From Bacteroidota bacterium (GTDB taxonomy: Bacteria > Bacteroidota > Bacteroidia > Palsa-948), in the NCBI GenBank assembly GCA_016213435.1, contig JACRAL010000104.1, forward strand, positions 1-51,071: a stretch of DNA of 51,071 nt, read 5' to 3'. The notes under the pieces are model-generated. The model was not told the DNA's origin. It did no database searches and saw only the letters and a list, made by a program, of their open reading frames with translations. This document shows, one piece after another, positions 1 to 51,071 of this stretch (the first letter of the stretch is position 1; each line of letters begins with the position of its first letter). A program made the translations under genes and the position numbers.

Positions 1-1
1 A

Positions 2-172
2 CGTAGCGCTGCTTTTCAGGAATTGAAAACAAGTTTGCTGAAACTGATGAAAAATCCGATGGAGAAAGCAACGATGGAGGAGTTTGATTTTATGAGCTGG
101 GTGGAAAGTAAAATTCAAAATAAAACTTTTGCAGAGGTGGTCCGCCAAAAGGCAGATAAAACGGATATGTAA
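2..172 (+). CDS. C-terminal end of an unrecognised protein (5' truncated by the window)
   Basis: An open frame runs in from the window edge and stops with TAA at 170-172, giving 56 residues. It is lysine- and glutamate-rich and probably helical, with a segment reading EEFDFMSWVESKIQNKTFAE near the end. I do not recognise the family. It converges on the minus-strand ompH gene 53 bp downstream. Support is the codon usage, which resembles the neighbours, and the absence of a competing frame. Confidence 0.5.
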   Translation, partial: RSAAFQELKTSLLKLMKNPMEKATMEEFDFMSWVESKIQNKTFAEVVRQKADKTDM

Positions 173-224
173 GGCGAGGGAGAAAGTGAGATAAAAAGTA
201 CTTTTGTATTGGAAAACTTACCGA

Positions 225-812
225 TTACTTTTTCTCTTTTTCTTTATCCTTTGAGGATGACCCGGGTTTGTATCCCATTGCTTCCAACACTTCATCGCTT
301 TTGTCGTATTTGGGATTGGCGAAAAGAATATTCAGTTCGGCAGATTTATTGAACATGATTGCTATCATCTGCTTTTCAGCAAGTTCTTTTATTGCGTTGT
401 ATACTTTATCCTGTATTGGTTTTACAAGTTCCTGGCGTTTTTTGTAAAGGTCTCCATCCACGCCAAAACGCTGTTTCTGAAGTTCCTTTGCTTCTTTTTC
501 CTTTGTGATAATTTCATCTTCGCGTTTCTTTTTCATGTCTTGAGTAAGGAGTATCTCTTCTGCCTGAAAAGATTTGTAAAGTCGGTCTACGATGGCAAGT
601 TTTCCTTCAATTTCTTTTTGCCATCCCAAAGAGATCTGGTCTAATTGTTCCTGTGCGCTTTTGTATTCGGGAATGTTGGTGAGAATATAATCTAGATCTA
701 CGTAAGCTGTCTTCTGGGCAATTGCCTCCCCCCCAACCCCTCTCCAAAAGAGAGGGGAGAGAAATACAGCAGTTAGTATTATTGCTCGGGAATAAAACGA
801 TAACTTTTTCAT
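225..812 (-). CDS. ompH: OmpH/Skp-family periplasmic chaperone
   Basis: This 195-residue exported protein belongs to the OmpH/Skp family, periplasmic holdases that carry unfolded outer-membrane proteins to the BAM complex. After the signal peptide the sequence AQKTAYVDLDYILTNIPEYK is the typical start of the mature family. Residues about 50-130 form a charged coiled coil (KKKREDEIITKEKEAKELQK), the tentacle region of Skp. It lies last in the uppS-bamA-ompH series. Oddity: residues about 19-31 (SPLFWRGVGGEAI) are encoded by a GC-rich palindromic repeat inserted between the hydrophobic core of the signal peptide and its cleavage site. The C-terminus is lysine-rich (SSSKDKEKEKK). Confidence 0.88.
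   Translation of the reverse strand: MKKLSFYSRAIILTAVFLSPLFWRGVGGEAIAQKTAYVDLDYILTNIPEYKSAQEQLDQISLGWQKEIEGKLAIVDRLYKSFQAEEILLTQDMKKKREDEIITKEKEAKELQKQRFGVDGDLYKKRQELVKPIQDKVYNAIKELAEKQMIAIMFNKSAELNILFANPKYDKSDEVLEAMGYKPGSSSKDKEKEKK
725..760. repeat. GC-rich palindromic element, copy 1 (in frame within ompH)
   Basis: The stem CCCCTCTC (737-744) pairs with GAGAGGGG (750-757), flanked by a C-rich tail (727-736). On the ompH strand it encodes a peptide in the c-region of the signal peptide. The same element recurs at six other places in the window. Confidence 0.8.
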
Positions 813-916
813 AGGTTTTATTTTATAATGATGAAAGTCGTAAACAGATATTGTGCCAATGAAGTGCTAAAGGTATAAAGGTATATTGAAACAGAGGTGA
901 AAAATAGGAACAAAAG

Positions 917-1010
917 CCCACCCCTCCCCTCCCAAAGACAACCGTAGGTTGCGAGCGTAGTTCGAGATTGCACATGCAGAGTTCCTCCCCTTTGGGGAGG
1001 TTAGGAGGGG
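917..1010. repeat. GC-rich palindromic element, copy 2 (long form, ompH/bamA intergenic)
   Basis: The outer arms, a CCACCCCTCCCCTCCC-type arm at 917-933 and an opposite G-rich arm at 994-1010, enclose about 50 bp. An inner hairpin CCTCCCC-TTT-GGGGAGG lies at 984-1000. It fills most of the 205-bp gap between bamA and ompH, so any ompH transcript starting at bamA must cross this structure. Confidence 0.7.
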
Positions 1011-1017
1011 CTGTTCC

Positions 1018-3558
1018 TTACAACTCTCCTAAATTATATCCAATGGTAAAGTGGAATTGAGATTTCTGCATGCTGGGCTTGAAAGGTATATCGTCAAATC
1101 TCCAGCCGTAGTCAAATCCAAGTAATCCAAACATGGGCAAGAAAAAACGTAATCCTACTCCCGCTGAGCGCTTTACATCAAAGGGATTGAATTCTTTAAT
1201 GCTTCCCCACGAATTTCCTGCTTCTGTAAACGCAAGTCCGTAAATAGTGGCGCTGGGATTAAGTGAAATGGGATAACGCAGTTCCATGGTGTATTTTAAA
1301 ATGGATGCAGCGCCCGGATTATTTTGTGGTTGTTGGAAAGAGAAAACTTGTCCGTCATCGTACCCGCGTAAGGAAATGATTTCACGTCCGTCAAGAGGAT
1401 TGTATCCCGTGAGTCCGCTTCCTCCCAGATAAAACCGTTCAAAGGGTGTAAGTCCAACGGCTTTGTTGTAATAACCAAGAAAACCATAGCCAAGCTTTGT
1501 ATAAAGAACCAGTTTTCCTGCAAGGCGGGTGTACCATGCCGATGTAAATTTTAGTTTATAATACTCCAGCCATTTATATTTATCCTGAGTCGTAGCTTCT
1601 GAGTAATCAAGATTTTGTGTGCCTATAATATATGAAAAAGGACGGTATGACCATGGCGGAGTTATTTGACCTGAAAAGGTAATGTTAGATCCGCTCTTTG
1701 GGTAGGTCAGGTCATCCACTGAATTGCGTGATAAGGTGTATTTCAGATTGATATTGTTTGCATACCCGTTTGTAAAGGCAAACACACTTTGGTAATTGTT
1801 TAAGGCATAGTATTGGTAATTCATCTCCCATTGTTCCGAGAAGAAATCGTCAGGAATTTTTTTCCTTCTTCCCAATCCTACTGAGGTTCCAAAAATATGC
1901 AGTGAGCCGTGTCCGATATCCGATTTTGGACGTCCATTGGTGATGATGTTATAATAAGGAGTAATGCTGAATGAGTTTGGTTTTTTCCCTCCTAGCCAGG
2001 GTTCAACGAACGACATATTAAATGACTGGTAATACGATCCGTTTGATTGTGCGCGTATACTGAGTCGTTGACCATCGCCTGATGGAAGCGGTTGCCAGGC
2101 AGAACTCTTGAACATATTACGAGCTGAAAAATTATTGAATGAAACGCCAAGCGTTCCAATAACCCTATTCATTCCGAAACCACCGGAAAGTTCCAATTGG
2201 TCGGATGATTTTTCTTCTACTTCGTATTCAATGTCAACGGTTCCGTTTTCGGGATGTGGGGTAGGGGTAACGCCTAATTTTTCTGCGTTGAAATATCCAA
2301 GCATAGAAAGTTCACGCTGTGATCGGATGATGTCGCTTCGTTTGAAAAGCTGACCGGGGCGTGTGCGTATCTCGCGCATGATAACATGGTCATTCGTCTT
2401 TGTATTTCCTTTTACGGTTACTTTATTTATTGTTGCCTGTTTTCCTTCGTATATCCTGATCTCCATGTCAATGGAATCAGTTTCTACCAGCACTTCTACG
2501 GGAGTTGCCTGAAAGAACAGATAACCATCATCCATGTACAGAGAACTTATGTCTGTGCCATTCGGATTCATGAATAAACGGGATTCGAGAACGGATTGAT
2601 TATATATATCTCCTTTCTTTATGCTGAGAACTTTATCCAAATCTTTGGAGGAATATTTTGAGTTGCCTACCCAAGAGATATTTCGGAAATAATATTTTTT
2701 TCCTTCGCTTACATAAATGTCAATGGCGAGGCGATCTTCGCTGACCTTATAAACAGTGTCTCTGATGATTTTTGCATCCCGGTATCCATGCGATTGGTAT
2801 TTCTCTACCACTTTGTTTTTGTCCTTTTCAAAATCGGATTCAATAAATTCCGCTGAGGTAAAGATGGAATACCATTTTTTCTGTTTCGTATCTTTCATTA
2901 AGTGCCTCAATTTTCTGTCTTTCAATTCAGTATTTCCATGAAAATCAATTTGCCGAATACGTACTTTTTTTCCTTTGTCCACGGAGATGAAAAGAATTAC
3001 ACTGTTGAGAAGCGAGCTGTCTTTTTTTTGAGTCACTAAAACTTTTGCATTCAGGTATCCTTTTTTTACAAAGTGATCAAGCACTTCGTTTTTTGAATTG
3101 ATCAGGAGGTTTTCAGTAACCACCTTCCCTCTATTTAGTTTTAGTTTATCGCGCAAATCATCAGCTTCATGATTTTTTACTCCTTTGAAAGAGAATTTGG
3201 AAAGTCTTGGACGTTCTTTCACTTGTATTTCCAGGAAAATATTTTTTCCCTGAATTTTGGTGGAAATAATCTTTAGATCTTCAAAAAAACCTTCTTTCCA
3301 TAAATTTTTTATGGCCGTGGAAATGGCATCGCCCGGAATTTTTATTTTGTCTCCTACTATCAGTCCTGAAATTGAAAGCAACACGTTTTGATCAAGCGTG
3401 CCGGATCCACTTATGGTTACTCCTCCGATTTCATACTCGATGGGTTGTGCATAATTGAAAATAACAGAATCGGAGGAAATGAGTTGCTGGGAGAAAGAAG
3501 CAATACATAATAGACAACAGACAATAGACAATAAATAGTATTTTTTTATAAAAGTCAT
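1018..3558 (-). CDS. bamA: BamA, outer-membrane protein assembly factor
   Basis: BamA is the Omp85-family barrel that inserts beta-barrel proteins into the outer membrane. The product has 846 residues, close to the usual Bacteroidota size. Residues 1-23 are a signal peptide. About 43-450 hold successive POTRA domains, seen as repeats ending in the style of VEVDKGKKVRIRQIDFHGNT and IYEGKQATINKVTVKGNTKT. About 455-846 form the barrel, with glycine- and aromatic-rich strands and the conserved region LGGSGLTGYNPLDGREIISL. It sits 72 bp downstream of uppS and upstream of ompH, its functional partner. Oddity: the signal-peptide core LSIVCCLLCI is encoded by a 7-bp tandem repeat (3512-3532). Confidence 0.95.
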   Translation of the reverse strand: MTFIKKYYLLSIVCCLLCIASFSQQLISSDSVIFNYAQPIEYEIGGVTISGSGTLDQNVLLSISGLIVGDKIKIPGDAISTAIKNLWKEGFFEDLKIISTKIQGKNIFLEIQVKERPRLSKFSFKGVKNHEADDLRDKLKLNRGKVVTENLLINSKNEVLDHFVKKGYLNAKVLVTQKKDSSLLNSVILFISVDKGKKVRIRQIDFHGNTELKDRKLRHLMKDTKQKKWYSIFTSAEFIESDFEKDKNKVVEKYQSHGYRDAKIIRDTVYKVSEDRLAIDIYVSEGKKYYFRNISWVGNSKYSSKDLDKVLSIKKGDIYNQSVLESRLFMNPNGTDISSLYMDDGYLFFQATPVEVLVETDSIDMEIRIYEGKQATINKVTVKGNTKTNDHVIMREIRTRPGQLFKRSDIIRSQRELSMLGYFNAEKLGVTPTPHPENGTVDIEYEVEEKSSDQLELSGGFGMNRVIGTLGVSFNNFSARNMFKSSAWQPLPSGDGQRLSIRAQSNGSYYQSFNMSFVEPWLGGKKPNSFSITPYYNIITNGRPKSDIGHGSLHIFGTSVGLGRRKKIPDDFFSEQWEMNYQYYALNNYQSVFAFTNGYANNINLKYTLSRNSVDDLTYPKSGSNITFSGQITPPWSYRPFSYIIGTQNLDYSEATTQDKYKWLEYYKLKFTSAWYTRLAGKLVLYTKLGYGFLGYYNKAVGLTPFERFYLGGSGLTGYNPLDGREIISLRGYDDGQVFSFQQPQNNPGAASILKYTMELRYPISLNPSATIYGLAFTEAGNSWGSIKEFNPFDVKRSAGVGLRFFLPMFGLLGFDYGWRFDDIPFKPSMQKSQFHFTIGYNLGEL
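3512..3532. repeat. Heptanucleotide tandem repeat, AGACAAY x3 (bamA signal peptide)
   Basis: Three consecutive 7-bp units AGACAAC, AGACAAT, AGACAAT. Read on the bamA strand they encode part of the hydrophobic core of the signal peptide. One of about nine heptad-repeat sites in the window. Confidence 0.75.
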
Positions 3559-3612
3559 CCTAAGTGTTTTTTAATTGGTTGCAGAGCGGTTGCGTAACGA
3601 TATATTTTTTTG

Positions 3613-3650
3613 TTTATTGTTATGTCTTCTTTATTGTTTATTGTTTACTT
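3613..3650. repeat. Heptanucleotide repeat, TTTATTG-type (uppS 3' end)
   Basis: TTTATTG occurs at 3613-3619, 3630-3636 and 3637-3643, followed by the variant TTTACTT (3644-3650). The repeat supplies the last residues (VNNKQ) and the stop codon of uppS. Confidence 0.65.
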
Positions 3651-4386
3651 TAATTTGTTCACTTGTTTTTCCAAAACGCCTTTCCCTGTTCTGGAAATCA
3701 CAAATAGCCTCAAAAAAATCTTCTTTGTGAAAGTCGGGCCAGAGTTTTTCGGTGAAATAAAGCTCTGAATATGCGATCTGCCACAGCAGAAAATTACTAA
3801 TGCGTTGTTCTCCGCTTGTACGGATCAGCAATTCCGGGTCAGGAATTCCGTTTGTGCATAATGATGACGCAAACATTTTTTCGTCAATTTCTTTAGTAGA
3901 TATTTCGTTCTTCTTAGCCTTTTCCGAAATTTTTTTCACCGCATCAATAATTTCCCATTTAGCGCTGTAGCTCAAAGCAAGCACAAGAGTAAGGCGGGTA
4001 TTTTTTGAAGTTTGCTGAATTGCGTCCATTAGCTCGTTGTAGCAGTTTGCGGGAAGTGATTTCAGATTTCCTATTGCCCAAAGGCGGATTTTATTTTTGT
4101 TCAGAGTTTCTACTTCGCTATGAATGGTGCTGACTAGTAGTCCCATCAGTGCATCTACTTCTGCTTTCGGGCGGTTCCAGTTTTCAGTGGAGAAAGCATA
4201 GAGTGTAAGGTAGTTTATTCCAATCTCGGCAGCGGCTTCCGTTACTTCCCGCACAGAAGAAACTCCATTTTGATGACCAAAAATTCTTTCTTTATTATGC
4301 TGTTGAGCCCAGCGCCCGTTGCCATCCATAATGATTGCAACGTGGTTTGGTAATTTATTTTTATCTATGTCTGAAATGGATGCCAT
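3631..4386 (-). CDS. uppS: Isoprenyl transferase (undecaprenyl diphosphate synthase)
   Basis: This cis-prenyltransferase makes the C55 lipid carrier for peptidoglycan and other envelope glycans by adding isopentenyl diphosphate units to farnesyl diphosphate. The 251-residue product is of normal length. The diphosphate-binding motif HVAIIMDGNGRWAQQ has the catalytic Asp at residue 21. The conserved STENWNRP segment follows near residue 68, and the C-terminal homodimer/IPP region has RTSGEQRISNFLLWQIAYSE. It heads the minus-strand envelope cluster uppS-bamA-ompH. A -7-like TACTTTTG box lies on the minus strand just upstream of the start. The last five residues and the stop codon come from a 7-bp repeat. 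Confidence 0.95.
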   Translation of the reverse strand: MASISDIDKNKLPNHVAIIMDGNGRWAQQHNKERIFGHQNGVSSVREVTEAAAEIGINYLTLYAFSTENWNRPKAEVDALMGLLVSTIHSEVETLNKNKIRLWAIGNLKSLPANCYNELMDAIQQTSKNTRLTLVLALSYSAKWEIIDAVKKISEKAKKNEISTKEIDEKMFASSLCTNGIPDPELLIRTSGEQRISNFLLWQIAYSELYFTEKLWPDFHKEDFFEAICDFQNRERRFGKTSEQIKVNNKQ

Positions 4387-4617
4387 AACAAAGTTGCAAA
4401 AGTAATGTAAATTGCCTGCCAGACATCTATTAAAATAGATATCGATAATTTTATGTGCTTGAATATCCGTAACCCTGCTAATATTCTATAACTCAAGCAT
4501 TTTTGCTTTGGGCGAAAGCTGTTTTTCCAACGGTGAAATTTTTATTACTTTTACACCTTTAAATTAAATACTCTAAAATAAATTCCGGTATTTAAATTCA
4601 TAATACTTCAACTAAAA

Positions 4618-5526
4618 ATGAGTAAAAAAAACGGCAGAGACGAAATTCTTGTTCCCATAGATTTTAAAGAGCAATCTCTTATTGCTTTGGGACAATCCTA
4701 TAATCTTGCAAAAGAATACAATGCAGAATTGGTTCTGCTGCATGTAATAGATGATGGCAATATCATATCATCTTTAATGACAGGGAAACAGCAAACCGAG
4801 ATGAAGAAAAATGTTCAGAAAAAACTAGATGCGCTTGCCTTAGACATAGAAAAGAAAAAGGGAGTTAAGGTTGATACCATGATTGCAAAGGGAAAGCCGT
4901 ATGAGAAAATTATTGAAGTGGCGGATATGCTTGGTGCTATTATGATTATCATGGGGCATAACAGCCGTAAAAAACTTAGTGTGCGATTCATTGGTTCTAA
5001 TGCCTTACGGGTTGTGCGTGAAGCGGAATGTCCGGTTATCACCATTAAAGGCAAGCACCATCGTCAGGGATGTAAAAATATTGTGCTTCCACTTGATCTT
5101 ACCAAAGAAACTAAAGACAAGGTTCGTCAGGCTGTAGCAGTGGCGCAACTTGGCGGTAGTAATAACCAGGCAGCTATACGGGTTGTTTCTGTGCTGCAAA
5201 GTTCGGATGAATTTATTGTGAACCGTCTTACTCGTCAATTAGAACAGGTGAGAAATTTCATTCAAAAAAAAGGCATAGAATGTTCTGCAGAAATAATTAA
5301 AACAGTGAAAGGTGAAGATTCACCTGCTCAATGTATTGTGGATTACGCCCATAAAGTAGAAGGGGATCTCCTAATCATTATGACTCAACAGGAAGCAAAC
5401 TTTACGCGTATGTTTATCGGTTCTACTGCTCAGGAAGTTGTAAACACTTCTGATATTCCGGTAATGAGCATTATTCCAGGAGCACACAAATACAAGAGTG
5501 CTGAACAGGCAGCAACTCGTTATTAA
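4618..5526 (+). CDS. Universal stress protein, two tandem Usp domains
   Basis: This 302-residue cytoplasmic protein has two UspA-like alpha/beta domains (about 8-145 and 150-293), each starting with a strand of the type EILVPIDFKEQS or KNIVLPLDLTKETK. Domain 1 ends with MGHNSRKKLSVRFIGSNA, close to the nucleotide-binding loop G-2x-G-9x-G(S/T). Domain 2 has MTQQEANFTRMFIGSTA and lacks the first glycines, so it may not bind ATP in the usual way. It is transcribed alone and converges on the DUF4197 gene, with the two stop codons adjacent. The usual role is stress or energy-state adaptation; the target is unknown. Confidence 0.88.
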   Translation: MSKKNGRDEILVPIDFKEQSLIALGQSYNLAKEYNAELVLLHVIDDGNIISSLMTGKQQTEMKKNVQKKLDALALDIEKKKGVKVDTMIAKGKPYEKIIEVADMLGAIMIIMGHNSRKKLSVRFIGSNALRVVREAECPVITIKGKHHRQGCKNIVLPLDLTKETKDKVRQAVAVAQLGGSNNQAAIRVVSVLQSSDEFIVNRLTRQLEQVRNFIQKKGIECSAEIIKTVKGEDSPAQCIVDYAHKVEGDLLIIMTQQEANFTRMFIGSTAQEVVNTSDIPVMSIIPGAHKYKSAEQAATRY

Positions 5527-6273
5527 TTATTTACTTCCGAAAACTTTTTGAAGAATATCTGATACCCGAGCCCTCGGATCGGTGCGGATTTTCTTTTCCT
5601 CTCCGGCAATCAGTTTAAAAATTCCGTCCAACGCTCTTGCTGTAATGTATTTTTCAAGATTAGGATTTTGTTTTTGAACACCGGGTATTTTATTGTATTT
5701 AGTGATAATAGGATTCCAGTATCTTGTTACTTGCACTTTTTGAATGGCGTTTTTAATGATAGGCAGGAATCTGACAGTAAGATCGTTAGAAGTTTTATTT
5801 TTCAGGTAATTGGTTGCGGCATTATCAGCGCCTTTCAAAATGGAGAACCCATCTTGTATGGTCATAGCTTTAATAGCGTCAAGAAAAACAGGTGCAGCAG
5901 TTTTAGCAGCTTCCTCCGCAGCGCGATTTATGCTCATCTCAAAATCCTGTACTTGTTTTTTCATTCCTAAACTTACAGCGGTGTTTTTGATCTTCTGCGT
6001 TTCAGGAGGAAAAGGAATAAAGATGAGAGGGTTTTTATAGAAGCCGTCTAGCTTTGAGGCTAAAGCTGTTGAATTGTTTGTTCCTACGTTAAGAGCTTCT
6101 CTTAATCCTCTAACTACCTCATCGTTGGTAAGTGGCTTGTTTCCGCTCTTTAATTGATTTAAATTCTTAGTGGCATCATTCAATGCTTTATTCAGATTGC
6201 TTTGTCCGCTTGTGTAGCAGAAAAATAAAAAAATAGATAAAAGTGTAAATGAAATGGGATAAATCGTTTTCAT
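5527..6273 (-). CDS. DUF4197 domain-containing exported protein
   Basis: This 248-residue protein has an N-terminal signal peptide (about 1-23, ending FFCYTSGQS). The rest matches the DUF4197 family, whose function is unknown. Family-like segments include VVRGLREALNVGTNNSTALA, FIPFPPETQKIKNTA and MTIQDGFSILKGADNAATNY. The mature protein looks helical, with paired amphipathic segments, and is expected in the periplasm. It is monocistronic. Spacing to the divergent phosphohexomutase gene is about 130 bp and must contain both promoters. Confidence 0.85.
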   Translation of the reverse strand: MKTIYPISFTLLSIFLFFCYTSGQSNLNKALNDATKNLNQLKSGNKPLTNDEVVRGLREALNVGTNNSTALASKLDGFYKNPLIFIPFPPETQKIKNTAVSLGMKKQVQDFEMSINRAAEEAAKTAAPVFLDAIKAMTIQDGFSILKGADNAATNYLKNKTSNDLTVRFLPIIKNAIQKVQVTRYWNPIITKYNKIPGVQKQNPNLEKYITARALDGIFKLIAGEEKKIRTDPRARVSDILQKVFGSK

Positions 6274-6406
6274 AGGGAAAGTTTTTTGTGAAAGAATTAC
6301 ATCGTCACAAACTTACAAATACTTTGCCAAATGTATTAACACGTGTTAAGAAACTTCAAAATAGAGGTTGGAAACTATTTGTACTTTAGCGAATCAAGAT
6401 TTGCAT

Positions 6407-7867
6407 ATGCACAAAATTAAATTTGGAACAGATGGCTGGCGTGCTATCATAGCGAAAGAGTTTACTACCGAAAACGTAGCACGTGTTGCCGAAGGAACTG
6501 CGCTTTGGCTAAAACCTCCCCTCTCCCAAGGGAGAGAGGCTCGGGGTGAGGTATCTGTTGTTCTTGGCCATGACTGTCGCTTTGGCGGAGAGCTTTTTGC
6601 CGAAACGGTTGCTAAAGTACTGGCACATCACGGCATAAAAGTTTTTCTTGCAAATGCTGCATCCCCCACCCAAGTTATGGGTGGATTTGTTTCCACGCCT
6701 ATGATTTCTCTGGGAACTTTGAAATATAAAGCAAATCTCGGTATCATTATTACCGCGAGTCATAATCCGCCATCGTATAATGGATTCAAGTTGAAAGGGA
6801 ATTATGGAGGACCTCTTCTTCCGGATCAGGTTTCGGAAATTGAAAACCTGATCCCCGAAAAATGTTCTGTTGACATTGATGCTGTTGCTTTACCTCATCC
6901 ACTTGTCAAATCGGTTGATTTGGAATCTCTCTATTGTAAACATATTGAAAAGCACTTTGATTTGGAAGTGATAAAAAAGTCAGGAATGACTTTGGCATAC
7001 GATGCCATGTTTGGCGCGGGGCAGAATGTCATCAGGAGATTACTCCCCGAAACGACCATGTTGCATTGCGAAAATAATCCTGCCTTCAATGGAACTGCTC
7101 CCGAGCCAATTGCTAAAAACTTGCATGAGATTTCAGCTGTTGTTAGAGACTCCCGCAAGAAAAAAGGAAAAAATAAAATTAACTGCGCACTGGCTACAGA
7201 CGGAGATGCAGACAGATTGGGTTTGTTCGACAGTAAAGGAGATTTTATCGATTCGCATCATATTATTCTTCTATTAATGCATTACCTGTGCAAATACAAA
7301 AAGATGAAAGGGCAAGTGGTGGTTGCATTTTCTGTTACTCCGCGTATTAAAAAAATGTGTGCGCATTACGGATTACAATATCAGGTTACGAAAATTGGAT
7401 TTAAATATATCTGCGATATAATGATCAAAGGGAATGTGCTTATTGGCGGAGAAGAATCGGGAGGCATTGCTATCAAAGGACATATCCCTGAACGCGATGG
7501 CATCTGGATTGGCCTTACTCTCTGGGAGTTTATGGCGAAATCTGGGAAGTCGCTGGAAGAACTGATAGAAGAAGTGTATGCTATTACGGGAAGTTTTGCA
7601 TTTGAGAGAAACGATATGCACCTTTCTGAAGAACTCAAAAACAGCATCGTTAAAAATTGCAAACAGGGCAACTATTCTGCATTTGGAAAATATAAAGTTC
7701 AGCGCATGGATGATCTGGATGGATGGAAATATTTCTTCAATGAAAATGAATGGGTGATGATCCGTGCTTCTGGTACAGAACCTGTTCTAAGAATCTATGC
7801 TGAATCTTCTTCTCAGAAAAAGGCACTAGATATTTTAAGCGCAGTCAAGAAGACATTATTAGAATAA
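6407..7867 (+). CDS. Phosphoglucomutase/phosphomannomutase family protein
   Basis: This enzyme of the alpha-D-phosphohexomutase superfamily moves phosphate between C1 and C6 of a hexose phosphate. I start it at ATG 6407 (MHKIKFGTDGWRA, 486 aa), where family homology begins. A TTG at 6368 would only add residues unlike the family. Motifs: ITASHNPPSYNGFK with the phospho-serine, metal loop DGDADRLGLFD, sugar loop GGEESGGIA (PGM/PMM type rather than GlmM type), and phosphate loop RASGTEPVLRIYAE. The exact sugar cannot be told from sequence. Oddity: the peptide LKPPLSQGREARGEVS, just before the strand VVLGHDCRFGG, is a palindromic repeat inserted in frame. Confidence 0.9.
   Translation: MHKIKFGTDGWRAIIAKEFTTENVARVAEGTALWLKPPLSQGREARGEVSVVLGHDCRFGGELFAETVAKVLAHHGIKVFLANAASPTQVMGGFVSTPMISLGTLKYKANLGIIITASHNPPSYNGFKLKGNYGGPLLPDQVSEIENLIPEKCSVDIDAVALPHPLVKSVDLESLYCKHIEKHFDLEVIKKSGMTLAYDAMFGAGQNVIRRLLPETTMLHCENNPAFNGTAPEPIAKNLHEISAVVRDSRKKKGKNKINCALATDGDADRLGLFDSKGDFIDSHHIILLLMHYLCKYKKMKGQVVVAFSVTPRIKKMCAHYGLQYQVTKIGFKYICDIMIKGNVLIGGEESGGIAIKGHIPERDGIWIGLTLWEFMAKSGKSLEELIEEVYAITGSFAFERNDMHLSEELKNSIVKNCKQGNYSAFGKYKVQRMDDLDGWKYFFNENEWVMIRASGTEPVLRIYAESSSQKKALDILSAVKKTLLE
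6514..6551. repeat. GC-rich palindromic element, copy 3 (in frame within phosphohexomutase)
   Basis: The stem CTCTCCC (6521-6527) pairs with GGGAGAG (6530-6536), followed by a tail ending GGGGTGAGG (6543-6551). That tail is shared with the copies near 22850 and 26755. The element is read through in frame. Confidence 0.8.
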
Positions 7868-7882
7868 TAAAATCAGAATAGG

Positions 7883-10800
7883 ATGAAAGTATTGAAAGTC
7901 TTCGTTGTGTTTATTTTATGTTCTGCTGTCTACTGTCTGCTGCCTACTTCCTTACATGCTCAGGCACCTAAATCCTTCTCATCTGATTCGGTAAAATTTC
8001 TCAACGAGATGGATGATTGGTTCAGTTCGGTGAAGGGAAAAGAAAAAGAGGGACACGATTTTATCAAAGAACAATTCAAGTCTTTTTGGTTTGGCGGATA
8101 TCTGTCGGATGAGAAAAGGAAATTTGTTTACGTTGCCAGTAATACCATGCTTCAGAAAAAATTTCGTCCCTATCCTGATTATAACAACTTCTTCATGGCG
8201 ATGATTAATTTTTATAATGTCGCAAAACTTCAGGAAAGCAGTTTTCTTTCATGGAAAGCAAGTATAGAGAAATTGCTGTGGACTTCCAGTGCAAAAAAAC
8301 TTTCCGATTTTCTGGAATTCTCCGCGGACTTATTCGCTTCTAACACGCTTTATAGGTCAAATTATGTGGAATGGTTTTCCGGAAGCAACAACTACTCATT
8401 TGAATATGATTCATTGCCGAAAATTATTTTTTCTGAAACAAATATTTTCTGTGCCGTAAAAGCTGATACGGCATCCATTTTTGGTACATCAGGAACGTAT
8501 TATCCGACTGAGAAAAAATGGGTGGGCAAAGGAGGCAAAGTTACCTGGGAGCGCGATGGCATTGATGCAAAACTAATTCACGCTGAACTGGGCAGATACA
8601 CCGTCATTTTAACCAAGCAAAGCTATATTGCCGACTCAGTAAAATTCACCAACGAAATTTATTTCAAGACTCCAATCCTCGGTAAGTTGGAAGAGAAAGC
8701 AGTTCCTGACGCAACTCCTGAAAATGCAATCTATCCACGCTTTGAATCTTACAGTACGCGTTTCGAAATAAAAAATATTGCACAAGGTAAAGTAGATTTC
8801 TCCGGTGGATTTTCCCTTAGAGGCAGCAGGTTTATAGGCTCCGGAAATAAAACAGCTGATGCGTATCTTATTTTCAAACGCAACAATCAATCGATGATAA
8901 AAGCCTCCGGGAAAACATTTATTTTTAAGAAGGACAGAATTTCTTCTGATGACGCTGCCATCACTATGTATCTTGAAAAAGATTCTATTTATCACCCCTC
9001 CATCAAAGTAAAATTTGATATTGACACCAAAGAACTCGTATTGATCCGAATACTTGAAGGCATATCAAAAACTCCATATTTTAATACGTTTCACAAAGTG
9101 GATATGTATGTAGAAGAAATTGACTGGAAGCTAGATTCTGCCAATATGTATTTTAAAACGCTTCTCGGAAGTTCTCAGGGCATTGCGGAATTTGCTTCGG
9201 CTAGTTACTTCCGTGCTGAGGTTTTTTACCAGCTCTTGGGAATTGATCAGGTCCATCCGCTCAGTGCACTAAAAAGTTGCGCAGAACAGTTAAAGAGAAA
9301 AGAATTTACAGTCGAGGAATTTTCCAAGTGCAGGCGTCTTGATCCGAATGCAATCCGTCCTTCACTTATTGCTATTGCTAATCTTGGATTTATTATCTAT
9401 AAACCGGAAGAAGATATGATTATCATGCAGGACAGACTGTATCAATTCCTGAAAGCAAAAGCAGGTGCGGTGGACTATGATGTGATAGGAATTCATTCAG
9501 ATGTGCATGGCGGATCAACTAACGCGGTGCTTAATCTTCTTAATTACGATTTGAAAATTTTTGGTGTCTCTGAGATATTTCTTAGTGATTCGCAAAATGT
9601 ATTTCTTTATCCGTCAAAAAAACAAATTGTACTCAAGAAAAATCGCGACTTTGCTTTTGGCGGAGTGATGAATGCCGGTCGATTTACCATATTTGGCAAA
9701 GATTTCGTATTCAATTACGATCAGTTTAAGATTAAAATAAACAATGCTGACTCGCTTCGGTTCTCGGTGCGCAGATTGACTCCGGATGCTTTTGGAAATT
9801 CTCCCAATGTGCCTGTGAAGTCTGTTATAGAAGAAGTGCAGGGGGAGTTATTTATTGATCGTCCGAGCAATAAATCAGGCAGGATGTCTTTTCATCAATA
9901 TCCGATTTTTAACTCATCTAAAGAATCGTTTGTTTATTACAGTAAGCGGTCAATACAAAGAGGCGTTTACAAGCGCGATAAATTTTATTTCAAGATAGAT
10001 CCTTATTCGCTTGACAGCTTAGATGACTTTAAAACTGAAGCGTTGAAACTAAAAGGAACACTTGCTTCTGCAGGAATTTTTCCCGATTTTGTTGACACGC
10101 TTTCTATTCAGCCTGATTACTCGCTTGGGTTCATTCGCCCTGCACCCCAAGGGGGATTTGCTGCTTATGGAAATAAAGGGAAGTTTAATAATAAAATCAA
10201 ACTCAGTAATGAGGGATTGCGCGGAGACGGCACCATTGAGTATCTGACTTCTACTGCAAAATCTAGCAATGTGATTTTCTTTCCCGATTCAATGAATGGG
10301 TTGGCCGAAACATTTGAAGTGCAGGAACAGAAAGCAGAAAAAACAGAATACCCTCATGTGAAAGGCGACAGCGTTTATATTCATTGGACTCCCAAAAAAG
10401 ATTTAATGCAGGTCTATTCCCAAATTAAACCTATGGATTTTTATAATGGACAAGCACAGATGAAAGGCAGAGTAGATTATTCTTCCAATGAAATGGCAGG
10501 CAACGGGAAATTGACTTTTTCGAGTGCAAGTATGTCTGCTAGTCTTATGAAATTTAAAAACACAAAAGTTTTGTCAGATACGGCAAACTTTAGTCTGAAA
10601 TCACTACAAAGTTCACAATTTGCTTTCTCTACAAAGAATGTAAATGCCATTGTTGATTTTGAAAAGAGAACAGGAGATTTTGCATCGAACGGAAAAGGTT
10701 CTATTGTGGAGTTTCCTGTCAACCAGTATATCTGCTATATGGATAATTTTAAATGGTACATGGATAATGGCGACATTGAGATGACTTCACGTGATGCAAA

Positions 10801-12373
10801 AAAACCAAAAGCCGATCAACTGCTTGAACTTTCAGGTCCGGAATTTATTTCAACCAATCCTAAACAGGATTCTTTACGATTTAATGCGCCAAAGGCAAAA
10901 TTTGATTTTAAGAACTATATTATTTCAGCACAGGATGTGGCATGGATAAATGTTGCAGATGCAAAAATTTATCCGGACAGTGGTAAAGTGACCATCCTTA
11001 AAGCTGCTGAGATGAAAACTTTCTCCAATGCGAAAATAGTAGCTAACAGCGTCACGGCTTATCACTCTATTTACAAGGCAAATGTGAATATATTCGCAAG
11101 AAAAAACTATTCTGCATCGGGATATTATGATTATGTGGATGAAATGAAAAATAAACAGCCCCTTTATCTGGCAAATATTCGTGTAGATACTACTTATCAA
11201 ACAATTGCTGAAGCAATCATTCCTGATTCATTACATTTCATGCTTAGTCCGAATTATGAATTCAGAGGAAAAATGAATCTTGCTTCTAATAATCAGTTTA
11301 TGGTATTTACTGGATCTGCTAAGATTACTCATACCTGTGCCGCACTTGGAGAAGGAAAAACATGGTTCCAATTCTCCTCTCAAATTAATCCGGAGAAGAT
11401 ATTAATCCCAATCACCGATAAGCTAGACGATGATAAAGGCAAAACTCTTGGAGCTGCCATCATGGTGGCTGCGGACACATCGGGAATTTATTCAGCATTT
11501 CTCACAAAGAAAATACGTAAAACAGACTTTGAGGTTCTTGCGGCAACAGGATTTTTATTTTACGACAGGCAATCAAAAGAGTACCGCATTGCTTCGAAAG
11601 AAAAACTTAATGAACCATCTCTTGCCGGGAATTATTTGAGCCTAAAGTCAAATTCATGCACGGTGTATGGAGAAGGGAAGATGGGAACACTTGGTCTTGA
11701 TTTCGGGCAGGTGAAGATTGATGTGGTGGGAAATGCTTCTCACGATCTAAAAATTGATTCTGCAGAATTTAACATGATGATAGCGCTTGATTTCTTTTTT
11801 GAAAATCCAGCGCTTGAAAAAATGTCAGACCTTATTTTAAACAACACCACCTTAACAGGAGTAGCTGTTGGTACCACGTTTGAAAAAGGATTACACGAAC
11901 TTTTGGGGAAAGAAAAAGCCGACAAGCTTATTTCTGAAGTAAATCTCTATGGAAAGTTCAAGCGATTCCCTGAAGAACTGGAACACAGTATTTTTTTTAC
12001 AGATGTACACATGGTTTGGGATGATAAGAACAACGCGTATGTTTCTGATAAAACAATAGGTATTGGGTTCATTCGTAAAAATCAGATTAATAAATATGTG
12101 CAAGGAAAAATAGCGATGACAAAGAAAAGATCAGGAGATGTTCTCGATATCTATCTTGAGATTGATAATAACAATTGGTATTATTTCCGCTATACAAAAG
12201 GATTACTTACAGCCATTGCAAGTGATCAGGAGTTCAATAAATCTATTCAGGAACTGAAATCAGATAAACGTTCATTAAAAACTGAGCGAGGACAAACTCC
12301 TTATACATTTTCTATTGGGTCTGACCAGCAAAAAAAACTTTTTCTGAGAAAATTTAAGAACGTAGAAGATTAA
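7883..12373 (+). CDS. Very large exported protein of unknown function (1496 aa)
   Basis: I do not recognise this protein. Residues 1-26 form a signal peptide (core VFVVFILCSAVYCLLP, cleavage after LHA). The mature part starts with a helical region (about 28-170), then over 1200 residues dominated by short alternating polar and hydrophobic stretches. Recurrent phrases such as KVDFSGGFSLRGSRF, FNYDQFKIKINNADSLRFSV and GLRGDGTIEYLT suggest a long beta-rich fold. I see no transmembrane helix apart from the signal, and no T9SS C-terminal domain or catalytic motif. It starts 15 bp after the phosphohexomutase and is followed by plsY, so it is probably co-transcribed. A periplasmic or outer-membrane-associated role is inferred only from the signal peptide. 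Part of the signal peptide is a 7-bp repeat (7923-7950). Confidence 0.85.
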   Translation: MKVLKVFVVFILCSAVYCLLPTSLHAQAPKSFSSDSVKFLNEMDDWFSSVKGKEKEGHDFIKEQFKSFWFGGYLSDEKRKFVYVASNTMLQKKFRPYPDYNNFFMAMINFYNVAKLQESSFLSWKASIEKLLWTSSAKKLSDFLEFSADLFASNTLYRSNYVEWFSGSNNYSFEYDSLPKIIFSETNIFCAVKADTASIFGTSGTYYPTEKKWVGKGGKVTWERDGIDAKLIHAELGRYTVILTKQSYIADSVKFTNEIYFKTPILGKLEEKAVPDATPENAIYPRFESYSTRFEIKNIAQGKVDFSGGFSLRGSRFIGSGNKTADAYLIFKRNNQSMIKASGKTFIFKKDRISSDDAAITMYLEKDSIYHPSIKVKFDIDTKELVLIRILEGISKTPYFNTFHKVDMYVEEIDWKLDSANMYFKTLLGSSQGIAEFASASYFRAEVFYQLLGIDQVHPLSALKSCAEQLKRKEFTVEEFSKCRRLDPNAIRPSLIAIANLGFIIYKPEEDMIIMQDRLYQFLKAKAGAVDYDVIGIHSDVHGGSTNAVLNLLNYDLKIFGVSEIFLSDSQNVFLYPSKKQIVLKKNRDFAFGGVMNAGRFTIFGKDFVFNYDQFKIKINNADSLRFSVRRLTPDAFGNSPNVPVKSVIEEVQGELFIDRPSNKSGRMSFHQYPIFNSSKESFVYYSKRSIQRGVYKRDKFYFKIDPYSLDSLDDFKTEALKLKGTLASAGIFPDFVDTLSIQPDYSLGFIRPAPQGGFAAYGNKGKFNNKIKLSNEGLRGDGTIEYLTSTAKSSNVIFFPDSMNGLAETFEVQEQKAEKTEYPHVKGDSVYIHWTPKKDLMQVYSQIKPMDFYNGQAQMKGRVDYSSNEMAGNGKLTFSSASMSASLMKFKNTKVLSDTANFSLKSLQSSQFAFSTKNVNAIVDFEKRTGDFASNGKGSIVEFPVNQYICYMDNFKWYMDNGDIEMTSRDAKKPKADQLLELSGPEFISTNPKQDSLRFNAPKAKFDFKNYIISAQDVAWINVADAKIYPDSGKVTILKAAEMKTFSNAKIVANSVTAYHSIYKANVNIFARKNYSASGYYDYVDEMKNKQPLYLANIRVDTTYQTIAEAIIPDSLHFMLSPNYEFRGKMNLASNNQFMVFTGSAKITHTCAALGEGKTWFQFSSQINPEKILIPITDKLDDDKGKTLGAAIMVAADTSGIYSAFLTKKIRKTDFEVLAATGFLFYDRQSKEYRIASKEKLNEPSLAGNYLSLKSNSCTVYGEGKMGTLGLDFGQVKIDVVGNASHDLKIDSAEFNMMIALDFFFENPALEKMSDLILNNTTLTGVAVGTTFEKGLHELLGKEKADKLISEVNLYGKFKRFPEELEHSIFFTDVHMVWDDKNNAYVSDKTIGIGFIRKNQINKYVQGKIAMTKKRSGDVLDIYLEIDNNNWYYFRYTKGLLTAIASDQEFNKSIQELKSDKRSLKTERGQTPYTFSIGSDQQKKLFLRKFKNVED
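7923..7950. repeat. Heptanucleotide repeat, CTGCTGT/CTACTGT units (signal peptide of 1496-aa protein)
   Basis: Four consecutive 7-bp units CTGCTGT, CTACTGT, CTGCTGC, CTACTTC. They encode the end of the hydrophobic core of the signal peptide, much as in bamA. Confidence 0.65.
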
Positions 12374-12446
12374 TTTTTCAATATATGTCCAAGGATTTAA
12401 TGGAAACACAGCAAATGGTAAGAAATTTTTACCTTCGCTTTTAATA

Positions 12447-13082
12447 ATGCAAATACCTCTACATATTTTTATTTTGCTTACCGCATATCTGCTGGGATCA
12501 CTTCCTTCGGCTGTGTGGATAGGAAAGTTCTTTTATGGCATAGATGTGCGACACCACGGAAGCGGTAATGCAGGTGCTACCAATACGTTTCGCGTACTTG
12601 GAAAGAAGGCGGCCATTCCTGTTTTATTTTTTGATATTCTGAAAGGATGGGCTGCTGTTAAGGTCAGTTATTTTGTAGCTGATATGTTGGGGCGCGAAGA
12701 GTTCAACAGTTTAGAATTAACACTTGGAGCTGCAGCCATCATTGGACATATATACCCTATATTTGCCGGATTTAAAGGAGGAAAAGGAGTGGCCACACTT
12801 CTTGGAGTTACAGCTGCCATTCATCCGCTTTCTGCACTGGTCGGCATTGGTGTATTTGTGTTTGTGTTATTGATTACTCATTATGTTTCACTCAGCTCTA
12901 TTCTGGCTGGTTTGAGCTTTCCTATTTCTATTCTCATTCTTTTTCCATCATCTTCTCCTACTCTTATTTTGTTTTCACTGCTTACTCCTGCTCTCTTGCT
13001 CGTTACTCATCAAAAGAACATTGAGCGTTTGTTAAAGAAAGAAGAATCCAGAATTTATATTTTTAAGAAAAAAGTTGTTTAG
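12447..13082 (+). CDS. plsY: Acyl-phosphate:glycerol-3-phosphate acyltransferase PlsY
   Basis: This integral membrane enzyme puts the first acyl chain on glycerol-3-phosphate from acyl-phosphate. The product has 211 residues and about five hydrophobic segments. It carries the family signatures SLPSAVWIG (near 18-26), GSGNAGATNTFRVLGKK (near 38-54) and the glycine-rich FAGFKGGKGVAT (near 105-116). The length is normal. It follows the 1496-aa gene by 73 bp. The C-terminus is basic (ERLLKKEESRIYIFKKK), as usual for the cytoplasmic tail. Confidence 0.94.
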   Translation: MQIPLHIFILLTAYLLGSLPSAVWIGKFFYGIDVRHHGSGNAGATNTFRVLGKKAAIPVLFFDILKGWAAVKVSYFVADMLGREEFNSLELTLGAAAIIGHIYPIFAGFKGGKGVATLLGVTAAIHPLSALVGIGVFVFVLLITHYVSLSSILAGLSFPISILILFPSSSPTLILFSLLTPALLLVTHQKNIERLLKKEESRIYIFKKKVV

Positions 13083-13132
13083 GCAGAATTATTATCTTTT
13101 GATATATTGACAGTTCAACTGAAAAATTCTGA

Positions 13133-13891
13133 TTAAAAATATTCAATCTCTCTCTCAACAACAACAATTGGTTTCTTATATTGATCGAATTCTATCCTTT
13201 TTATCCAATTTATATTTTTTCCATATTCATATTTGAAAGTGGATGTATATGCAATGCTCCCGTTAGGGTTGTGCTTGTTCTCTTCAGTTTTATTGCTATT
13301 ATCATCATATTTGAAGGTTGATTTATCAGCAATACTTCCGTCTGCAATGAACCTGTTTTCCTCAATTTCATTGCTATTGTTATCATATTTGTAAGTAAAT
13401 TTCTCCGTAATACTTCCATCTGGTTTGTAAGCATTCTTTTCAATCTTATTCCCTTTGTCGTCATATTTGTAAATGAACTTACGAAATAGTTTTCCGTCTG
13501 GTTTATACATGGTTTCTTCAGTACAATTCCCATTATTGTCCAGCGTGAAAGTGGATCTGCGGAATAGGATTCCGTTGGTGTATCTATTCTGTTCTATCTT
13601 GTTTCCATTTCCGTCATAGGTGCAGGTGAAATTACTGAAAAGAGTTCCGTCAGGGTTGTAAATACTCTGTTCGATCATATTTCCTATTTCATTAAAAACA
13701 TACCTTTCGCTTCCTGTGCTTGCACCTTTTTTTACTTTGTGTGCATTCTGAACTGCATTATATTCATTCTCGCTGATTGATTTAACTTTTCCTCTTAGAT
13801 TTTGTAATACCCAATCATTTTTTGTATTTTTTTCAAAATTATGAAATGCAAATAACAGAAAGCTGAGAAACAGAATAATTGTTTTTGGCAT
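13133..13891 (-). CDS. Exported protein with about seven 24-residue YD-like repeats
   Basis: The 252-residue product has a signal peptide (MPKTIILFLSFLLFAFHNF). Residues about 60-235 are a tandem array of roughly 24-residue units of the form FKYDDNxNKIEENxYxPDGSI. The spacing and YD/GN/PDG words recall the RHS/YD repeats of surface beta-propeller or shell proteins. Here they are short and there is no toxin or RHS core domain. The function is unknown. It is monocistronic, convergent with plsY and separated from purA by 234 bp. The array also makes long meaningless open frames on the other frames. Confidence 0.75.
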   Translation of the reverse strand: MPKTIILFLSFLLFAFHNFEKNTKNDWVLQNLRGKVKSISENEYNAVQNAHKVKKGASTGSERYVFNEIGNMIEQSIYNPDGTLFSNFTCTYDGNGNKIEQNRYTNGILFRRSTFTLDNNGNCTEETMYKPDGKLFRKFIYKYDDKGNKIEKNAYKPDGSITEKFTYKYDNNSNEIEENRFIADGSIADKSTFKYDDNSNKTEENKHNPNGSIAYTSTFKYEYGKNINWIKRIEFDQYKKPIVVVEREIEYF

Positions 13892-14125
13892 TTTGTTTAT
13901 AATAATTATAAGAAACTCATAGAAGAGTATATAAAAAGGCGTTGGAATAAAGAGAGCGTCTGTACGACCACTTTTTACTGCATATACACAATTTTGTTTG
14001 ATATCAATTGCTTCATTACAACTTCCTGTTCGGATTGACAGCGCAAATTTAAGTTATCTGAGTTAAAGACCTGCCAACTATTTTGAGCATGTTATCAAGA
14101 CTGTGATATAAGATAGATGGTGGTT
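13892..14125. other. Intergenic gap, no gene seen
   Basis: 234 bp of AT-rich sequence between purA (its 3' side) and the start of the repeat-protein gene. I see no open frame of note, no tRNA and no clear terminator. It should hold the promoter of the repeat-protein gene. Confidence 0.5.
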
Positions 14126-15403
14126 TTAAACCAAAACCCCTGAACGATCGAATGTCTGAGTTCTGTCAGGCCCAACCGATATAATGCTTACAGGGACTTT
14201 TATTTCCTGTTCAATGAACCGGATATAATTTTCAAGCGCAGCAGGGATAGTGTCCGCAGACATTTTTTGCAGATTGGTTTTCCATCCTTTAAAATCTTTG
14301 TAGAGAGGAGTTAGTGGGAAAGCAGTAAGGTCGTAAGGAAGAAAATCTATTTTCTCTCCGTTATAATTATAGTGGGTGCAAACTTTAATTGTATCCAGAT
14401 CGGAAAGCACATCGGCTTTCATCATGATGAGTTCTGTAACACCGCTTATTGTAACGGCATATCGGAGTGCGGGAAGGTCCAGCCATCCGCATCTTCTTGG
14501 TCTACCTGTAGTAGAACCAAATTCATTTCCTGCTTTGCGGAGAGCTTCACCGGTGGCATCGTTCAATTCAGTAGGAAAAGGTCCGCTTCCAACACGTGTA
14601 CAATACGCTTTGAAGATACCAATCACTTTTCCTATGCTGTTTGGTGCAATTCCTAAGCCGGTGCAGGCGCCTGCACAAACGGTATTGGAAGAGGTCACAA
14701 AGGGATAAGAACCAAAATCAATATCAAGCAAGGAACCTTGCGCGCCTTCTGCCAAAATGGTTTTCTTTTCGGCAAAAGCATCGTTGAGGTATTTTTCACT
14801 CTCAATGCATTTGAACTGTTTGATGGTTTCAATACCATCAAACCAGCTTGGCTCGTGCTCTTTCAGATCGTATTGAAAATTATATAGTGCCAGAAGTTGT
14901 TTGTGTTTCTCTGTCAGAAAATCATATTTCTTTTTGAAATCCGGAGAAAAGATATCGCCAATGCGCAATCCGTTTCTTCCTGTTTTGTCCATGTAAGCAG
15001 GACCAATTCCGCGAAGTGTGGAGCCGATCTTTTCTTTTCCCTTTGCCGCTTCGCTTGCTGCATCGAGCAAACGATGAGTGGGAAGGATCAAATGGGCGCG
15101 TTTTGAAATGAAAAGGTTTTTTCTCGGATTAACACCAAGTTTTTCAAGAGCCAAGATTTCTCTCTTGAAAACCATGGGATCTATTACCACACCATTACCG
15201 ATGATGTTTATGATATGCTCGTGAAAAATTCCTGATGGGATAAGATGAAGCACGTGTTTCAGTCCGTTGAATTCGAGCGTATGCCCGGCATTGGGTCCAC
15301 CCTGAAAACGGGCAATAATATCATACTTCGGAGCGATAACATCGACAATTTTCCCTTTGCCTTCGTCACCCCATTGTAATCCTAAAAGGACATCTGCTTT
15401 CAT
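14126..15403 (-). CDS. purA: Adenylosuccinate synthetase
   Basis: PurA joins IMP and aspartate with GTP hydrolysis, the first committed step to AMP. The 425-residue length is normal. Motifs: N-terminal GLQWGDEGKGKIVD with the catalytic Asp and P-loop (residues 8-21), GGPNAGHTL with the catalytic His (near 36-44), STLRGIGPAYMDKTGR (near 127), STTGRPRRCGWLD (near 297) and the C-terminal guanine-binding SVGPDRTQT. It is followed on the same strand by a small histone H1-like gene upstream, with a composite repeat between them. Confidence 0.96.
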   Translation of the reverse strand: MKADVLLGLQWGDEGKGKIVDVIAPKYDIIARFQGGPNAGHTLEFNGLKHVLHLIPSGIFHEHIINIIGNGVVIDPMVFKREILALEKLGVNPRKNLFISKRAHLILPTHRLLDAASEAAKGKEKIGSTLRGIGPAYMDKTGRNGLRIGDIFSPDFKKKYDFLTEKHKQLLALYNFQYDLKEHEPSWFDGIETIKQFKCIESEKYLNDAFAEKKTILAEGAQGSLLDIDFGSYPFVTSSNTVCAGACTGLGIAPNSIGKVIGIFKAYCTRVGSGPFPTELNDATGEALRKAGNEFGSTTGRPRRCGWLDLPALRYAVTISGVTELIMMKADVLSDLDTIKVCTHYNYNGEKIDFLPYDLTAFPLTPLYKDFKGWKTNLQKMSADTIPAALENYIRFIEQEIKVPVSIISVGPDRTQTFDRSGVLV

Positions 15404-15431
15404 GTTTGAAAAATTAAAAACCTTACCTAAA

Positions 15432-15519
15432 TCCTCCCCGTTCGGGAGGACGTAATAAAAACTTACTTATTCTAAGTAAGATGTATTATTTCTCCCTTCC
15501 CACTTGGAAGGGTAGGGGA
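15432..15519. repeat. GC-rich palindromic element, copy 4 (composite, upstream of purA)
   Basis: Three hairpins in a row: TCCTCCC/GGGAGGA (15432-15450), CTTACTTA/TAAGTAAG (15462-15480) and CCCTTCC/GGAAGGG (15494-15512), with a trailing TAGGGG. The outline, two GC-rich arms around a different centre, resembles the long copy at 917-1010. It fills the gap between the H1-like gene and purA. Confidence 0.65.
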
Positions 15520-15533
15520 TGGACTTTCTGCTC

Positions 15534-15716
15534 TTACGCTTCTTTGCGAGTTGCGCGAATCTCCTGCACTTCATCACGCATGTCTTGACAAGCGCGTTTC
15601 AGATCCTGAAGGTGCTTGCGAACGCGTGTTCCGGCAGCATTGTTGCCGTTGTAGAATTTTTGAACATCTGCTTCCATTCCTGCAATGATTGTTTTGAGTG
15701 CTTCGTACTTTTGCAT
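15534..15716 (-). CDS. Small histone H1-like protein
   Basis: The 60-residue product is rich in lysine, arginine and alanine, with the pattern KYEALKTIIAGMEADVQKFY, then AAGTRVRKHLQDLKRACQDM. That matches the short histone H1-like (Hc1-type) proteins common in Bacteroidota. They are thought to bind DNA or the nucleoid. It is predicted to be two amphipathic helices. The opposite-strand frame over the same bases is a shadow. It lies between the PLP enzyme gene and purA, all on the minus strand. Confidence 0.8.
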   Translation of the reverse strand: MQKYEALKTIIAGMEADVQKFYNGNNAAGTRVRKHLQDLKRACQDMRDEVQEIRATRKEA

Positions 15717-15757
15717 GGTTTTAGGGTTTTAGGGTTAGAGTTTTTGATTATTAGTAT

Positions 15758-17005
15758 TTAGTTAAATGCCGCAACTTTTTCTGTTTGATATTCTCCTTTT
15801 TCAAGTTTTACTTTAATTTTCGAAAAACATTCAAGCGTGTAATTTACGTCTTCCAGCGTGTGGACCGCTGTTGGGATCAGTCTCAAGATCATCATTCCTT
15901 TTGGGATGATAGGGTACACAACGATAGAACAGAAAATATTGTAGTTTTCCCGCAGATCAAAAACAATATTTGTTGCTTCAGGAACCGTACCTTTCATGTA
16001 AACAGGTGTTACGCATGTGTTTGTATCTCCAATATCGAATCCCGCTTTTTTAAGTCCGTTTTGAAGTGCATTTGTAATTGTGAGCAGTTTTTCTCTGTAT
16101 TCAGGATGATTGCGCATGAGTTCTAGGCGTTTTAATCCTCCTATCACAAGCGGCATTGGCATTGATTTAGCGTATATCTGTGAGCGCATATTATAGCGGA
16201 GGAATTCAATAATACTTTCCTCGCTTGCAATGAAGCCGCCTATCATTGCAAATGCTTTTGCAAATGTTCCGAAGTAAATATCAATTCCATCCTGGCATCC
16301 TTGCTCTTCACCGGTTCCTCCGCCATTTTTTCCCATAATGCCAACTCCATGAGCATCATCCACAAATAAACGGAAAGAATATTTCTTTTTAAGAGCAACT
16401 ATCTCTTTCAGTTTTCCTTGGTCACCGCGCATACCGAAAACACCTTCAGTAATAACAAGAATTCCTCCACCTGTTACTTCCACAATTTTTTTAGCATGCT
16501 CTAGTTGTTTTTCCAAACTCTGAATATCATTATGCAGGAAGGCGAATCTTTTTCCAATATGCAAACGTACTCCGTCAACAATGCAGGCATGAGATTCTGC
16601 ATCATATACTATGACATCGCGCCTGTCAACCAAACAGTCAATTGCTGAAACCATTGCCTGATATCCGAAATTGACAAGAATGGCATCCGGTTTTTTCACA
16701 TAAATAGCGAGTTCACTTTCAAACTGTTCATGAAAATTTGAATTGCCCGACATCATGCGTGCACCCATCGGAAGGGCTAGTCCGTATTTTTCAGCAGCTT
16801 CCTTATCTGTTTTTCTCACATCAGGATGATTTGCCAAGCCTAAATAATTATTCAAACTCCAGATAAGTTGTTTTTTTCCTCTAAAAATCATGTGGCTGCT
16901 TATTTCCCCTTCTAATTTTGGAAAAGCAAAATATCCATGCGCCACTTTTGCGTATTGACCAAGTTGACCTCGGTTTTCTTTTATTTTATCAAATAAATCT
17001 CTCAT
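15758..17005 (-). CDS. PLP-dependent alpha-oxoamine synthase, serine palmitoyltransferase-like
   Basis: This family condenses an amino acid with an acyl-CoA. I start it at ATG 17005 (MRDLFDKIKENRGQLGQYAK, 415 aa). A TTG-led extension to 17143 runs through the bamD promoter and reads unlike the family. Motifs: MGARMMSGNSNFHEQFESEL, VDDAHGVGIMGKNGGGTGE (cofactor Asp and the His that stacks on PLP) and GTFAKAFAMIGGFI with the Schiff-base lysine. The aligned length and N-terminus look like Bacteroidota serine palmitoyltransferase, the entry enzyme of sphingolipid synthesis. Glycine C-acetyltransferase or 8-amino-7-oxononanoate synthase remain possible. It is divergent from bamD. Confidence 0.85.
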   Translation of the reverse strand: MRDLFDKIKENRGQLGQYAKVAHGYFAFPKLEGEISSHMIFRGKKQLIWSLNNYLGLANHPDVRKTDKEAAEKYGLALPMGARMMSGNSNFHEQFESELAIYVKKPDAILVNFGYQAMVSAIDCLVDRRDVIVYDAESHACIVDGVRLHIGKRFAFLHNDIQSLEKQLEHAKKIVEVTGGGILVITEGVFGMRGDQGKLKEIVALKKKYSFRLFVDDAHGVGIMGKNGGGTGEEQGCQDGIDIYFGTFAKAFAMIGGFIASEESIIEFLRYNMRSQIYAKSMPMPLVIGGLKRLELMRNHPEYREKLLTITNALQNGLKKAGFDIGDTNTCVTPVYMKGTVPEATNIVFDLRENYNIFCSIVVYPIIPKGMMILRLIPTAVHTLEDVNYTLECFSKIKVKLEKGEYQTEKVAAFN

Positions 17006-17103
17006 AGGTGAGTTTGTAGATGTTAAAATTATACAGAATTTTAAAAGTAAATGTAAGAATTTTTGAAATATTGCGAACAAATTAACAATCAACAATAAAT
17101 AAC

Positions 17104-17111
17104 TATATTTG
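17104..17111 (+). promoter_or_regulatory. -7 box (TATATTTG) upstream of bamD
   Basis: An exact match to the Bacteroidota -7 consensus TAnnTTTG, 18 bp before the GTG start of bamD. I see no good TTTG box at the right distance upstream, so this is a partial promoter call. Confidence 0.45.
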
Positions 17112-17129
17112 CGACCCATTTTATTAACG

Positions 17130-17945
17130 GTGAAAAAACTCAAGAACTCAGTTGGTTTGTTTTTGCTTTGTGCAATTATAATTCTGTCATCTTGCAGTGA
17201 TTATAACAAATTACTTAAGAGCAGCGATTACACCAAAAAATATGATGCGGCAGTTGCATATTACAACAAAGGAGAATATTCAAAGGCACTTGCTCTGTTG
17301 GAAGAACTTGTAAGTGTTTATAGAGGAACAGACAAGGCAGAAAAAATTATGTATTACTATGCTTACGCTACTTATTTGTCGGGAGATTATCTGCTTGCCG
17401 GATATCATTTCAGTAATTATGTAAAATCTTTTCCTGCCAGTGCCCGTGCGGAAGAATGTGCATTCCTGTACGCCTATTGTTTTTATGAGGAATCCCCAAG
17501 ATATAGCTTGGATCAGACCGATACAAAAAATGCAATTAAAGAATTGCAGTTGTTCATAAATAAGTATCCGGGCAGTCAAAAAGTAAGTGAATCCAATGAT
17601 TTGATTGCAAAACTCAGATCAAAACTTGAGATGAAGTATTATGAAATTTCCAAGCAGTATTATTTTCTTTTGGATTACAAGGCAGCCATTGTTTCATTCG
17701 AAAACGTGTTGAAAGAATTTCCGGACTCCAAATACAGGGAAGATGCCATGTTCATGATTGTGAAATCGCATTATAGCTATGCGGAAAAAAGCGTTGAGAA
17801 GAAAAAAACAGAAAGATACAAGTCAACGATTGATTCGTATAATAAGTTTATCAGCTACTATCCTGATAACAGCCGATTTAATAAAGAAGCAGAGGGATAT
17901 TTTTCCAGTGCAAAAAAACAACTTGAAATTTTAAACAAACAATAA
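17130..17945 (+). CDS. bamD: BamD, outer-membrane protein assembly lipoprotein
   Basis: BamD is the essential lipoprotein partner of BamA. I start it at GTG 17130 (271 aa), because the lipoprotein signal follows directly: a hydrophobic core GLFLLCAIIILSSC with the lipobox Cys near residue 22. The earlier TTG at 17109 overlaps a promoter box. The mature protein consists of TPR-like helix pairs, for example YNKGEYSKALALLEELVSVY, KNAIKELQLFINKYPGSQ and YKAAIVSFENVLKEFPDSKY. It is first in the series bamD-rpoZ-coaBC-DUF4835, a common arrangement in this phylum. It is only 12 bp from rpoZ. Confidence 0.92.
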   Translation: MKKLKNSVGLFLLCAIIILSSCSDYNKLLKSSDYTKKYDAAVAYYNKGEYSKALALLEELVSVYRGTDKAEKIMYYYAYATYLSGDYLLAGYHFSNYVKSFPASARAEECAFLYAYCFYEESPRYSLDQTDTKNAIKELQLFINKYPGSQKVSESNDLIAKLRSKLEMKYYEISKQYYFLLDYKAAIVSFENVLKEFPDSKYREDAMFMIVKSHYSYAEKSVEKKKTERYKSTIDSYNKFISYYPDNSRFNKEAEGYFSSAKKQLEILNKQ

Positions 17946-17957
17946 ATAAACAATACC

Positions 17958-18290
17958 ATGGATTACAAAAAGTCAACTGCAGAGACAAACACGGTTACAC
18001 GCGACCTCAGAGAATTTGAAGCAAAAACAGGAAATTTGTATGAATCTGCTGTAGTGGTGGCAAAACGCGCCAACCAGATCAATCAGGAAGTGAAAGAAGA
18101 ACTCACAAACAAACTGGCCGAGTTTGCTTCACACACCGATAACCTCGAAGAGATATTTGAGAACCGCGAGCAGATCGAAGTGTCAAAATACTACGAGCGT
18201 CAGCCTAAACCGCACGCAATTGCTATTCAGGAATTCATGGAGGATAAAATTTACTTCAGAAATCCAGCGAAAGGTTCGAAGAGCTTCTAA
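17958..18290 (+). CDS. rpoZ: RNA polymerase omega subunit, Bacteroidota type
   Basis: This 110-residue protein (MDYKKSTAETNTVTRDLREF) matches the form of RpoZ annotated in Bacteroidota, which is diverged from the proteobacterial one. The segment NLYESAVVVAKRANQIN corresponds to the conserved omega core that contacts the beta-prime subunit. Omega helps polymerase assembly and stability. It sits directly after bamD and before coaBC, the place expected for this phylum. An inverted heptad-repeat hairpin follows its stop codon. Confidence 0.87.
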   Translation: MDYKKSTAETNTVTRDLREFEAKTGNLYESAVVVAKRANQINQEVKEELTNKLAEFASHTDNLEEIFENREQIEVSKYYERQPKPHAIAIQEFMEDKIYFRNPAKGSKSF

Positions 18291-18298
18291 AAAGGTTT

Positions 18299-18362
18299 CT
18301 GTTTACGGTTTACAGTTTCCGGTTGTATTAACTGTAAACTGTAAACTATAAACTGTAAACAG
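18299..18362. repeat. Inverted heptanucleotide-repeat hairpin between rpoZ and coaBC
   Basis: The left arm has four 7-bp units (TGTTTAC, GGTTTAC, AGTTTCC, GGTTGTA; 18300-18327). The right arm has four units (CTGTAAA, CTGTAAA, CTATAAA, CTGTAAA; 18332-18359) that are largely complementary to the left. The result is a stem of close to 30 bp with a few mismatches. No T-run follows, so it is not a classic terminator. It may affect mRNA processing between the two genes. Confidence 0.8.
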
Positions 18363-18365
18363 ACC

Positions 18366-19559
18366 ATGCTTTCAGGAAAAAATATTCTACTTGGAATCAC
18401 CGGCAGCATCGCTGCATACAAAAGTGCTTTTCTTACCCGATTACTTGTAAAGGCAGGAGCAAACGTTAAAGTAGTGATGACTTCTGCGGCAAAAGAGTTT
18501 ATTACACCGCTTACGCTTTCTACGCTTTCAAGAAATCCTGTTTACTCCCAATTTACATCCGGAGATCAAGGAGAGTGGAACAATCATGTTGAACTTGCTC
18601 TCTGGGCAGATTACATGCTGATTGCTCCTGCTACCGCAGATGTTATTGCTAAAATGGCAAATGGTATTTGTGATAATCTGTTGCTGGCGGTTTATCTTTC
18701 TGCGAAATGCGAAGTGTTAGCTGCTCCTGCAATGGATGTGGATATGTTTCAACACCCGGCTACGAAAGAAAATTTAGTAAAAATAAAATCATTTGGGGAT
18801 ATTATTATTTCTCCTGATAACGGAGAACTTGCCAGCGGATTAGTTGGAGAAGGTAGAATGGTGGAGCCGGAAGCGATTGTTCAGTTTCTTTCTGATTATA
18901 TAAAAAAAAAGTCTCCGTTAAACGGTAAGAAAGCATTGGTTACTGCGGGTCCCACTTACGAAGCAATTGACCCTGTTCGTTTTATTGGCAATTACTCATC
19001 TGGAAAAATGGGATTTTCTGTTGCGGAAGAATTAGCCAATCAAGGCGCGGAGGTCGCGCTCATCTGCGGACCGAATACACTATCTGTAAAAAATAATTCC
19101 ATAAAACGAATTGATGTTATCTCTTCCGATGAAATGTATGAGGAATGCATGAAACAGTCAAAGTATTCTGACATTATTGTAATGTCCGCTGCGGTGGCAG
19201 ATTTCAAGCCCAATAAAAATGAAAAATTAAAAATTAAAAAGGAAAAAGGGCTCGCTGAAATAAAACTTGTGCACACGAGGGATATTCTTTCCGAACTCGG
19301 AAAAAGAAAAAAAGGAAACATGCTCGTTGGTTTTGCGCTGGAAACAGAAAATGAAATTCAAAACGCAAAAAAGAAGTTGCACAATAAAAACCTCGACTTC
19401 ATCGTTCTCAACTCCCTGAAGGATTCCGGAAGTGGTTTTGGGTTTGATACAAATAAAATCACCATCGTTGATAAGAAATATGAAAAGCAGTTTAAACTGA
19501 TGAGTAAAAAAGATGCAGCAAAGAATATTGTAAATGAAATAATAAAGAAAATGAAATGA
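18366..19559 (+). CDS. coaBC: Bifunctional phosphopantothenoylcysteine decarboxylase / phosphopantothenate-cysteine ligase
   Basis: This enzyme makes 4'-phosphopantetheine for coenzyme A. The 397 residues are two domains. CoaC (about 1-180) is a flavoprotein with GITGSIAAYKSAFLTRLLVK, the active-site segment AAPAMDVDMFQHPATKENL and the substrate flap ASGLVGEGRM. CoaB (about 190-397) has ALVTAGPTYEAIDPVRFIGN, NYSSGKMGFSVAEELANQGA and MSAAVADFKP. Residues near 284-291 (EKLKIKKE), just before the conserved lysine region, are encoded by two and a half units of a 7-bp AAAAATT repeat. The stop codon overlaps the next gene's ATG (ATGA), indicating translational coupling. Confidence 0.95.
   Translation: MLSGKNILLGITGSIAAYKSAFLTRLLVKAGANVKVVMTSAAKEFITPLTLSTLSRNPVYSQFTSGDQGEWNNHVELALWADYMLIAPATADVIAKMANGICDNLLLAVYLSAKCEVLAAPAMDVDMFQHPATKENLVKIKSFGDIIISPDNGELASGLVGEGRMVEPEAIVQFLSDYIKKKSPLNGKKALVTAGPTYEAIDPVRFIGNYSSGKMGFSVAEELANQGAEVALICGPNTLSVKNNSIKRIDVISSDEMYEECMKQSKYSDIIVMSAAVADFKPNKNEKLKIKKEKGLAEIKLVHTRDILSELGKRKKGNMLVGFALETENEIQNAKKKLHNKNLDFIVLNSLKDSGSGFGFDTNKITIVDKKYEKQFKLMSKKDAAKNIVNEIIKKMK
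19222..19240. repeat. Heptanucleotide repeat, AAAAATT units (within coaBC)
   Basis: AAAAATT at 19222-19228 and 19229-19235, followed by AAAAAGG. It encodes the lysine-rich loop KLKIKKEK of CoaB. Low complexity makes this the weakest member of the family. Confidence 0.45.
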
Positions 19560-20479
19560 TCAGAAGAATAATTTTTGTATTTGTTTTTACATCAGCTCTC
19601 TATCCTCTTGCGTCTTCCATTTCCGCTCAGGAACTCAATTGTACCGTTCAGGTGGTGGCTCCTGCTCTTCAGGCATCTGCGGATAAGCAAATTCTTCAGA
19701 CTCTCCAGCAGACGATATATGAATTTATGAATCAAAAAAAGTGGACGAATGATGTATTTGCGCAGGACGAAAGGATCGAATGCAGTATAGTAATAACTGT
19801 AACGAGCAGACCTTCCTCTGAACAATTTGTAGCATCACTGCAGGTTCAATCGCGCAGACCCATTTTTAAAACTTCGTATAACTCTCTTTTATTTAATTAC
19901 ATCGATCAGAATTGCTTCTTTAATTATACACCATCACAGCCGTTTGAGTATAACGATAATACATACACATCTAATCTTACTTCTATTCTTTCGTTTTATG
20001 CATACTATATTATTGGATTGGATTACGACAGTTATTCTCTGGAAGGCGGGACTTTTTATTTCCAAAAGGCACAGCAAGTGGTTACGAACGCACAAGTTTC
20101 TCCTGAAAAAGGATGGCAATCATCTCAGGATACCCGTAACCGTTACTGGCTTTCAGAAAATATTCTGAATAATACGTTCAAGCCCTTGCGGGAGTGTATT
20201 TATAAATACCATCGGCTTGGATTTGATGTGATGGCGGAAGATCTGAATAGCGGAAGAACGGCAGTAATGCAATCAATGGATTTGGCGAAACAAGTTTTTG
20301 ATAACAAACCAAATGCGTTCAATCTGCAAATGTTTTTTTTGGCGAAAGCAGATGAACTAGTGAATCTTTTTTCACAGTTAGAGCCGACAGATAAGCAAAA
20401 GATGGTTGACCTTCTGAACCAAATAGATCCTGGCAATACCACCAAGTACAATAAAACCTCTCAGAGCAGTCCTCAATAA
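19556..20479 (+). CDS. DUF4835 family exported protein
   Basis: This 307-residue protein has a signal peptide (about 1-24, ending SISAQELNC). It matches DUF4835, a Bacteroidota family of unknown function usually found directly after coaBC. Family-like features are the start ELNCTVQVVAP, the segment KWTNDVFAQDERIECSIVIT, and the tyrosine-rich stretch ILSFYAYYIIGLDYDSYSLE. It is expected in the periplasm. In many relatives recN follows; here a bidirectional terminator and the opposite-strand POT transporter follow instead. Confidence 0.87.
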   Translation: MIRRIIFVFVFTSALYPLASSISAQELNCTVQVVAPALQASADKQILQTLQQTIYEFMNQKKWTNDVFAQDERIECSIVITVTSRPSSEQFVASLQVQSRRPIFKTSYNSLLFNYIDQNCFFNYTPSQPFEYNDNTYTSNLTSILSFYAYYIIGLDYDSYSLEGGTFYFQKAQQVVTNAQVSPEKGWQSSQDTRNRYWLSENILNNTFKPLRECIYKYHRLGFDVMAEDLNSGRTAVMQSMDLAKQVFDNKPNAFNLQMFFLAKADELVNLFSQLEPTDKQKMVDLLNQIDPGNTTKYNKTSQSSPQ

Positions 20480-20508
20480 AAAAGTCAAAAAGGAATCAAT
20501 ACCATTGC

Positions 20509-20548
20509 AAAAAAATACGAAAATGAATTTACTTTCGTATTTTTTTTA
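20509..20548. terminator. Bidirectional rho-independent terminator
   Basis: The stem AATACGAAA (20514-20522) pairs with TTTCGTATT (20533-20541), flanked by an A-run on the left and a T-run on the right. It can stop both the DUF4835 operon and the convergent transporter gene. Confidence 0.8.
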
Positions 20549-20567
20549 TCGCTTCGCTTTTCGAAGG

Positions 20568-22331
20568 TTAGTGTACTCCATGCATCCTTTTCTCCAGCCA
20601 TCGGTACATACCAAATAGGACAACTGCTGCCCCACTACTCAGCGCGATAAACACGCAGAAGAAAACAAATAAATTGCTGATCTCAATTCCCATAAACGAT
20701 GGGATAGGCGCACCCGCAACGGCTGGCGTTTCACCTGCACCCGGTGGAATTAAGGCAGAAAGTATTCCGGCCAGTTTATTAGCAATAGCATTTGCTATAA
20801 ACCATGTTCCCATAAGCAAGGAAGAGAACTTTAATGGAGAAAGTTTTGCAACCATGCTTAATCCGATAGGAGATAAACACAATTCACCCAGCGTATGTAT
20901 TACATATAAAGCCCATAACCACCACATGGTTATTTTGGTTTGAGAATCCACTCCGTGTACCGCAAAAGCGATAACTACATATCCAAGCGCTACTAATAAT
21001 AATCCGAAAGCCATTTTCAGGGGCGAAGAAGGTTCAATATTTCTTTTACTTAATGCATTCCAGAACATGGTAAAGAAAGGTGCAAGAATAATTATTCCCA
21101 GCGGATTTATGGATTGAAACCAGGAAGCTGGAAATTCATTTATGGAGTAGTCTTTTATGTATCCCAATACTAATAAAGATATTAAAGCTACGCCCGTAAT
21201 TACCTGAATAATGATTTGCAATTTATTTTTCCAGTCAAAGAACCATCCAAGAGCTTTAACAAGAAAGTACTCCAAAGCCAACCCTGCAGCAAGGATAATA
21301 TACCCGGGAATGAAAATTGCGATATCTCTTTTCACCTGTGTATCGGCAAACAACGTGAGGGAAGCGCCTGCCTGCTCAAAACATGCCCAGAAGAATATTA
21401 CAAATAAAATAAGTATAAAGATTACTGAAACCCGTTGTTTCTCTTCTCTATTGAGTGCTTTATCCGTAAAAATAATAATAGCCATAACGAGCAAAGCGGC
21501 AAGGAATAAATAGAAAATAATATCAAATGAAGCCAGCTTACTTGCAAAACTGTTTACGTCCGACAAAGCCTCTGAACCTGCAAACATCCCAATGATTTTT
21601 TGGTAATTAAGAAGACCAAATATTAAAGCGATAGAACCTAAAATAACTCCGTAGGTCTTTAAATCCATCTTCATTTTTGGCATGCCGACAGGCTCGCCCT
21701 CAGGAGAACGCAGATGTTTGTTCTTCAGCAGTTCAAAGGAAATCGTACTTATTACCATTCCTATAGCAGCAGCTAAAAATCCCCAGCGGAAATCGTGAAT
21801 ATTACCTGTGTCGCCTAAACCACCGCAAATAAGAGGGGAAAAAAATGCCCCGAGATTGATTCCCATGTAGAAGATGGTAAATGCTCCATCAATGCGATGG
21901 TCGCCTTTCGGATAAAGTTGTCCTACCATCGTTGAAATATTTGGTTTGAAAAATCCGTTGCCGATGATAAGGAAGGTCAAACCAATCCACATCATGGAAA
22001 CAGCCGATGCGCTCTGAACGCCATCCGTAACAATGTTTCCGCTGAAAAACATCAGAAACTGTCCAAGCGCCATTAACAAACCTCCAACAAGAATGCTTCT
22101 GCGATTTCCCCAATAACGATCGCTGATATAACCGCCAAGTAAGGGCGTGAGATACACAAGCCCTGTATAGCTGCCATACACATTAGATGCATCCGCAGCG
22201 CTCATGTACAAAGCTTTTGTCATGAACAATATAAAGATGGCTCTCATACCGTAGTAGGAGAATCGTTCCCACATTTCTGTGGCGAAGAGCAGGTAAAGTC
22301 CTTTTGGATGTCCTTGTTTAATCTCAGTCAT
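20568..22331 (-). CDS. POT-family proton-coupled peptide transporter
   Basis: This 587-residue inner-membrane protein of the proton-dependent oligopeptide transporter family has about 13-14 hydrophobic segments. Near the N-terminus is the E-x-x-E-R-F-like motif in TEMWERFSYYGMRAIFILF. Further on come LGGYISDRYWGNRRS (MFS loop 2-3) and FYMGINLGAFFSPLICGGLG, the second POT signature. It imports di- and tripeptides with protons in characterised relatives. It is monocistronic. It shares a terminator with DUF4835 and is divergent from rpmB. The length is somewhat above the bacterial average because of an extended loop near residues 240-290. Confidence 0.92.
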   Translation of the reverse strand: MTEIKQGHPKGLYLLFATEMWERFSYYGMRAIFILFMTKALYMSAADASNVYGSYTGLVYLTPLLGGYISDRYWGNRRSILVGGLLMALGQFLMFFSGNIVTDGVQSASAVSMMWIGLTFLIIGNGFFKPNISTMVGQLYPKGDHRIDGAFTIFYMGINLGAFFSPLICGGLGDTGNIHDFRWGFLAAAIGMVISTISFELLKNKHLRSPEGEPVGMPKMKMDLKTYGVILGSIALIFGLLNYQKIIGMFAGSEALSDVNSFASKLASFDIIFYLFLAALLVMAIIIFTDKALNREEKQRVSVIFILILFVIFFWACFEQAGASLTLFADTQVKRDIAIFIPGYIILAAGLALEYFLVKALGWFFDWKNKLQIIIQVITGVALISLLVLGYIKDYSINEFPASWFQSINPLGIIILAPFFTMFWNALSKRNIEPSSPLKMAFGLLLVALGYVVIAFAVHGVDSQTKITMWWLWALYVIHTLGELCLSPIGLSMVAKLSPLKFSSLLMGTWFIANAIANKLAGILSALIPPGAGETPAVAGAPIPSFMGIEISNLFVFFCVFIALSSGAAVVLFGMYRWLEKRMHGVH

Positions 22332-22482
22332 GGTGATTTGGATTTATAAAAGGCGAAGATAGAAAAAATCAGTTCCGGCAATCTTTCTTAAAAACGCAAT
22401 AAGATGGTTGCTGATTTAAGTTTCAAAGTGCTGCACTTTGTATTTAATATTCTTGTATATTCGCAATCCAAAATTTAAAACT

Positions 22483-22722
22483 ATGTCACAGATTTGCCAA
22501 ATAACAGGAAAAAGAGTAATGGTTGGAAATAACGTATCGCATGCTAATAACAAGCGCAAGCGCGTTTTCCTTCCTAACCTCAAGGTTAAACGTTTCTTTC
22601 TTCCTGAAGAAAACAAGTGGATTACTTTAAAAGTTTCTGCGCATGGAATGAAGGTGATCAACAAAAAAGGGTTGAATGCATGCTTAAAAGTTTCGAGAGA
22701 AAAAGGACTAGTAAAAAGATAA
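22483..22722 (+). CDS. rpmB: 50S ribosomal protein L28
   Basis: The 79-residue product [20 protein letters not shown] is a typical L28, with [17 protein letters not shown] and the C-terminal [13 protein letters not shown] start at ATG 22483, since the 15 residues upstream are promoter sequence and do not belong to the family. Ribosomal L28 and L33 genes are normally adjacent in this phylum. Here rpmG lies 3.5 kb away, separated by an M24 peptidase gene and an insertion sequence. A strong terminator follows rpmB and lies inside the start of the next gene. Confidence 0.95.
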
Positions 22723-22730
22723 TTATAGAA

Positions 22731-24179
22731 ATGTTTTTTATTCTAAATAAGACCCCGAAATTTTTCGGGGTTTTTTTATTTCTGACTTTCTTTCCTCATT
22801 TTGGGAGATTACTCCCCTCTCCTTTGGGAGAAGGGCTGGGGGGTAGGTCGGGTGAGGCAAAAGCACAATCTCTTTACGATAATGACCTGCTCAGCAAAGA
22901 TTTTCATGCCGGCAGAAGAGATGCTTTGCGCAAGCTGATGGCGGATAGTTCGGTGGCTGTTCTCTTTTCTTCTTCTGAAATAACCCGTTCCAATGATATA
23001 GAATATGAGTTTCATCAGAACCCCAATTTTTATTACCTCACCGGATTGAATGAGCCGGAAGCGGTGCTTCTTGTTTTTAAGAATGATATTCAGGTGGATA
23101 ATGTGAGCGGAAACGAAATTGTTTTTTTGCAAGACAAAGACAATAAATCGGAGCGATGGACAGGAAAACTGCTCGGCACGGAAGGCGCGAAAAGTATATT
23201 AGGAATTCAGACTATTTTTTCGGCAGCCTCTTTTTCTGATTATAAAATTAATTTTTCTTCCTTCAAGAAAGTGTATTTGATTGAGCAGAAAAATGAAAAT
23301 GCAAGCGCTTTGTCAAAACAATTCTTGTTAAAGCTTTCTATATCTAAAGCTGAAACAGATATCTATGAACTGAAAGAAATGATGGAAAAGCTCCGCGAGG
23401 TAAAATTAAAAGAAGAGTTGGATTTGATGCGTAAGGCAATTAATATTACCTGCGATGGAATCAAAGAAGCAATGAAAGCTCTTGAGCCTGGAATGTATGA
23501 ATATGATGTGGAAGCAATTGTTGAATATGTTTTTAAAAGCAAAGGAGCTGAAGACGCAGGTTATCCGAGCATTGTTGGCGGAGGAGAGAATGCGTGCATT
23601 CTTCACTACGAAACGAATCGCAAAAAACTTGTCGCGAAAGATATGCTTGTCTGCGATGTGGGAGCAGAATATCACGGATACAGTGCAGACATTACGCGCA
23701 CATATCCTGTCAGCGGAAAATTTTCAGAGGAGCAAAAAGTTATTTACAGCATAGTGCTTGATGCGCAGACCGCAGGAATAGCAAAGTGTAAGCCCGGAGA
23801 AGATTTTCGGGCACCGCATAAAGCGGCTATGGAAGTGATTCAGAAAAGGTTGATGGAGCTCGGGATCATTAAAGTTCCCAATGAAGTAATGAATTATTTT
23901 TTTCACGGCACGTCACATTATCTGGGATTGGATGTACACGATGCAGGGACTCATGGCAGACTTTTGCCCAACAGTGTTATTACTGTTGAGCCCGGAATTT
24001 ACATTCCTTCCAGATCTGATTGCGATGAAAAATGGTGGGGAATAGGTATCCGCATAGAAGATGATGTGCTTATCACTGAAATGGATCCTGAAGTGCTTTC
24101 TGCCTGCGTGCCTAAAACCATGGAAGAAATAGAAGCTCTTATGAAGAAGGAAAGTTTGTTTAACCTGATGAAGAAGTAA
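22731..24179 (+). CDS. Exported M24-family metallopeptidase (Xaa-Pro aminopeptidase type)
   Basis: I start this at ATG 22731 (482 aa), the only start that provides a signal peptide (core FFGVFLFLTFF, cleavage near AKA). An N-terminal aminopeptidase-P-like domain (LYDNDLLSKDFHAGRRDALR) is followed by the pita-bread catalytic domain. Metal ligands are visible in VCDVGAEYHGYSADITRTYP (two Asp), HGTSHYLGLDVHDAG (His), TVEPGIY (Glu) and IGIRIEDD (Glu). It removes N-terminal residues before proline in relatives. Oddities: an intrinsic terminator occupies codons 8-16, and a palindromic repeat encoding LPSPLGEGLGGRSGE sits between signal core and cleavage site. The stop codon lies within the target duplication of an IS. 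Confidence 0.9.
   Translation: MFFILNKTPKFFGVFLFLTFFPHFGRLLPSPLGEGLGGRSGEAKAQSLYDNDLLSKDFHAGRRDALRKLMADSSVAVLFSSSEITRSNDIEYEFHQNPNFYYLTGLNEPEAVLLVFKNDIQVDNVSGNEIVFLQDKDNKSERWTGKLLGTEGAKSILGIQTIFSAASFSDYKINFSSFKKVYLIEQKNENASALSKQFLLKLSISKAETDIYELKEMMEKLREVKLKEELDLMRKAINITCDGIKEAMKALEPGMYEYDVEAIVEYVFKSKGAEDAGYPSIVGGGENACILHYETNRKKLVAKDMLVCDVGAEYHGYSADITRTYPVSGKFSEEQKVIYSIVLDAQTAGIAKCKPGEDFRAPHKAAMEVIQKRLMELGIIKVPNEVMNYFFHGTSHYLGLDVHDAGTHGRLLPNSVITVEPGIYIPSRSDCDEKWWGIGIRIEDDVLITEMDPEVLSACVPKTMEEIEALMKKESLFNLMKK
22753..22777 (+). terminator. Rho-independent terminator of rpmB, embedded in the M24 peptidase coding region
   Basis: The stem CCCCGAAA (22753-22760) pairs with TTTCGGGG (22763-22770), followed by seven T. 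It is 30 bp after the rpmB stop and 22 bp inside the next gene. Confidence 0.9.
22812..22857. repeat. GC-rich palindromic element, copy 5 (in frame within M24 peptidase)
   Basis: A CCCCTCTCC arm (22814-22822) faces GGGAGAAGGG (22826-22835), followed by a G-rich tail ending CGGGTGAGG (22849-22857). It is read in frame as PSPLGEGLGGRSGEA. Confidence 0.8.
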
Positions 24180-24183
24180 ATTT
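24176..24183. repeat. Target-site duplication, left copy (GTAAATTT)
   Basis: The 8 bp GTAAATTT directly before the insertion sequence is repeated exactly at 26229-26236. It contains the TAA stop codon of the M24 peptidase (24177-24179). Confidence 0.92.
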
Positions 24184-24213
24184 GGTAATGATATATTGAT
24201 TTACACCAAATAG
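24184..24213. repeat. IS terminal inverted repeat, left
   Basis: The 30-bp left end starts GGTAATGATATA. Reverse-complement comparison with 26199-26228 shows six mismatches. Confidence 0.88.
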
Positions 24214-24248
24214 TCATTTTAATAGGGGTATTTAGCCCTTATATTGTT

Positions 24249-25226
24249 TTATCTCTTTTCAGATGGTAGAGGAACACTTAGTATTCCTTTGAGGGTTTTA
24301 TCAAAGTCATTCGGCTTATCAATCTTTTTGGTTTCAACTTTATCCTCTAAATCCTGAAAGGGGATTTCTTTTTGTCCATATTTTTCTTCCATTAATTTTA
24401 AAAATTGTCTTTTTGTTTCAGCTATTGAAGCAAGTGCTTCAACGGAATAAATTACTTTCTTTAAAGTTTCTCTTCCCTTTTCAGGTGTTAAAGATTGATG
24501 TAGTCTATATTTATAATTCCCTCCAGATGTACGAGGTGTTTTTTCTTTTAGTTTATCCAAAACAAAAGTTCCTTTCGGAAGATTTTCATATACAAATTTG
24601 TTCGTTAAGTGTCCTATAAATTGAGGTTTTCTATTGATATTTTTTTGAGTGAAAGGAATATTCCATAATCTAAAAATTTCTTTATAAAAACTCAAATGAA
24701 ATGCTTCTTGCCATTTTAATATTTCATCTGAAATTAATTCTTTTAAAACTGCCTGTAATTCAAACTTTTCTCTTTCATATTGGTATCCTGTGGCTTCATC
24801 CACAAGTGCAATAATTCCAACTTTAGCAAATGAACGCATCAGTATTTCACATTCTTTCGCTATTATTTCTTGTCTCGTAGATAAATGAATATTTCTTCTT
24901 GCCTCTAAAAATCCATCGCATATATCAACAAGTATTGTGGCTTCATATCCGTGAATTTTTGTATCTCCTTTAAAGCAAATTAATGGCTTAAAGTGGTCCA
25001 GGTCTTTGTCCTTGAAAATGAATGGGTTAAGTGTCTTTTGGCTCAAATGTCGGGTCAATCTTGTCCCTGCTGTTTGTTTGCCTTCTTCCTCATCAACCAT
25101 CTTTAAAGCTGTTTGCATTGCACGACTAGACAAAACTCTTGTTCCGTCATTCAATACATAGCAAGGAATAGTATTCCCGCCTAATGGCAATTCTCCTTCG
25201 TATTTTACAATTCTATCTTTACTCAT
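24249..25226 (-). CDS. P63C domain-containing protein, IS passenger
   Basis: The 325-residue product carries a P63C-type domain (named from phage-related proteins, function unknown). Segments that led me to this call are YEGELPLGGNTIPCYVLNDG, RLTRHLSQKTLNPFIF, ILVDICDGFLEARRN and IALVDEATGYQYEREKFELQ, with RLHQSLTPEKGRETLKKVI nearer the end. The protein is cytoplasmic, with no membrane segment. It overlaps the transposase gene by 8 bp and is thus translated with it. It could help target choice or regulate transposition, but that is a guess. It is not an accidental neighbour, because it lies inside the inverted repeats. Confidence 0.8.
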   Translation of the reverse strand: MSKDRIVKYEGELPLGGNTIPCYVLNDGTRVLSSRAMQTALKMVDEEEGKQTAGTRLTRHLSQKTLNPFIFKDKDLDHFKPLICFKGDTKIHGYEATILVDICDGFLEARRNIHLSTRQEIIAKECEILMRSFAKVGIIALVDEATGYQYEREKFELQAVLKELISDEILKWQEAFHLSFYKEIFRLWNIPFTQKNINRKPQFIGHLTNKFVYENLPKGTFVLDKLKEKTPRTSGGNYKYRLHQSLTPEKGRETLKKVIYSVEALASIAETKRQFLKLMEEKYGQKEIPFQDLEDKVETKKIDKPNDFDKTLKGILSVPLPSEKR

Positions 25227-26142
25227 GACTTGTAAGTTGTTTATAGGTTATTTTTTTTGACACTGAATTTAATAATAAGTTGAATCTAACTTCTTGCGTT
25301 AAAGTACGAGTATTGTAACGATATGAAAATTCATCTATGTACTTTTGCAAATGCTTCTTGCTTGTGTAGTGGTATATGCCAATTATTCCACGCTTGAATA
25401 AACTCCAGAAATTTTCAATACTGTTAATGTGCGTGTTTCCATCTACATATTCGCCTCCTGCATGGTTTATACTAAGATGAGTGTAGTTCTTTTTAAGTGG
25501 ACGATAAGATTTTAATTCATCTGACATTATAGTTGAGCCAGTTTGCACAATGTTGTTAATGATAGGTAAAAGTGTTTTGCTATTTCTTTCGCTTATTGTT
25601 TGTGCTTGAACATCGCCACCTCTTTCAAGTGCGCCAAATACTATTGCTTTATTTGCTCCGCCCTGGGAACCTTTTATCTTTTTGTTGCTATGTTTATTGG
25701 TTTCCTTTCCACCTACAAATGTTTCATCTACTTCAATCGTTCCTTTCATTTCTTTTTTAAAGTTCTCATGTCCGAAAGCATAACGAACTCTATGTAGAAC
25801 AAACCAAGCAGATTTTTGAGTGATAGATAAGTCCCTTGCTAATTGATGGGAAGATATTCCCTTCTTGTGATTTGCTATAAGGTAGATGGCAATAAACCAT
25901 TTCTGCAAAGGAATTTTTGTATCATCAAAAATTGTTCCTGTGCGAACATTAAAATACTTCCCTGTGATTTTACACTTGTACTTTCCTCCAGCACATTTGT
26001 AAACTTTGGAATCTTTGTTGAATGGAGAAACGATTTGTCCGTTCCATCTCATTGCCTCTAAATGTTCATTACATTTTTGCTCAGTAGAAAAGTTTCTAAC
26101 GAGTTCGAGGACGTTTTTGAATGCTGTTATTTGAAGTTCCAT
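25219..26142 (-). CDS. IS1595-family transposase (ISXO2-like domain)
   Basis: The 307-residue product has an N-terminal zinc-ribbon-like region in which the cysteines are only partly kept (CNEHLEAMRW, then YKCAGGKYKCKITGKYF), followed by HQLARDLSITQKSAWFVLHR (HTH). The DDE-type catalytic core of the ISXO2 family shows IEVDETFVGGKETNKH (first Asp), IMSDELKSYRPL (second Asp) and HINSIENFWSLFKRGIIG (the N/E signature). The length and domain order are complete. The start is 86 bp inside the right end of the element. Confidence 0.92.
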   Translation of the reverse strand: MELQITAFKNVLELVRNFSTEQKCNEHLEAMRWNGQIVSPFNKDSKVYKCAGGKYKCKITGKYFNVRTGTIFDDTKIPLQKWFIAIYLIANHKKGISSHQLARDLSITQKSAWFVLHRVRYAFGHENFKKEMKGTIEVDETFVGGKETNKHSNKKIKGSQGGANKAIVFGALERGGDVQAQTISERNSKTLLPIINNIVQTGSTIMSDELKSYRPLKKNYTHLSINHAGGEYVDGNTHINSIENFWSLFKRGIIGIYHYTSKKHLQKYIDEFSYRYNTRTLTQEVRFNLLLNSVSKKITYKQLTSHE

Positions 26143-26198
26143 ATCTTCGTGTTTCGTATTTATACAACAAAGATAGTAATAAAGTTACACCAAATACA

Positions 26199-26228
26199 TT
26201 AATTAGTGTAAATAAGTATATCGTTACC
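26199..26228. repeat. IS terminal inverted repeat, right
   Basis: Its reverse complement starts GGTAACGATATA. It pairs with the left end at 24184-24213. Confidence 0.88.
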
Positions 26229-26236
26229 GTAAATTT
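26229..26236. repeat. Target-site duplication, right copy (GTAAATTT)
   Basis: Exact repeat of 24176-24183. Its last two T residues form the start of the TTTG box of the rpmG promoter. Confidence 0.92.
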
Positions 26237-26265
26237 TGCCAGTAGAACATTTATACTTACTTTCG
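26235..26265 (+). promoter_or_regulatory. Promoter of rpmG (TTTG-N19-TACTTTCG)
   Basis: The -33 box TTTG (26235-26238), a 19-bp spacer and the -7 box TACTTTCG (26258-26265) fit the Bacteroidota sigma-A consensus. It lies right at the border of the IS and 19 bp before rpmG. Confidence 0.75.
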
Positions 26266-26284
26266 CGTCCCTAAAATTTAAAAC

Positions 26285-26470
26285 ATGGCAAAGAAGAGAG
26301 GAAATAGAATACAAGTTATTCTGGAATGTACGGAGCACGCAGCAAGCGGAAAACCAGGTACTTCGCGTTACATCACTGTTAAGAACAGAAAGAACGATCC
26401 TGAAAGAATGGAGATTAAAAAATTTAATCCTATTCTCAGAAAAATGACAATTCATAAAGAAATTAAATAA
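26285..26470 (+). CDS. rpmG: 50S ribosomal protein L33
   Basis: The 61-residue product ([20 protein letters not shown]) is a standard L33 with the conserved ending [14 protein letters not shown]. The residues [20 protein letters not shown] are typical. The usual zinc-binding cysteine pairs are absent apart from one Cys, so it is a zinc-free form. It is the first gene of rpmG-DUF4295-ftsY, now separated from rpmB by an IS and a peptidase gene. Confidence 0.95.
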
Positions 26471-26488
26471 TCGTAAAACCATAATACA

Positions 26489-26644
26489 ATGGCAAAGAAA
26501 GTAGTTGCGACATTAAAAACAGGGAAAGGCAAGGACTTTACCCGAGTTATTAAAATGGTAAGATCTCCAAAGACAGGCTCTTATACATTCAAAGAACAAA
26601 TGGTGCACTCATCGCACGTAGTGGATTTTTTGAAGGAAAAATAA
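26489..26644 (+). CDS. DUF4295 family small protein
   Basis: The short 51-residue basic protein (MAKKVVATLKTGKGKDFTRV, ending SHVVDFLKEK) matches DUF4295, a small family found next to rpmG in Bacteroidota. It begins with the same MAKK start as L33. The basic composition and placement suggest a ribosome-associated role, but no function is established to my knowledge. It is 18 bp after rpmG. Confidence 0.88.
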   Translation: MAKKVVATLKTGKGKDFTRVIKMVRSPKTGSYTFKEQMVHSSHVVDFLKEK

Positions 26645-26720
26645 TGTAATTGCCCCAACCTAAGAAGGTGAGGCAGAGAACATAGGAGTCAATTTAGTTT
26701 GATTCCTATTTTAATTTTAC

Positions 26721-26765
26721 GCCCTTCAGTTCTCTCTCGTTTAGGAGAGAGTTAGGGTGAGGCAA
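26721..26765. repeat. GC-rich palindromic element, copy 6 (directly upstream of ftsY)
   Basis: The arms CTCTCTC (26732-26738) and GAGAGAG (about 26745-26751) form a hairpin, followed by the shared tail AGGGTGAGG (26754-26762). The element ends one or two bases before the ftsY start codon, so it makes up the ribosome-binding region. Confidence 0.75.
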
Positions 26766-26766
26766 T

Positions 26767-27729
26767 ATGGGACTCTTCGATATCTTCTCCAAAAAAAAAC
26801 TCGATAGCGGGCTTCTCCGAACCAGAGAAGGATTTCTTTCCCGTCTCGGAAAGGTTATTACTGGAAAAGCTATAGTTGATGATGAAGTGTTGGACAATCT
26901 GGAGGAAACGCTCATCACTGCCGATGTAGGCACCGAGACCACACTCAAAATAATTTCAGGCATACAAAAGCGTATTGAAAAAGAAAAGAAAATTGGCACA
27001 GAGCGCTTGAATGAAATTCTTAAAGAAGAAATTTCTTCCCTGCTGATTGACAATCCGTTTACCGATTTTACTCACCCCTCTCCTGTGGGAGAGGGGAAGG
27101 GAGTGGGGGTGCCGTATGTAATTCTTGTTGTTGGTGTGAATGGCGTAGGGAAGACCACCACGATCGGAAAGTTAGCGCGCAATTTTAAGAATGCAGGCAA
27201 GAGTGTTGTACTTGGAGCCGCAGATACTTTTCGTGCAGCTGCAGTGGAGCAACTTGGAATTTGGGCGAACCGTGCCGAGGCGCAAATTATTTCTCAAGGT
27301 GCAAATGCCGATCCTGCCGCTGTTGCATTTGATACTGTGAGTTCCGCTGTTGCGAAAAACATGGATGTGGTAATTATTGACACAGCCGGAAGATTGCACA
27401 ACAAAATCAATTTGATGAGTGAACTTAGCAAGATAAAGCGTGTGATTCAAAAAGTAATTCCGGATGCTCCCCACGAAGTACTTCTTATCTTGGATGCTTC
27501 CACCGGACAAAATGCAGTTGAGCAATGCAAGCAATTTACAGAAGTTACTCAGGTTACTGCACTTGCCCTTACAAAACTGGACGGCACAGCCAAAGGCGGA
27601 GTGGTAATTGGCATCAGCGACCAATTTAAAATTCCGGTAAAGTTTATAGGAGTAGGCGAGGGAATGGATGATCTGCAGATATTTAATAAGCAGGAGTTTG
27701 TAAATTCATTATTTAGTCAGAGTAATTAA
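26767..27729 (+). CDS. ftsY: Signal recognition particle receptor FtsY
   Basis: FtsY is the SRP receptor GTPase that docks ribosomes at the Sec translocon. The 320-residue product has the N domain (about 1-95) and the G domain (about 110-320). G motifs: GVNGVGKTTTIGKLA (P-loop), DTFRAAAVEQL, VIIDTAGRLHNK, ALTKLDGTAKGG. There is no acidic A domain, as usual in this phylum. The linker between the N and G domains contains THPSPVGEGKGVGV, encoded in frame by a palindromic repeat, so the GTPase and N domain are spaced further apart than usual. Its RNA partner, the SRP RNA gene, also lies in this window. Confidence 0.95.
   Translation: MGLFDIFSKKKLDSGLLRTREGFLSRLGKVITGKAIVDDEVLDNLEETLITADVGTETTLKIISGIQKRIEKEKKIGTERLNEILKEEISSLLIDNPFTDFTHPSPVGEGKGVGVPYVILVVGVNGVGKTTTIGKLARNFKNAGKSVVLGAADTFRAAAVEQLGIWANRAEAQIISQGANADPAAVAFDTVSSAVAKNMDVVIIDTAGRLHNKINLMSELSKIKRVIQKVIPDAPHEVLLILDASTGQNAVEQCKQFTEVTQVTALALTKLDGTAKGGVVIGISDQFKIPVKFIGVGEGMDDLQIFNKQEFVNSLFSQSN
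27071..27112. repeat. GC-rich palindromic element, copy 7 (in frame within ftsY)
   Basis: A perfect stem CCCCTCTCC (27075-27083) pairs with GGAGAGGGG (27088-27096) around a short loop, followed by a G-rich tail (27099-27110). It is read in frame as HPSPVGEGKGVGV. Confidence 0.85.
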
Positions 27730-27872
27730 CTTAGCATTAATTATCGCGGTCATTCACTATGTACAATACCATTGATTCTCATTGAATCTATAATACCAAA
27801 TTTGATTATACTTGCACAAAATTTATGTTGAATAGGTGGTATATTCGATATATTTCATTTATTGTTTAAATC

Positions 27873-27946
27873 GGTCCTGTAGCTCAGCTGGATAGAGCAA
27901 CGGTTTTCTAAACCGTAGGTCCCTGGTTCGAATCCAGGCGGGACTA
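27873..27946 (+). tRNA. tRNA-Arg (anticodon UCU)
   Basis: A complete cloverleaf: acceptor GGTCCTG/CGGGACT, D arm GCTC-AGCTGGATA-GAGC, anticodon stem ACGGT/ACCGT with loop TTTCTAA (anticodon TCT at 27907-27909), T arm CCTGG-TTCGAAT-CCAGG. There is a discriminator A and no encoded CCA. It reads AGA codons. Its last bases are the attachment site of the adjoining integrative element. Confidence 0.96.
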
Positions 27947-27947
27947 C
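27933..27947 (+). repeat. attL, 15-bp direct repeat at the tRNA-Arg 3' end
   Basis: TCCAGGCGGGACTAC, part of the T arm and acceptor of tRNA-Arg, is repeated exactly at 31401-31415. The tRNA stays intact on the left side. Confidence 0.88.
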
Positions 27948-27963
27948 TCTAATAATCACTAAG

Positions 27964-28000
27964 CCATTGTAAATTAATAACTTACAATGGTTATTTTTTT
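27964..28000 (+). terminator. Rho-independent terminator after tRNA-Arg
   Basis: The perfect stem CCATTGTAA (27964-27972) pairs with TTACAATGG (27982-27990), followed by a T-rich tract to 28000. It lies inside the integrative element, so the element supplies the terminator for the host tRNA. Confidence 0.8.
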
Positions 28001-28002
28001 GC

Positions 28003-28024
28003 TGTTGTCGGTACTGTTGTCGTT
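28003..28024 (+). repeat. Paired arm-type repeats, left end of element
   Basis: TGTTGTCGGT (28003-28012) and TGTTGTCGTT (28015-28024) start 12 bp apart. The same pair with the same 12-bp spacing is found at 31262-31283 near the other end. They are likely recombinase arm-binding sites. Confidence 0.65.
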
Positions 28025-28045
28025 TCAAATGAATATCTACCTTTG
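28017..28045 (+). promoter_or_regulatory. Promoter of the HTH gene (TTG-N18-TACCTTTG)
   Basis: The -7 box TACCTTTG (28038-28045) matches TAnnTTTG. TTG at 28017-28019, 18 bp before it, lies inside the second arm-type repeat. Recombinase binding could therefore block transcription of the HTH gene. Confidence 0.55.
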
Positions 28046-28071
28046 TTGCACACATTTGTAATAAATAACCA

Positions 28072-28353
28072 ATGGCACTTTCCCGCACCCCTTCCAACTT
28101 AGTCAATGAAGTAGCCAAGCAGAACAGGGAACTTTTAACCGTTGTAGGTAGTATTATTGAATATTATAAGAAATCAGAAGGAATCAGCGATTACACCATT
28201 GCAAGCAGGGCGGGTTGTAGCCGGAGCATGATATATCAACTAAGAAAGGGAACGGTTGGATATTGTGGCATTAGTACGATCACCAAGATAGCAGCGTCAT
28301 TTAATTGTAATCTTCTTGAATGGTTGAGAAGTGTGCCACCACAGGAACAATAA
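28072..28353 (+). CDS. Small helix-turn-helix (XRE-like) regulator
   Basis: The 93-residue protein has a HTH region at about 43-85: ISDYTIASRAGCSRSMIYQL, then RKGTVGYCGISTITKIAASF. This is the pattern of lambda-repressor-like domains. It is the leftmost gene of the tRNA-Arg element and the only one on the plus strand. It is divergent in orientation from the other cargo, as expected for a regulator. The targets are unknown. Confidence 0.72.
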   Translation: MALSRTPSNLVNEVAKQNRELLTVVGSIIEYYKKSEGISDYTIASRAGCSRSMIYQLRKGTVGYCGISTITKIAASFNCNLLEWLRSVPPQEQ

Positions 28354-28366
28354 GTTATTTCCTTTC

Positions 28367-28678
28367 TCAAAACCTGTAAAAAGAAATATGATTATACATA
28401 TATTCTCTCCCCCAGAAATCATTAAAATTAAAGGTGCTTAATACTAATTTACTACCAAGAACTACAGGAGTGTTTTTAACACCACCGCAAGTTACATATA
28501 CTATATGTTTATTATCTCCAACATTCTGTTCTGCTATTATTATAGTACTATCGTTTATTACTTTATAAACTATTGCAACATGATTTCTATTAATGATATT
28601 TCCTTTCTTATCTTTTGCATCAGAAAATAGAATCATGTCCCCTTCCTGAATATGTTTTTTGCTTATTTGGTGTTCCAT
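28367..28678 (-). CDS. Small protein resembling the C-terminal half of a CHAP/NlpC-like domain
   Basis: I start it at ATG 28678 (103 aa); an earlier ATG at 28711 is possible but overlaps the upstream gene more. The segment EGDMILFSDAKDK, then NHVAIVYKVINDSTIIIAEQ, looks like the second half of CHAP or NlpC/P60 amidase domains, with the His (NHVAIV) and a Glu (AEQN). The N-terminal lobe that would carry the catalytic Cys is not present. It could be a remnant or a different small fold. It overlaps the 3' end of the upstream gene by 16 bp, so the two are probably co-translated. Confidence 0.55.
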   Translation of the reverse strand: MEHQISKKHIQEGDMILFSDAKDKKGNIINRNHVAIVYKVINDSTIIIAEQNVGDNKHIVYVTCGGVKNTPVVLGSKLVLSTFNFNDFWGREYMYNHISFYRF

Positions 28679-29106
28679 GAAATATTTACATTTAATTGTG
28701 TAGCATACCATTCTTTAAGCAATACAAAACTTCCAGTAGGGCGTCCGGGCAAAGAGAAATAGGGAATATCATTTTGTTCATAATAAAAACCAAATTTTTT
28801 TTCCGCCTCATGCTGGTCTTTTATTACTTGATACTCTTTTCCGTTTTTGCCTTCAATAACATTATGAATTTCTAAATTAAATTCCGGTCTGAATTTTTCA
28901 TTATTGGGGTTGGGATATTTTCTCCTGATTTTTTCTATTGAGTTACCATCCTTAGTAGCATAAATAACATAACGCATCTTTGTAATGCACCATTCCTGTA
29001 CCTGTATCAAATAAACGATGGGATAATTATCAATATGCTCATAGGAAGATTTTTTTTCAAATCTCCACAAAGAATAATCAGGGAGTTTTTCTATTTGTTT
29101 TTTCAT
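28663..29106 (-). CDS. Hypothetical protein, cargo of the tRNA-Arg element
   Basis: I start it at ATG 29106 (MKKQIEKLPDYSLWRFEKKS, 147 aa); the longer frame to 29193 has a poor leader. I do not recognise the family. It is a soluble mixed alpha/beta protein with many charged and aromatic residues (MRYVIYATKDGNSIEKIRRK, EKKFGFYYEQNDIPYFSLPG). There is no signal peptide. It overlaps the following CHAP-like gene by 16 bp, which suggests the two products act together. Confidence 0.6.
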   Translation of the reverse strand: MKKQIEKLPDYSLWRFEKKSSYEHIDNYPIVYLIQVQEWCITKMRYVIYATKDGNSIEKIRRKYPNPNNEKFRPEFNLEIHNVIEGKNGKEYQVIKDQHEAEKKFGFYYEQNDIPYFSLPGRPTGSFVLLKEWYATQLNVNISWNTK

Positions 29107-29290
29107 TACTTGCGGTTTAAATATTTGAACTATTGTGTAAATGCTTGTACTTACTACCTTGTTTTTGAGTGGCGCAAGTTTTAAAAAAACCACCCCTACC
29201 CCTATTTTTTTTCCTTATCAGGTAATTTGTACCCTATCGGTTTGCGTTCAGGTTTTGGAGGTTCGGGAGGAGAGTGAGTTGAAAAGAATG

Positions 29291-29848
29291 TTACTTTTTA
29301 AACCCTATTCGTTCCCTTTCTTCCCATTTTTTTTCAGCAGCTTTTTCATCTAATAAATTTTCTATCGCTTCGTATATATGTGAAATCTGTAAATCATGGC
29401 TTCCGATTCGTTTCTTTATTTCCTGTAACTGCTTTTTAATATCCCTGTGGCTTAATGCTATTTTCCTTACCTCGACAAACGCTCTCATTATGGCTATATT
29501 CATTTTTATTGCCTTATCGGAATTTAAAACACCGCTTAACATGGCTACTCCCTGCTCTGTAAAGGCAAAGGGTAAATATTTATCTGTTCGGTTTTGTGGT
29601 AAAACCATCATCACAGTTTGTGATGATGAACTTTTTTTAATTGCTTCAACTTGAAATTTTATGCTTTCAAATTCATTAGGTTTAAGCTGAAACATGAAAT
29701 CTTCAGGGAAACGGTCAATATTGCGTTTTACCGCTTGGTTCAAAACTCTTGTTTCAACTTCGTAAAGGGCTGCTAAATCAAAATCGAGCATTACTCTTTC
29801 GCCCCTAAGTTCATATATCCTGCTTTGAACGCTTTTAATAATTTTCAT
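29291..29848 (-). CDS. ORF6N domain-containing protein
   Basis: The 185-residue product has an N-terminal ORF6N domain (about 8-100): IYELRGERVMLDFDLAALYE, VLNQAVKRNIDRFPEDFMFQ, YLPFAFTEQGVAMLSGVLNS. This DNA-binding-type domain (KilA-N/Bro related) is common on phages and mobile elements. The C-terminal part (about 120-175) is a coiled coil (HRDIKKQLQEIKKRIGSHDL). The role on this element is unknown, possibly regulatory. It lies just downstream of the recombinase gene on the same strand. Confidence 0.87.
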   Translation of the reverse strand: MKIIKSVQSRIYELRGERVMLDFDLAALYEVETRVLNQAVKRNIDRFPEDFMFQLKPNEFESIKFQVEAIKKSSSSQTVMMVLPQNRTDKYLPFAFTEQGVAMLSGVLNSDKAIKMNIAIMRAFVEVRKIALSHRDIKKQLQEIKKRIGSHDLQISHIYEAIENLLDEKAAEKKWEERERIGFKK

Positions 29849-29888
29849 TTTATTGAGTTTGATTTATAGATGTAATTTGAAACTTCAA

Positions 29889-31211
29889 TTAAACCGCCTG
29901 CAATTTGTGTTTTTTTTGCCAATGCAGTTGCAATATTTTTGCACTTTCATTTGGAGTAATTTTAATGTAACGCATAAATGCTTTTTCGGTTTTGTGTCCG
30001 GTTATTTTCATTATTGTAATTGGGGGCACACCGTCTAAATAAAGATTTGAAGCGAAACTCCTTCGTGCTGTGTGCATTGTAATTAATTCAAACTTTTTAT
30101 TATTTGTTGTAATGTTTACTCCCCCTTTTGTAATACTTGTAGGGGTTTGAGCATGAAGACTTTTTGTTGTTTTTTCCAACTCCTTAATTTCGCCTAACTC
30201 CTTAATGTATTCGTTCATCTTTACATTTGAAATTGCAGGAGGTAATGAGTTAGGGTATTTCCCTTTGTACTTTTTCATTGTTTGTTTAACTGTCCAATGA
30301 ATAGGAATAGAAACTGGTTCGGCAGTTTTTTTTGTTTCAATCTCGATAAAATCTCCTTTGATGTTTTCGGGTTTTATATTTGAGAAATCGGAAAACCGTA
30401 AACCAGTCCAGCAACCTACTAAAAACAAGTCCCGCACACGATCTAAGCGTGAATTGTTGCTCAAATCTAATTTATATATTGCCTCCAGTTCTTTTTCGTT
30501 GAGGTAAATACTATCTGTTTCCTCTGTAATTACTTTGAAACGCTTGCTTTTATAGGCGAGGTTTGTATTGATTCCTCTTTCAGTTGCTTCATTTAAAAAG
30601 GTTTTAATTCTTTTAATGTGTCCTCCTATTGTGTTATTTGCAAACCCAATTTCTTTAGTCAGGTACTCTGAGAAATCGTGATAAAAGTCGAGGTCTATGG
30701 TATTGAAGTCAATTCGTTTCCCTTTTTTCTTTTTGAAATCATGCAAAAGACGCAAGGTATTTTTGTAAGCATGAATTATTCCTGCTGAATACATCCTGCC
30801 TGTTTTATCATTAATCCTGCTTTTTGATTCTTCAATAAACTTTTCTATAAACGAAAACAAATCCTTTTTTTTGATATTGGAAGATGGGTTAAATTTATTA
30901 TAGAGCAACTCTCTCAACTCCTCAACTGTGGGTTGCCTATGTTCATTGTCGTTTTCAAACCTCCTAAAAATATCTTTTGCATCCCCTTTTATTTTATCTA
31001 ACTTGGCGTTAAATTCAGGGTATGTAGGGAACTGTTTTGTTTCAGTTGCACGTTGAAAGTTTCGTTTCTCTTTGTCTGTTTCCCAAAACTTTGGGTTAAT
31101 TCTTTCTTTAGTTGGAAATACTAAGCGGTTATTGTTCCACCTAACAACGAGGTGTACTGCCGTTTCCCCTTCGCTTTCCGGCTCTCGTAAATTGAAATTG
31201 AATTTTGCCAT
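29889..31211 (-). CDS. Tyrosine recombinase / integrase (SAM-like core-binding domain)
   Basis: The 440-residue integrase of the Bacteroidota mobile-element type has an N-terminal arm-binding region (VVRWNNNRLVFPTKERINPK) and a SAM-like core-binding domain (about 100-230). The catalytic domain shows GCWTGLRFSDF (first Arg), HTARRSFASNLYLDG (His and second Arg) and GHKTEKAFMRYIKI (His and the Tyr nucleophile). All catalytic residues are present, so it looks active. It lies at the right end of the tRNA-Arg element, next to attR. Confidence 0.94.
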   Translation of the reverse strand: MAKFNFNLREPESEGETAVHLVVRWNNNRLVFPTKERINPKFWETDKEKRNFQRATETKQFPTYPEFNAKLDKIKGDAKDIFRRFENDNEHRQPTVEELRELLYNKFNPSSNIKKKDLFSFIEKFIEESKSRINDKTGRMYSAGIIHAYKNTLRLLHDFKKKKGKRIDFNTIDLDFYHDFSEYLTKEIGFANNTIGGHIKRIKTFLNEATERGINTNLAYKSKRFKVITEETDSIYLNEKELEAIYKLDLSNNSRLDRVRDLFLVGCWTGLRFSDFSNIKPENIKGDFIEIETKKTAEPVSIPIHWTVKQTMKKYKGKYPNSLPPAISNVKMNEYIKELGEIKELEKTTKSLHAQTPTSITKGGVNITTNNKKFELITMHTARRSFASNLYLDGVPPITIMKITGHKTEKAFMRYIKITPNESAKILQLHWQKKHKLQAV

Positions 31212-31261
31212 GTGTATAAAAGCTGTAAGTTTGAATATGGTAAAGATAAAAAGATTCGTTC

Positions 31262-31283
31262 TGTTGTCGGTTTTGTTGTCGGT
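31262..31283 (+). repeat. Paired arm-type repeats, right end of element
   Basis: TGTTGTCGGT at 31262-31271 and again at 31274-31283, the same 12-bp spacing and orientation as the left pair. They lie in the promoter region of the integrase gene. Confidence 0.65.
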
Positions 31284-31400
31284 TTTATTTTATTTCTCTT
31301 ACTTTTCCTTAATCTTCCTTTTTCATAAAATCTTAATTTACCTATGAGTTTAAGGATGAGAACAGGAAAAATCAGAAAAATGGGAAATTAAAGGTAACAG

Positions 31401-31415
31401 TCCAGGCGGGACTAC
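31401..31415 (+). repeat. attR, 15-bp direct repeat
   Basis: TCCAGGCGGGACTAC, identical to 27933-27947 in tRNA-Arg. The bases before it (GTAACAG) do not continue the tRNA, so this marks the edge of the element. Confidence 0.88.
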
Positions 31416-31444
31416 CAGAATTCTTTAACATATTCTCTTCCCTA

Positions 31445-31460
31445 TGTTACTATAGTAACA
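31445..31460. promoter_or_regulatory. 16-bp perfect palindrome upstream of mazG
   Basis: TGTTACTATAGTAACA reads the same on both strands. It lies 44 bp before the mazG start, close to a possible -7 box (AACCTTTG, 31471-31478). It could be an operator for a dimeric regulator; no T-run follows. Confidence 0.4.
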
Positions 31461-31503
31461 AATCGCAAAGAACCTTTGTGTTATCAATGATTAAACTAAA
31501 ACA

Positions 31504-32301
31504 ATGAACGAGAAACTAATTGCTTTTGAGCGTCTGCTTACCATCATGGATGAGCTGAGGGAGAAGTGCCCCTGGGATAAAAAACAGACGATAGAATCCA
31601 TTCGTCATTTAACCATTGAAGAAACATATGAGCTTTCGGATGCCATTCTTGAAAAAGATTCCAGCAATATGAAAGCAAGTATGGATAAAATAAAAAAAGA
31701 GTTGGGCGATCTTTTGCTTCATATTGTTTTCTATTCCCGTATCGCTTCCGAGACAAAAGAATTCACTATAGCAGATGTTTGTAATTCTCTCTGTGAAAAA
31801 CTGGTACACCGTCATCCTCACATTTACGGTGATGTAAAAGTGAATGATGAGCACGATGTGAAAAGGAATTGGGAGAAACTAAAGTTGCTGGAGGGAGATT
31901 CCAAAATCCAAAATCCAAAATCTGCTCTTGATGGAGTTCCTATTTCCCTCCCAGCTATGATAAAAGCACACCGCATTCAGGAAAAAGCAAGGGGAGTGGG
32001 TTTTGATTGGGAAAAGCCCGAACAGGTTTTAGATAAGGTTCATGAAGAACTGGGTGAATTGAAAGTGGAAGTGGAACAAAACGGGAAAGTAGAGGAGGAG
32101 TTTGGCGATCTGCTTTTTTCTCTTATCAATTACGCCCGTTTTATAGGAGTGAATCCGGAAGATGCTCTTGAAAAGACAAACCGTAAATTTATCAAGCGCT
32201 TTCAATATCTGGAAAAGGAATCAGCAAAAGATGGCAAGCAATTAAGCAGCATGACTCTGAGTGAAATGGATGAATATTGGAATAAGGCAAAGAAATTATA
32301 A
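31504..32301 (+). CDS. mazG: Nucleoside triphosphate pyrophosphohydrolase MazG
   Basis: MazG hydrolyses (d)NTPs to NMP and PPi, a housecleaning role. The 265-residue product has two MazG-like helical domains. The first has REKCPWDKKQTIESIRHLTI and EETYELSDAILEKD with the metal-binding EExxE type motif. The second has RIQEKARGVGFDWEKPEQV, KVHEELGELKVEVEQ and EEEFGDLLFSLINYARFIG. Between them the peptide SKIQNPKSALDG contains seven residues from three copies of a 7-bp repeat. The gene begins 88 bp beyond attR, so mazG was the neighbour of tRNA-Arg before integration. Confidence 0.94.
   Translation: MNEKLIAFERLLTIMDELREKCPWDKKQTIESIRHLTIEETYELSDAILEKDSSNMKASMDKIKKELGDLLLHIVFYSRIASETKEFTIADVCNSLCEKLVHRHPHIYGDVKVNDEHDVKRNWEKLKLLEGDSKIQNPKSALDGVPISLPAMIKAHRIQEKARGVGFDWEKPEQVLDKVHEELGELKVEVEQNGKVEEEFGDLLFSLINYARFIGVNPEDALEKTNRKFIKRFQYLEKESAKDGKQLSSMTLSEMDEYWNKAKKL
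31901..31921. repeat. Heptanucleotide tandem repeat, CCAAAAT x3 (within mazG)
   Basis: Three perfect 7-bp units, 21 bp, therefore frame-neutral. It encodes SKIQNPK in the inter-domain linker of MazG. Confidence 0.85.
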
Positions 32302-32312
32302 ATTAAATATCT

Positions 32313-33101
32313 ATGAAGAAACAGATAATTCTTTTTTTGTTTTTTTCTTTTTCTGTTATCGGTTATTCTCAGATCCTCAAAAAGAAAATACCTGATAACC
32401 TGGTTGTGCTGACTTTCGATGATGCTACAGCAAGCCAATATTCGGTGGTGGCTCCTTTGTTAAAGCAATATGGATTTGGTGCTACTTTTTTTGTTTGTGA
32501 GTTCCCCACTCATTTTAAGGATAGTTCGAAATACATGAATTGGCGGCAGATCAAAGAACTGGATAGAATGGGATTTGAAGTAGCCAATCACACCCACACA
32601 CATGCAAATGTCAGCAAGCTGAGCAAGGAGCAGTTCATTGCTCAGCTAAAGTATATTGAAGATAAGTGTGATTCACTGCATGTTGAGAAGCCATCCAACT
32701 TTGCATATCCCGGATATGGTCTCAGCCCTTCCGTTATAGAAACGCTTCTGGAAACAGATTATAAATTCGCCCGTGCTGGAGGCAGCAGGGCCTATGACCC
32801 GCTGAACGATTCTCCTCTTCTGCTGCCAAGCTGGGCTACGAATTCGGAAAACAAAGATCAGATAATGCAGGCATTTAAGGAAGCTCAAAATAGAAAGATT
32901 GTCATCTTGACTATTCACGGAGTGCCTGATGTGGAGCACGAATGGGTAAATACCCCGCCTGAATTGTTCAAGGAGTATTTGCAATATCTAACCAATAATC
33001 ATTTCACGGTTATTTCACTCCGGGAACTTGAGAATTATATTGATGTGAAAGTCGCAAAGAAATGGATTGCGCCCGATTTTAGCAAGAAGCTATCGAATTA
33101 A
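32313..33101 (+). CDS. Exported polysaccharide deacetylase family protein
   Basis: The 262-residue product has a signal peptide (FFSFSVIGYSQ) and a NodB-like domain. Motif 1 is VVLTFDDATASQY (catalytic Asp pair), motif 2 is NHTHTHANVSKLS (metal-binding His residues) and motif 3 is AYPGYGLSP. The late catalytic motif is LTIHGVPD with a His. The family removes N-acetyl groups from chitin-, peptidoglycan- or exopolysaccharide-type glycans. The substrate cannot be read from sequence. The gene is 11 bp after mazG. Confidence 0.88.
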   Translation: MKKQIILFLFFSFSVIGYSQILKKKIPDNLVVLTFDDATASQYSVVAPLLKQYGFGATFFVCEFPTHFKDSSKYMNWRQIKELDRMGFEVANHTHTHANVSKLSKEQFIAQLKYIEDKCDSLHVEKPSNFAYPGYGLSPSVIETLLETDYKFARAGGSRAYDPLNDSPLLLPSWATNSENKDQIMQAFKEAQNRKIVILTIHGVPDVEHEWVNTPPELFKEYLQYLTNNHFTVISLRELENYIDVKVAKKWIAPDFSKKLSN

Positions 33102-33120
33102 AAGAGAATGAAGTTCTATT

Positions 33121-33441
33121 TTACTTTTTGAAGACAAAAAACACAGCAAGCACTAAGAATACAAATCCCACAAGGTGATTCCATTTTAGTGCTTCGTTTT
33201 TGAAAACAAGGAACATGAATCCTGAAAAGATAACGAGCGTTATTACTTCCTGAATCACTTTTAATTCTACGAGGTTAAAAGGTCCGCCATTGCCCTCGTA
33301 GCCGATTCGGTTTGCAGGAACTTGAAAAAAATATTCGAACAGTGCGATTCCCCAACAGATAAGAACAATGGTGATGAGGCCAGCGTTCTGAAACCAGTTC
33401 AGTTCCTTGAACTTCAGGTGCCCGTACCACGCAAGTGTCAT
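33121..33441 (-). CDS. DMT/DUF486 family small membrane protein (start uncertain)
   Basis: The 106-residue product from ATG 33441 has three to four hydrophobic helices and the DUF486 pattern TLAWYGHLKFKELNW and FEYFFQVPANRIGY. Most relatives have about 15 more residues at the N-terminus. Here the same frame continues upstream as FYTIGLLILSNTF without any ATG, GTG or TTG before a stop at 33511-33513. Either the gene uses a rare start such as ATT or ATC, or its original start is lost. The gene is convergent with the deacetylase gene and divergent from pyrD. Confidence 0.82.
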   Translation of the reverse strand: MTLAWYGHLKFKELNWFQNAGLITIVLICWGIALFEYFFQVPANRIGYEGNGGPFNLVELKVIQEVITLVIFSGFMFLVFKNEALKWNHLVGFVFLVLAVFFVFKK

Positions 33442-33499
33442 AAATGTGTTGGAAAGAATAAGAAGTCCGATAGTATAAAATGCTTTCTTAGTTTTGTTG

Positions 33500-33532
33500 T
33501 TTGATTGAAATCAAAGGTAATAACTAACTTTG
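33500..33532 (+). promoter_or_regulatory. Promoter of pyrD (TTTG-N21-TAACTTTG)
   Basis: The -33 box TTTG (33500-33503) and -7 box TAACTTTG (33525-33532) match the phylum consensus. The start codon begins only 6 bp after the -7 box, so the transcript may be leaderless or nearly so. Confidence 0.65.
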
Positions 33533-33538
33533 CAAGCG

Positions 33539-34582
33539 ATGTACAAACTATTTATCCGCCCGATTCTCTTTCTGTTTCCTCCTGAAATCTCTCATCGCAT
33601 TGTTGTTGTGTTACTGAAAATTCCCGGTATAAGTTTCTTGCTTGGCGTTTTTTATAAGTATGAAGATGTGCGTCTTGAGAAAAATGTTTTAGGATTAAAG
33701 TTTCCAAATCCTGTGGGACTTGCAGCCGGTTTTGATAAGGAGGCAACTTTTTTTGACGAGATATCAAACTGTGGTTTCGGATTTATTGAAGTAGGCACCG
33801 TTACACCAAAACCTCAGCAGGGCAACAACAAACCGCGTTTGTTCCGTCTTAAAGAAGATGAAGCATTGATCAACCGAATGGGTTTCAATAATGATGGAGT
33901 GGAGGCAATGGTGGAACGGTTGAAGTGTAGAAAAAATTTCAAAGTAATTATCGGAGGCAATATCGGCAAGAATAAAGTTACTCTGAATGAAAATGCGATA
34001 GCGGATTATGAATATTGTTTTGAGAAATTATACGACTATGTAGATTATTTTGTGGTGAATGTAAGTTCTCCCAACACTCCGAATCTTCGGGTATTGCAGG
34101 AGAAAGAGCCGTTGAAGAACATCTTGCACAGATTAATGGAATTGAGAGAAGCGAAAAGCCATGAGTCAACAGCGATAAGTAAAAAATCTATCCTTTTAAA
34201 AATTGCTCCTGATCTGACGAATGAACAGTTGGATGATATTGTAGAAATTATCCGCGAAACAAAAATTGACGGAGTTGTGGCAACCAATACGACCATCTCA
34301 AGAGAAAATCTCCTAACTCCCAAATCCACACTCCAAACCATTGGTGCCGGAGGTTTGAGCGGAAAGCCATTGACAAAACGCGCCACCGAAGTGATAAAAT
34401 ATCTTTCTGAGAAATCAGGAAGAAGTTTCTCCATCATTGCTTCCGGAGGAATTCACACTGCAGAAGATGCGATTGAAAAATTAAATGCTGGGGCTTCGCT
34501 GGTGCAGGTTTACACGGGGTTTATTTATGAAGGACCTGCAATTGTAAAAAGAATTTTCAAAGGGCTGTTAGAGGAAAACTAA
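33539..34582 (+). CDS. pyrD: Dihydroorotate dehydrogenase, quinone-dependent (class 2)
   Basis: PyrD oxidises dihydroorotate to orotate in pyrimidine synthesis, passing electrons to quinone at the membrane. I start at ATG 33539 (347 aa); the TTG 9 bp upstream lies in the -7 box. A class-2 N-terminal membrane-associating helix ([20 protein letters not shown]) is present. FMN and substrate motifs: [38 protein letters not shown] with the catalytic Ser, and [12 protein letters not shown]. The phosphate-binding end is [14 protein letters not shown]. It is a single gene with a consensus promoter and overlaps the stop codon of the next, convergent gene. Confidence 0.96.
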
Positions 34583-35115
34583 AACGCAGCAATCGTTTTA
34601 AAAATCTTTAATAGATTTTTGATTCCATCATATTCATCAGGCCCGGTGCTGTCAAAAGTAACTCTGTGAATTTTTCCGGCATAATTAAGTTCTATCCACT
34701 CTGTATTTTCTTCGTCAACGCCCGGATTTCCGATCTTTTCAGGAATTGAGAAAAAGGAATTTATTTCAATGGAGTTTATCAGCATACTCCACTGAGTGGG
34801 TGTTGTTTGTGCAGTATCCATTTTTGCAGGATAATTTTTTTCTGCCTGAAGGGATTTTCTTAAAGTGACAATATGGATTGAATCAACAGTAGCTTCATGA
34901 AAACAATAACCGGTGCACTTTGTTGAATTTTTCCCGTATTTTATATAGTAAACAGAGTCTTGTTTACTTAAGGGGTGAGATTGAATTTCTTTGACTGCAT
35001 CCCTTTTTTCTTTTTTTTTGTTTTGAAAGATATTAAAAGTATCTATCTTGCTTCTTTGAGAAAAGGAAAGAAGCGATGCAGATATAAACAGAGTAAACAA
35101 TAGTATGTGTTTCAT
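34579..35115 (-). CDS. Exported hypothetical protein
   Basis: The 178-residue product has a signal peptide ([18 protein letters not shown]). The mature part is polar, with a lysine-rich start and the cysteine-bearing segment [20 protein letters not shown], followed by beta-rich sequence ending [18 protein letters not shown]. The C-GYC pattern vaguely recalls the DUF6438 type of small periplasmic proteins; I would not rely on that. It is convergent with pyrD, overlapping by 4 bp at the stop codons. Confidence 0.7.
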
Positions 35116-35209
35116 GAAACAAACTTACACATATTTGTTTTTCATAGTTGTTTGAGAATATCTAAAATAGTCGGATAGGAAAAGACAAGTTTTGCAATGC
35201 AATAAAATT

Positions 35210-35677
35210 TCAGGGATGTCCCCAAAGTGATAATGAGTATCCTATGGGAGCAAAAGCTACTCCACCTGCTAAAGCACTATAGAATTGATCCGATCGAGGT
35301 GCAGAAGGGTGAGCGTTAAAATTAACAGCAAAAAAACCAAACACAGCTCCTGCCAAACCTACAATTATAGCACCTTCACCACCTCTGATTTTCAACTTTA
35401 GCTTAGCCGGATATCTTAACGATTTAATGTTAATCATTGGTGTTTTTGTGTGATTTTTATTAGCAAGTAGTTGGTAGCGGCTGATTTTATCACTCGTTGC
35501 CATATTTTGCGTTTCAGATGCGGAGAAATGTAAAGAATTGGAATTGTTTGAAAAGGTAGAATTGTTATTTGCCGCTAAGAGCTCATAGGTTTGCTGTGCC
35601 GTTATTTTTGCGAAAGGGAAACAAAATACAAATAGACAAAGTAAAACTTTTGGTGTTATTTGTTTAAACTTCTTCAT
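35210..35677 (-). CDS. Exported hypothetical protein with glycine-rich membrane segment
   Basis: I start it at ATG 35677 (MKKFKQITPKVLLCLFVFCF, 155 aa) because a normal signal peptide begins there. The longer frame to 35806 would run into the SRP RNA gene. After the signal comes an asparagine/serine-rich stretch (AANNNSTFSNNSNSLHFSA), then a basic region, then GGEGAIIVGLAGAVFGFFAV, which could be a transmembrane helix or a small barrel hairpin. I do not recognise the family. Confidence 0.6.
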   Translation of the reverse strand: MKKFKQITPKVLLCLFVFCFPFAKITAQQTYELLAANNNSTFSNNSNSLHFSASETQNMATSDKISRYQLLANKNHTKTPMINIKSLRYPAKLKLKIRGGEGAIIVGLAGAVFGFFAVNFNAHPSAPRSDQFYSALAGGVAFAPIGYSLSLWGHP

Positions 35678-35777
35678 AGCATTATCTTCTGGCAGTGATA
35701 TATTAAGGAGGAATTTCTTCAGGCAAATATACAAATCATCTGTTATGTGCAATATTAGAAAGGAGAACAATAAAAAA

Positions 35778-35874
35778 GGGTAAGCTTGCTGCAGCGCACC
35801 GCTCAACCATTTTATCCTTGCTACCTTCCGATCCTGGGGAAGTTCAACAGGAGCTGGTCGTACAGGGCTTACCC
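35778..35874 (-). ncRNA. ffs: Signal recognition particle RNA (small bacterial type, 4.5S)
   Basis: On the minus strand the RNA runs from GGGTAAGCC to GGCTTACCC-complementary ends (GGGTAAGC/GCTTACCC pair to close the hairpin), about 97 nt. The apical domain-IV motif GGATCGGAAGGTAGCA (within 35818-35837) carries the conserved GGAA tetraloop and asymmetric internal loop that bind Ffh. A T-run follows on the minus strand (complement of 35772-35777), giving an intrinsic terminator. It is the small form without an Alu domain. FtsY, its protein partner, lies 8 kb away. Confidence 0.93.
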
Positions 35875-35890
35875 GTGGCGAAGATAAAAC

Positions 35891-35953
35891 GAATATCGAA
35901 TGATGAACAAGAAATTTTGAATGTCGAGATATTTTGAATGATTGGATATTCGC
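35891..35953. repeat. Heptanucleotide repeats, GAATATC-type, nine units
   Basis: The stretch can be cut into nine 7-bp units starting GAATATC, GAATGAT, GAACAAG, and ending GATTGGA, TATTCGC. The ends are complementary (GAATATC at the left, GATATTC at 35945-35951), so a hairpin can form. It lies between the SRP RNA start and the GT2 gene. Confidence 0.6.
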
Positions 35954-35969
35954 TATAAAGATTAACTAT

Positions 35970-35977
35970 TAACTTTG
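35970..35977 (+). promoter_or_regulatory. -7 box (TAACTTTG) upstream of the GT2 gene
   Basis: The same 8 bp as in the pyrD promoter. The ATG begins 6 bp after it, again pointing to a leaderless or very short leader. A TTGG at 35942-35945 is a few bases farther than usual. Confidence 0.5.
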
Positions 35978-35983
35978 CTTTCC

Positions 35984-36922
35984 ATGAATCTCTCCCTCGT
36001 CATACCTCTTCTCAACGAAGAAGAATCTTTGCCGGAGCTTTCCGACTGGATTGTGCGTGTTTGCAATGCAAATAACGTGTCTTACGAAATTATTTTTGTA
36101 GACGATGGCAGCAACGATGGTTCATGGAAAAAAATCGAGCACTTGTCCGGGAAAAACCCGAATGTGAAAGGTGTCCGCATGAGGAGAAATTATGGTAAAT
36201 CTGCTGCGCTTCAAACCGGTTTCGAAGCTGCTCAGGGAGATGTGGTTATCACAATGGATGCTGACCTTCAGGACTCTCCCGATGAAATTCCTGATCTGTA
36301 CAAATTGATCTCTCTGGATGGATTCGATCTGATTTCCGGATGGAAGAAAAAGCGTTATGATCCGATTACTAAAACACTTCCTACCAAACTTTTTAACTGG
36401 GCAACAAGAAAAATGTCGGGCATACAGCTTCACGATTTCAACTGCGGACTGAAAGCATATAAAAAGGAAGTGGTGAAAAATATAGATGTGTATGGAGAAA
36501 TGCATCGCTATATTCCGGTACTGGCCGGATGGGCAGGTTTTCGCAAGATAGGGGAGATGGAAGTTCATCACCAGAAAAGAAAATACGGCACAACAAAATT
36601 TGGACTGGAAAGATTTATCAACGGATTTCTTGATCTGCTTTCCATAGGTTTTGTTACCAAGTTTGGCAAACGCCCCATGCATTTGTTTGGCTTGCTTGGT
36701 ACTGTTATTTTTTTCTTCGGTTTTGTAATTGCATGTCACCTTGCTTATTTGAAATTTGCGCTGCATATTCCAAAAATGACAGATCGTCCCTTGTTTTATT
36801 TTGGTTTGCTGGCCATGATTGTAGGCACGCAGTTATTTCTTACCGGATTTATTGCAGAACTTATTGTTCGACATTCTTCGGATAAGCATAAATATCAAAT
36901 TGAAAAGAGAGTTGGACTATGA
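35984..36922 (+). CDS. Glycosyltransferase family 2, polyprenyl-phosphate (DPM1/GtrB-like)
   Basis: The 312-residue product starts at ATG 35984. The TTG 9 bp earlier overlaps a promoter box. The catalytic GT-A domain (1-220) shows LSLVIPLLNEEESLPELSDW, EIIFVDDGSNDGSW and VVITMDADLQDSPDEIPDLY (the DxD-type metal site). Two C-terminal transmembrane helices follow (LFGLLGTVIFFFGFVIACHL and FYFGLLAMIVGTQLFLTGF). Relatives load glucose, mannose or arabinose-type sugars onto undecaprenyl or dolichyl phosphate. It overlaps the next gene by 4 bp and begins a three-gene glycosyltransferase operon. Confidence 0.91.
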   Translation: MNLSLVIPLLNEEESLPELSDWIVRVCNANNVSYEIIFVDDGSNDGSWKKIEHLSGKNPNVKGVRMRRNYGKSAALQTGFEAAQGDVVITMDADLQDSPDEIPDLYKLISLDGFDLISGWKKKRYDPITKTLPTKLFNWATRKMSGIQLHDFNCGLKAYKKEVVKNIDVYGEMHRYIPVLAGWAGFRKIGEMEVHHQKRKYGTTKFGLERFINGFLDLLSIGFVTKFGKRPMHLFGLLGTVIFFFGFVIACHLAYLKFALHIPKMTDRPLFYFGLLAMIVGTQLFLTGFIAELIVRHSSDKHKYQIEKRVGL

Positions 36923-38007
36923 AGGTAAACGAAATAAAATTTGACTGCAAGTATTTCAAAGGGGAAATCCCCTGTATCCCAAATAAACTGCGCGATAAGG
37001 TTTGTTCTTCCTGTGATGAATATGAAGAAATAGAAACTCGTATTCTGATTATTAAGCTTGGGGCTATTGGCGATGTGATACGCTCCACGCCTTTGCTTCT
37101 GCGGTTTAAAAAAGATTTCCCTTCTCCGCACATTACATGGATTACTCACACGCCAGAAATTCTTCCGAAAGAATATATAAATGATATTTATCGTTTTGAT
37201 TTTACTTCTGTTTATAAAGTAAGCAATACGGAATATGATATTGCAATTAATCTTGATAAGGACAAAGAAGCATGTATGTTGCTGCAGAATGTGAAAGCAA
37301 AAAGAAAGTTTGGTTTTATCTGGAAGGATAATCATGTTTCTATTGCCACTCCGCATGCAGAGCATAAATTGATCACCGGAGTTTTTGATAACATTTCCAA
37401 GCAGAACACAAAAAACTATCTCGAAGAAATTTTCGAGATATGCGATATGAAGTTTGAAGATGAACCTTACTTGCTGAACTTCGATTCAAAACTTTCCGAG
37501 AAATTCAAATTCATAAAAGAGAAAGCAGGAAGTAAAAAAATCATCGGACTGAATACAGGATGCGGAAAGCGCTGGCAAACCCGCCTATGGCCTGAAATAT
37601 ATTGGATTGAATTAATTAAAAAACTACAATCACAAAATTATTTCCCCCTCTTGCTTGGCGGACCCGATGAAGACGAGATGAATAAAAAATATTCTACAGC
37701 TACAGGAGCATTTTACCCCGGCACTTTTTCCTTGCCTGAGTTTATAGCGCTCACTTCGGTTTGTCATTGTGTTTTAACTGCCGTTTCCATGATGATGCAC
37801 ATTGCTATCGGGTTAAAGAAACCGCTTGTGCTATTCAATAATATTTTCAATAAACATGAGTTTTATTTATACAATAACGGTGTGATCGTTGAGCCGGCTA
37901 CAGGATGTGATTGCTATTATGGAAATTCCTGCAAGCGAGGAGAGAAGCACTGTATGAAAGATATTTCGGTTGAACAGGTGTTTTCTTCCATTAAGAAGTT
38001 TGTTTAA
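36919..38007 (+). CDS. Glycosyltransferase family 9 (heptosyltransferase-like)
   Basis: The 362-residue product has the GT9 pattern: ILIIKLGAIGDVIRSTPLLL near residue 37 and the C-terminal nucleotide-sugar segment IIGLNTGCGKRWQTRLWPEI, with LLLGGPDEDEMNKKY. An unusual N-terminal extension (CIPNKLRDKVCSSCDEYEEI) has cysteines. The C-terminal CDCYYGNSCKRGEKHCMKDI has four more, perhaps binding a metal or forming disulphides. GT9 enzymes normally add heptoses to lipopolysaccharide core; the acceptor here is unknown. It overlaps the GT2 gene by 4 bp (ATGA). Confidence 0.88.
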   Translation: MKVNEIKFDCKYFKGEIPCIPNKLRDKVCSSCDEYEEIETRILIIKLGAIGDVIRSTPLLLRFKKDFPSPHITWITHTPEILPKEYINDIYRFDFTSVYKVSNTEYDIAINLDKDKEACMLLQNVKAKRKFGFIWKDNHVSIATPHAEHKLITGVFDNISKQNTKNYLEEIFEICDMKFEDEPYLLNFDSKLSEKFKFIKEKAGSKKIIGLNTGCGKRWQTRLWPEIYWIELIKKLQSQNYFPLLLGGPDEDEMNKKYSTATGAFYPGTFSLPEFIALTSVCHCVLTAVSMMMHIAIGLKKPLVLFNNIFNKHEFYLYNNGVIVEPATGCDCYYGNSCKRGEKHCMKDISVEQVFSSIKKFV

Positions 38008-38012
38008 CATAT

Positions 38013-38047
38013 AACTCGAAACTTTCCAACTTGAAACTCGCTTATCT
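38013..38047. repeat. Heptanucleotide repeat, AACTCGA/AACTTGA-type (GT9/GT4 junction)
   Basis: Units AACTCGA, AACTTTC, then AACTTGA and AACTCG, 7 bp apart apart from one extra C. The TTG in the third unit is the start codon of the GT4 gene. Confidence 0.55.
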
Positions 38048-39149
38048 TTCTACTTTCTATCCCTTCCGCGGTGGCATCGCGCAGTTCAATGCTTCCCTTT
38101 ACCGTGCATTTGAAAAAGAACAGAGCATAAAAGCTTTTACGTTCACACGCCAGTATCCTGATTTTCTTTTTCCGGGAGAAACACAAATGGTAACGGAAAA
38201 AGATAATGCGGATAAGATTCTTACTGAAAGAATCTTAGACACCATGAATCCATTGAGTTATTATTCATCAGCAAACAAGATTCGTCAATTTTCTCCCGAT
38301 ATTCTGCTGATGAAATACTGGATGTCCTATATGGCTCCTTCGCTGGGAACGGTTGCAAAAAAACTCAAGAAACAATCCAAGGTGATCACTATTCTTGATA
38401 ATGTAATTCCGCATGAGAAACGATTTTTTGATGAGGCATTCACAAAATATTTTCTTAAACAAAATCATGGATTTGTAGTGATGAGCGATTCTGTAAAGAA
38501 CGATCTGCTCAAATTTATTCCGGATGCGAAATATATTTCGCACCAACATCCTTTGTATGATCACTTTGGGAAAAGGGTAGATGCTGCTGAGGCAAAAAAA
38601 AAGTTAGATATTCCCGAAGGCAAAAAAGTGATCTTATTTTTCGGTTTCATTCGTGATTACAAAGGACTTGATCTGCTCATTGATGCCATGACAAAACTTA
38701 ACGATGAATATGCTCTTGTAATTGCAGGAGAAGTGTATGGTTCGTTTGATAAATACAATCAGCAAATAGAAAAACTTGGAGTTAAAAATAAAATCTCTCT
38801 TCATATTCGTTACATCAGCGATGACGAAGTGCCTTTGTTTTTTTCTTCTGCGGATGTTTGCGTGCTTCCTTATAAATCTGCCACGCAAAGTGGAATCACC
38901 TCTATTTCCTACCATTTTGATCTTCCTTTAATTGCTACTGATACAGGAGGGCTAAAAGAAAGTATACTGCACAATCAAACCGGACTCATCGTTGATTCTC
39001 CTGATGCAACTCTTCTTGCAAAAGCAGTAGAAAATTATTTCTCTCGGAATCTGAAACCAAAATTTCAGGAGGAGATCAGATTGCTAAAAACTAAGTTATC
39101 ATGGAGTAATTTGGCGAGCGCGATAATTGATTTTAGTAAATCGTTGTAA
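38031..39149 (+). CDS. Glycosyltransferase family 4 (GT-B fold)
   Basis: The 372-residue product has the GT4 pattern: N-terminal LAYLSTFYPFRGGIAQFNAS, C-terminal Rossmann domain from KKVILFFGFIRDYKGLDLLI, and SADVCVLPYKSATQSGITSI with the E/S-rich nucleotide-sugar site. The substrate is unknown; the setting suggests a cell-surface or lipid-linked glycan. The only plausible start is TTG 38031, since no ATG lies between the previous stop and the conserved N-terminus. That TTG is part of a 7-bp repeat. It is 23 bp after the GT9 gene. Confidence 0.88.
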   Translation: MKLAYLSTFYPFRGGIAQFNASLYRAFEKEQSIKAFTFTRQYPDFLFPGETQMVTEKDNADKILTERILDTMNPLSYYSSANKIRQFSPDILLMKYWMSYMAPSLGTVAKKLKKQSKVITILDNVIPHEKRFFDEAFTKYFLKQNHGFVVMSDSVKNDLLKFIPDAKYISHQHPLYDHFGKRVDAAEAKKKLDIPEGKKVILFFGFIRDYKGLDLLIDAMTKLNDEYALVIAGEVYGSFDKYNQQIEKLGVKNKISLHIRYISDDEVPLFFSSADVCVLPYKSATQSGITSISYHFDLPLIATDTGGLKESILHNQTGLIVDSPDATLLAKAVENYFSRNLKPKFQEEIRLLKTKLSWSNLASAIIDFSKSL

Positions 39150-39170
39150 TTCATTAAAAGTGAAACCATT

Positions 39171-39205
39171 CTAAAAATACGAACAAATATATTTCGTATT
39201 TTTAG
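39171..39205. terminator. Hairpin after the glycosyltransferase operon
   Basis: CTAAAAATACGA (39171-39182) pairs with TCGTATTTTTAG (39194-39205). The T-rich right arm makes it a likely intrinsic terminator in both directions. Confidence 0.65.
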
Positions 39206-39211
39206 TGCAAT

Positions 39212-39236
39212 CCCGATAGCTATCGGGACGTTTTTT
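39212..39236 (+). terminator. Palindromic terminator CCCGATAGCTATCGGG + T6
   Basis: A 16-bp perfect palindrome (39212-39227) followed by ACG and six T (39231-39236). It lies right before the YwqK-like gene and may be part of its 5' region as well. The 16-bp palindrome looks like a dispersed short motif. Confidence 0.65.
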
Positions 39237-39267
39237 GAAGGTTTATTTCTTCGTATCTTCGTTAAAT

Positions 39268-40293
39268 ATGAATAAAGCTATATTATTACTTTTATTTATT
39301 CTATCTTCTGTTGTCTTGTTTGGACAATCTTCGTCATTGAACCAAATAGATAAGAATGGAAAAAAGCAAGGACATTGGATTAAGAAAGATGAGCATGATA
39401 GGCCGATTTATGAAGGTGATTTCAAAGATAATAAGCCGATTGGAGAGTTTAAATATTACTATGATACGGGTGAATTGAAAACAATATCTGATTTCTCAAA
39501 AGACGGCTTTGTTTGCAGAACCAGGCATTATTTTCCCGGAAATATTTTGATGGCGGAAGGGAAGTATGTGAATGAAAAGAGAGATAGTGTTTGGAAATTC
39601 TATAATGCACCCAATGCCCTTGTCTCTGAAGAGTCGTATAAGAATGGGAAGAAAGATGGGGTGGAAAAAAATTACAGTCCTCAGGGAAAACTTGTAGAAG
39701 AAAAAAACTGGAAGGATAGTATTTTGAATGGCACATGGAAACAATACTACGAGGATGGTGGCATTAAAACAGAGGGCGCATACAATGCCGGATTCCTTGA
39801 AGGGGAAATCAAATATTATTATCCCGGAAAAATTATTTCCACTGTGGGGCATTATCAGCATTCGCTCAAGCATGGCAAGTGGATTTATTATGACAGACGC
39901 GGATTGGTTGTTATTGGTAGAGAAAATTATAGTCTGGAAAAATTGGAAGGGGAATTTGGTGAGTGGTATGAAAAAGACGGTAAGCCTAAAGTAAAGGGGA
40001 AATATCTGAACGGAATGGAAGAAGGGAAATGGGAATATTGGGATGAAAACGGAAATATTCAGAAAGAAGCCAATTATTCTTTCGGACGATTGCACGGATA
40101 TTACCTTGAGTATTATGAAGACGCTAAGAAGAAAGCAGAAGGAAATTATTATTACGATAACAAAACAGGGAAATGGATGGAGTGGGATGAGGAAGGGAAA
40201 GTTACATTGGATAAAACATTCGATTCAGTGGATGTTTTGAAAAAACACATGCTTGAAAGAAGTAAAGAACAACAAAAGAAAGAAAAGAAGTGA
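39268..40293 (+). CDS. Exported YwqK/MORN-like repeat protein
   Basis: I start at ATG 39268 (MNKAILLLLFILSSVVLFGQ, 341 aa), a normal signal peptide. A TTG-led frame at 39235 overlaps the terminator. The mature part is a string of about twelve MORN-like units of 20-24 residues, for example IYEGDFKDNKPIGEFKYYYD, KNWKDSILNGTWKQYYEDGG and KYLNGMEEGKWEYWDENGNI. Such proteins are often annotated as YwqK antitoxin-like, but that name does not prove a toxin-antitoxin role here. It is expected in the periplasm or on the surface. The stop overlaps the mnmA start (GTGA). Confidence 0.82.
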   Translation: MNKAILLLLFILSSVVLFGQSSSLNQIDKNGKKQGHWIKKDEHDRPIYEGDFKDNKPIGEFKYYYDTGELKTISDFSKDGFVCRTRHYFPGNILMAEGKYVNEKRDSVWKFYNAPNALVSEESYKNGKKDGVEKNYSPQGKLVEEKNWKDSILNGTWKQYYEDGGIKTEGAYNAGFLEGEIKYYYPGKIISTVGHYQHSLKHGKWIYYDRRGLVVIGRENYSLEKLEGEFGEWYEKDGKPKVKGKYLNGMEEGKWEYWDENGNIQKEANYSFGRLHGYYLEYYEDAKKKAEGNYYYDNKTGKWMEWDEEGKVTLDKTFDSVDVLKKHMLERSKEQQKKEKK

Positions 40294-41390
40294 AAAAAAA
40301 GGGAAGAGTGTTAGTGGCAATGAGCGGAGGAATTGATAGTTCCATGGCAGCGCTTTTTCTTCACGAACAAGGATATGAAGTTATTGGCATTACCATGAAA
40401 ACATGGGATTATGCTACTGCGGGAGGATCGAAAAAGGAAACCGGTTGCTGCAGCTTGGATTCTATCAACGATGCTCGAATGCTTGCTGTTGCGAATGGAT
40501 TTCCTCATTATGTATTGGATCTGAGGGAGGAATTCGGGGATGCTATCATCAATAATTTTGTGGATGAATATCTTGCAGGCAGAACCCCAAACCCCTGTGT
40601 GCTTTGCAACACTTATATTAAATGGGATGCGTTACTTAAACGAGCGGATCAGCTTGACTGCGAATTCATCGCCACGGGGCATTACGCATGTATTCGCTAT
40701 GAAAATGGAAGATATGTGTTATCAAAAGGATTGGATGAGACAAAAGACCAATCTTATGTATTGTGGGGATTGACTCAGGAAAGTTTGAAGCGCACCATTT
40801 TTCCCCTTGCGGCCATGACTAAAAAAGAAGTAAGAAAGATAGCGGTGGAAAGAGGTTTTTCTGAACTTGCGAATAAAAGCGAGAGTTATGAAATTTGTTT
40901 TATCCCGGATAATGATTACCGTGGATTCCTTAGAAGAAAAGTAAAAAACATCGATACACAAGCAGGAGAAGGAGATTTTGTTTTGACGGATGGAACAATT
41001 ATTGGAAAACATAAAGGATATCCTTTCTATACCATTGGCCAACGTAAGGGATTGGAAATTGCAGTAGGGGAACCATTGTTTGTGACAAAAATAAATGCTG
41101 AAACGAATACAGTGACGCTTGGAACATTGGAAGAGGTAAAGCAGCAAAAAATGAATGTGCAAAAAATAAATTTGATCAAATACGATAGGCTTCCGGAGAA
41201 TTTTCAGTCACTCACTAGAATTCGTCATAAAGATGTGGGTACGATGAGTACTGTGAACCAAGAAGATGATAATTCGATGAATATATTTTTTCACACTAGA
41301 GTTTCTGCCATTGCGCCCGGACAATCGGCTGTGTTTTATGAAGGAGACGATGTGGTTGGCGGAGGAATAATTGAAAAAGTTTTACTATGA
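40290..41390 (+). CDS. mnmA: tRNA-specific 2-thiouridylase MnmA
   Basis: MnmA thiolates U34 of tRNA-Lys, -Glu and -Gln. The 366-residue product has the ATP PP-loop VAMSGGIDSSMAALFL (near 9-24), the catalytic Cys in GRTPNPCVLCNTYIKWD, the second Cys in ESYEICFIPD, and ATGHYACI. All are complete. The start is GTG 40290, overlapping the previous stop; no ATG fits. Its stop overlaps the next start as ATGA, so three genes (YwqK-like, mnmA, lipoprotein) are translationally coupled. Confidence 0.96.
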   Translation: MKKKGRVLVAMSGGIDSSMAALFLHEQGYEVIGITMKTWDYATAGGSKKETGCCSLDSINDARMLAVANGFPHYVLDLREEFGDAIINNFVDEYLAGRTPNPCVLCNTYIKWDALLKRADQLDCEFIATGHYACIRYENGRYVLSKGLDETKDQSYVLWGLTQESLKRTIFPLAAMTKKEVRKIAVERGFSELANKSESYEICFIPDNDYRGFLRRKVKNIDTQAGEGDFVLTDGTIIGKHKGYPFYTIGQRKGLEIAVGEPLFVTKINAETNTVTLGTLEEVKQQKMNVQKINLIKYDRLPENFQSLTRIRHKDVGTMSTVNQEDDNSMNIFFHTRVSAIAPGQSAVFYEGDDVVGGGIIEKVLL

Positions 41391-42091
41391 AAATTCTAAA
41401 AAACATAATCACCTTCTTGCTTTTTTTGGGATTGACTTTTTTTTCCTGTAAAAGAGATAAAGACCCTCATCCAACTGACTTTGGTTATAATTATTTTCCG
41501 ATTAATATTGGGCATTATGTGATTTATCAGGTTGATTCCATTTGGCAGGACGATCTATCAAAAATAGATACAACTTACAGCTATCAGCTTAAAGAATTAA
41601 TTGCTGCATCTTTTCTGGATAATTCCAACAGACCAACTTTGCGTATCGAGAGATATTATAAATTTTACAATAAGAATATTCCGTACGATTCCATGCAATG
41701 GTCTGTTCCGAAAATTTGGTACGCCAACAGAACAACATCAACTGCTGAAAGAGTAGAAGCAAATATTCGTTACCTCAAACTTATATTTCCTGTTCAGCAA
41801 GGGAAGCAATGGGATGGTAATGTGTATAACATGTTTGGTTATAAGAAATATAAAATCATCTCTGCCGATCAGCCCGAATCAGTGGGGGCAATGCACTTTG
41901 ATTCCGTGGTAACTGTAACTCAGGCGAATGATAAAAATTTTGTTTTGTCGCAAGTTGAGCAGGAAAAGTTCGCACGCAATGTGGGTTTGATATATAAACA
42001 AAATGACAGTTTAACAATGCAGGGGGGGGGTAATTTTTCCGATACTGTCGGTTACCGATTTTCAATGAAGGTTATTGAGTTTGGGAAATAA
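41387..42091 (+). CDS. Hypothetical lipoprotein
   Basis: The 234-residue product has a lipoprotein signal (core IITFLLFLGLTFFSC, lipobox Cys near residue 21) followed by a polar linker. The mature part is beta-rich: FPINIGHYVIYQVDSIWQDD, TLRIERYYKFYNKNIPYDSM and the end FARNVGLIYKQNDSLTMQGG. A run of eight G at 42025-42032 lies in the coding region, a possible slippage site. I do not recognise the family. It is coupled to mnmA by a 4-bp overlap, and the S8 peptidase follows 7 bp later. Confidence 0.75.
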   Translation: MKILKNIITFLLFLGLTFFSCKRDKDPHPTDFGYNYFPINIGHYVIYQVDSIWQDDLSKIDTTYSYQLKELIAASFLDNSNRPTLRIERYYKFYNKNIPYDSMQWSVPKIWYANRTTSTAERVEANIRYLKLIFPVQQGKQWDGNVYNMFGYKKYKIISADQPESVGAMHFDSVVTVTQANDKNFVLSQVEQEKFARNVGLIYKQNDSLTMQGGGNFSDTVGYRFSMKVIEFGK

Positions 42092-42097
42092 TTCCGT

Positions 42098-43879
42098 ATG
42101 AAAAATAAAGTACTGATTTTTAATTTTTTGTTTTTCACTCGAATTAAATTCTTTATTTGTTTTTTATTGCTTGCCGCCAATTGTCTGTTTTCATTTTCTT
42201 CTTTTGCCCAGTCCACTAAATACTGGATTCAGTTCGCGGATAAAAATAATAGCCCATACAGTATCCTGGCTCCTTCTGCATTTTTATCTTCAAGAGCGCT
42301 TCAGCGCAGAGCAAAACAGGGAATAGCAGTTGTTCAGAATGATCTGCCTGTCAATCCTGTTTACATAGACAGCATCAGAAAGATTCCAAATGTAACCGTT
42401 CTTAATCACTCGAAATGGTTCAATGGTATTGTTATTTACACAACCGATACGAATGCCGTGAATCAGATAAAAAAAATTTCCTTTGTTGCGAATTCTGTTT
42501 CGGTGAAAAAGATTAAAAGTAATCAGCAGTCAGCAGTCAGCAGTCAGCAGTTTGAGGTAGAAAATTATAACGTTTCTAAAATCCCCATTTCTTCAAACAC
42601 TAAACTTCAAACTCCGAATTCTAATTTTTCTTCGGGGTACAATTACGGACCTTCGTTCAATCAAATAAATATGCTTAATGGTATTTGTTTGCATGATAAA
42701 GGATTTCACGGAGAAGGAATGATCATAGCAATGATGGATGCCGGTTTTTGGAGGGTTGATTCGCTGACGGCTTTTGATTCGCTTCGGATGAACAAACAAA
42801 TTATTGCCAAGTGGAATTTTGTTGATAATGATTCGCTCGTCTATGGTTCACATAAGCACGGAGAAAGAACACTTTCCACGATGGGAGCGAATCTTCCGGG
42901 TCAACTGGTGGGCACTGCTCCAAAAGCACAATATTTGCTTTTCATTACTGAAGAAACCCCAAGCGAAAGTATCATTGAAGAATATAACTGGGCCTCGGCT
43001 GCTGAGTTTGCCGACAGCGCTGGGGCGGATATATTTAATACTTCACTGGGTTACACTCTTTTTGATTCTGTGAAGATAGATAGTGTAATGGTAGTGAATC
43101 CTGCCGATCATTCATATGCTGATATGAATGGCCATACCACACCCATTGCCATTGCCACCAACATTGCAGCGAGTAAAGGTATTTTGCCGGTGTGCAGTGC
43201 AGGAAATATGGGCGGATCTCCCTGGCATTTTATTGGCACTCCTGCCGATGCAGATGGCGCTTTGACAGTGGGTGCGGTAGATTCCATGGGAAACAGTGCG
43301 GGTTTCAGTTCACGAGGTCCGAGTTATGATGGAAGGATCAAGCCGAATGTTGTTGCGCAGGGACAAGATGTTGTTATTTCAAATCCGGACACGACAGCTA
43401 TTGAATATTCAAGCGGAACCTCATTTGCATCTCCTATCCTGGCAGGAATGGCTGCCTGCTTATGGCAGGCGCATCCAACATCTGCAAACGTACAATTACT
43501 ATACGCCATTCAACAAAGCGCAAGCCAATACGGTAAAAATCCTGATTCGCAGGTTGGTTATGGTATTCCGGATTTTTGTTTGGCAGATGTGTTGCTTGGT
43601 ATCAATGATTTTTCTGCCGGTAGAGAGGATGTGATTAGTGTTTATCCCAATCCTTTTAGTGACGAGCTTAACATTTCATTTGTAGACTGGATAGGAGAAA
43701 AAGTTATTTTTTCTTTATCTGATATTACAGGAAGGAAAATACTTGATCGGGAAATCAACATGGAGTCGAATGTTTCTACTTTTGAAATAAATGATACGGA
43801 TTGGATACAATCGGGTGTGTATATCCTTACCGCCCAGACTGAAAAACAGAAGATTTCTATTAAAGTGATTAAGTATTAG
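42098..43879 (+). CDS. Secreted S8 (subtilisin-like) serine peptidase with T9SS type-A sorting domain
   Basis: The 593-residue product has a signal peptide (up to FSSFAQ). A prodomain-like segment (about 45-150) is followed by the S8 domain: catalytic Asp in IIAMMDAGFW, His in HKHGERTLSTMGANLPG, Asn-type region in LPVCSAGNMGGS, Ser in EYSSGTSFASPILAGMAACL. The C-terminal type-A sorting domain starts near VYPNPFSDELNISF and ends KISIKVIKY. It is therefore exported through the outer membrane and cleaved. Oddity: residues about 141-150 (SNQQSAVSSQQ), in the prodomain linker, are encoded by four copies of a 7-bp CAGCAGT repeat. Confidence 0.93.
   Translation: MKNKVLIFNFLFFTRIKFFICFLLLAANCLFSFSSFAQSTKYWIQFADKNNSPYSILAPSAFLSSRALQRRAKQGIAVVQNDLPVNPVYIDSIRKIPNVTVLNHSKWFNGIVIYTTDTNAVNQIKKISFVANSVSVKKIKSNQQSAVSSQQFEVENYNVSKIPISSNTKLQTPNSNFSSGYNYGPSFNQINMLNGICLHDKGFHGEGMIIAMMDAGFWRVDSLTAFDSLRMNKQIIAKWNFVDNDSLVYGSHKHGERTLSTMGANLPGQLVGTAPKAQYLLFITEETPSESIIEEYNWASAAEFADSAGADIFNTSLGYTLFDSVKIDSVMVVNPADHSYADMNGHTTPIAIATNIAASKGILPVCSAGNMGGSPWHFIGTPADADGALTVGAVDSMGNSAGFSSRGPSYDGRIKPNVVAQGQDVVISNPDTTAIEYSSGTSFASPILAGMAACLWQAHPTSANVQLLYAIQQSASQYGKNPDSQVGYGIPDFCLADVLLGINDFSAGREDVISVYPNPFSDELNISFVDWIGEKVIFSLSDITGRKILDREINMESNVSTFEINDTDWIQSGVYILTAQTEKQKISIKVIKY
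42524..42551. repeat. Heptanucleotide tandem repeat, CAGCAGT x4 (within S8 peptidase)
   Basis: Four perfect 7-bp copies, 28 bp. They encode QQSAVSSQQ in a linker before the catalytic domain. Since 28 is not a multiple of three, gain or loss of one unit would break the frame. Confidence 0.85.
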
Positions 43880-44073
43880 TGCCGGCAGAGTGCAGTGTTC
43901 GTCTTTCAGCAAACCGGATAAAATAATTCCAAAGAGGGTACGGGCTCGGACAAAAAGTTTCCATGACGAAAACCCATATTGCCGGTTTGAAAAGTTATTT
44001 TATATTTACCTTGTGAACGCAAAACACAATACAATGGCACTCACTCATATAATAAGGACAATAATTTACAGCA
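43880..44073 (+). other. Non-coding gap, possibly a small transcript
   Basis: About 280 bp lie between the S8 peptidase and the next gene. Only poor open frames are present (for example a 17-codon one at 43962). A strong terminator closes the stretch at 44074-44108, well separated from the S8 stop. A short RNA or a long 3' region of the peptidase mRNA would both fit. I do not recognise an Rfam-like motif. Confidence 0.35.
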
Positions 44074-44108
44074 AAGCCCGGTACATATTTATGTGCGGGG
44101 CTTTTTTT
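44074..44108 (+). terminator. Rho-independent terminator
   Basis: AAGCCC (44074-44079) pairs with GGGCTT (44098-44103), extended by GTACAT/ATGTGC, with seven T at 44102-44108. Confidence 0.82.
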
Positions 44109-44160
44109 CAACCCAATGTTTCTTAGCCAACCAATAACCATCACTAAAATTTACATTTCC

Positions 44161-45657
44161 ATGAAAATAAATCTCCGCATCAGCATCCCAATAGGGATGG
44201 GGGCAATGGCATTGCTTCTTTTCTTTAACACTCAAAGTTTTTCGCAAGCGCTATGGCAGGCAAACGGAAGCGGCATTACCTATACCAACCGCTGGGTAGG
44301 AATCGGAACAACTACTCCAACACAAAAGTTAGATGTTGCAGGAAGAATGCATGCATCAGGCAATGCGTATTTTGATTCGCTTGCACAGGTACTATCACTG
44401 AAAGCGGGGAACATAAGCATCAACTCCAACCTTATTACATCCTCCACCGGAGCAATTTCTTTCGGAAACAATAACCTGAGCACTGCCGGAAATATTTCGG
44501 GAGCAAATATCACAGCTTCAGGAGGATTGCAAGGAACAACGCTCACAGTAACAAACAATGCGGCTGTAAGCGGACAGTTAACAACAAGCAGCATCACTTC
44601 TCCCTCCGGAACAGTTGATTTTGCAGGAAACAATCTGATTACCACCGGAAATGTTACGGCAGCTTCCATTAAATTCTCTGACGGAACAGTGCAAACCACA
44701 GCCATTACCAACCAACCGTCTTTTGATAACGTATTTGTTATAAACAGAATTAAAGTCGGCAGCCAATCTTTATATCTTGGAACAGGTTCTCTTGGAACCT
44801 CAAATAGTTTGTGGACAGATAATGGACCTCTGACTATTCAAAGTGAATCAGGAAATAATAACAATACAATTATCAACGCTTCTGCCGGCACTTTAGCCAT
44901 TGGCACAGCCACTCCCAATACCCTTTACAAACTCCATGTATCGGGAGGGAGCATACGCTTAGACCAAGGAGGCATTGCGGTGGTGGCATCCAATACCCAA
45001 TTTCCAATAGCTGGCGTTACTTCCACTTCCAACACCTTCTTTTTAGTGAGCAATACCGGTCAAACGGCAGCGGGTGTATACATGATCGGAGGAGGAACAG
45101 GCACCAAAGGCGTTATCATTCATGCCACAGGACCCGGAAACTACCAAGGCGCCAGCAAACTTGTTTTCCGCACCACAGACTCAACAGATATTTATTGCCA
45201 GCTGCTGGATGGGGCAGGCAAAGGGAATCTCGGATTGGGCACTCTGAATCCTTTAGAAAAATTAGATGTGAATGGGAATGCATTATTCAGCGGCAGTGTG
45301 GGGATAGGATCTGAAACTATTCCTATCGGTGTAAAGCTGGCTGTTTGCGGAACCATACAATCTACAGAATGGATAGTAACAACACCTTGGTGCGATTTTA
45401 AATTTGAACCAACTTATCAGCGCATGACATGGCAGGAAAAGCTTGCTTACATTAAAACAAACAAACACCTGCCCGAAATTGAATCCGGAAAAGAAATAGA
45501 AATAAATGGATTGCAAGCAGGAAAAACCATGCGCGGATTTATATGGAACATTGAAGACAACACCCTTGACATTATTGATTTGCAGAAAGAAAACGAAATG
45601 TTGAAAAATAAAAATTCAGAACTTGAAAAAAGAATTGAAGCACTGGAGAAAAACTAA
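44161..45657 (+). CDS. Exported fibre-like protein with tail-fibre-type repeats and C-terminal coiled coil
   Basis: I start at ATG 44161 (MKINLRISIPIGMGAMALLL, 498 aa), where a signal peptide begins. The mature N-terminus has VGIGTTTPTQKLDVAGRMHA, a segment typical of Bacteroidota fibre proteins and repeated near residue 360 (NLGLGTLNPLEKLDVNGNAL). The middle is Ser/Thr/Gly/Asn-rich with tandem beta-turn stretches such as FGNNNLSTAGNISGANIT. The C-terminus contains YIKTNKHLPEIESGKEIEIN and a coiled coil (LQKENEMLKNKNSELEKRIE). It resembles phage tail-fibre architecture but is exported, so it is probably a surface filament or adhesin. No T9SS tail is seen. Confidence 0.78.
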   Translation: MKINLRISIPIGMGAMALLLFFNTQSFSQALWQANGSGITYTNRWVGIGTTTPTQKLDVAGRMHASGNAYFDSLAQVLSLKAGNISINSNLITSSTGAISFGNNNLSTAGNISGANITASGGLQGTTLTVTNNAAVSGQLTTSSITSPSGTVDFAGNNLITTGNVTAASIKFSDGTVQTTAITNQPSFDNVFVINRIKVGSQSLYLGTGSLGTSNSLWTDNGPLTIQSESGNNNNTIINASAGTLAIGTATPNTLYKLHVSGGSIRLDQGGIAVVASNTQFPIAGVTSTSNTFFLVSNTGQTAAGVYMIGGGTGTKGVIIHATGPGNYQGASKLVFRTTDSTDIYCQLLDGAGKGNLGLGTLNPLEKLDVNGNALFSGSVGIGSETIPIGVKLAVCGTIQSTEWIVTTPWCDFKFEPTYQRMTWQEKLAYIKTNKHLPEIESGKEIEINGLQAGKTMRGFIWNIEDNTLDIIDLQKENEMLKNKNSELEKRIEALEKN

Positions 45658-45690
45658 ACCACTATGCAATGGAAGTGCATAGGTTGTAAA

Positions 45691-45713
45691 CAGCGAGAAT
45701 AAAATTCTCGCTG
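45691..45713. other. Hairpin downstream of the fibre gene
   Basis: CAGCGAGAAT pairs perfectly with ATTCTCGCTG around AAA. There is no T-run. The 174-bp gap to the next gene holds no open frame I trust. Confidence 0.5.
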
Positions 45714-45831
45714 TATGGCTTGAAAAAAATACTTGACGTAGGATGACTAAATATAAATTCATAGAACCTGAAAGGCTTGCGCTGAAAGCGCATAGTTTCA
45801 ACTAACGGCTGAGACCAATGAAAATTTATTA

Positions 45832-47529
45832 ATGAAAATAAATGCTTTATTTATTATTTTCATTTTTTTATTGCCTATGTATAGTAAAGCACAAGGTAAT
45901 TGGACACAAAAAGCAGCTTGTCCGGGGCTTTCAAGACATTCTGCTGTTGCATTTACGATTGGGAATAAAGGATATTTAGGAACTGGTTTATGTTATATGA
46001 CAGCTATTCTTGAAGACTTCTGGGAATACGACCCTGCAAATAACACATGGACGCAAAAAGCAAATTTTGGCGGAGGCAAAAGATTTGAAGCAGTAGGTTT
46101 CTCTATCGGCAATTATGGATATGTTGGAACAGGAGAAACTAACAATGCTGCATATCTTTTTAATGATTTTTGGAAATATGACCCATCTACAAATACTTGG
46201 GTGCAGGTTGCCAACTTTGGCGGAGTAAAAAGAAAACAGGCAGTAGGTTTTGCAATAGGTGGCAAAGGATATGTGGGAACAGGTACAAATGGTTATTACA
46301 TGTATGGAGACTTTTGGGAATACAACCCCGCAACTGATACATGGCAGCAGGTAGCAAACTTTTTTCCAGGAAAAAGAAAAGATATTGACCGCGCTGTTTT
46401 TGTTATTGATAGCAAGGCGTATTTAGGAACAGGATGGGATACAATAACCCACTTTAATGATTTATGGGAATATAATTCTGCAAATAATGCATGGGCACAA
46501 AAGGCAAATCTACCCGGAGTAGGTAGGCGCGGAGCCACAGGCTTTAGTTTATGTGGATATGGTTTTCTTGGATTAGGATCCATGGATAAATACGATGACA
46601 TTTTAAATGATTTTTGGATGTATGACCCTATTGCAAATACATGGAGTCAAAGTGACTCTTTCCCCGGATTAAAACGATTTGATCAGCCGTCATTTATAAT
46701 AAACAATAAAGCATACATTGGTTCGGGTTTATACACTTATGGATGGGGAAACGCACAAAGCATTAAAGATTTATGGGAATATTCTTTATTACCACTAATT
46801 GCGAATATTTCTGCTAATACTTCTATTTGCATTGGAAGCACTGCTTCTCTTTTTGCAACAGGCGGAATAAATTATTTATGGAGTACGGGAGAAACGACTA
46901 ACGCAATAAATGTTTCTCCTGCTTCAACCACAACGTATTCTGTAACAGTTGCTGCTTTTTGTGATTCGAAAACTTTAACTTCAGAAGTTACAGTTATTAA
47001 TAATAGCCATGCATTGTTTACTTATGAGTATAACCCTTGCAAAGACAATTGCGTAAATTTTACCGATCAATCAGTCAATGCCTTAACATGGGAATGGGAT
47101 TTCGGTGATGGAAGCAATAACTCTTTAAAGCATTCCTGCCATCACTACAATGATTCCGCTGACTATAATGTGTCGCTGATAATAAATAAATCTACAAACT
47201 GCAAGGATATTGCGTTGTTATCCATTCCATATGTTTCGCATGACACCTCTGCATTCGTCTACATTCCCAATGCTTTTAGCCCGAATGCTGATGGGCAGAA
47301 CGATGTGCTGAAATTTTATAGAAAGGATAATGTCTGCGTAAAAGAATTTAAAATAACAATTTATGACCGATGGGGTGAAAAAGTTTTTGAAACTAATAAT
47401 ATAAATGATGTATGGGATGGCACTTTCAACGGATTGCCTCTTAACGATGGGGTATATACTTTTTTTTGCAAGGTGATTACTCTCATTGACACTTATGAGA
47501 AAAAAGGAAACATTTCAATCATCAGATAA
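45832..47529 (+). CDS. Secreted kelch/PKD protein with T9SS type-B (gliding-motility) C-terminal domain
   Basis: The 565-residue product has a short signal peptide (FLLPMYSKAQ). Residues about 25-320 form six or seven kelch-like blades, each with DFWEYDPANNTWTQKANFGG type sequence. Then comes an Ig/PKD-like part with WEWDFGDGSNNSLKHSCHHY. The type-B C-terminal domain begins NAFSPNADGQNDVLKFYRKD and ends with the typical YDRWGEKVFETNNINDVWDG and PLNDGVYTFFCKV. It is thus a cargo of the type IX system, likely surface-attached. It lies 3 bp before the beta-barrel gene, so the two are probably expressed together. Confidence 0.9.
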   Translation: MKINALFIIFIFLLPMYSKAQGNWTQKAACPGLSRHSAVAFTIGNKGYLGTGLCYMTAILEDFWEYDPANNTWTQKANFGGGKRFEAVGFSIGNYGYVGTGETNNAAYLFNDFWKYDPSTNTWVQVANFGGVKRKQAVGFAIGGKGYVGTGTNGYYMYGDFWEYNPATDTWQQVANFFPGKRKDIDRAVFVIDSKAYLGTGWDTITHFNDLWEYNSANNAWAQKANLPGVGRRGATGFSLCGYGFLGLGSMDKYDDILNDFWMYDPIANTWSQSDSFPGLKRFDQPSFIINNKAYIGSGLYTYGWGNAQSIKDLWEYSLLPLIANISANTSICIGSTASLFATGGINYLWSTGETTNAINVSPASTTTYSVTVAAFCDSKTLTSEVTVINNSHALFTYEYNPCKDNCVNFTDQSVNALTWEWDFGDGSNNSLKHSCHHYNDSADYNVSLIINKSTNCKDIALLSIPYVSHDTSAFVYIPNAFSPNADGQNDVLKFYRKDNVCVKEFKITIYDRWGEKVFETNNINDVWDGTFNGLPLNDGVYTFFCKVITLIDTYEKKGNISIIR

Positions 47530-47532
47530 TTA

Positions 47533-48231
47533 ATGAAATATTTTTTTCAAATAGTATTTTTTGTTTTGGTTTCTCTTGTTGGGTTTGCACAGAATTTTTC
47601 TGATGTAAAAAAAGATACTTTACCAAAAGAAAAAATAAGGAGATGGGCAGTTGGAATTTCTGCAGGGCACATATATGCATTTAATACCTATAACTTCTCG
47701 AGCGCAAATTATGATTTCGAAAAAAAAGTAAAATGGGGGTATGGATCAGGCATTGCATTTTCATATAAAGTACTTCATTTTTTTGATCTCTCATCGGGTA
47801 TATCATATAATAAATTGGGATATAAATATCTGGTAACATTTCCACCAGTACCGAAATTTTCCCGTGTTGATAATTATGACTATTCGTTATTGAGTATTTC
47901 TTTGGAACCCAAATGGTCTTTCGGACATAATAAGATTAAGTATCAATTAGGAACAGGAATAGAATTAAGTTATTTAGAAAACAACTCTTGTAATTGTGGT
48001 GGGATAGACCAGGTACTTTTTAAAAATGGATCAATGATATATCTTGTACTATTAAATATGAAAATTCTCTATGCTTTGAACAAAAGTATTGCCGTTTTTA
48101 TAGAGCCAAAATATCATCATGCAATTACGCCACTTATCCATGATTCAAAGTATTATCCTGGAGAATTTACAATGAATTATTTAAAATTTATCAATACCAA
48201 TTTTGGATTTTCATATAACTTTAAAAAATGA
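47533..48231 (+). CDS. Outer-membrane beta-barrel protein (PorT-like fold)
   Basis: The 232-residue product has a signal peptide (FFVLVSLVGFAQ) and alternating amphipathic strands with aromatic girdle residues (WGYGSGIAFSYKVLHFFDLS, YSLLSISLEPKWSFGHNKIK, NTNFGFSYNFKK). The ending in an aromatic-rich strand fits an outer-membrane barrel of about 8 strands. It is not obviously a PorP/SprF protein, which would be longer. It lies 3 bp after the kelch/PKD gene and overlaps the next gene by 4 bp, so it may serve one of these secreted proteins. Confidence 0.75.
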   Translation: MKYFFQIVFFVLVSLVGFAQNFSDVKKDTLPKEKIRRWAVGISAGHIYAFNTYNFSSANYDFEKKVKWGYGSGIAFSYKVLHFFDLSSGISYNKLGYKYLVTFPPVPKFSRVDNYDYSLLSISLEPKWSFGHNKIKYQLGTGIELSYLENNSCNCGGIDQVLFKNGSMIYLVLLNMKILYALNKSIAVFIEPKYHHAITPLIHDSKYYPGEFTMNYLKFINTNFGFSYNFKK

Positions 48232-51065
48232 AAAAAATATTCATCATATTATTTTCTGTGTCATGTCAATTATACGCCCAGACATATCGAAGCGGTTTTG
48301 ATTGGTATGAATTTAACGGAGGTGCACAAGGACAGGGTTTTTCTTATGATTGTAATGCAGAGAGAACCTTGAGTAATAATGAATATGCATACATAGAATC
48401 TTATATCAATATGTTCCGCGCAACAAAGGATAAGAAATACTTGGAAAAATTCATTATCCATGTTAAAAGAATACAGGAAAGAAGGGATGATAACGTTGCA
48501 AATGTTACGATTACTAATCCAACGGACTGCCAAAACCCATCTTCCCCACTTGACAATACGAGTAAAGCTTGGTCTACGGACGATGATGCTAGTGAATGTG
48601 ATGGCTGGTTAAACAGAGTTTTACATTCTGCTGTTATAACATATCCAATGGCGGAGTTTGTTTATTTTATGCAAAATGATCAGGACTTTATGAATCTTTC
48701 GGGAGAAATTGTGCCTCTCGAAACGCAAGGAAGTTATTTAGGCGGGACGAACATTATTACTTTTAGTGATTTTGCAAATTGGCTCAGAGGCAGGATAAAT
48801 GAAACATTGCAGTATCATGATTCTAACTGGTGCAGTTTTGATGTTGCGTATCATCACAAAAGAAATGATTGCAGTTCGGGAAAAGACGAAATAAATATGC
48901 AATGCGCCATGGGAAAAACATTGTCATTAATGTATCTTGTGGAGTCTGATGCCGGTAATTCTTCTTACGCTTCAACCTATTGGAATCATATCTCAAATAT
49001 TGCAACTACTTTGCACGGAAATATTTTGCAGCTAAATGCAAATGATAACACCTCTTACACATGGTGCCATACTTATGATTGCTCATGTATTGAAGATATT
49101 GATCACGCCTATCTGGTAATGGAATTCGCAAATATATGTTATAAGTATAACATACAGGATTATTATAATGTAATAAATCCTCTTTTTAATTTAAACGATA
49201 TGCAGAGATTTGCAAATACTTTTGCAAAGCATGTTTACCAGGCCCCTTTAACTTTTGCGCAAAATACTTTTGGAACAAATACCGATGTATGCAACAGCGG
49301 TACATCAATTGGTCATTATATTTTCCTCTCTCAATATAATCCGTATATTTATCAGCAAATATCAGATGTTGTTTCCGAACAAGCCATCTATCATACAAGC
49401 AGTAGTTTGGTAGCACTCTCTGAACTTTCAATGGCTCAAAGCCATGATATATTGTGGAACACGCCCAATAATTCCAACTACAAATTTAATCCCATTGCAG
49501 TGCGCAGAGGGCATAGCCCCGGCAGCAATGTATATTATTTAGCCAGTGGCGATTTTGATAATAATGGAATGAAAGATTTTGTTTCTATGGATTTCAGCAA
49601 CGGCACTTTTTATACATACACGCCCGATATCTGCGATAATCCTAATATTTTTCCTGATAATTGCTGGGTAGTGGCAAACAGTGCCGGTCATACACCTTAT
49701 GAGATATGGAAAGGGATAGCCGGAGGAGATTTTGATTATGACGGCAATCCCGCACATCATCAGGGTGATGAAGTAATTGCATTAAGCAATACATTCAACA
49801 AAACACCGCCAGGAAAGATTTACCTGCTCAAACAAAACGGAACAACATTTAATGAAGAATCTGTTTCCTCATCTGTTACATGGGCCGGGTTAACTTCGGG
49901 AGATTTTGATCCAACTAATCCGGGAGATGAAGCGATAGCAGTAGCCGCTAATGGTGATGCTTATATGATAAAATATAACGGCAGCATACAGCAGCCGGTA
50001 TTTATTTCCAATTTAGGAATCAGTAATGCAGTTGGAATTACATCCGGAAATTTTGACGGCACAAACATTCCGCAGATAGCAGTGGTTGATAATACTCCGG
50101 GCAACATAACTATTTTCAAATATCAAAGCGGAACTTTTACCCAAGCATATCAATATACAGGGGCGGGGTGCTGCAACTCATGGAACGGTATTACAGCGGG
50201 AAGTTTTGACGGTGATGGAATAGATGATATTGCGGTACACCGTGATGCGGACGGACAAATTTTAATTTACAAAGTAAAGAGCGGTGCAATTACACCTGTG
50301 TATGGTGAATATTTTCCAATCTTTCCTCCTGATCAAAATCAATCTATCCGCGCTATGGGTACAGGAAAATATAAACTCTCAACTGACAAAGATGCATTAA
50401 TTGTTTTCAGAAACTATGACGGTCAAATTACCATCTTCAATATGGATGGACAATGCCCTAATGCGTATGTAAATAACACAACTGTTAATGATGATTATAC
50501 AATTAATAATACGTATACAAACACAAATAATAATTACACGGTAGATTATCATGCAAACAATACTTTATACGCAAGCAGTTTTAAAGTGGGGGATATATCA
50601 GGTTCAGATAACAGCAAGGTAACTTTTACTGCCGGCAAAAAAATAGTTATAACGCCCGGGGCAAATGGCTCTGTTGCATATTCAGGCAGTAGTTTTCATG
50701 CTTATATTGATCCATCAATAGGTTGTGATGATCATACTTATTTCCGCAAAGCGCAACAGCATAGTTCTGTTCCCGATGCACCTATAGCGTTGAATGAACC
50801 TGCAAAACCAAAAACAACAAGTACTCTTAATGCTGATATTTCTCCCAACCCAAATGAGGGAAGATTCACCTTGCAGTTAAAAGAACAAAGCAATGCAGGC
50901 GCATCGGAGGCGTTCATTTACAACCCCCTCGGTCAGCTTATTTATCAATCATCAATAATAAATAATCAATCCACAATTGATCTATCCGCTCAACCCAGAG
51001 GCATCTACTTTGTAAAAGTGCAGAGTGCAGGTAAAATTTATACGGAGAAGGTGGTAGTGCAGTAA
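48228..51065 (+). CDS. Large secreted FG-GAP/VCBS repeat protein with T9SS type-A sorting domain
   Basis: The 945-residue product has a signal peptide (FIILFSVSCQLYAQ). Residues about 20-400 are a helical domain with many aromatic residues (YIESYINMFRATKDKKYLEK, HNDC-type and Cys-containing loops). It resembles an alpha/alpha toroid such as those of glycan-active enzymes. I cannot assign a family. Residues about 420-740 carry FG-GAP/VCBS-like repeats with calcium-type loops: SGDFDNNGMKDF, GGDFDYDGNPAHH, SGDFDPTNPGDEAI, AGSFDGDGIDDIAVH. Then comes an Asn-rich stretch, then the type-A sorting domain (SPNPNEGRFTLQLKEQS to YTEKVVVQ). It is complete within the window and is the last gene of the kelch-barrel-VCBS group. 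Confidence 0.85.
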   Translation: MKKIFIILFSVSCQLYAQTYRSGFDWYEFNGGAQGQGFSYDCNAERTLSNNEYAYIESYINMFRATKDKKYLEKFIIHVKRIQERRDDNVANVTITNPTDCQNPSSPLDNTSKAWSTDDDASECDGWLNRVLHSAVITYPMAEFVYFMQNDQDFMNLSGEIVPLETQGSYLGGTNIITFSDFANWLRGRINETLQYHDSNWCSFDVAYHHKRNDCSSGKDEINMQCAMGKTLSLMYLVESDAGNSSYASTYWNHISNIATTLHGNILQLNANDNTSYTWCHTYDCSCIEDIDHAYLVMEFANICYKYNIQDYYNVINPLFNLNDMQRFANTFAKHVYQAPLTFAQNTFGTNTDVCNSGTSIGHYIFLSQYNPYIYQQISDVVSEQAIYHTSSSLVALSELSMAQSHDILWNTPNNSNYKFNPIAVRRGHSPGSNVYYLASGDFDNNGMKDFVSMDFSNGTFYTYTPDICDNPNIFPDNCWVVANSAGHTPYEIWKGIAGGDFDYDGNPAHHQGDEVIALSNTFNKTPPGKIYLLKQNGTTFNEESVSSSVTWAGLTSGDFDPTNPGDEAIAVAANGDAYMIKYNGSIQQPVFISNLGISNAVGITSGNFDGTNIPQIAVVDNTPGNITIFKYQSGTFTQAYQYTGAGCCNSWNGITAGSFDGDGIDDIAVHRDADGQILIYKVKSGAITPVYGEYFPIFPPDQNQSIRAMGTGKYKLSTDKDALIVFRNYDGQITIFNMDGQCPNAYVNNTTVNDDYTINNTYTNTNNNYTVDYHANNTLYASSFKVGDISGSDNSKVTFTAGKKIVITPGANGSVAYSGSSFHAYIDPSIGCDDHTYFRKAQQHSSVPDAPIALNEPAKPKTTSTLNADISPNPNEGRFTLQLKEQSNAGASEAFIYNPLGQLIYQSSIINNQSTIDLSAQPRGIYFVKVQSAGKIYTEKVVVQ

Positions 51066-51071
51066 AATCCT

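Follow-up and report, generated by a model that had tools for sequence, protein, structure and literature searches.

A 3.5-kb element in an arginine-tRNA gene is probably a reduced member of a family of small tRNA-integrating elements in Bacteroidota

In a Bacteroidota genome of 3.7 Mb, 3.5 kb of mobile DNA has integrated where a gene for arginine tRNA ends, raising the question of what kind of element this is and whether it can move by itself. The preliminary description of the window, by which we mean the whole 51,071-nucleotide stretch analyzed, had proposed a minimal integrative element in tRNA-Arg(UCU), bracketed by a 15-bp direct repeat of the tRNA 3' end and small enough to be a phage satellite or a defence island. 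The repeat is exact at both positions, and the five ORFs listed in that description are all confirmed between its copies: a complete tyrosine recombinase of 440 aa, the ORF6N gene, a pair of overlapping orphans and a small HTH gene. Our analysis additionally reveals, behind the tRNA, a terminator hairpin and, just inside both ends, tandem integrase arm sites with a 12-bp period (GTTGTCGGTNNNGTTGTCG). The integration and attachment features are as follows.

27873-27947, + strand: tRNA-Arg(UCU), intact, the integration target (ARAGORN; Rfam RF00005, 69.5 bits)
27933-27947, + strand: attL core TCCAGGCGGGACTAC, the 3' end of the tRNA (exact 15-bp repeat)
27962-28000, + strand: hairpin with T-run immediately after the tRNA, a terminator of the tRNA transcript that the element carries (-11.6 kcal/mol, z -3.3)
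28004-28023, + strand: left-hand pair of integrase arm sites at 12-bp spacing, GTTGTCGGTACTGTTGTCGT
29889-31211, - strand: tyrosine recombinase (integrase) of 440 aa, oriented towards the tRNA (Pfam Arm-DNA-bind_5, SAM_5 and Phage_integrase)
31263-31282, + strand: right-hand pair of integrase arm sites at 12-bp spacing, GTTGTCGGTTTTGTTGTCGG, lying 52 bp ahead of the integrase start
31401-31415, + strand: attR core TCCAGGCGGGACTAC, exact repeat, lying 190 bp ahead of the integrase start (median in the family 181)

A chance origin of the repeat was rejected, given two matches in the window (allowing up to 2 mismatches) against 0.04 expected and the presence of tRNA-end repeats, 10-24 nt long, upstream of the integrase in 44 related elements inserted in many tRNA genes of other Bacteroidota. 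In 44 of 45 other loci, the homologous integrase is likewise enclosed by a tRNA gene and a repeat of that gene's 3' end, the remaining locus being cut by a contig end. We therefore regard the 15-bp repeat as a real att pair; together with the 44 related elements, it bears out the proposed integrative element. In the nearest congener (G001), the tRNA carries the identical 15-mer once only, and the repeat is therefore no feature of the unoccupied tRNA. The proposed ancestral order ftsY - tRNA-Arg - mazG, on the other hand, was seen in none of six congeners: mazG has no tRNA of any kind next to it in these six same-genus genomes, and neither ftsY nor mazG is a detectable neighbour of tRNA-Arg in the five where tRNA-Arg was found. 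Since gene order is rearranged in these congeners, the exact empty site cannot be reconstructed, and neither an excised circle nor a polymorphic empty site was seen.

The arm pattern occurs at only two places in the whole 3.7-Mb genome, the left and the right pair. The predicted arm repeat unit of the window element is GTTGTCGG, with GGGGACGA representing the arms of another motif class. Across the 44 related elements, arms and hairpin keep the same offsets, and a change of motif in the arms at one end is mirrored at the other, with left and right arms matching on average at 18.0 of 20 positions within an element, compared to 14.9 between elements and 13.4 after shuffling. Likewise, 43 of the 44 present a fold of -8 kcal/mol or lower behind the tRNA (mean -19.3, compared to -6.9 elsewhere in the element) and 43 of the 44 a T-run in this position. 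This architecture suggests that the integrase binds both core and arm sites, bridging them. Its residues R272, K295, H380, R383, H406 and Y415 occupy invariant alignment columns, its Pfam families are PF17293, PF13102 and PF00589, and its identity to the integrases of related elements is 82% (over the C-terminal 49 aa), 68%, 60% and lower.

The relatives (L062, L074, L050, L078, L110 and others) share with the window element the integrase family, the att cores at the tRNA 3' end, the tandem arms with a 12-bp period, the terminator behind the tRNA and a distal integrase reading towards the tRNA. They differ in being larger (4.8-11 kb with the exception of L077, mostly 5.6-7.6 kb, median 6.6 kb) and in adding an HTH_17 gene, in most cases a Rep of the rolling-circle type (PF23343, Rep_1 or a type without assignment), and a cargo slot that often holds identifiable defence genes and is rich in restriction-modification, OLD/AriA/PtuA-like and other defence functions. 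Among elements no longer than 9 kb, 39 of 41 have HTH_17, as do 70 of 75 genome loci, and both HTH_17 and Rep are found in the two closest relatives, L062 and L074 (the 82% and 68% matches above). The window element presents an ORF6N gene and orphans instead of HTH_17, Rep and identifiable defence cargo. In L154, with the order int-ORF6N-(449 aa)-HTH_17-Rep, the int-ORF6N end of the window element is still joined to the module that the window element is missing. The label "minimal" thus holds with respect to the family median, but a smaller element exists: L077, in tRNA-Arg(ACG), comprises 1.9 kb with only an integrase. Like the window element it lacks HTH_17 and Rep and has the same att layout and arm motif (GTTGTCGGTTTGGTTGTCGG); unlike it, it carries no cargo, and its integrase is 51% identical. 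We found no description of this family in the literature, in a search that did not extend to most subscription journals.

Profile and domain searches agree with the earlier statement that excisionase, mobilisation and replication genes are missing. The c1 profile detects no excisionase-like HTH_17 in the whole window, the c2 and c5 profiles detect no Rep there, and Pfam scans of the five ORFs reveal neither a Rep family nor a relaxase domain. Elsewhere in the genome, HTH_17 was not found with the L062 protein as query, in a search run without a positive control, and c5-Rep and PF23343, the two Rep types searched genome-wide, gave no match; the assembly consists of 216 contigs, and a helper element elsewhere could escape notice.

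The genes between the tRNA and the integrase are the following.

28072-28353, + strand: HTH gene, 93 aa, Cro/C1-type (HTH_26; Pfam 27.1 bits, cut-off 22)
28367-28678, - strand: CHAP-like half domain (P0002), about 103 aa (Pfam CHAP 26.4 bits at a cut-off of 26)
28663-29106, - strand: orphan gene P0003, 147 aa (coding signal z 5.0)
29291-29848, - strand: ORF6N gene, 185 aa (PF10543, 114 bits), following the integrase after 40 bp and sharing its strand

The ORF6N protein belongs to the PADLOC candidate family PDC-S05 (E 8e-54) and has a 49% identical relative in the same place in L154; an ORF6N gene adjoining the integrase also recurs in a Bacteroides plasmid record. The HTH gene has a weak codon signal (z 1.3) and lies directly behind the left arms with a promoter-like box, a -7-like TACCTTTG at 28038, ahead of it. 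P0003 has no match in Pfam, PHROG, PADLOC or NCBIfam and no relatives in genome_contigs, viral_contigs or phages, with only two borderline matches in 395 genomes; for P0002, nothing rises above noise in viral_contigs or phages, and one match in the 395 genomes is borderline. Neither orphan yielded anything significant against PDB sequences. Structure prediction was useless for P0003 (pLDDT 33.5) and weak for the CHAP-like ORF (53.2), whose model matched, among others, the LysK CHAP domain in Foldseek without significance.

These cargo genes could also be drifting in a decayed, immobile remnant, with P0003 and the CHAP-like ORF as halves of one frame-shifted gene. The CHAP match spans only the second half of the profile, and the CHAP-like ORF, which opens at 28711 with a likely start at ATG 28678, overlaps the upstream P0003 by 16 nt. 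Reading both together starts the match at profile position 29 rather than 43 and raises it from 25.9 bits (for the shorter ORF form) to 28.1, a small gain that restores no catalytic Cys. The strong coding signal of P0003 and the intact integrase, arms and cores further argue against decay, making this scenario unlikely.

A second alternative is a compact but complete autonomous element, in which the Cro-like HTH protein or ORF6N would act as excisionase or regulator and which, having no Rep of its own, would spread through natural transformation, generalised transduction or a conjugative helper. All five ORFs are open, the att and arm architecture is perfect, and both the recurrence of ORF6N beside integrases and the position of the HTH gene with its box are consistent with this possibility. 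We nonetheless consider it somewhat unlikely, given that both closest relatives carry HTH_17 and Rep and that a Cro/C1-type HTH differs from the HTH_17 type of nearly all elements.

A phage satellite (PICI/PICMI-like), excised and packaged upon helper-phage infection, is very improbable, and this suggestion of the preliminary description found no direct support. PICMI satellites of Vibrionaceae average 6.7 kb, with an int-alpA-prim core at fis (PMC10803314). The window element resembles them in its small size and few genes, and the fuller relatives approach their layout and size by combining, in about 6.6 kb, integrase, small regulator (HTH_17), replication gene (Rep) and defence cargo; relatives are also present in IMG/VR, although this may reflect the integrase alone. 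Against this, no primase, AlpA, terminase, capsid-remodelling or packaging gene was found among the five ORFs (Pfam and PHROG; AlpA and primase also NCBIfam), no helper is known, and the site is tRNA-Arg rather than fis. NBU1/NBU2-type elements of Bacteroides are likewise tyrosine-integrase elements of Bacteroidota at a tRNA 3' end, but their MobP relaxase and their mobilisation by conjugative elements (PMC5704250) set them apart from the window element, which has no detectable relaxase domain.

Taken together, these data indicate that the window element is likely a reduced offshoot, probably non-autonomous, of a family of small elements that integrate into tRNA genes of Bacteroidota. Among the family traits, it has the homologous integrase with an N-terminal arm-binding domain, the two att cores, the two arm pairs and the terminator, all in the family arrangement; the HTH_17 and Rep genes of the nearest relatives are absent and are best read as lost. 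Speaking against such a loss, the stretch that separates P0003 from ORF6N holds no convincing trace of deleted sequence; a short "PPEPPKPERKPIGYKLPDKE" reading frame lies there but has no good match. Because integrase and attachment sites are kept and the excision-type and replication genes of its relatives are absent, it represents a reduced variant of a recognisable kind, nothing new in principle. In the proposed mechanism, the integrase would recombine attP, on a circle, with the 3' end of tRNA-Arg, an event that would leave the tRNA sequence intact while the element supplies the terminator. Because its promoter region overlaps the right arms, the integrase, at the far end, is probably self-repressed, as negative autoregulation is predicted for the enterobacterial KplE1-type prophage modules, with their TorI directionality factor, in which the attachment region overlaps the integrase promoter (PMC2951348). 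For excision, a directionality factor would have to come from another element, unless the ORF6N or HTH protein takes that role; that either gene could encode such a factor weakens the term "non-autonomous". The genes between the tRNA and ORF6N would fill the family's cargo slot, probably with host-benefit (defence or stabilisation) functions. The idea of a defence island draws on the defence genes that relatives hold in this slot: a defence role is plausible from position, and the cargo itself matches only the candidate PDC-S05 (ORF6N).

We further propose, as a speculation of quite low probability, that the window element and L077 constitute a class of mini-elements keeping only integrase and complete attachment sites and moved by fuller family members, which could in turn be satellites; packaging by filamentous (ssDNA) phages would be in keeping with the narrow size range of the fuller members, 5.6-7.6 kb, and with their G2P-type Reps.

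By itself, the window element is a small mobile element, and greater weight falls on the family that it exposes: a tRNA-targeting family across the Bacteroidota with a readable attachment code (paired arms changing in step), exchangeable Reps and a defence-rich cargo slot. The paired-arm signature allows such elements to be found and exactly bounded from sequence alone, even without recognisable genes, and L077 and the window element illustrate how far such reduction can go.

The preliminary description reported a tRNA-Arg(UCU) end repeat bracketing an integrase, an ORF6N gene, an HTH gene and two small genes. This arrangement was confirmed and could be bounded precisely: the 15-nt end of the tRNA has two matches in the window, against 0.04 expected by chance, and five ORFs lie between the two copies.

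27873-27947: tRNA-Arg(UCU)
28072-28353, + strand: HTH gene
28367-28678, - strand: CHAP-like ORF (half domain)
28663-29106, - strand: orphan gene P0003 (147 aa)
29291-29848, - strand: ORF6N gene
29889-31211, - strand: tyrosine recombinase (integrase, 440 aa)
31401-31415: exact repeat of the last 15 nt of tRNA-Arg(UCU), TCCAGGCGGGACTAC

The G+C content is about 0.30-0.37 over most of the element, compared with up to 0.46 in its flanks, and the coding signal is good for P0003 (z 5.0), moderate for the CHAP-like ORF and weak for the HTH gene. Residues R272, K295, H380, R383, H406 and Y415 of the integrase, which we take to be the catalytic residues, are invariant in an alignment of nine integrases. 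Within the spacer between P0003 and the ORF6N gene (29107-29290), a short open stretch on the - strand reads FFSTHSPPEPPKPERKPIGYKLPDKEKK and may represent the end of a gene that has been lost; a search for relatives found none.

Scanning the integrase alignment against genome and viral collections yielded 160 loci. At 45 loci from the genome collections the integrase has downstream of it a tRNA gene of opposite orientation (Asp, Phe, Met, Leu, Gln, Glu, Thr and Arg among them), and 44 of these loci have 10-24 nt from the 3' end of that tRNA repeated upstream of the integrase start, mostly at 150-210 bp; at the one remaining locus the integrase is truncated by the end of its contig. The 44 elements have a median size of 6.6 kb (36 between 5.6 and 7.6 kb), a cluster that persists across differing cargoes and Rep types, as if element size were constrained. 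The closest integrases are those of loci L062 (82% identity over the 49 C-terminal residues present on its contig) and L074 (68%). No description of this family was found in the literature searched, the coverage of which was incomplete.

Just inside its ends, the window element carries 8-nt motif pairs with 12-bp spacing, GTTGTCGGTACTGTTGTCGT at 28004 and GTTGTCGGTTTTGTTGTCGG at 31263, the only two occurrences of this arm pattern in the 3.7-Mb genome with one mismatch allowed. Comparison of the left and right ends of this and 39 related elements revealed that the best 20-nt match between ends has a mean of 18.0 within the same element, compared with 14.9 across different elements and 13.4 in shuffled sequence, with the left pair usually starting 53-58 nt behind the tRNA. 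The motif varies among elements (GTTGTCGG, GGTGTCGG, GGGGACGA, GGGCATCG, GGGTACA), but the two ends of any one element share it, the pattern to be expected if each integrase binds the arms of its own element. Directly behind tRNA-Arg(UCU) the sequence forms a predicted hairpin accompanied by a T-run (-11.6 kcal/mol, z -3.3); neither this hairpin nor the arms were part of the preliminary description. Among 44 elements, the 58-nt stretch following the tRNA has a folding energy of -8 kcal/mol or lower in 43 (mean -19.3 kcal/mol versus -6.9 elsewhere in the element), and a T-run is present in 43. With matched arms, hairpin and T-run, the recombination sites of the window element look intact.

Of 75 genome loci, 70 have an excisionase-like HTH_17 gene, as do 39 of the 41 relatives up to 9 kb. 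Of these 41 relatives, 25 carry a PF23343-type Rep cluster and eight another Rep-like cluster, with the variable region adjoining the tRNA. Both L062 and L074 have HTH_17 and Rep, the latter assigned in L062 by resemblance to the Rep-like cluster c5 only and in L074 by PF01446. A profile search of the window recovered neither gene, in agreement with the earlier statement that excisionase and replication genes are missing, and searches of the rest of the source genome found no match either, the last of them having no positive control. Related integrases and HTH_17 genes are accompanied by differing Reps (Rep_1, PF23343 or an unassigned type) in L074, L062, L110 and others, which suggests an exchange of modules.

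In the IMG/VR contig L154, int is followed in order by ORF6N (49% identical to that of the window), a 449-aa gene, an HTH_17-like gene, another gene and a Rep-like gene, so that the int-ORF6N pair of the window matches an end portion of a more complete element. More reduced still is L077, a 1.9-kb element with intact arms that has only an integrase between tRNA-Arg(ACG) and the repeated tRNA end (9960-11790); its contig is labelled Saccharibacteria, probably a binning error because its relatives are Bacteroidota. In L070, from the same genus (G002:C33), a hairpin and TTACGGGCAATATTACGGGG, with a 12-bp period, come directly after tRNA-Arg(UCU) (8364-8438, - strand). This flank resembles the left end of a further element of this type, and its 8.6-kb contig holds no family integrase.

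The tRNA-side slot of relatives encodes methyltransferases, restriction enzymes (DpnII, BglII), an EcoRI-type methylase, OLD/AriA/PtuA/GajA-like ATPases, Abi_alpha, GmrSD and Fic proteins, most of the 97 proteins scanned having no match in the listed families. The window cargo consists of the HTH gene, P0003 and the CHAP-like half domain, and the only defence-model match in the element is the ORF6N protein (candidate PADLOC model PDC-S05). No relatives of the orphan genes were found in the genome and viral/phage collections searched; samples of 395 genomes gave three borderline hits (E 0.001-0.01).

The ancestral order ftsY - tRNA-Arg - mazG proposed previously was not borne out: in six same-genus genomes mazG has no adjoining tRNA, and tRNA-Arg, found in five of them, has as its only detectable neighbour in common with the window a BamA-like gene in the nearest congener (G001), at a distance from the tRNA of 4 kb in that genome and 23 kb in the window. 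This congener carries the same 15-mer once, and the locus without the element was seen in no genome examined. An IS1595-type (ISXO2-like) transposase gene (25219-26142, - strand, PF12762) lies 1.7 kb upstream of the tRNA.

The analysis shows the attachment-site pair, the matched arms, the terminator, the integrase with intact catalytic residues and the absence of HTH_17 and Rep; the mechanism is inferred. The integrase would recombine the attP of a circular form with the 3' end of the tRNA, leaving the tRNA whole, with the element providing its terminator. Because its start has the right arms about 50 bp upstream, the integrase may be autorepressed, in the way reported for KplE1 (PMC2951348). 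Excision would need a factor from elsewhere, or the ORF6N or HTH protein. Taken together, these results identify the window element as a reduced member of a widespread group of integrative elements.
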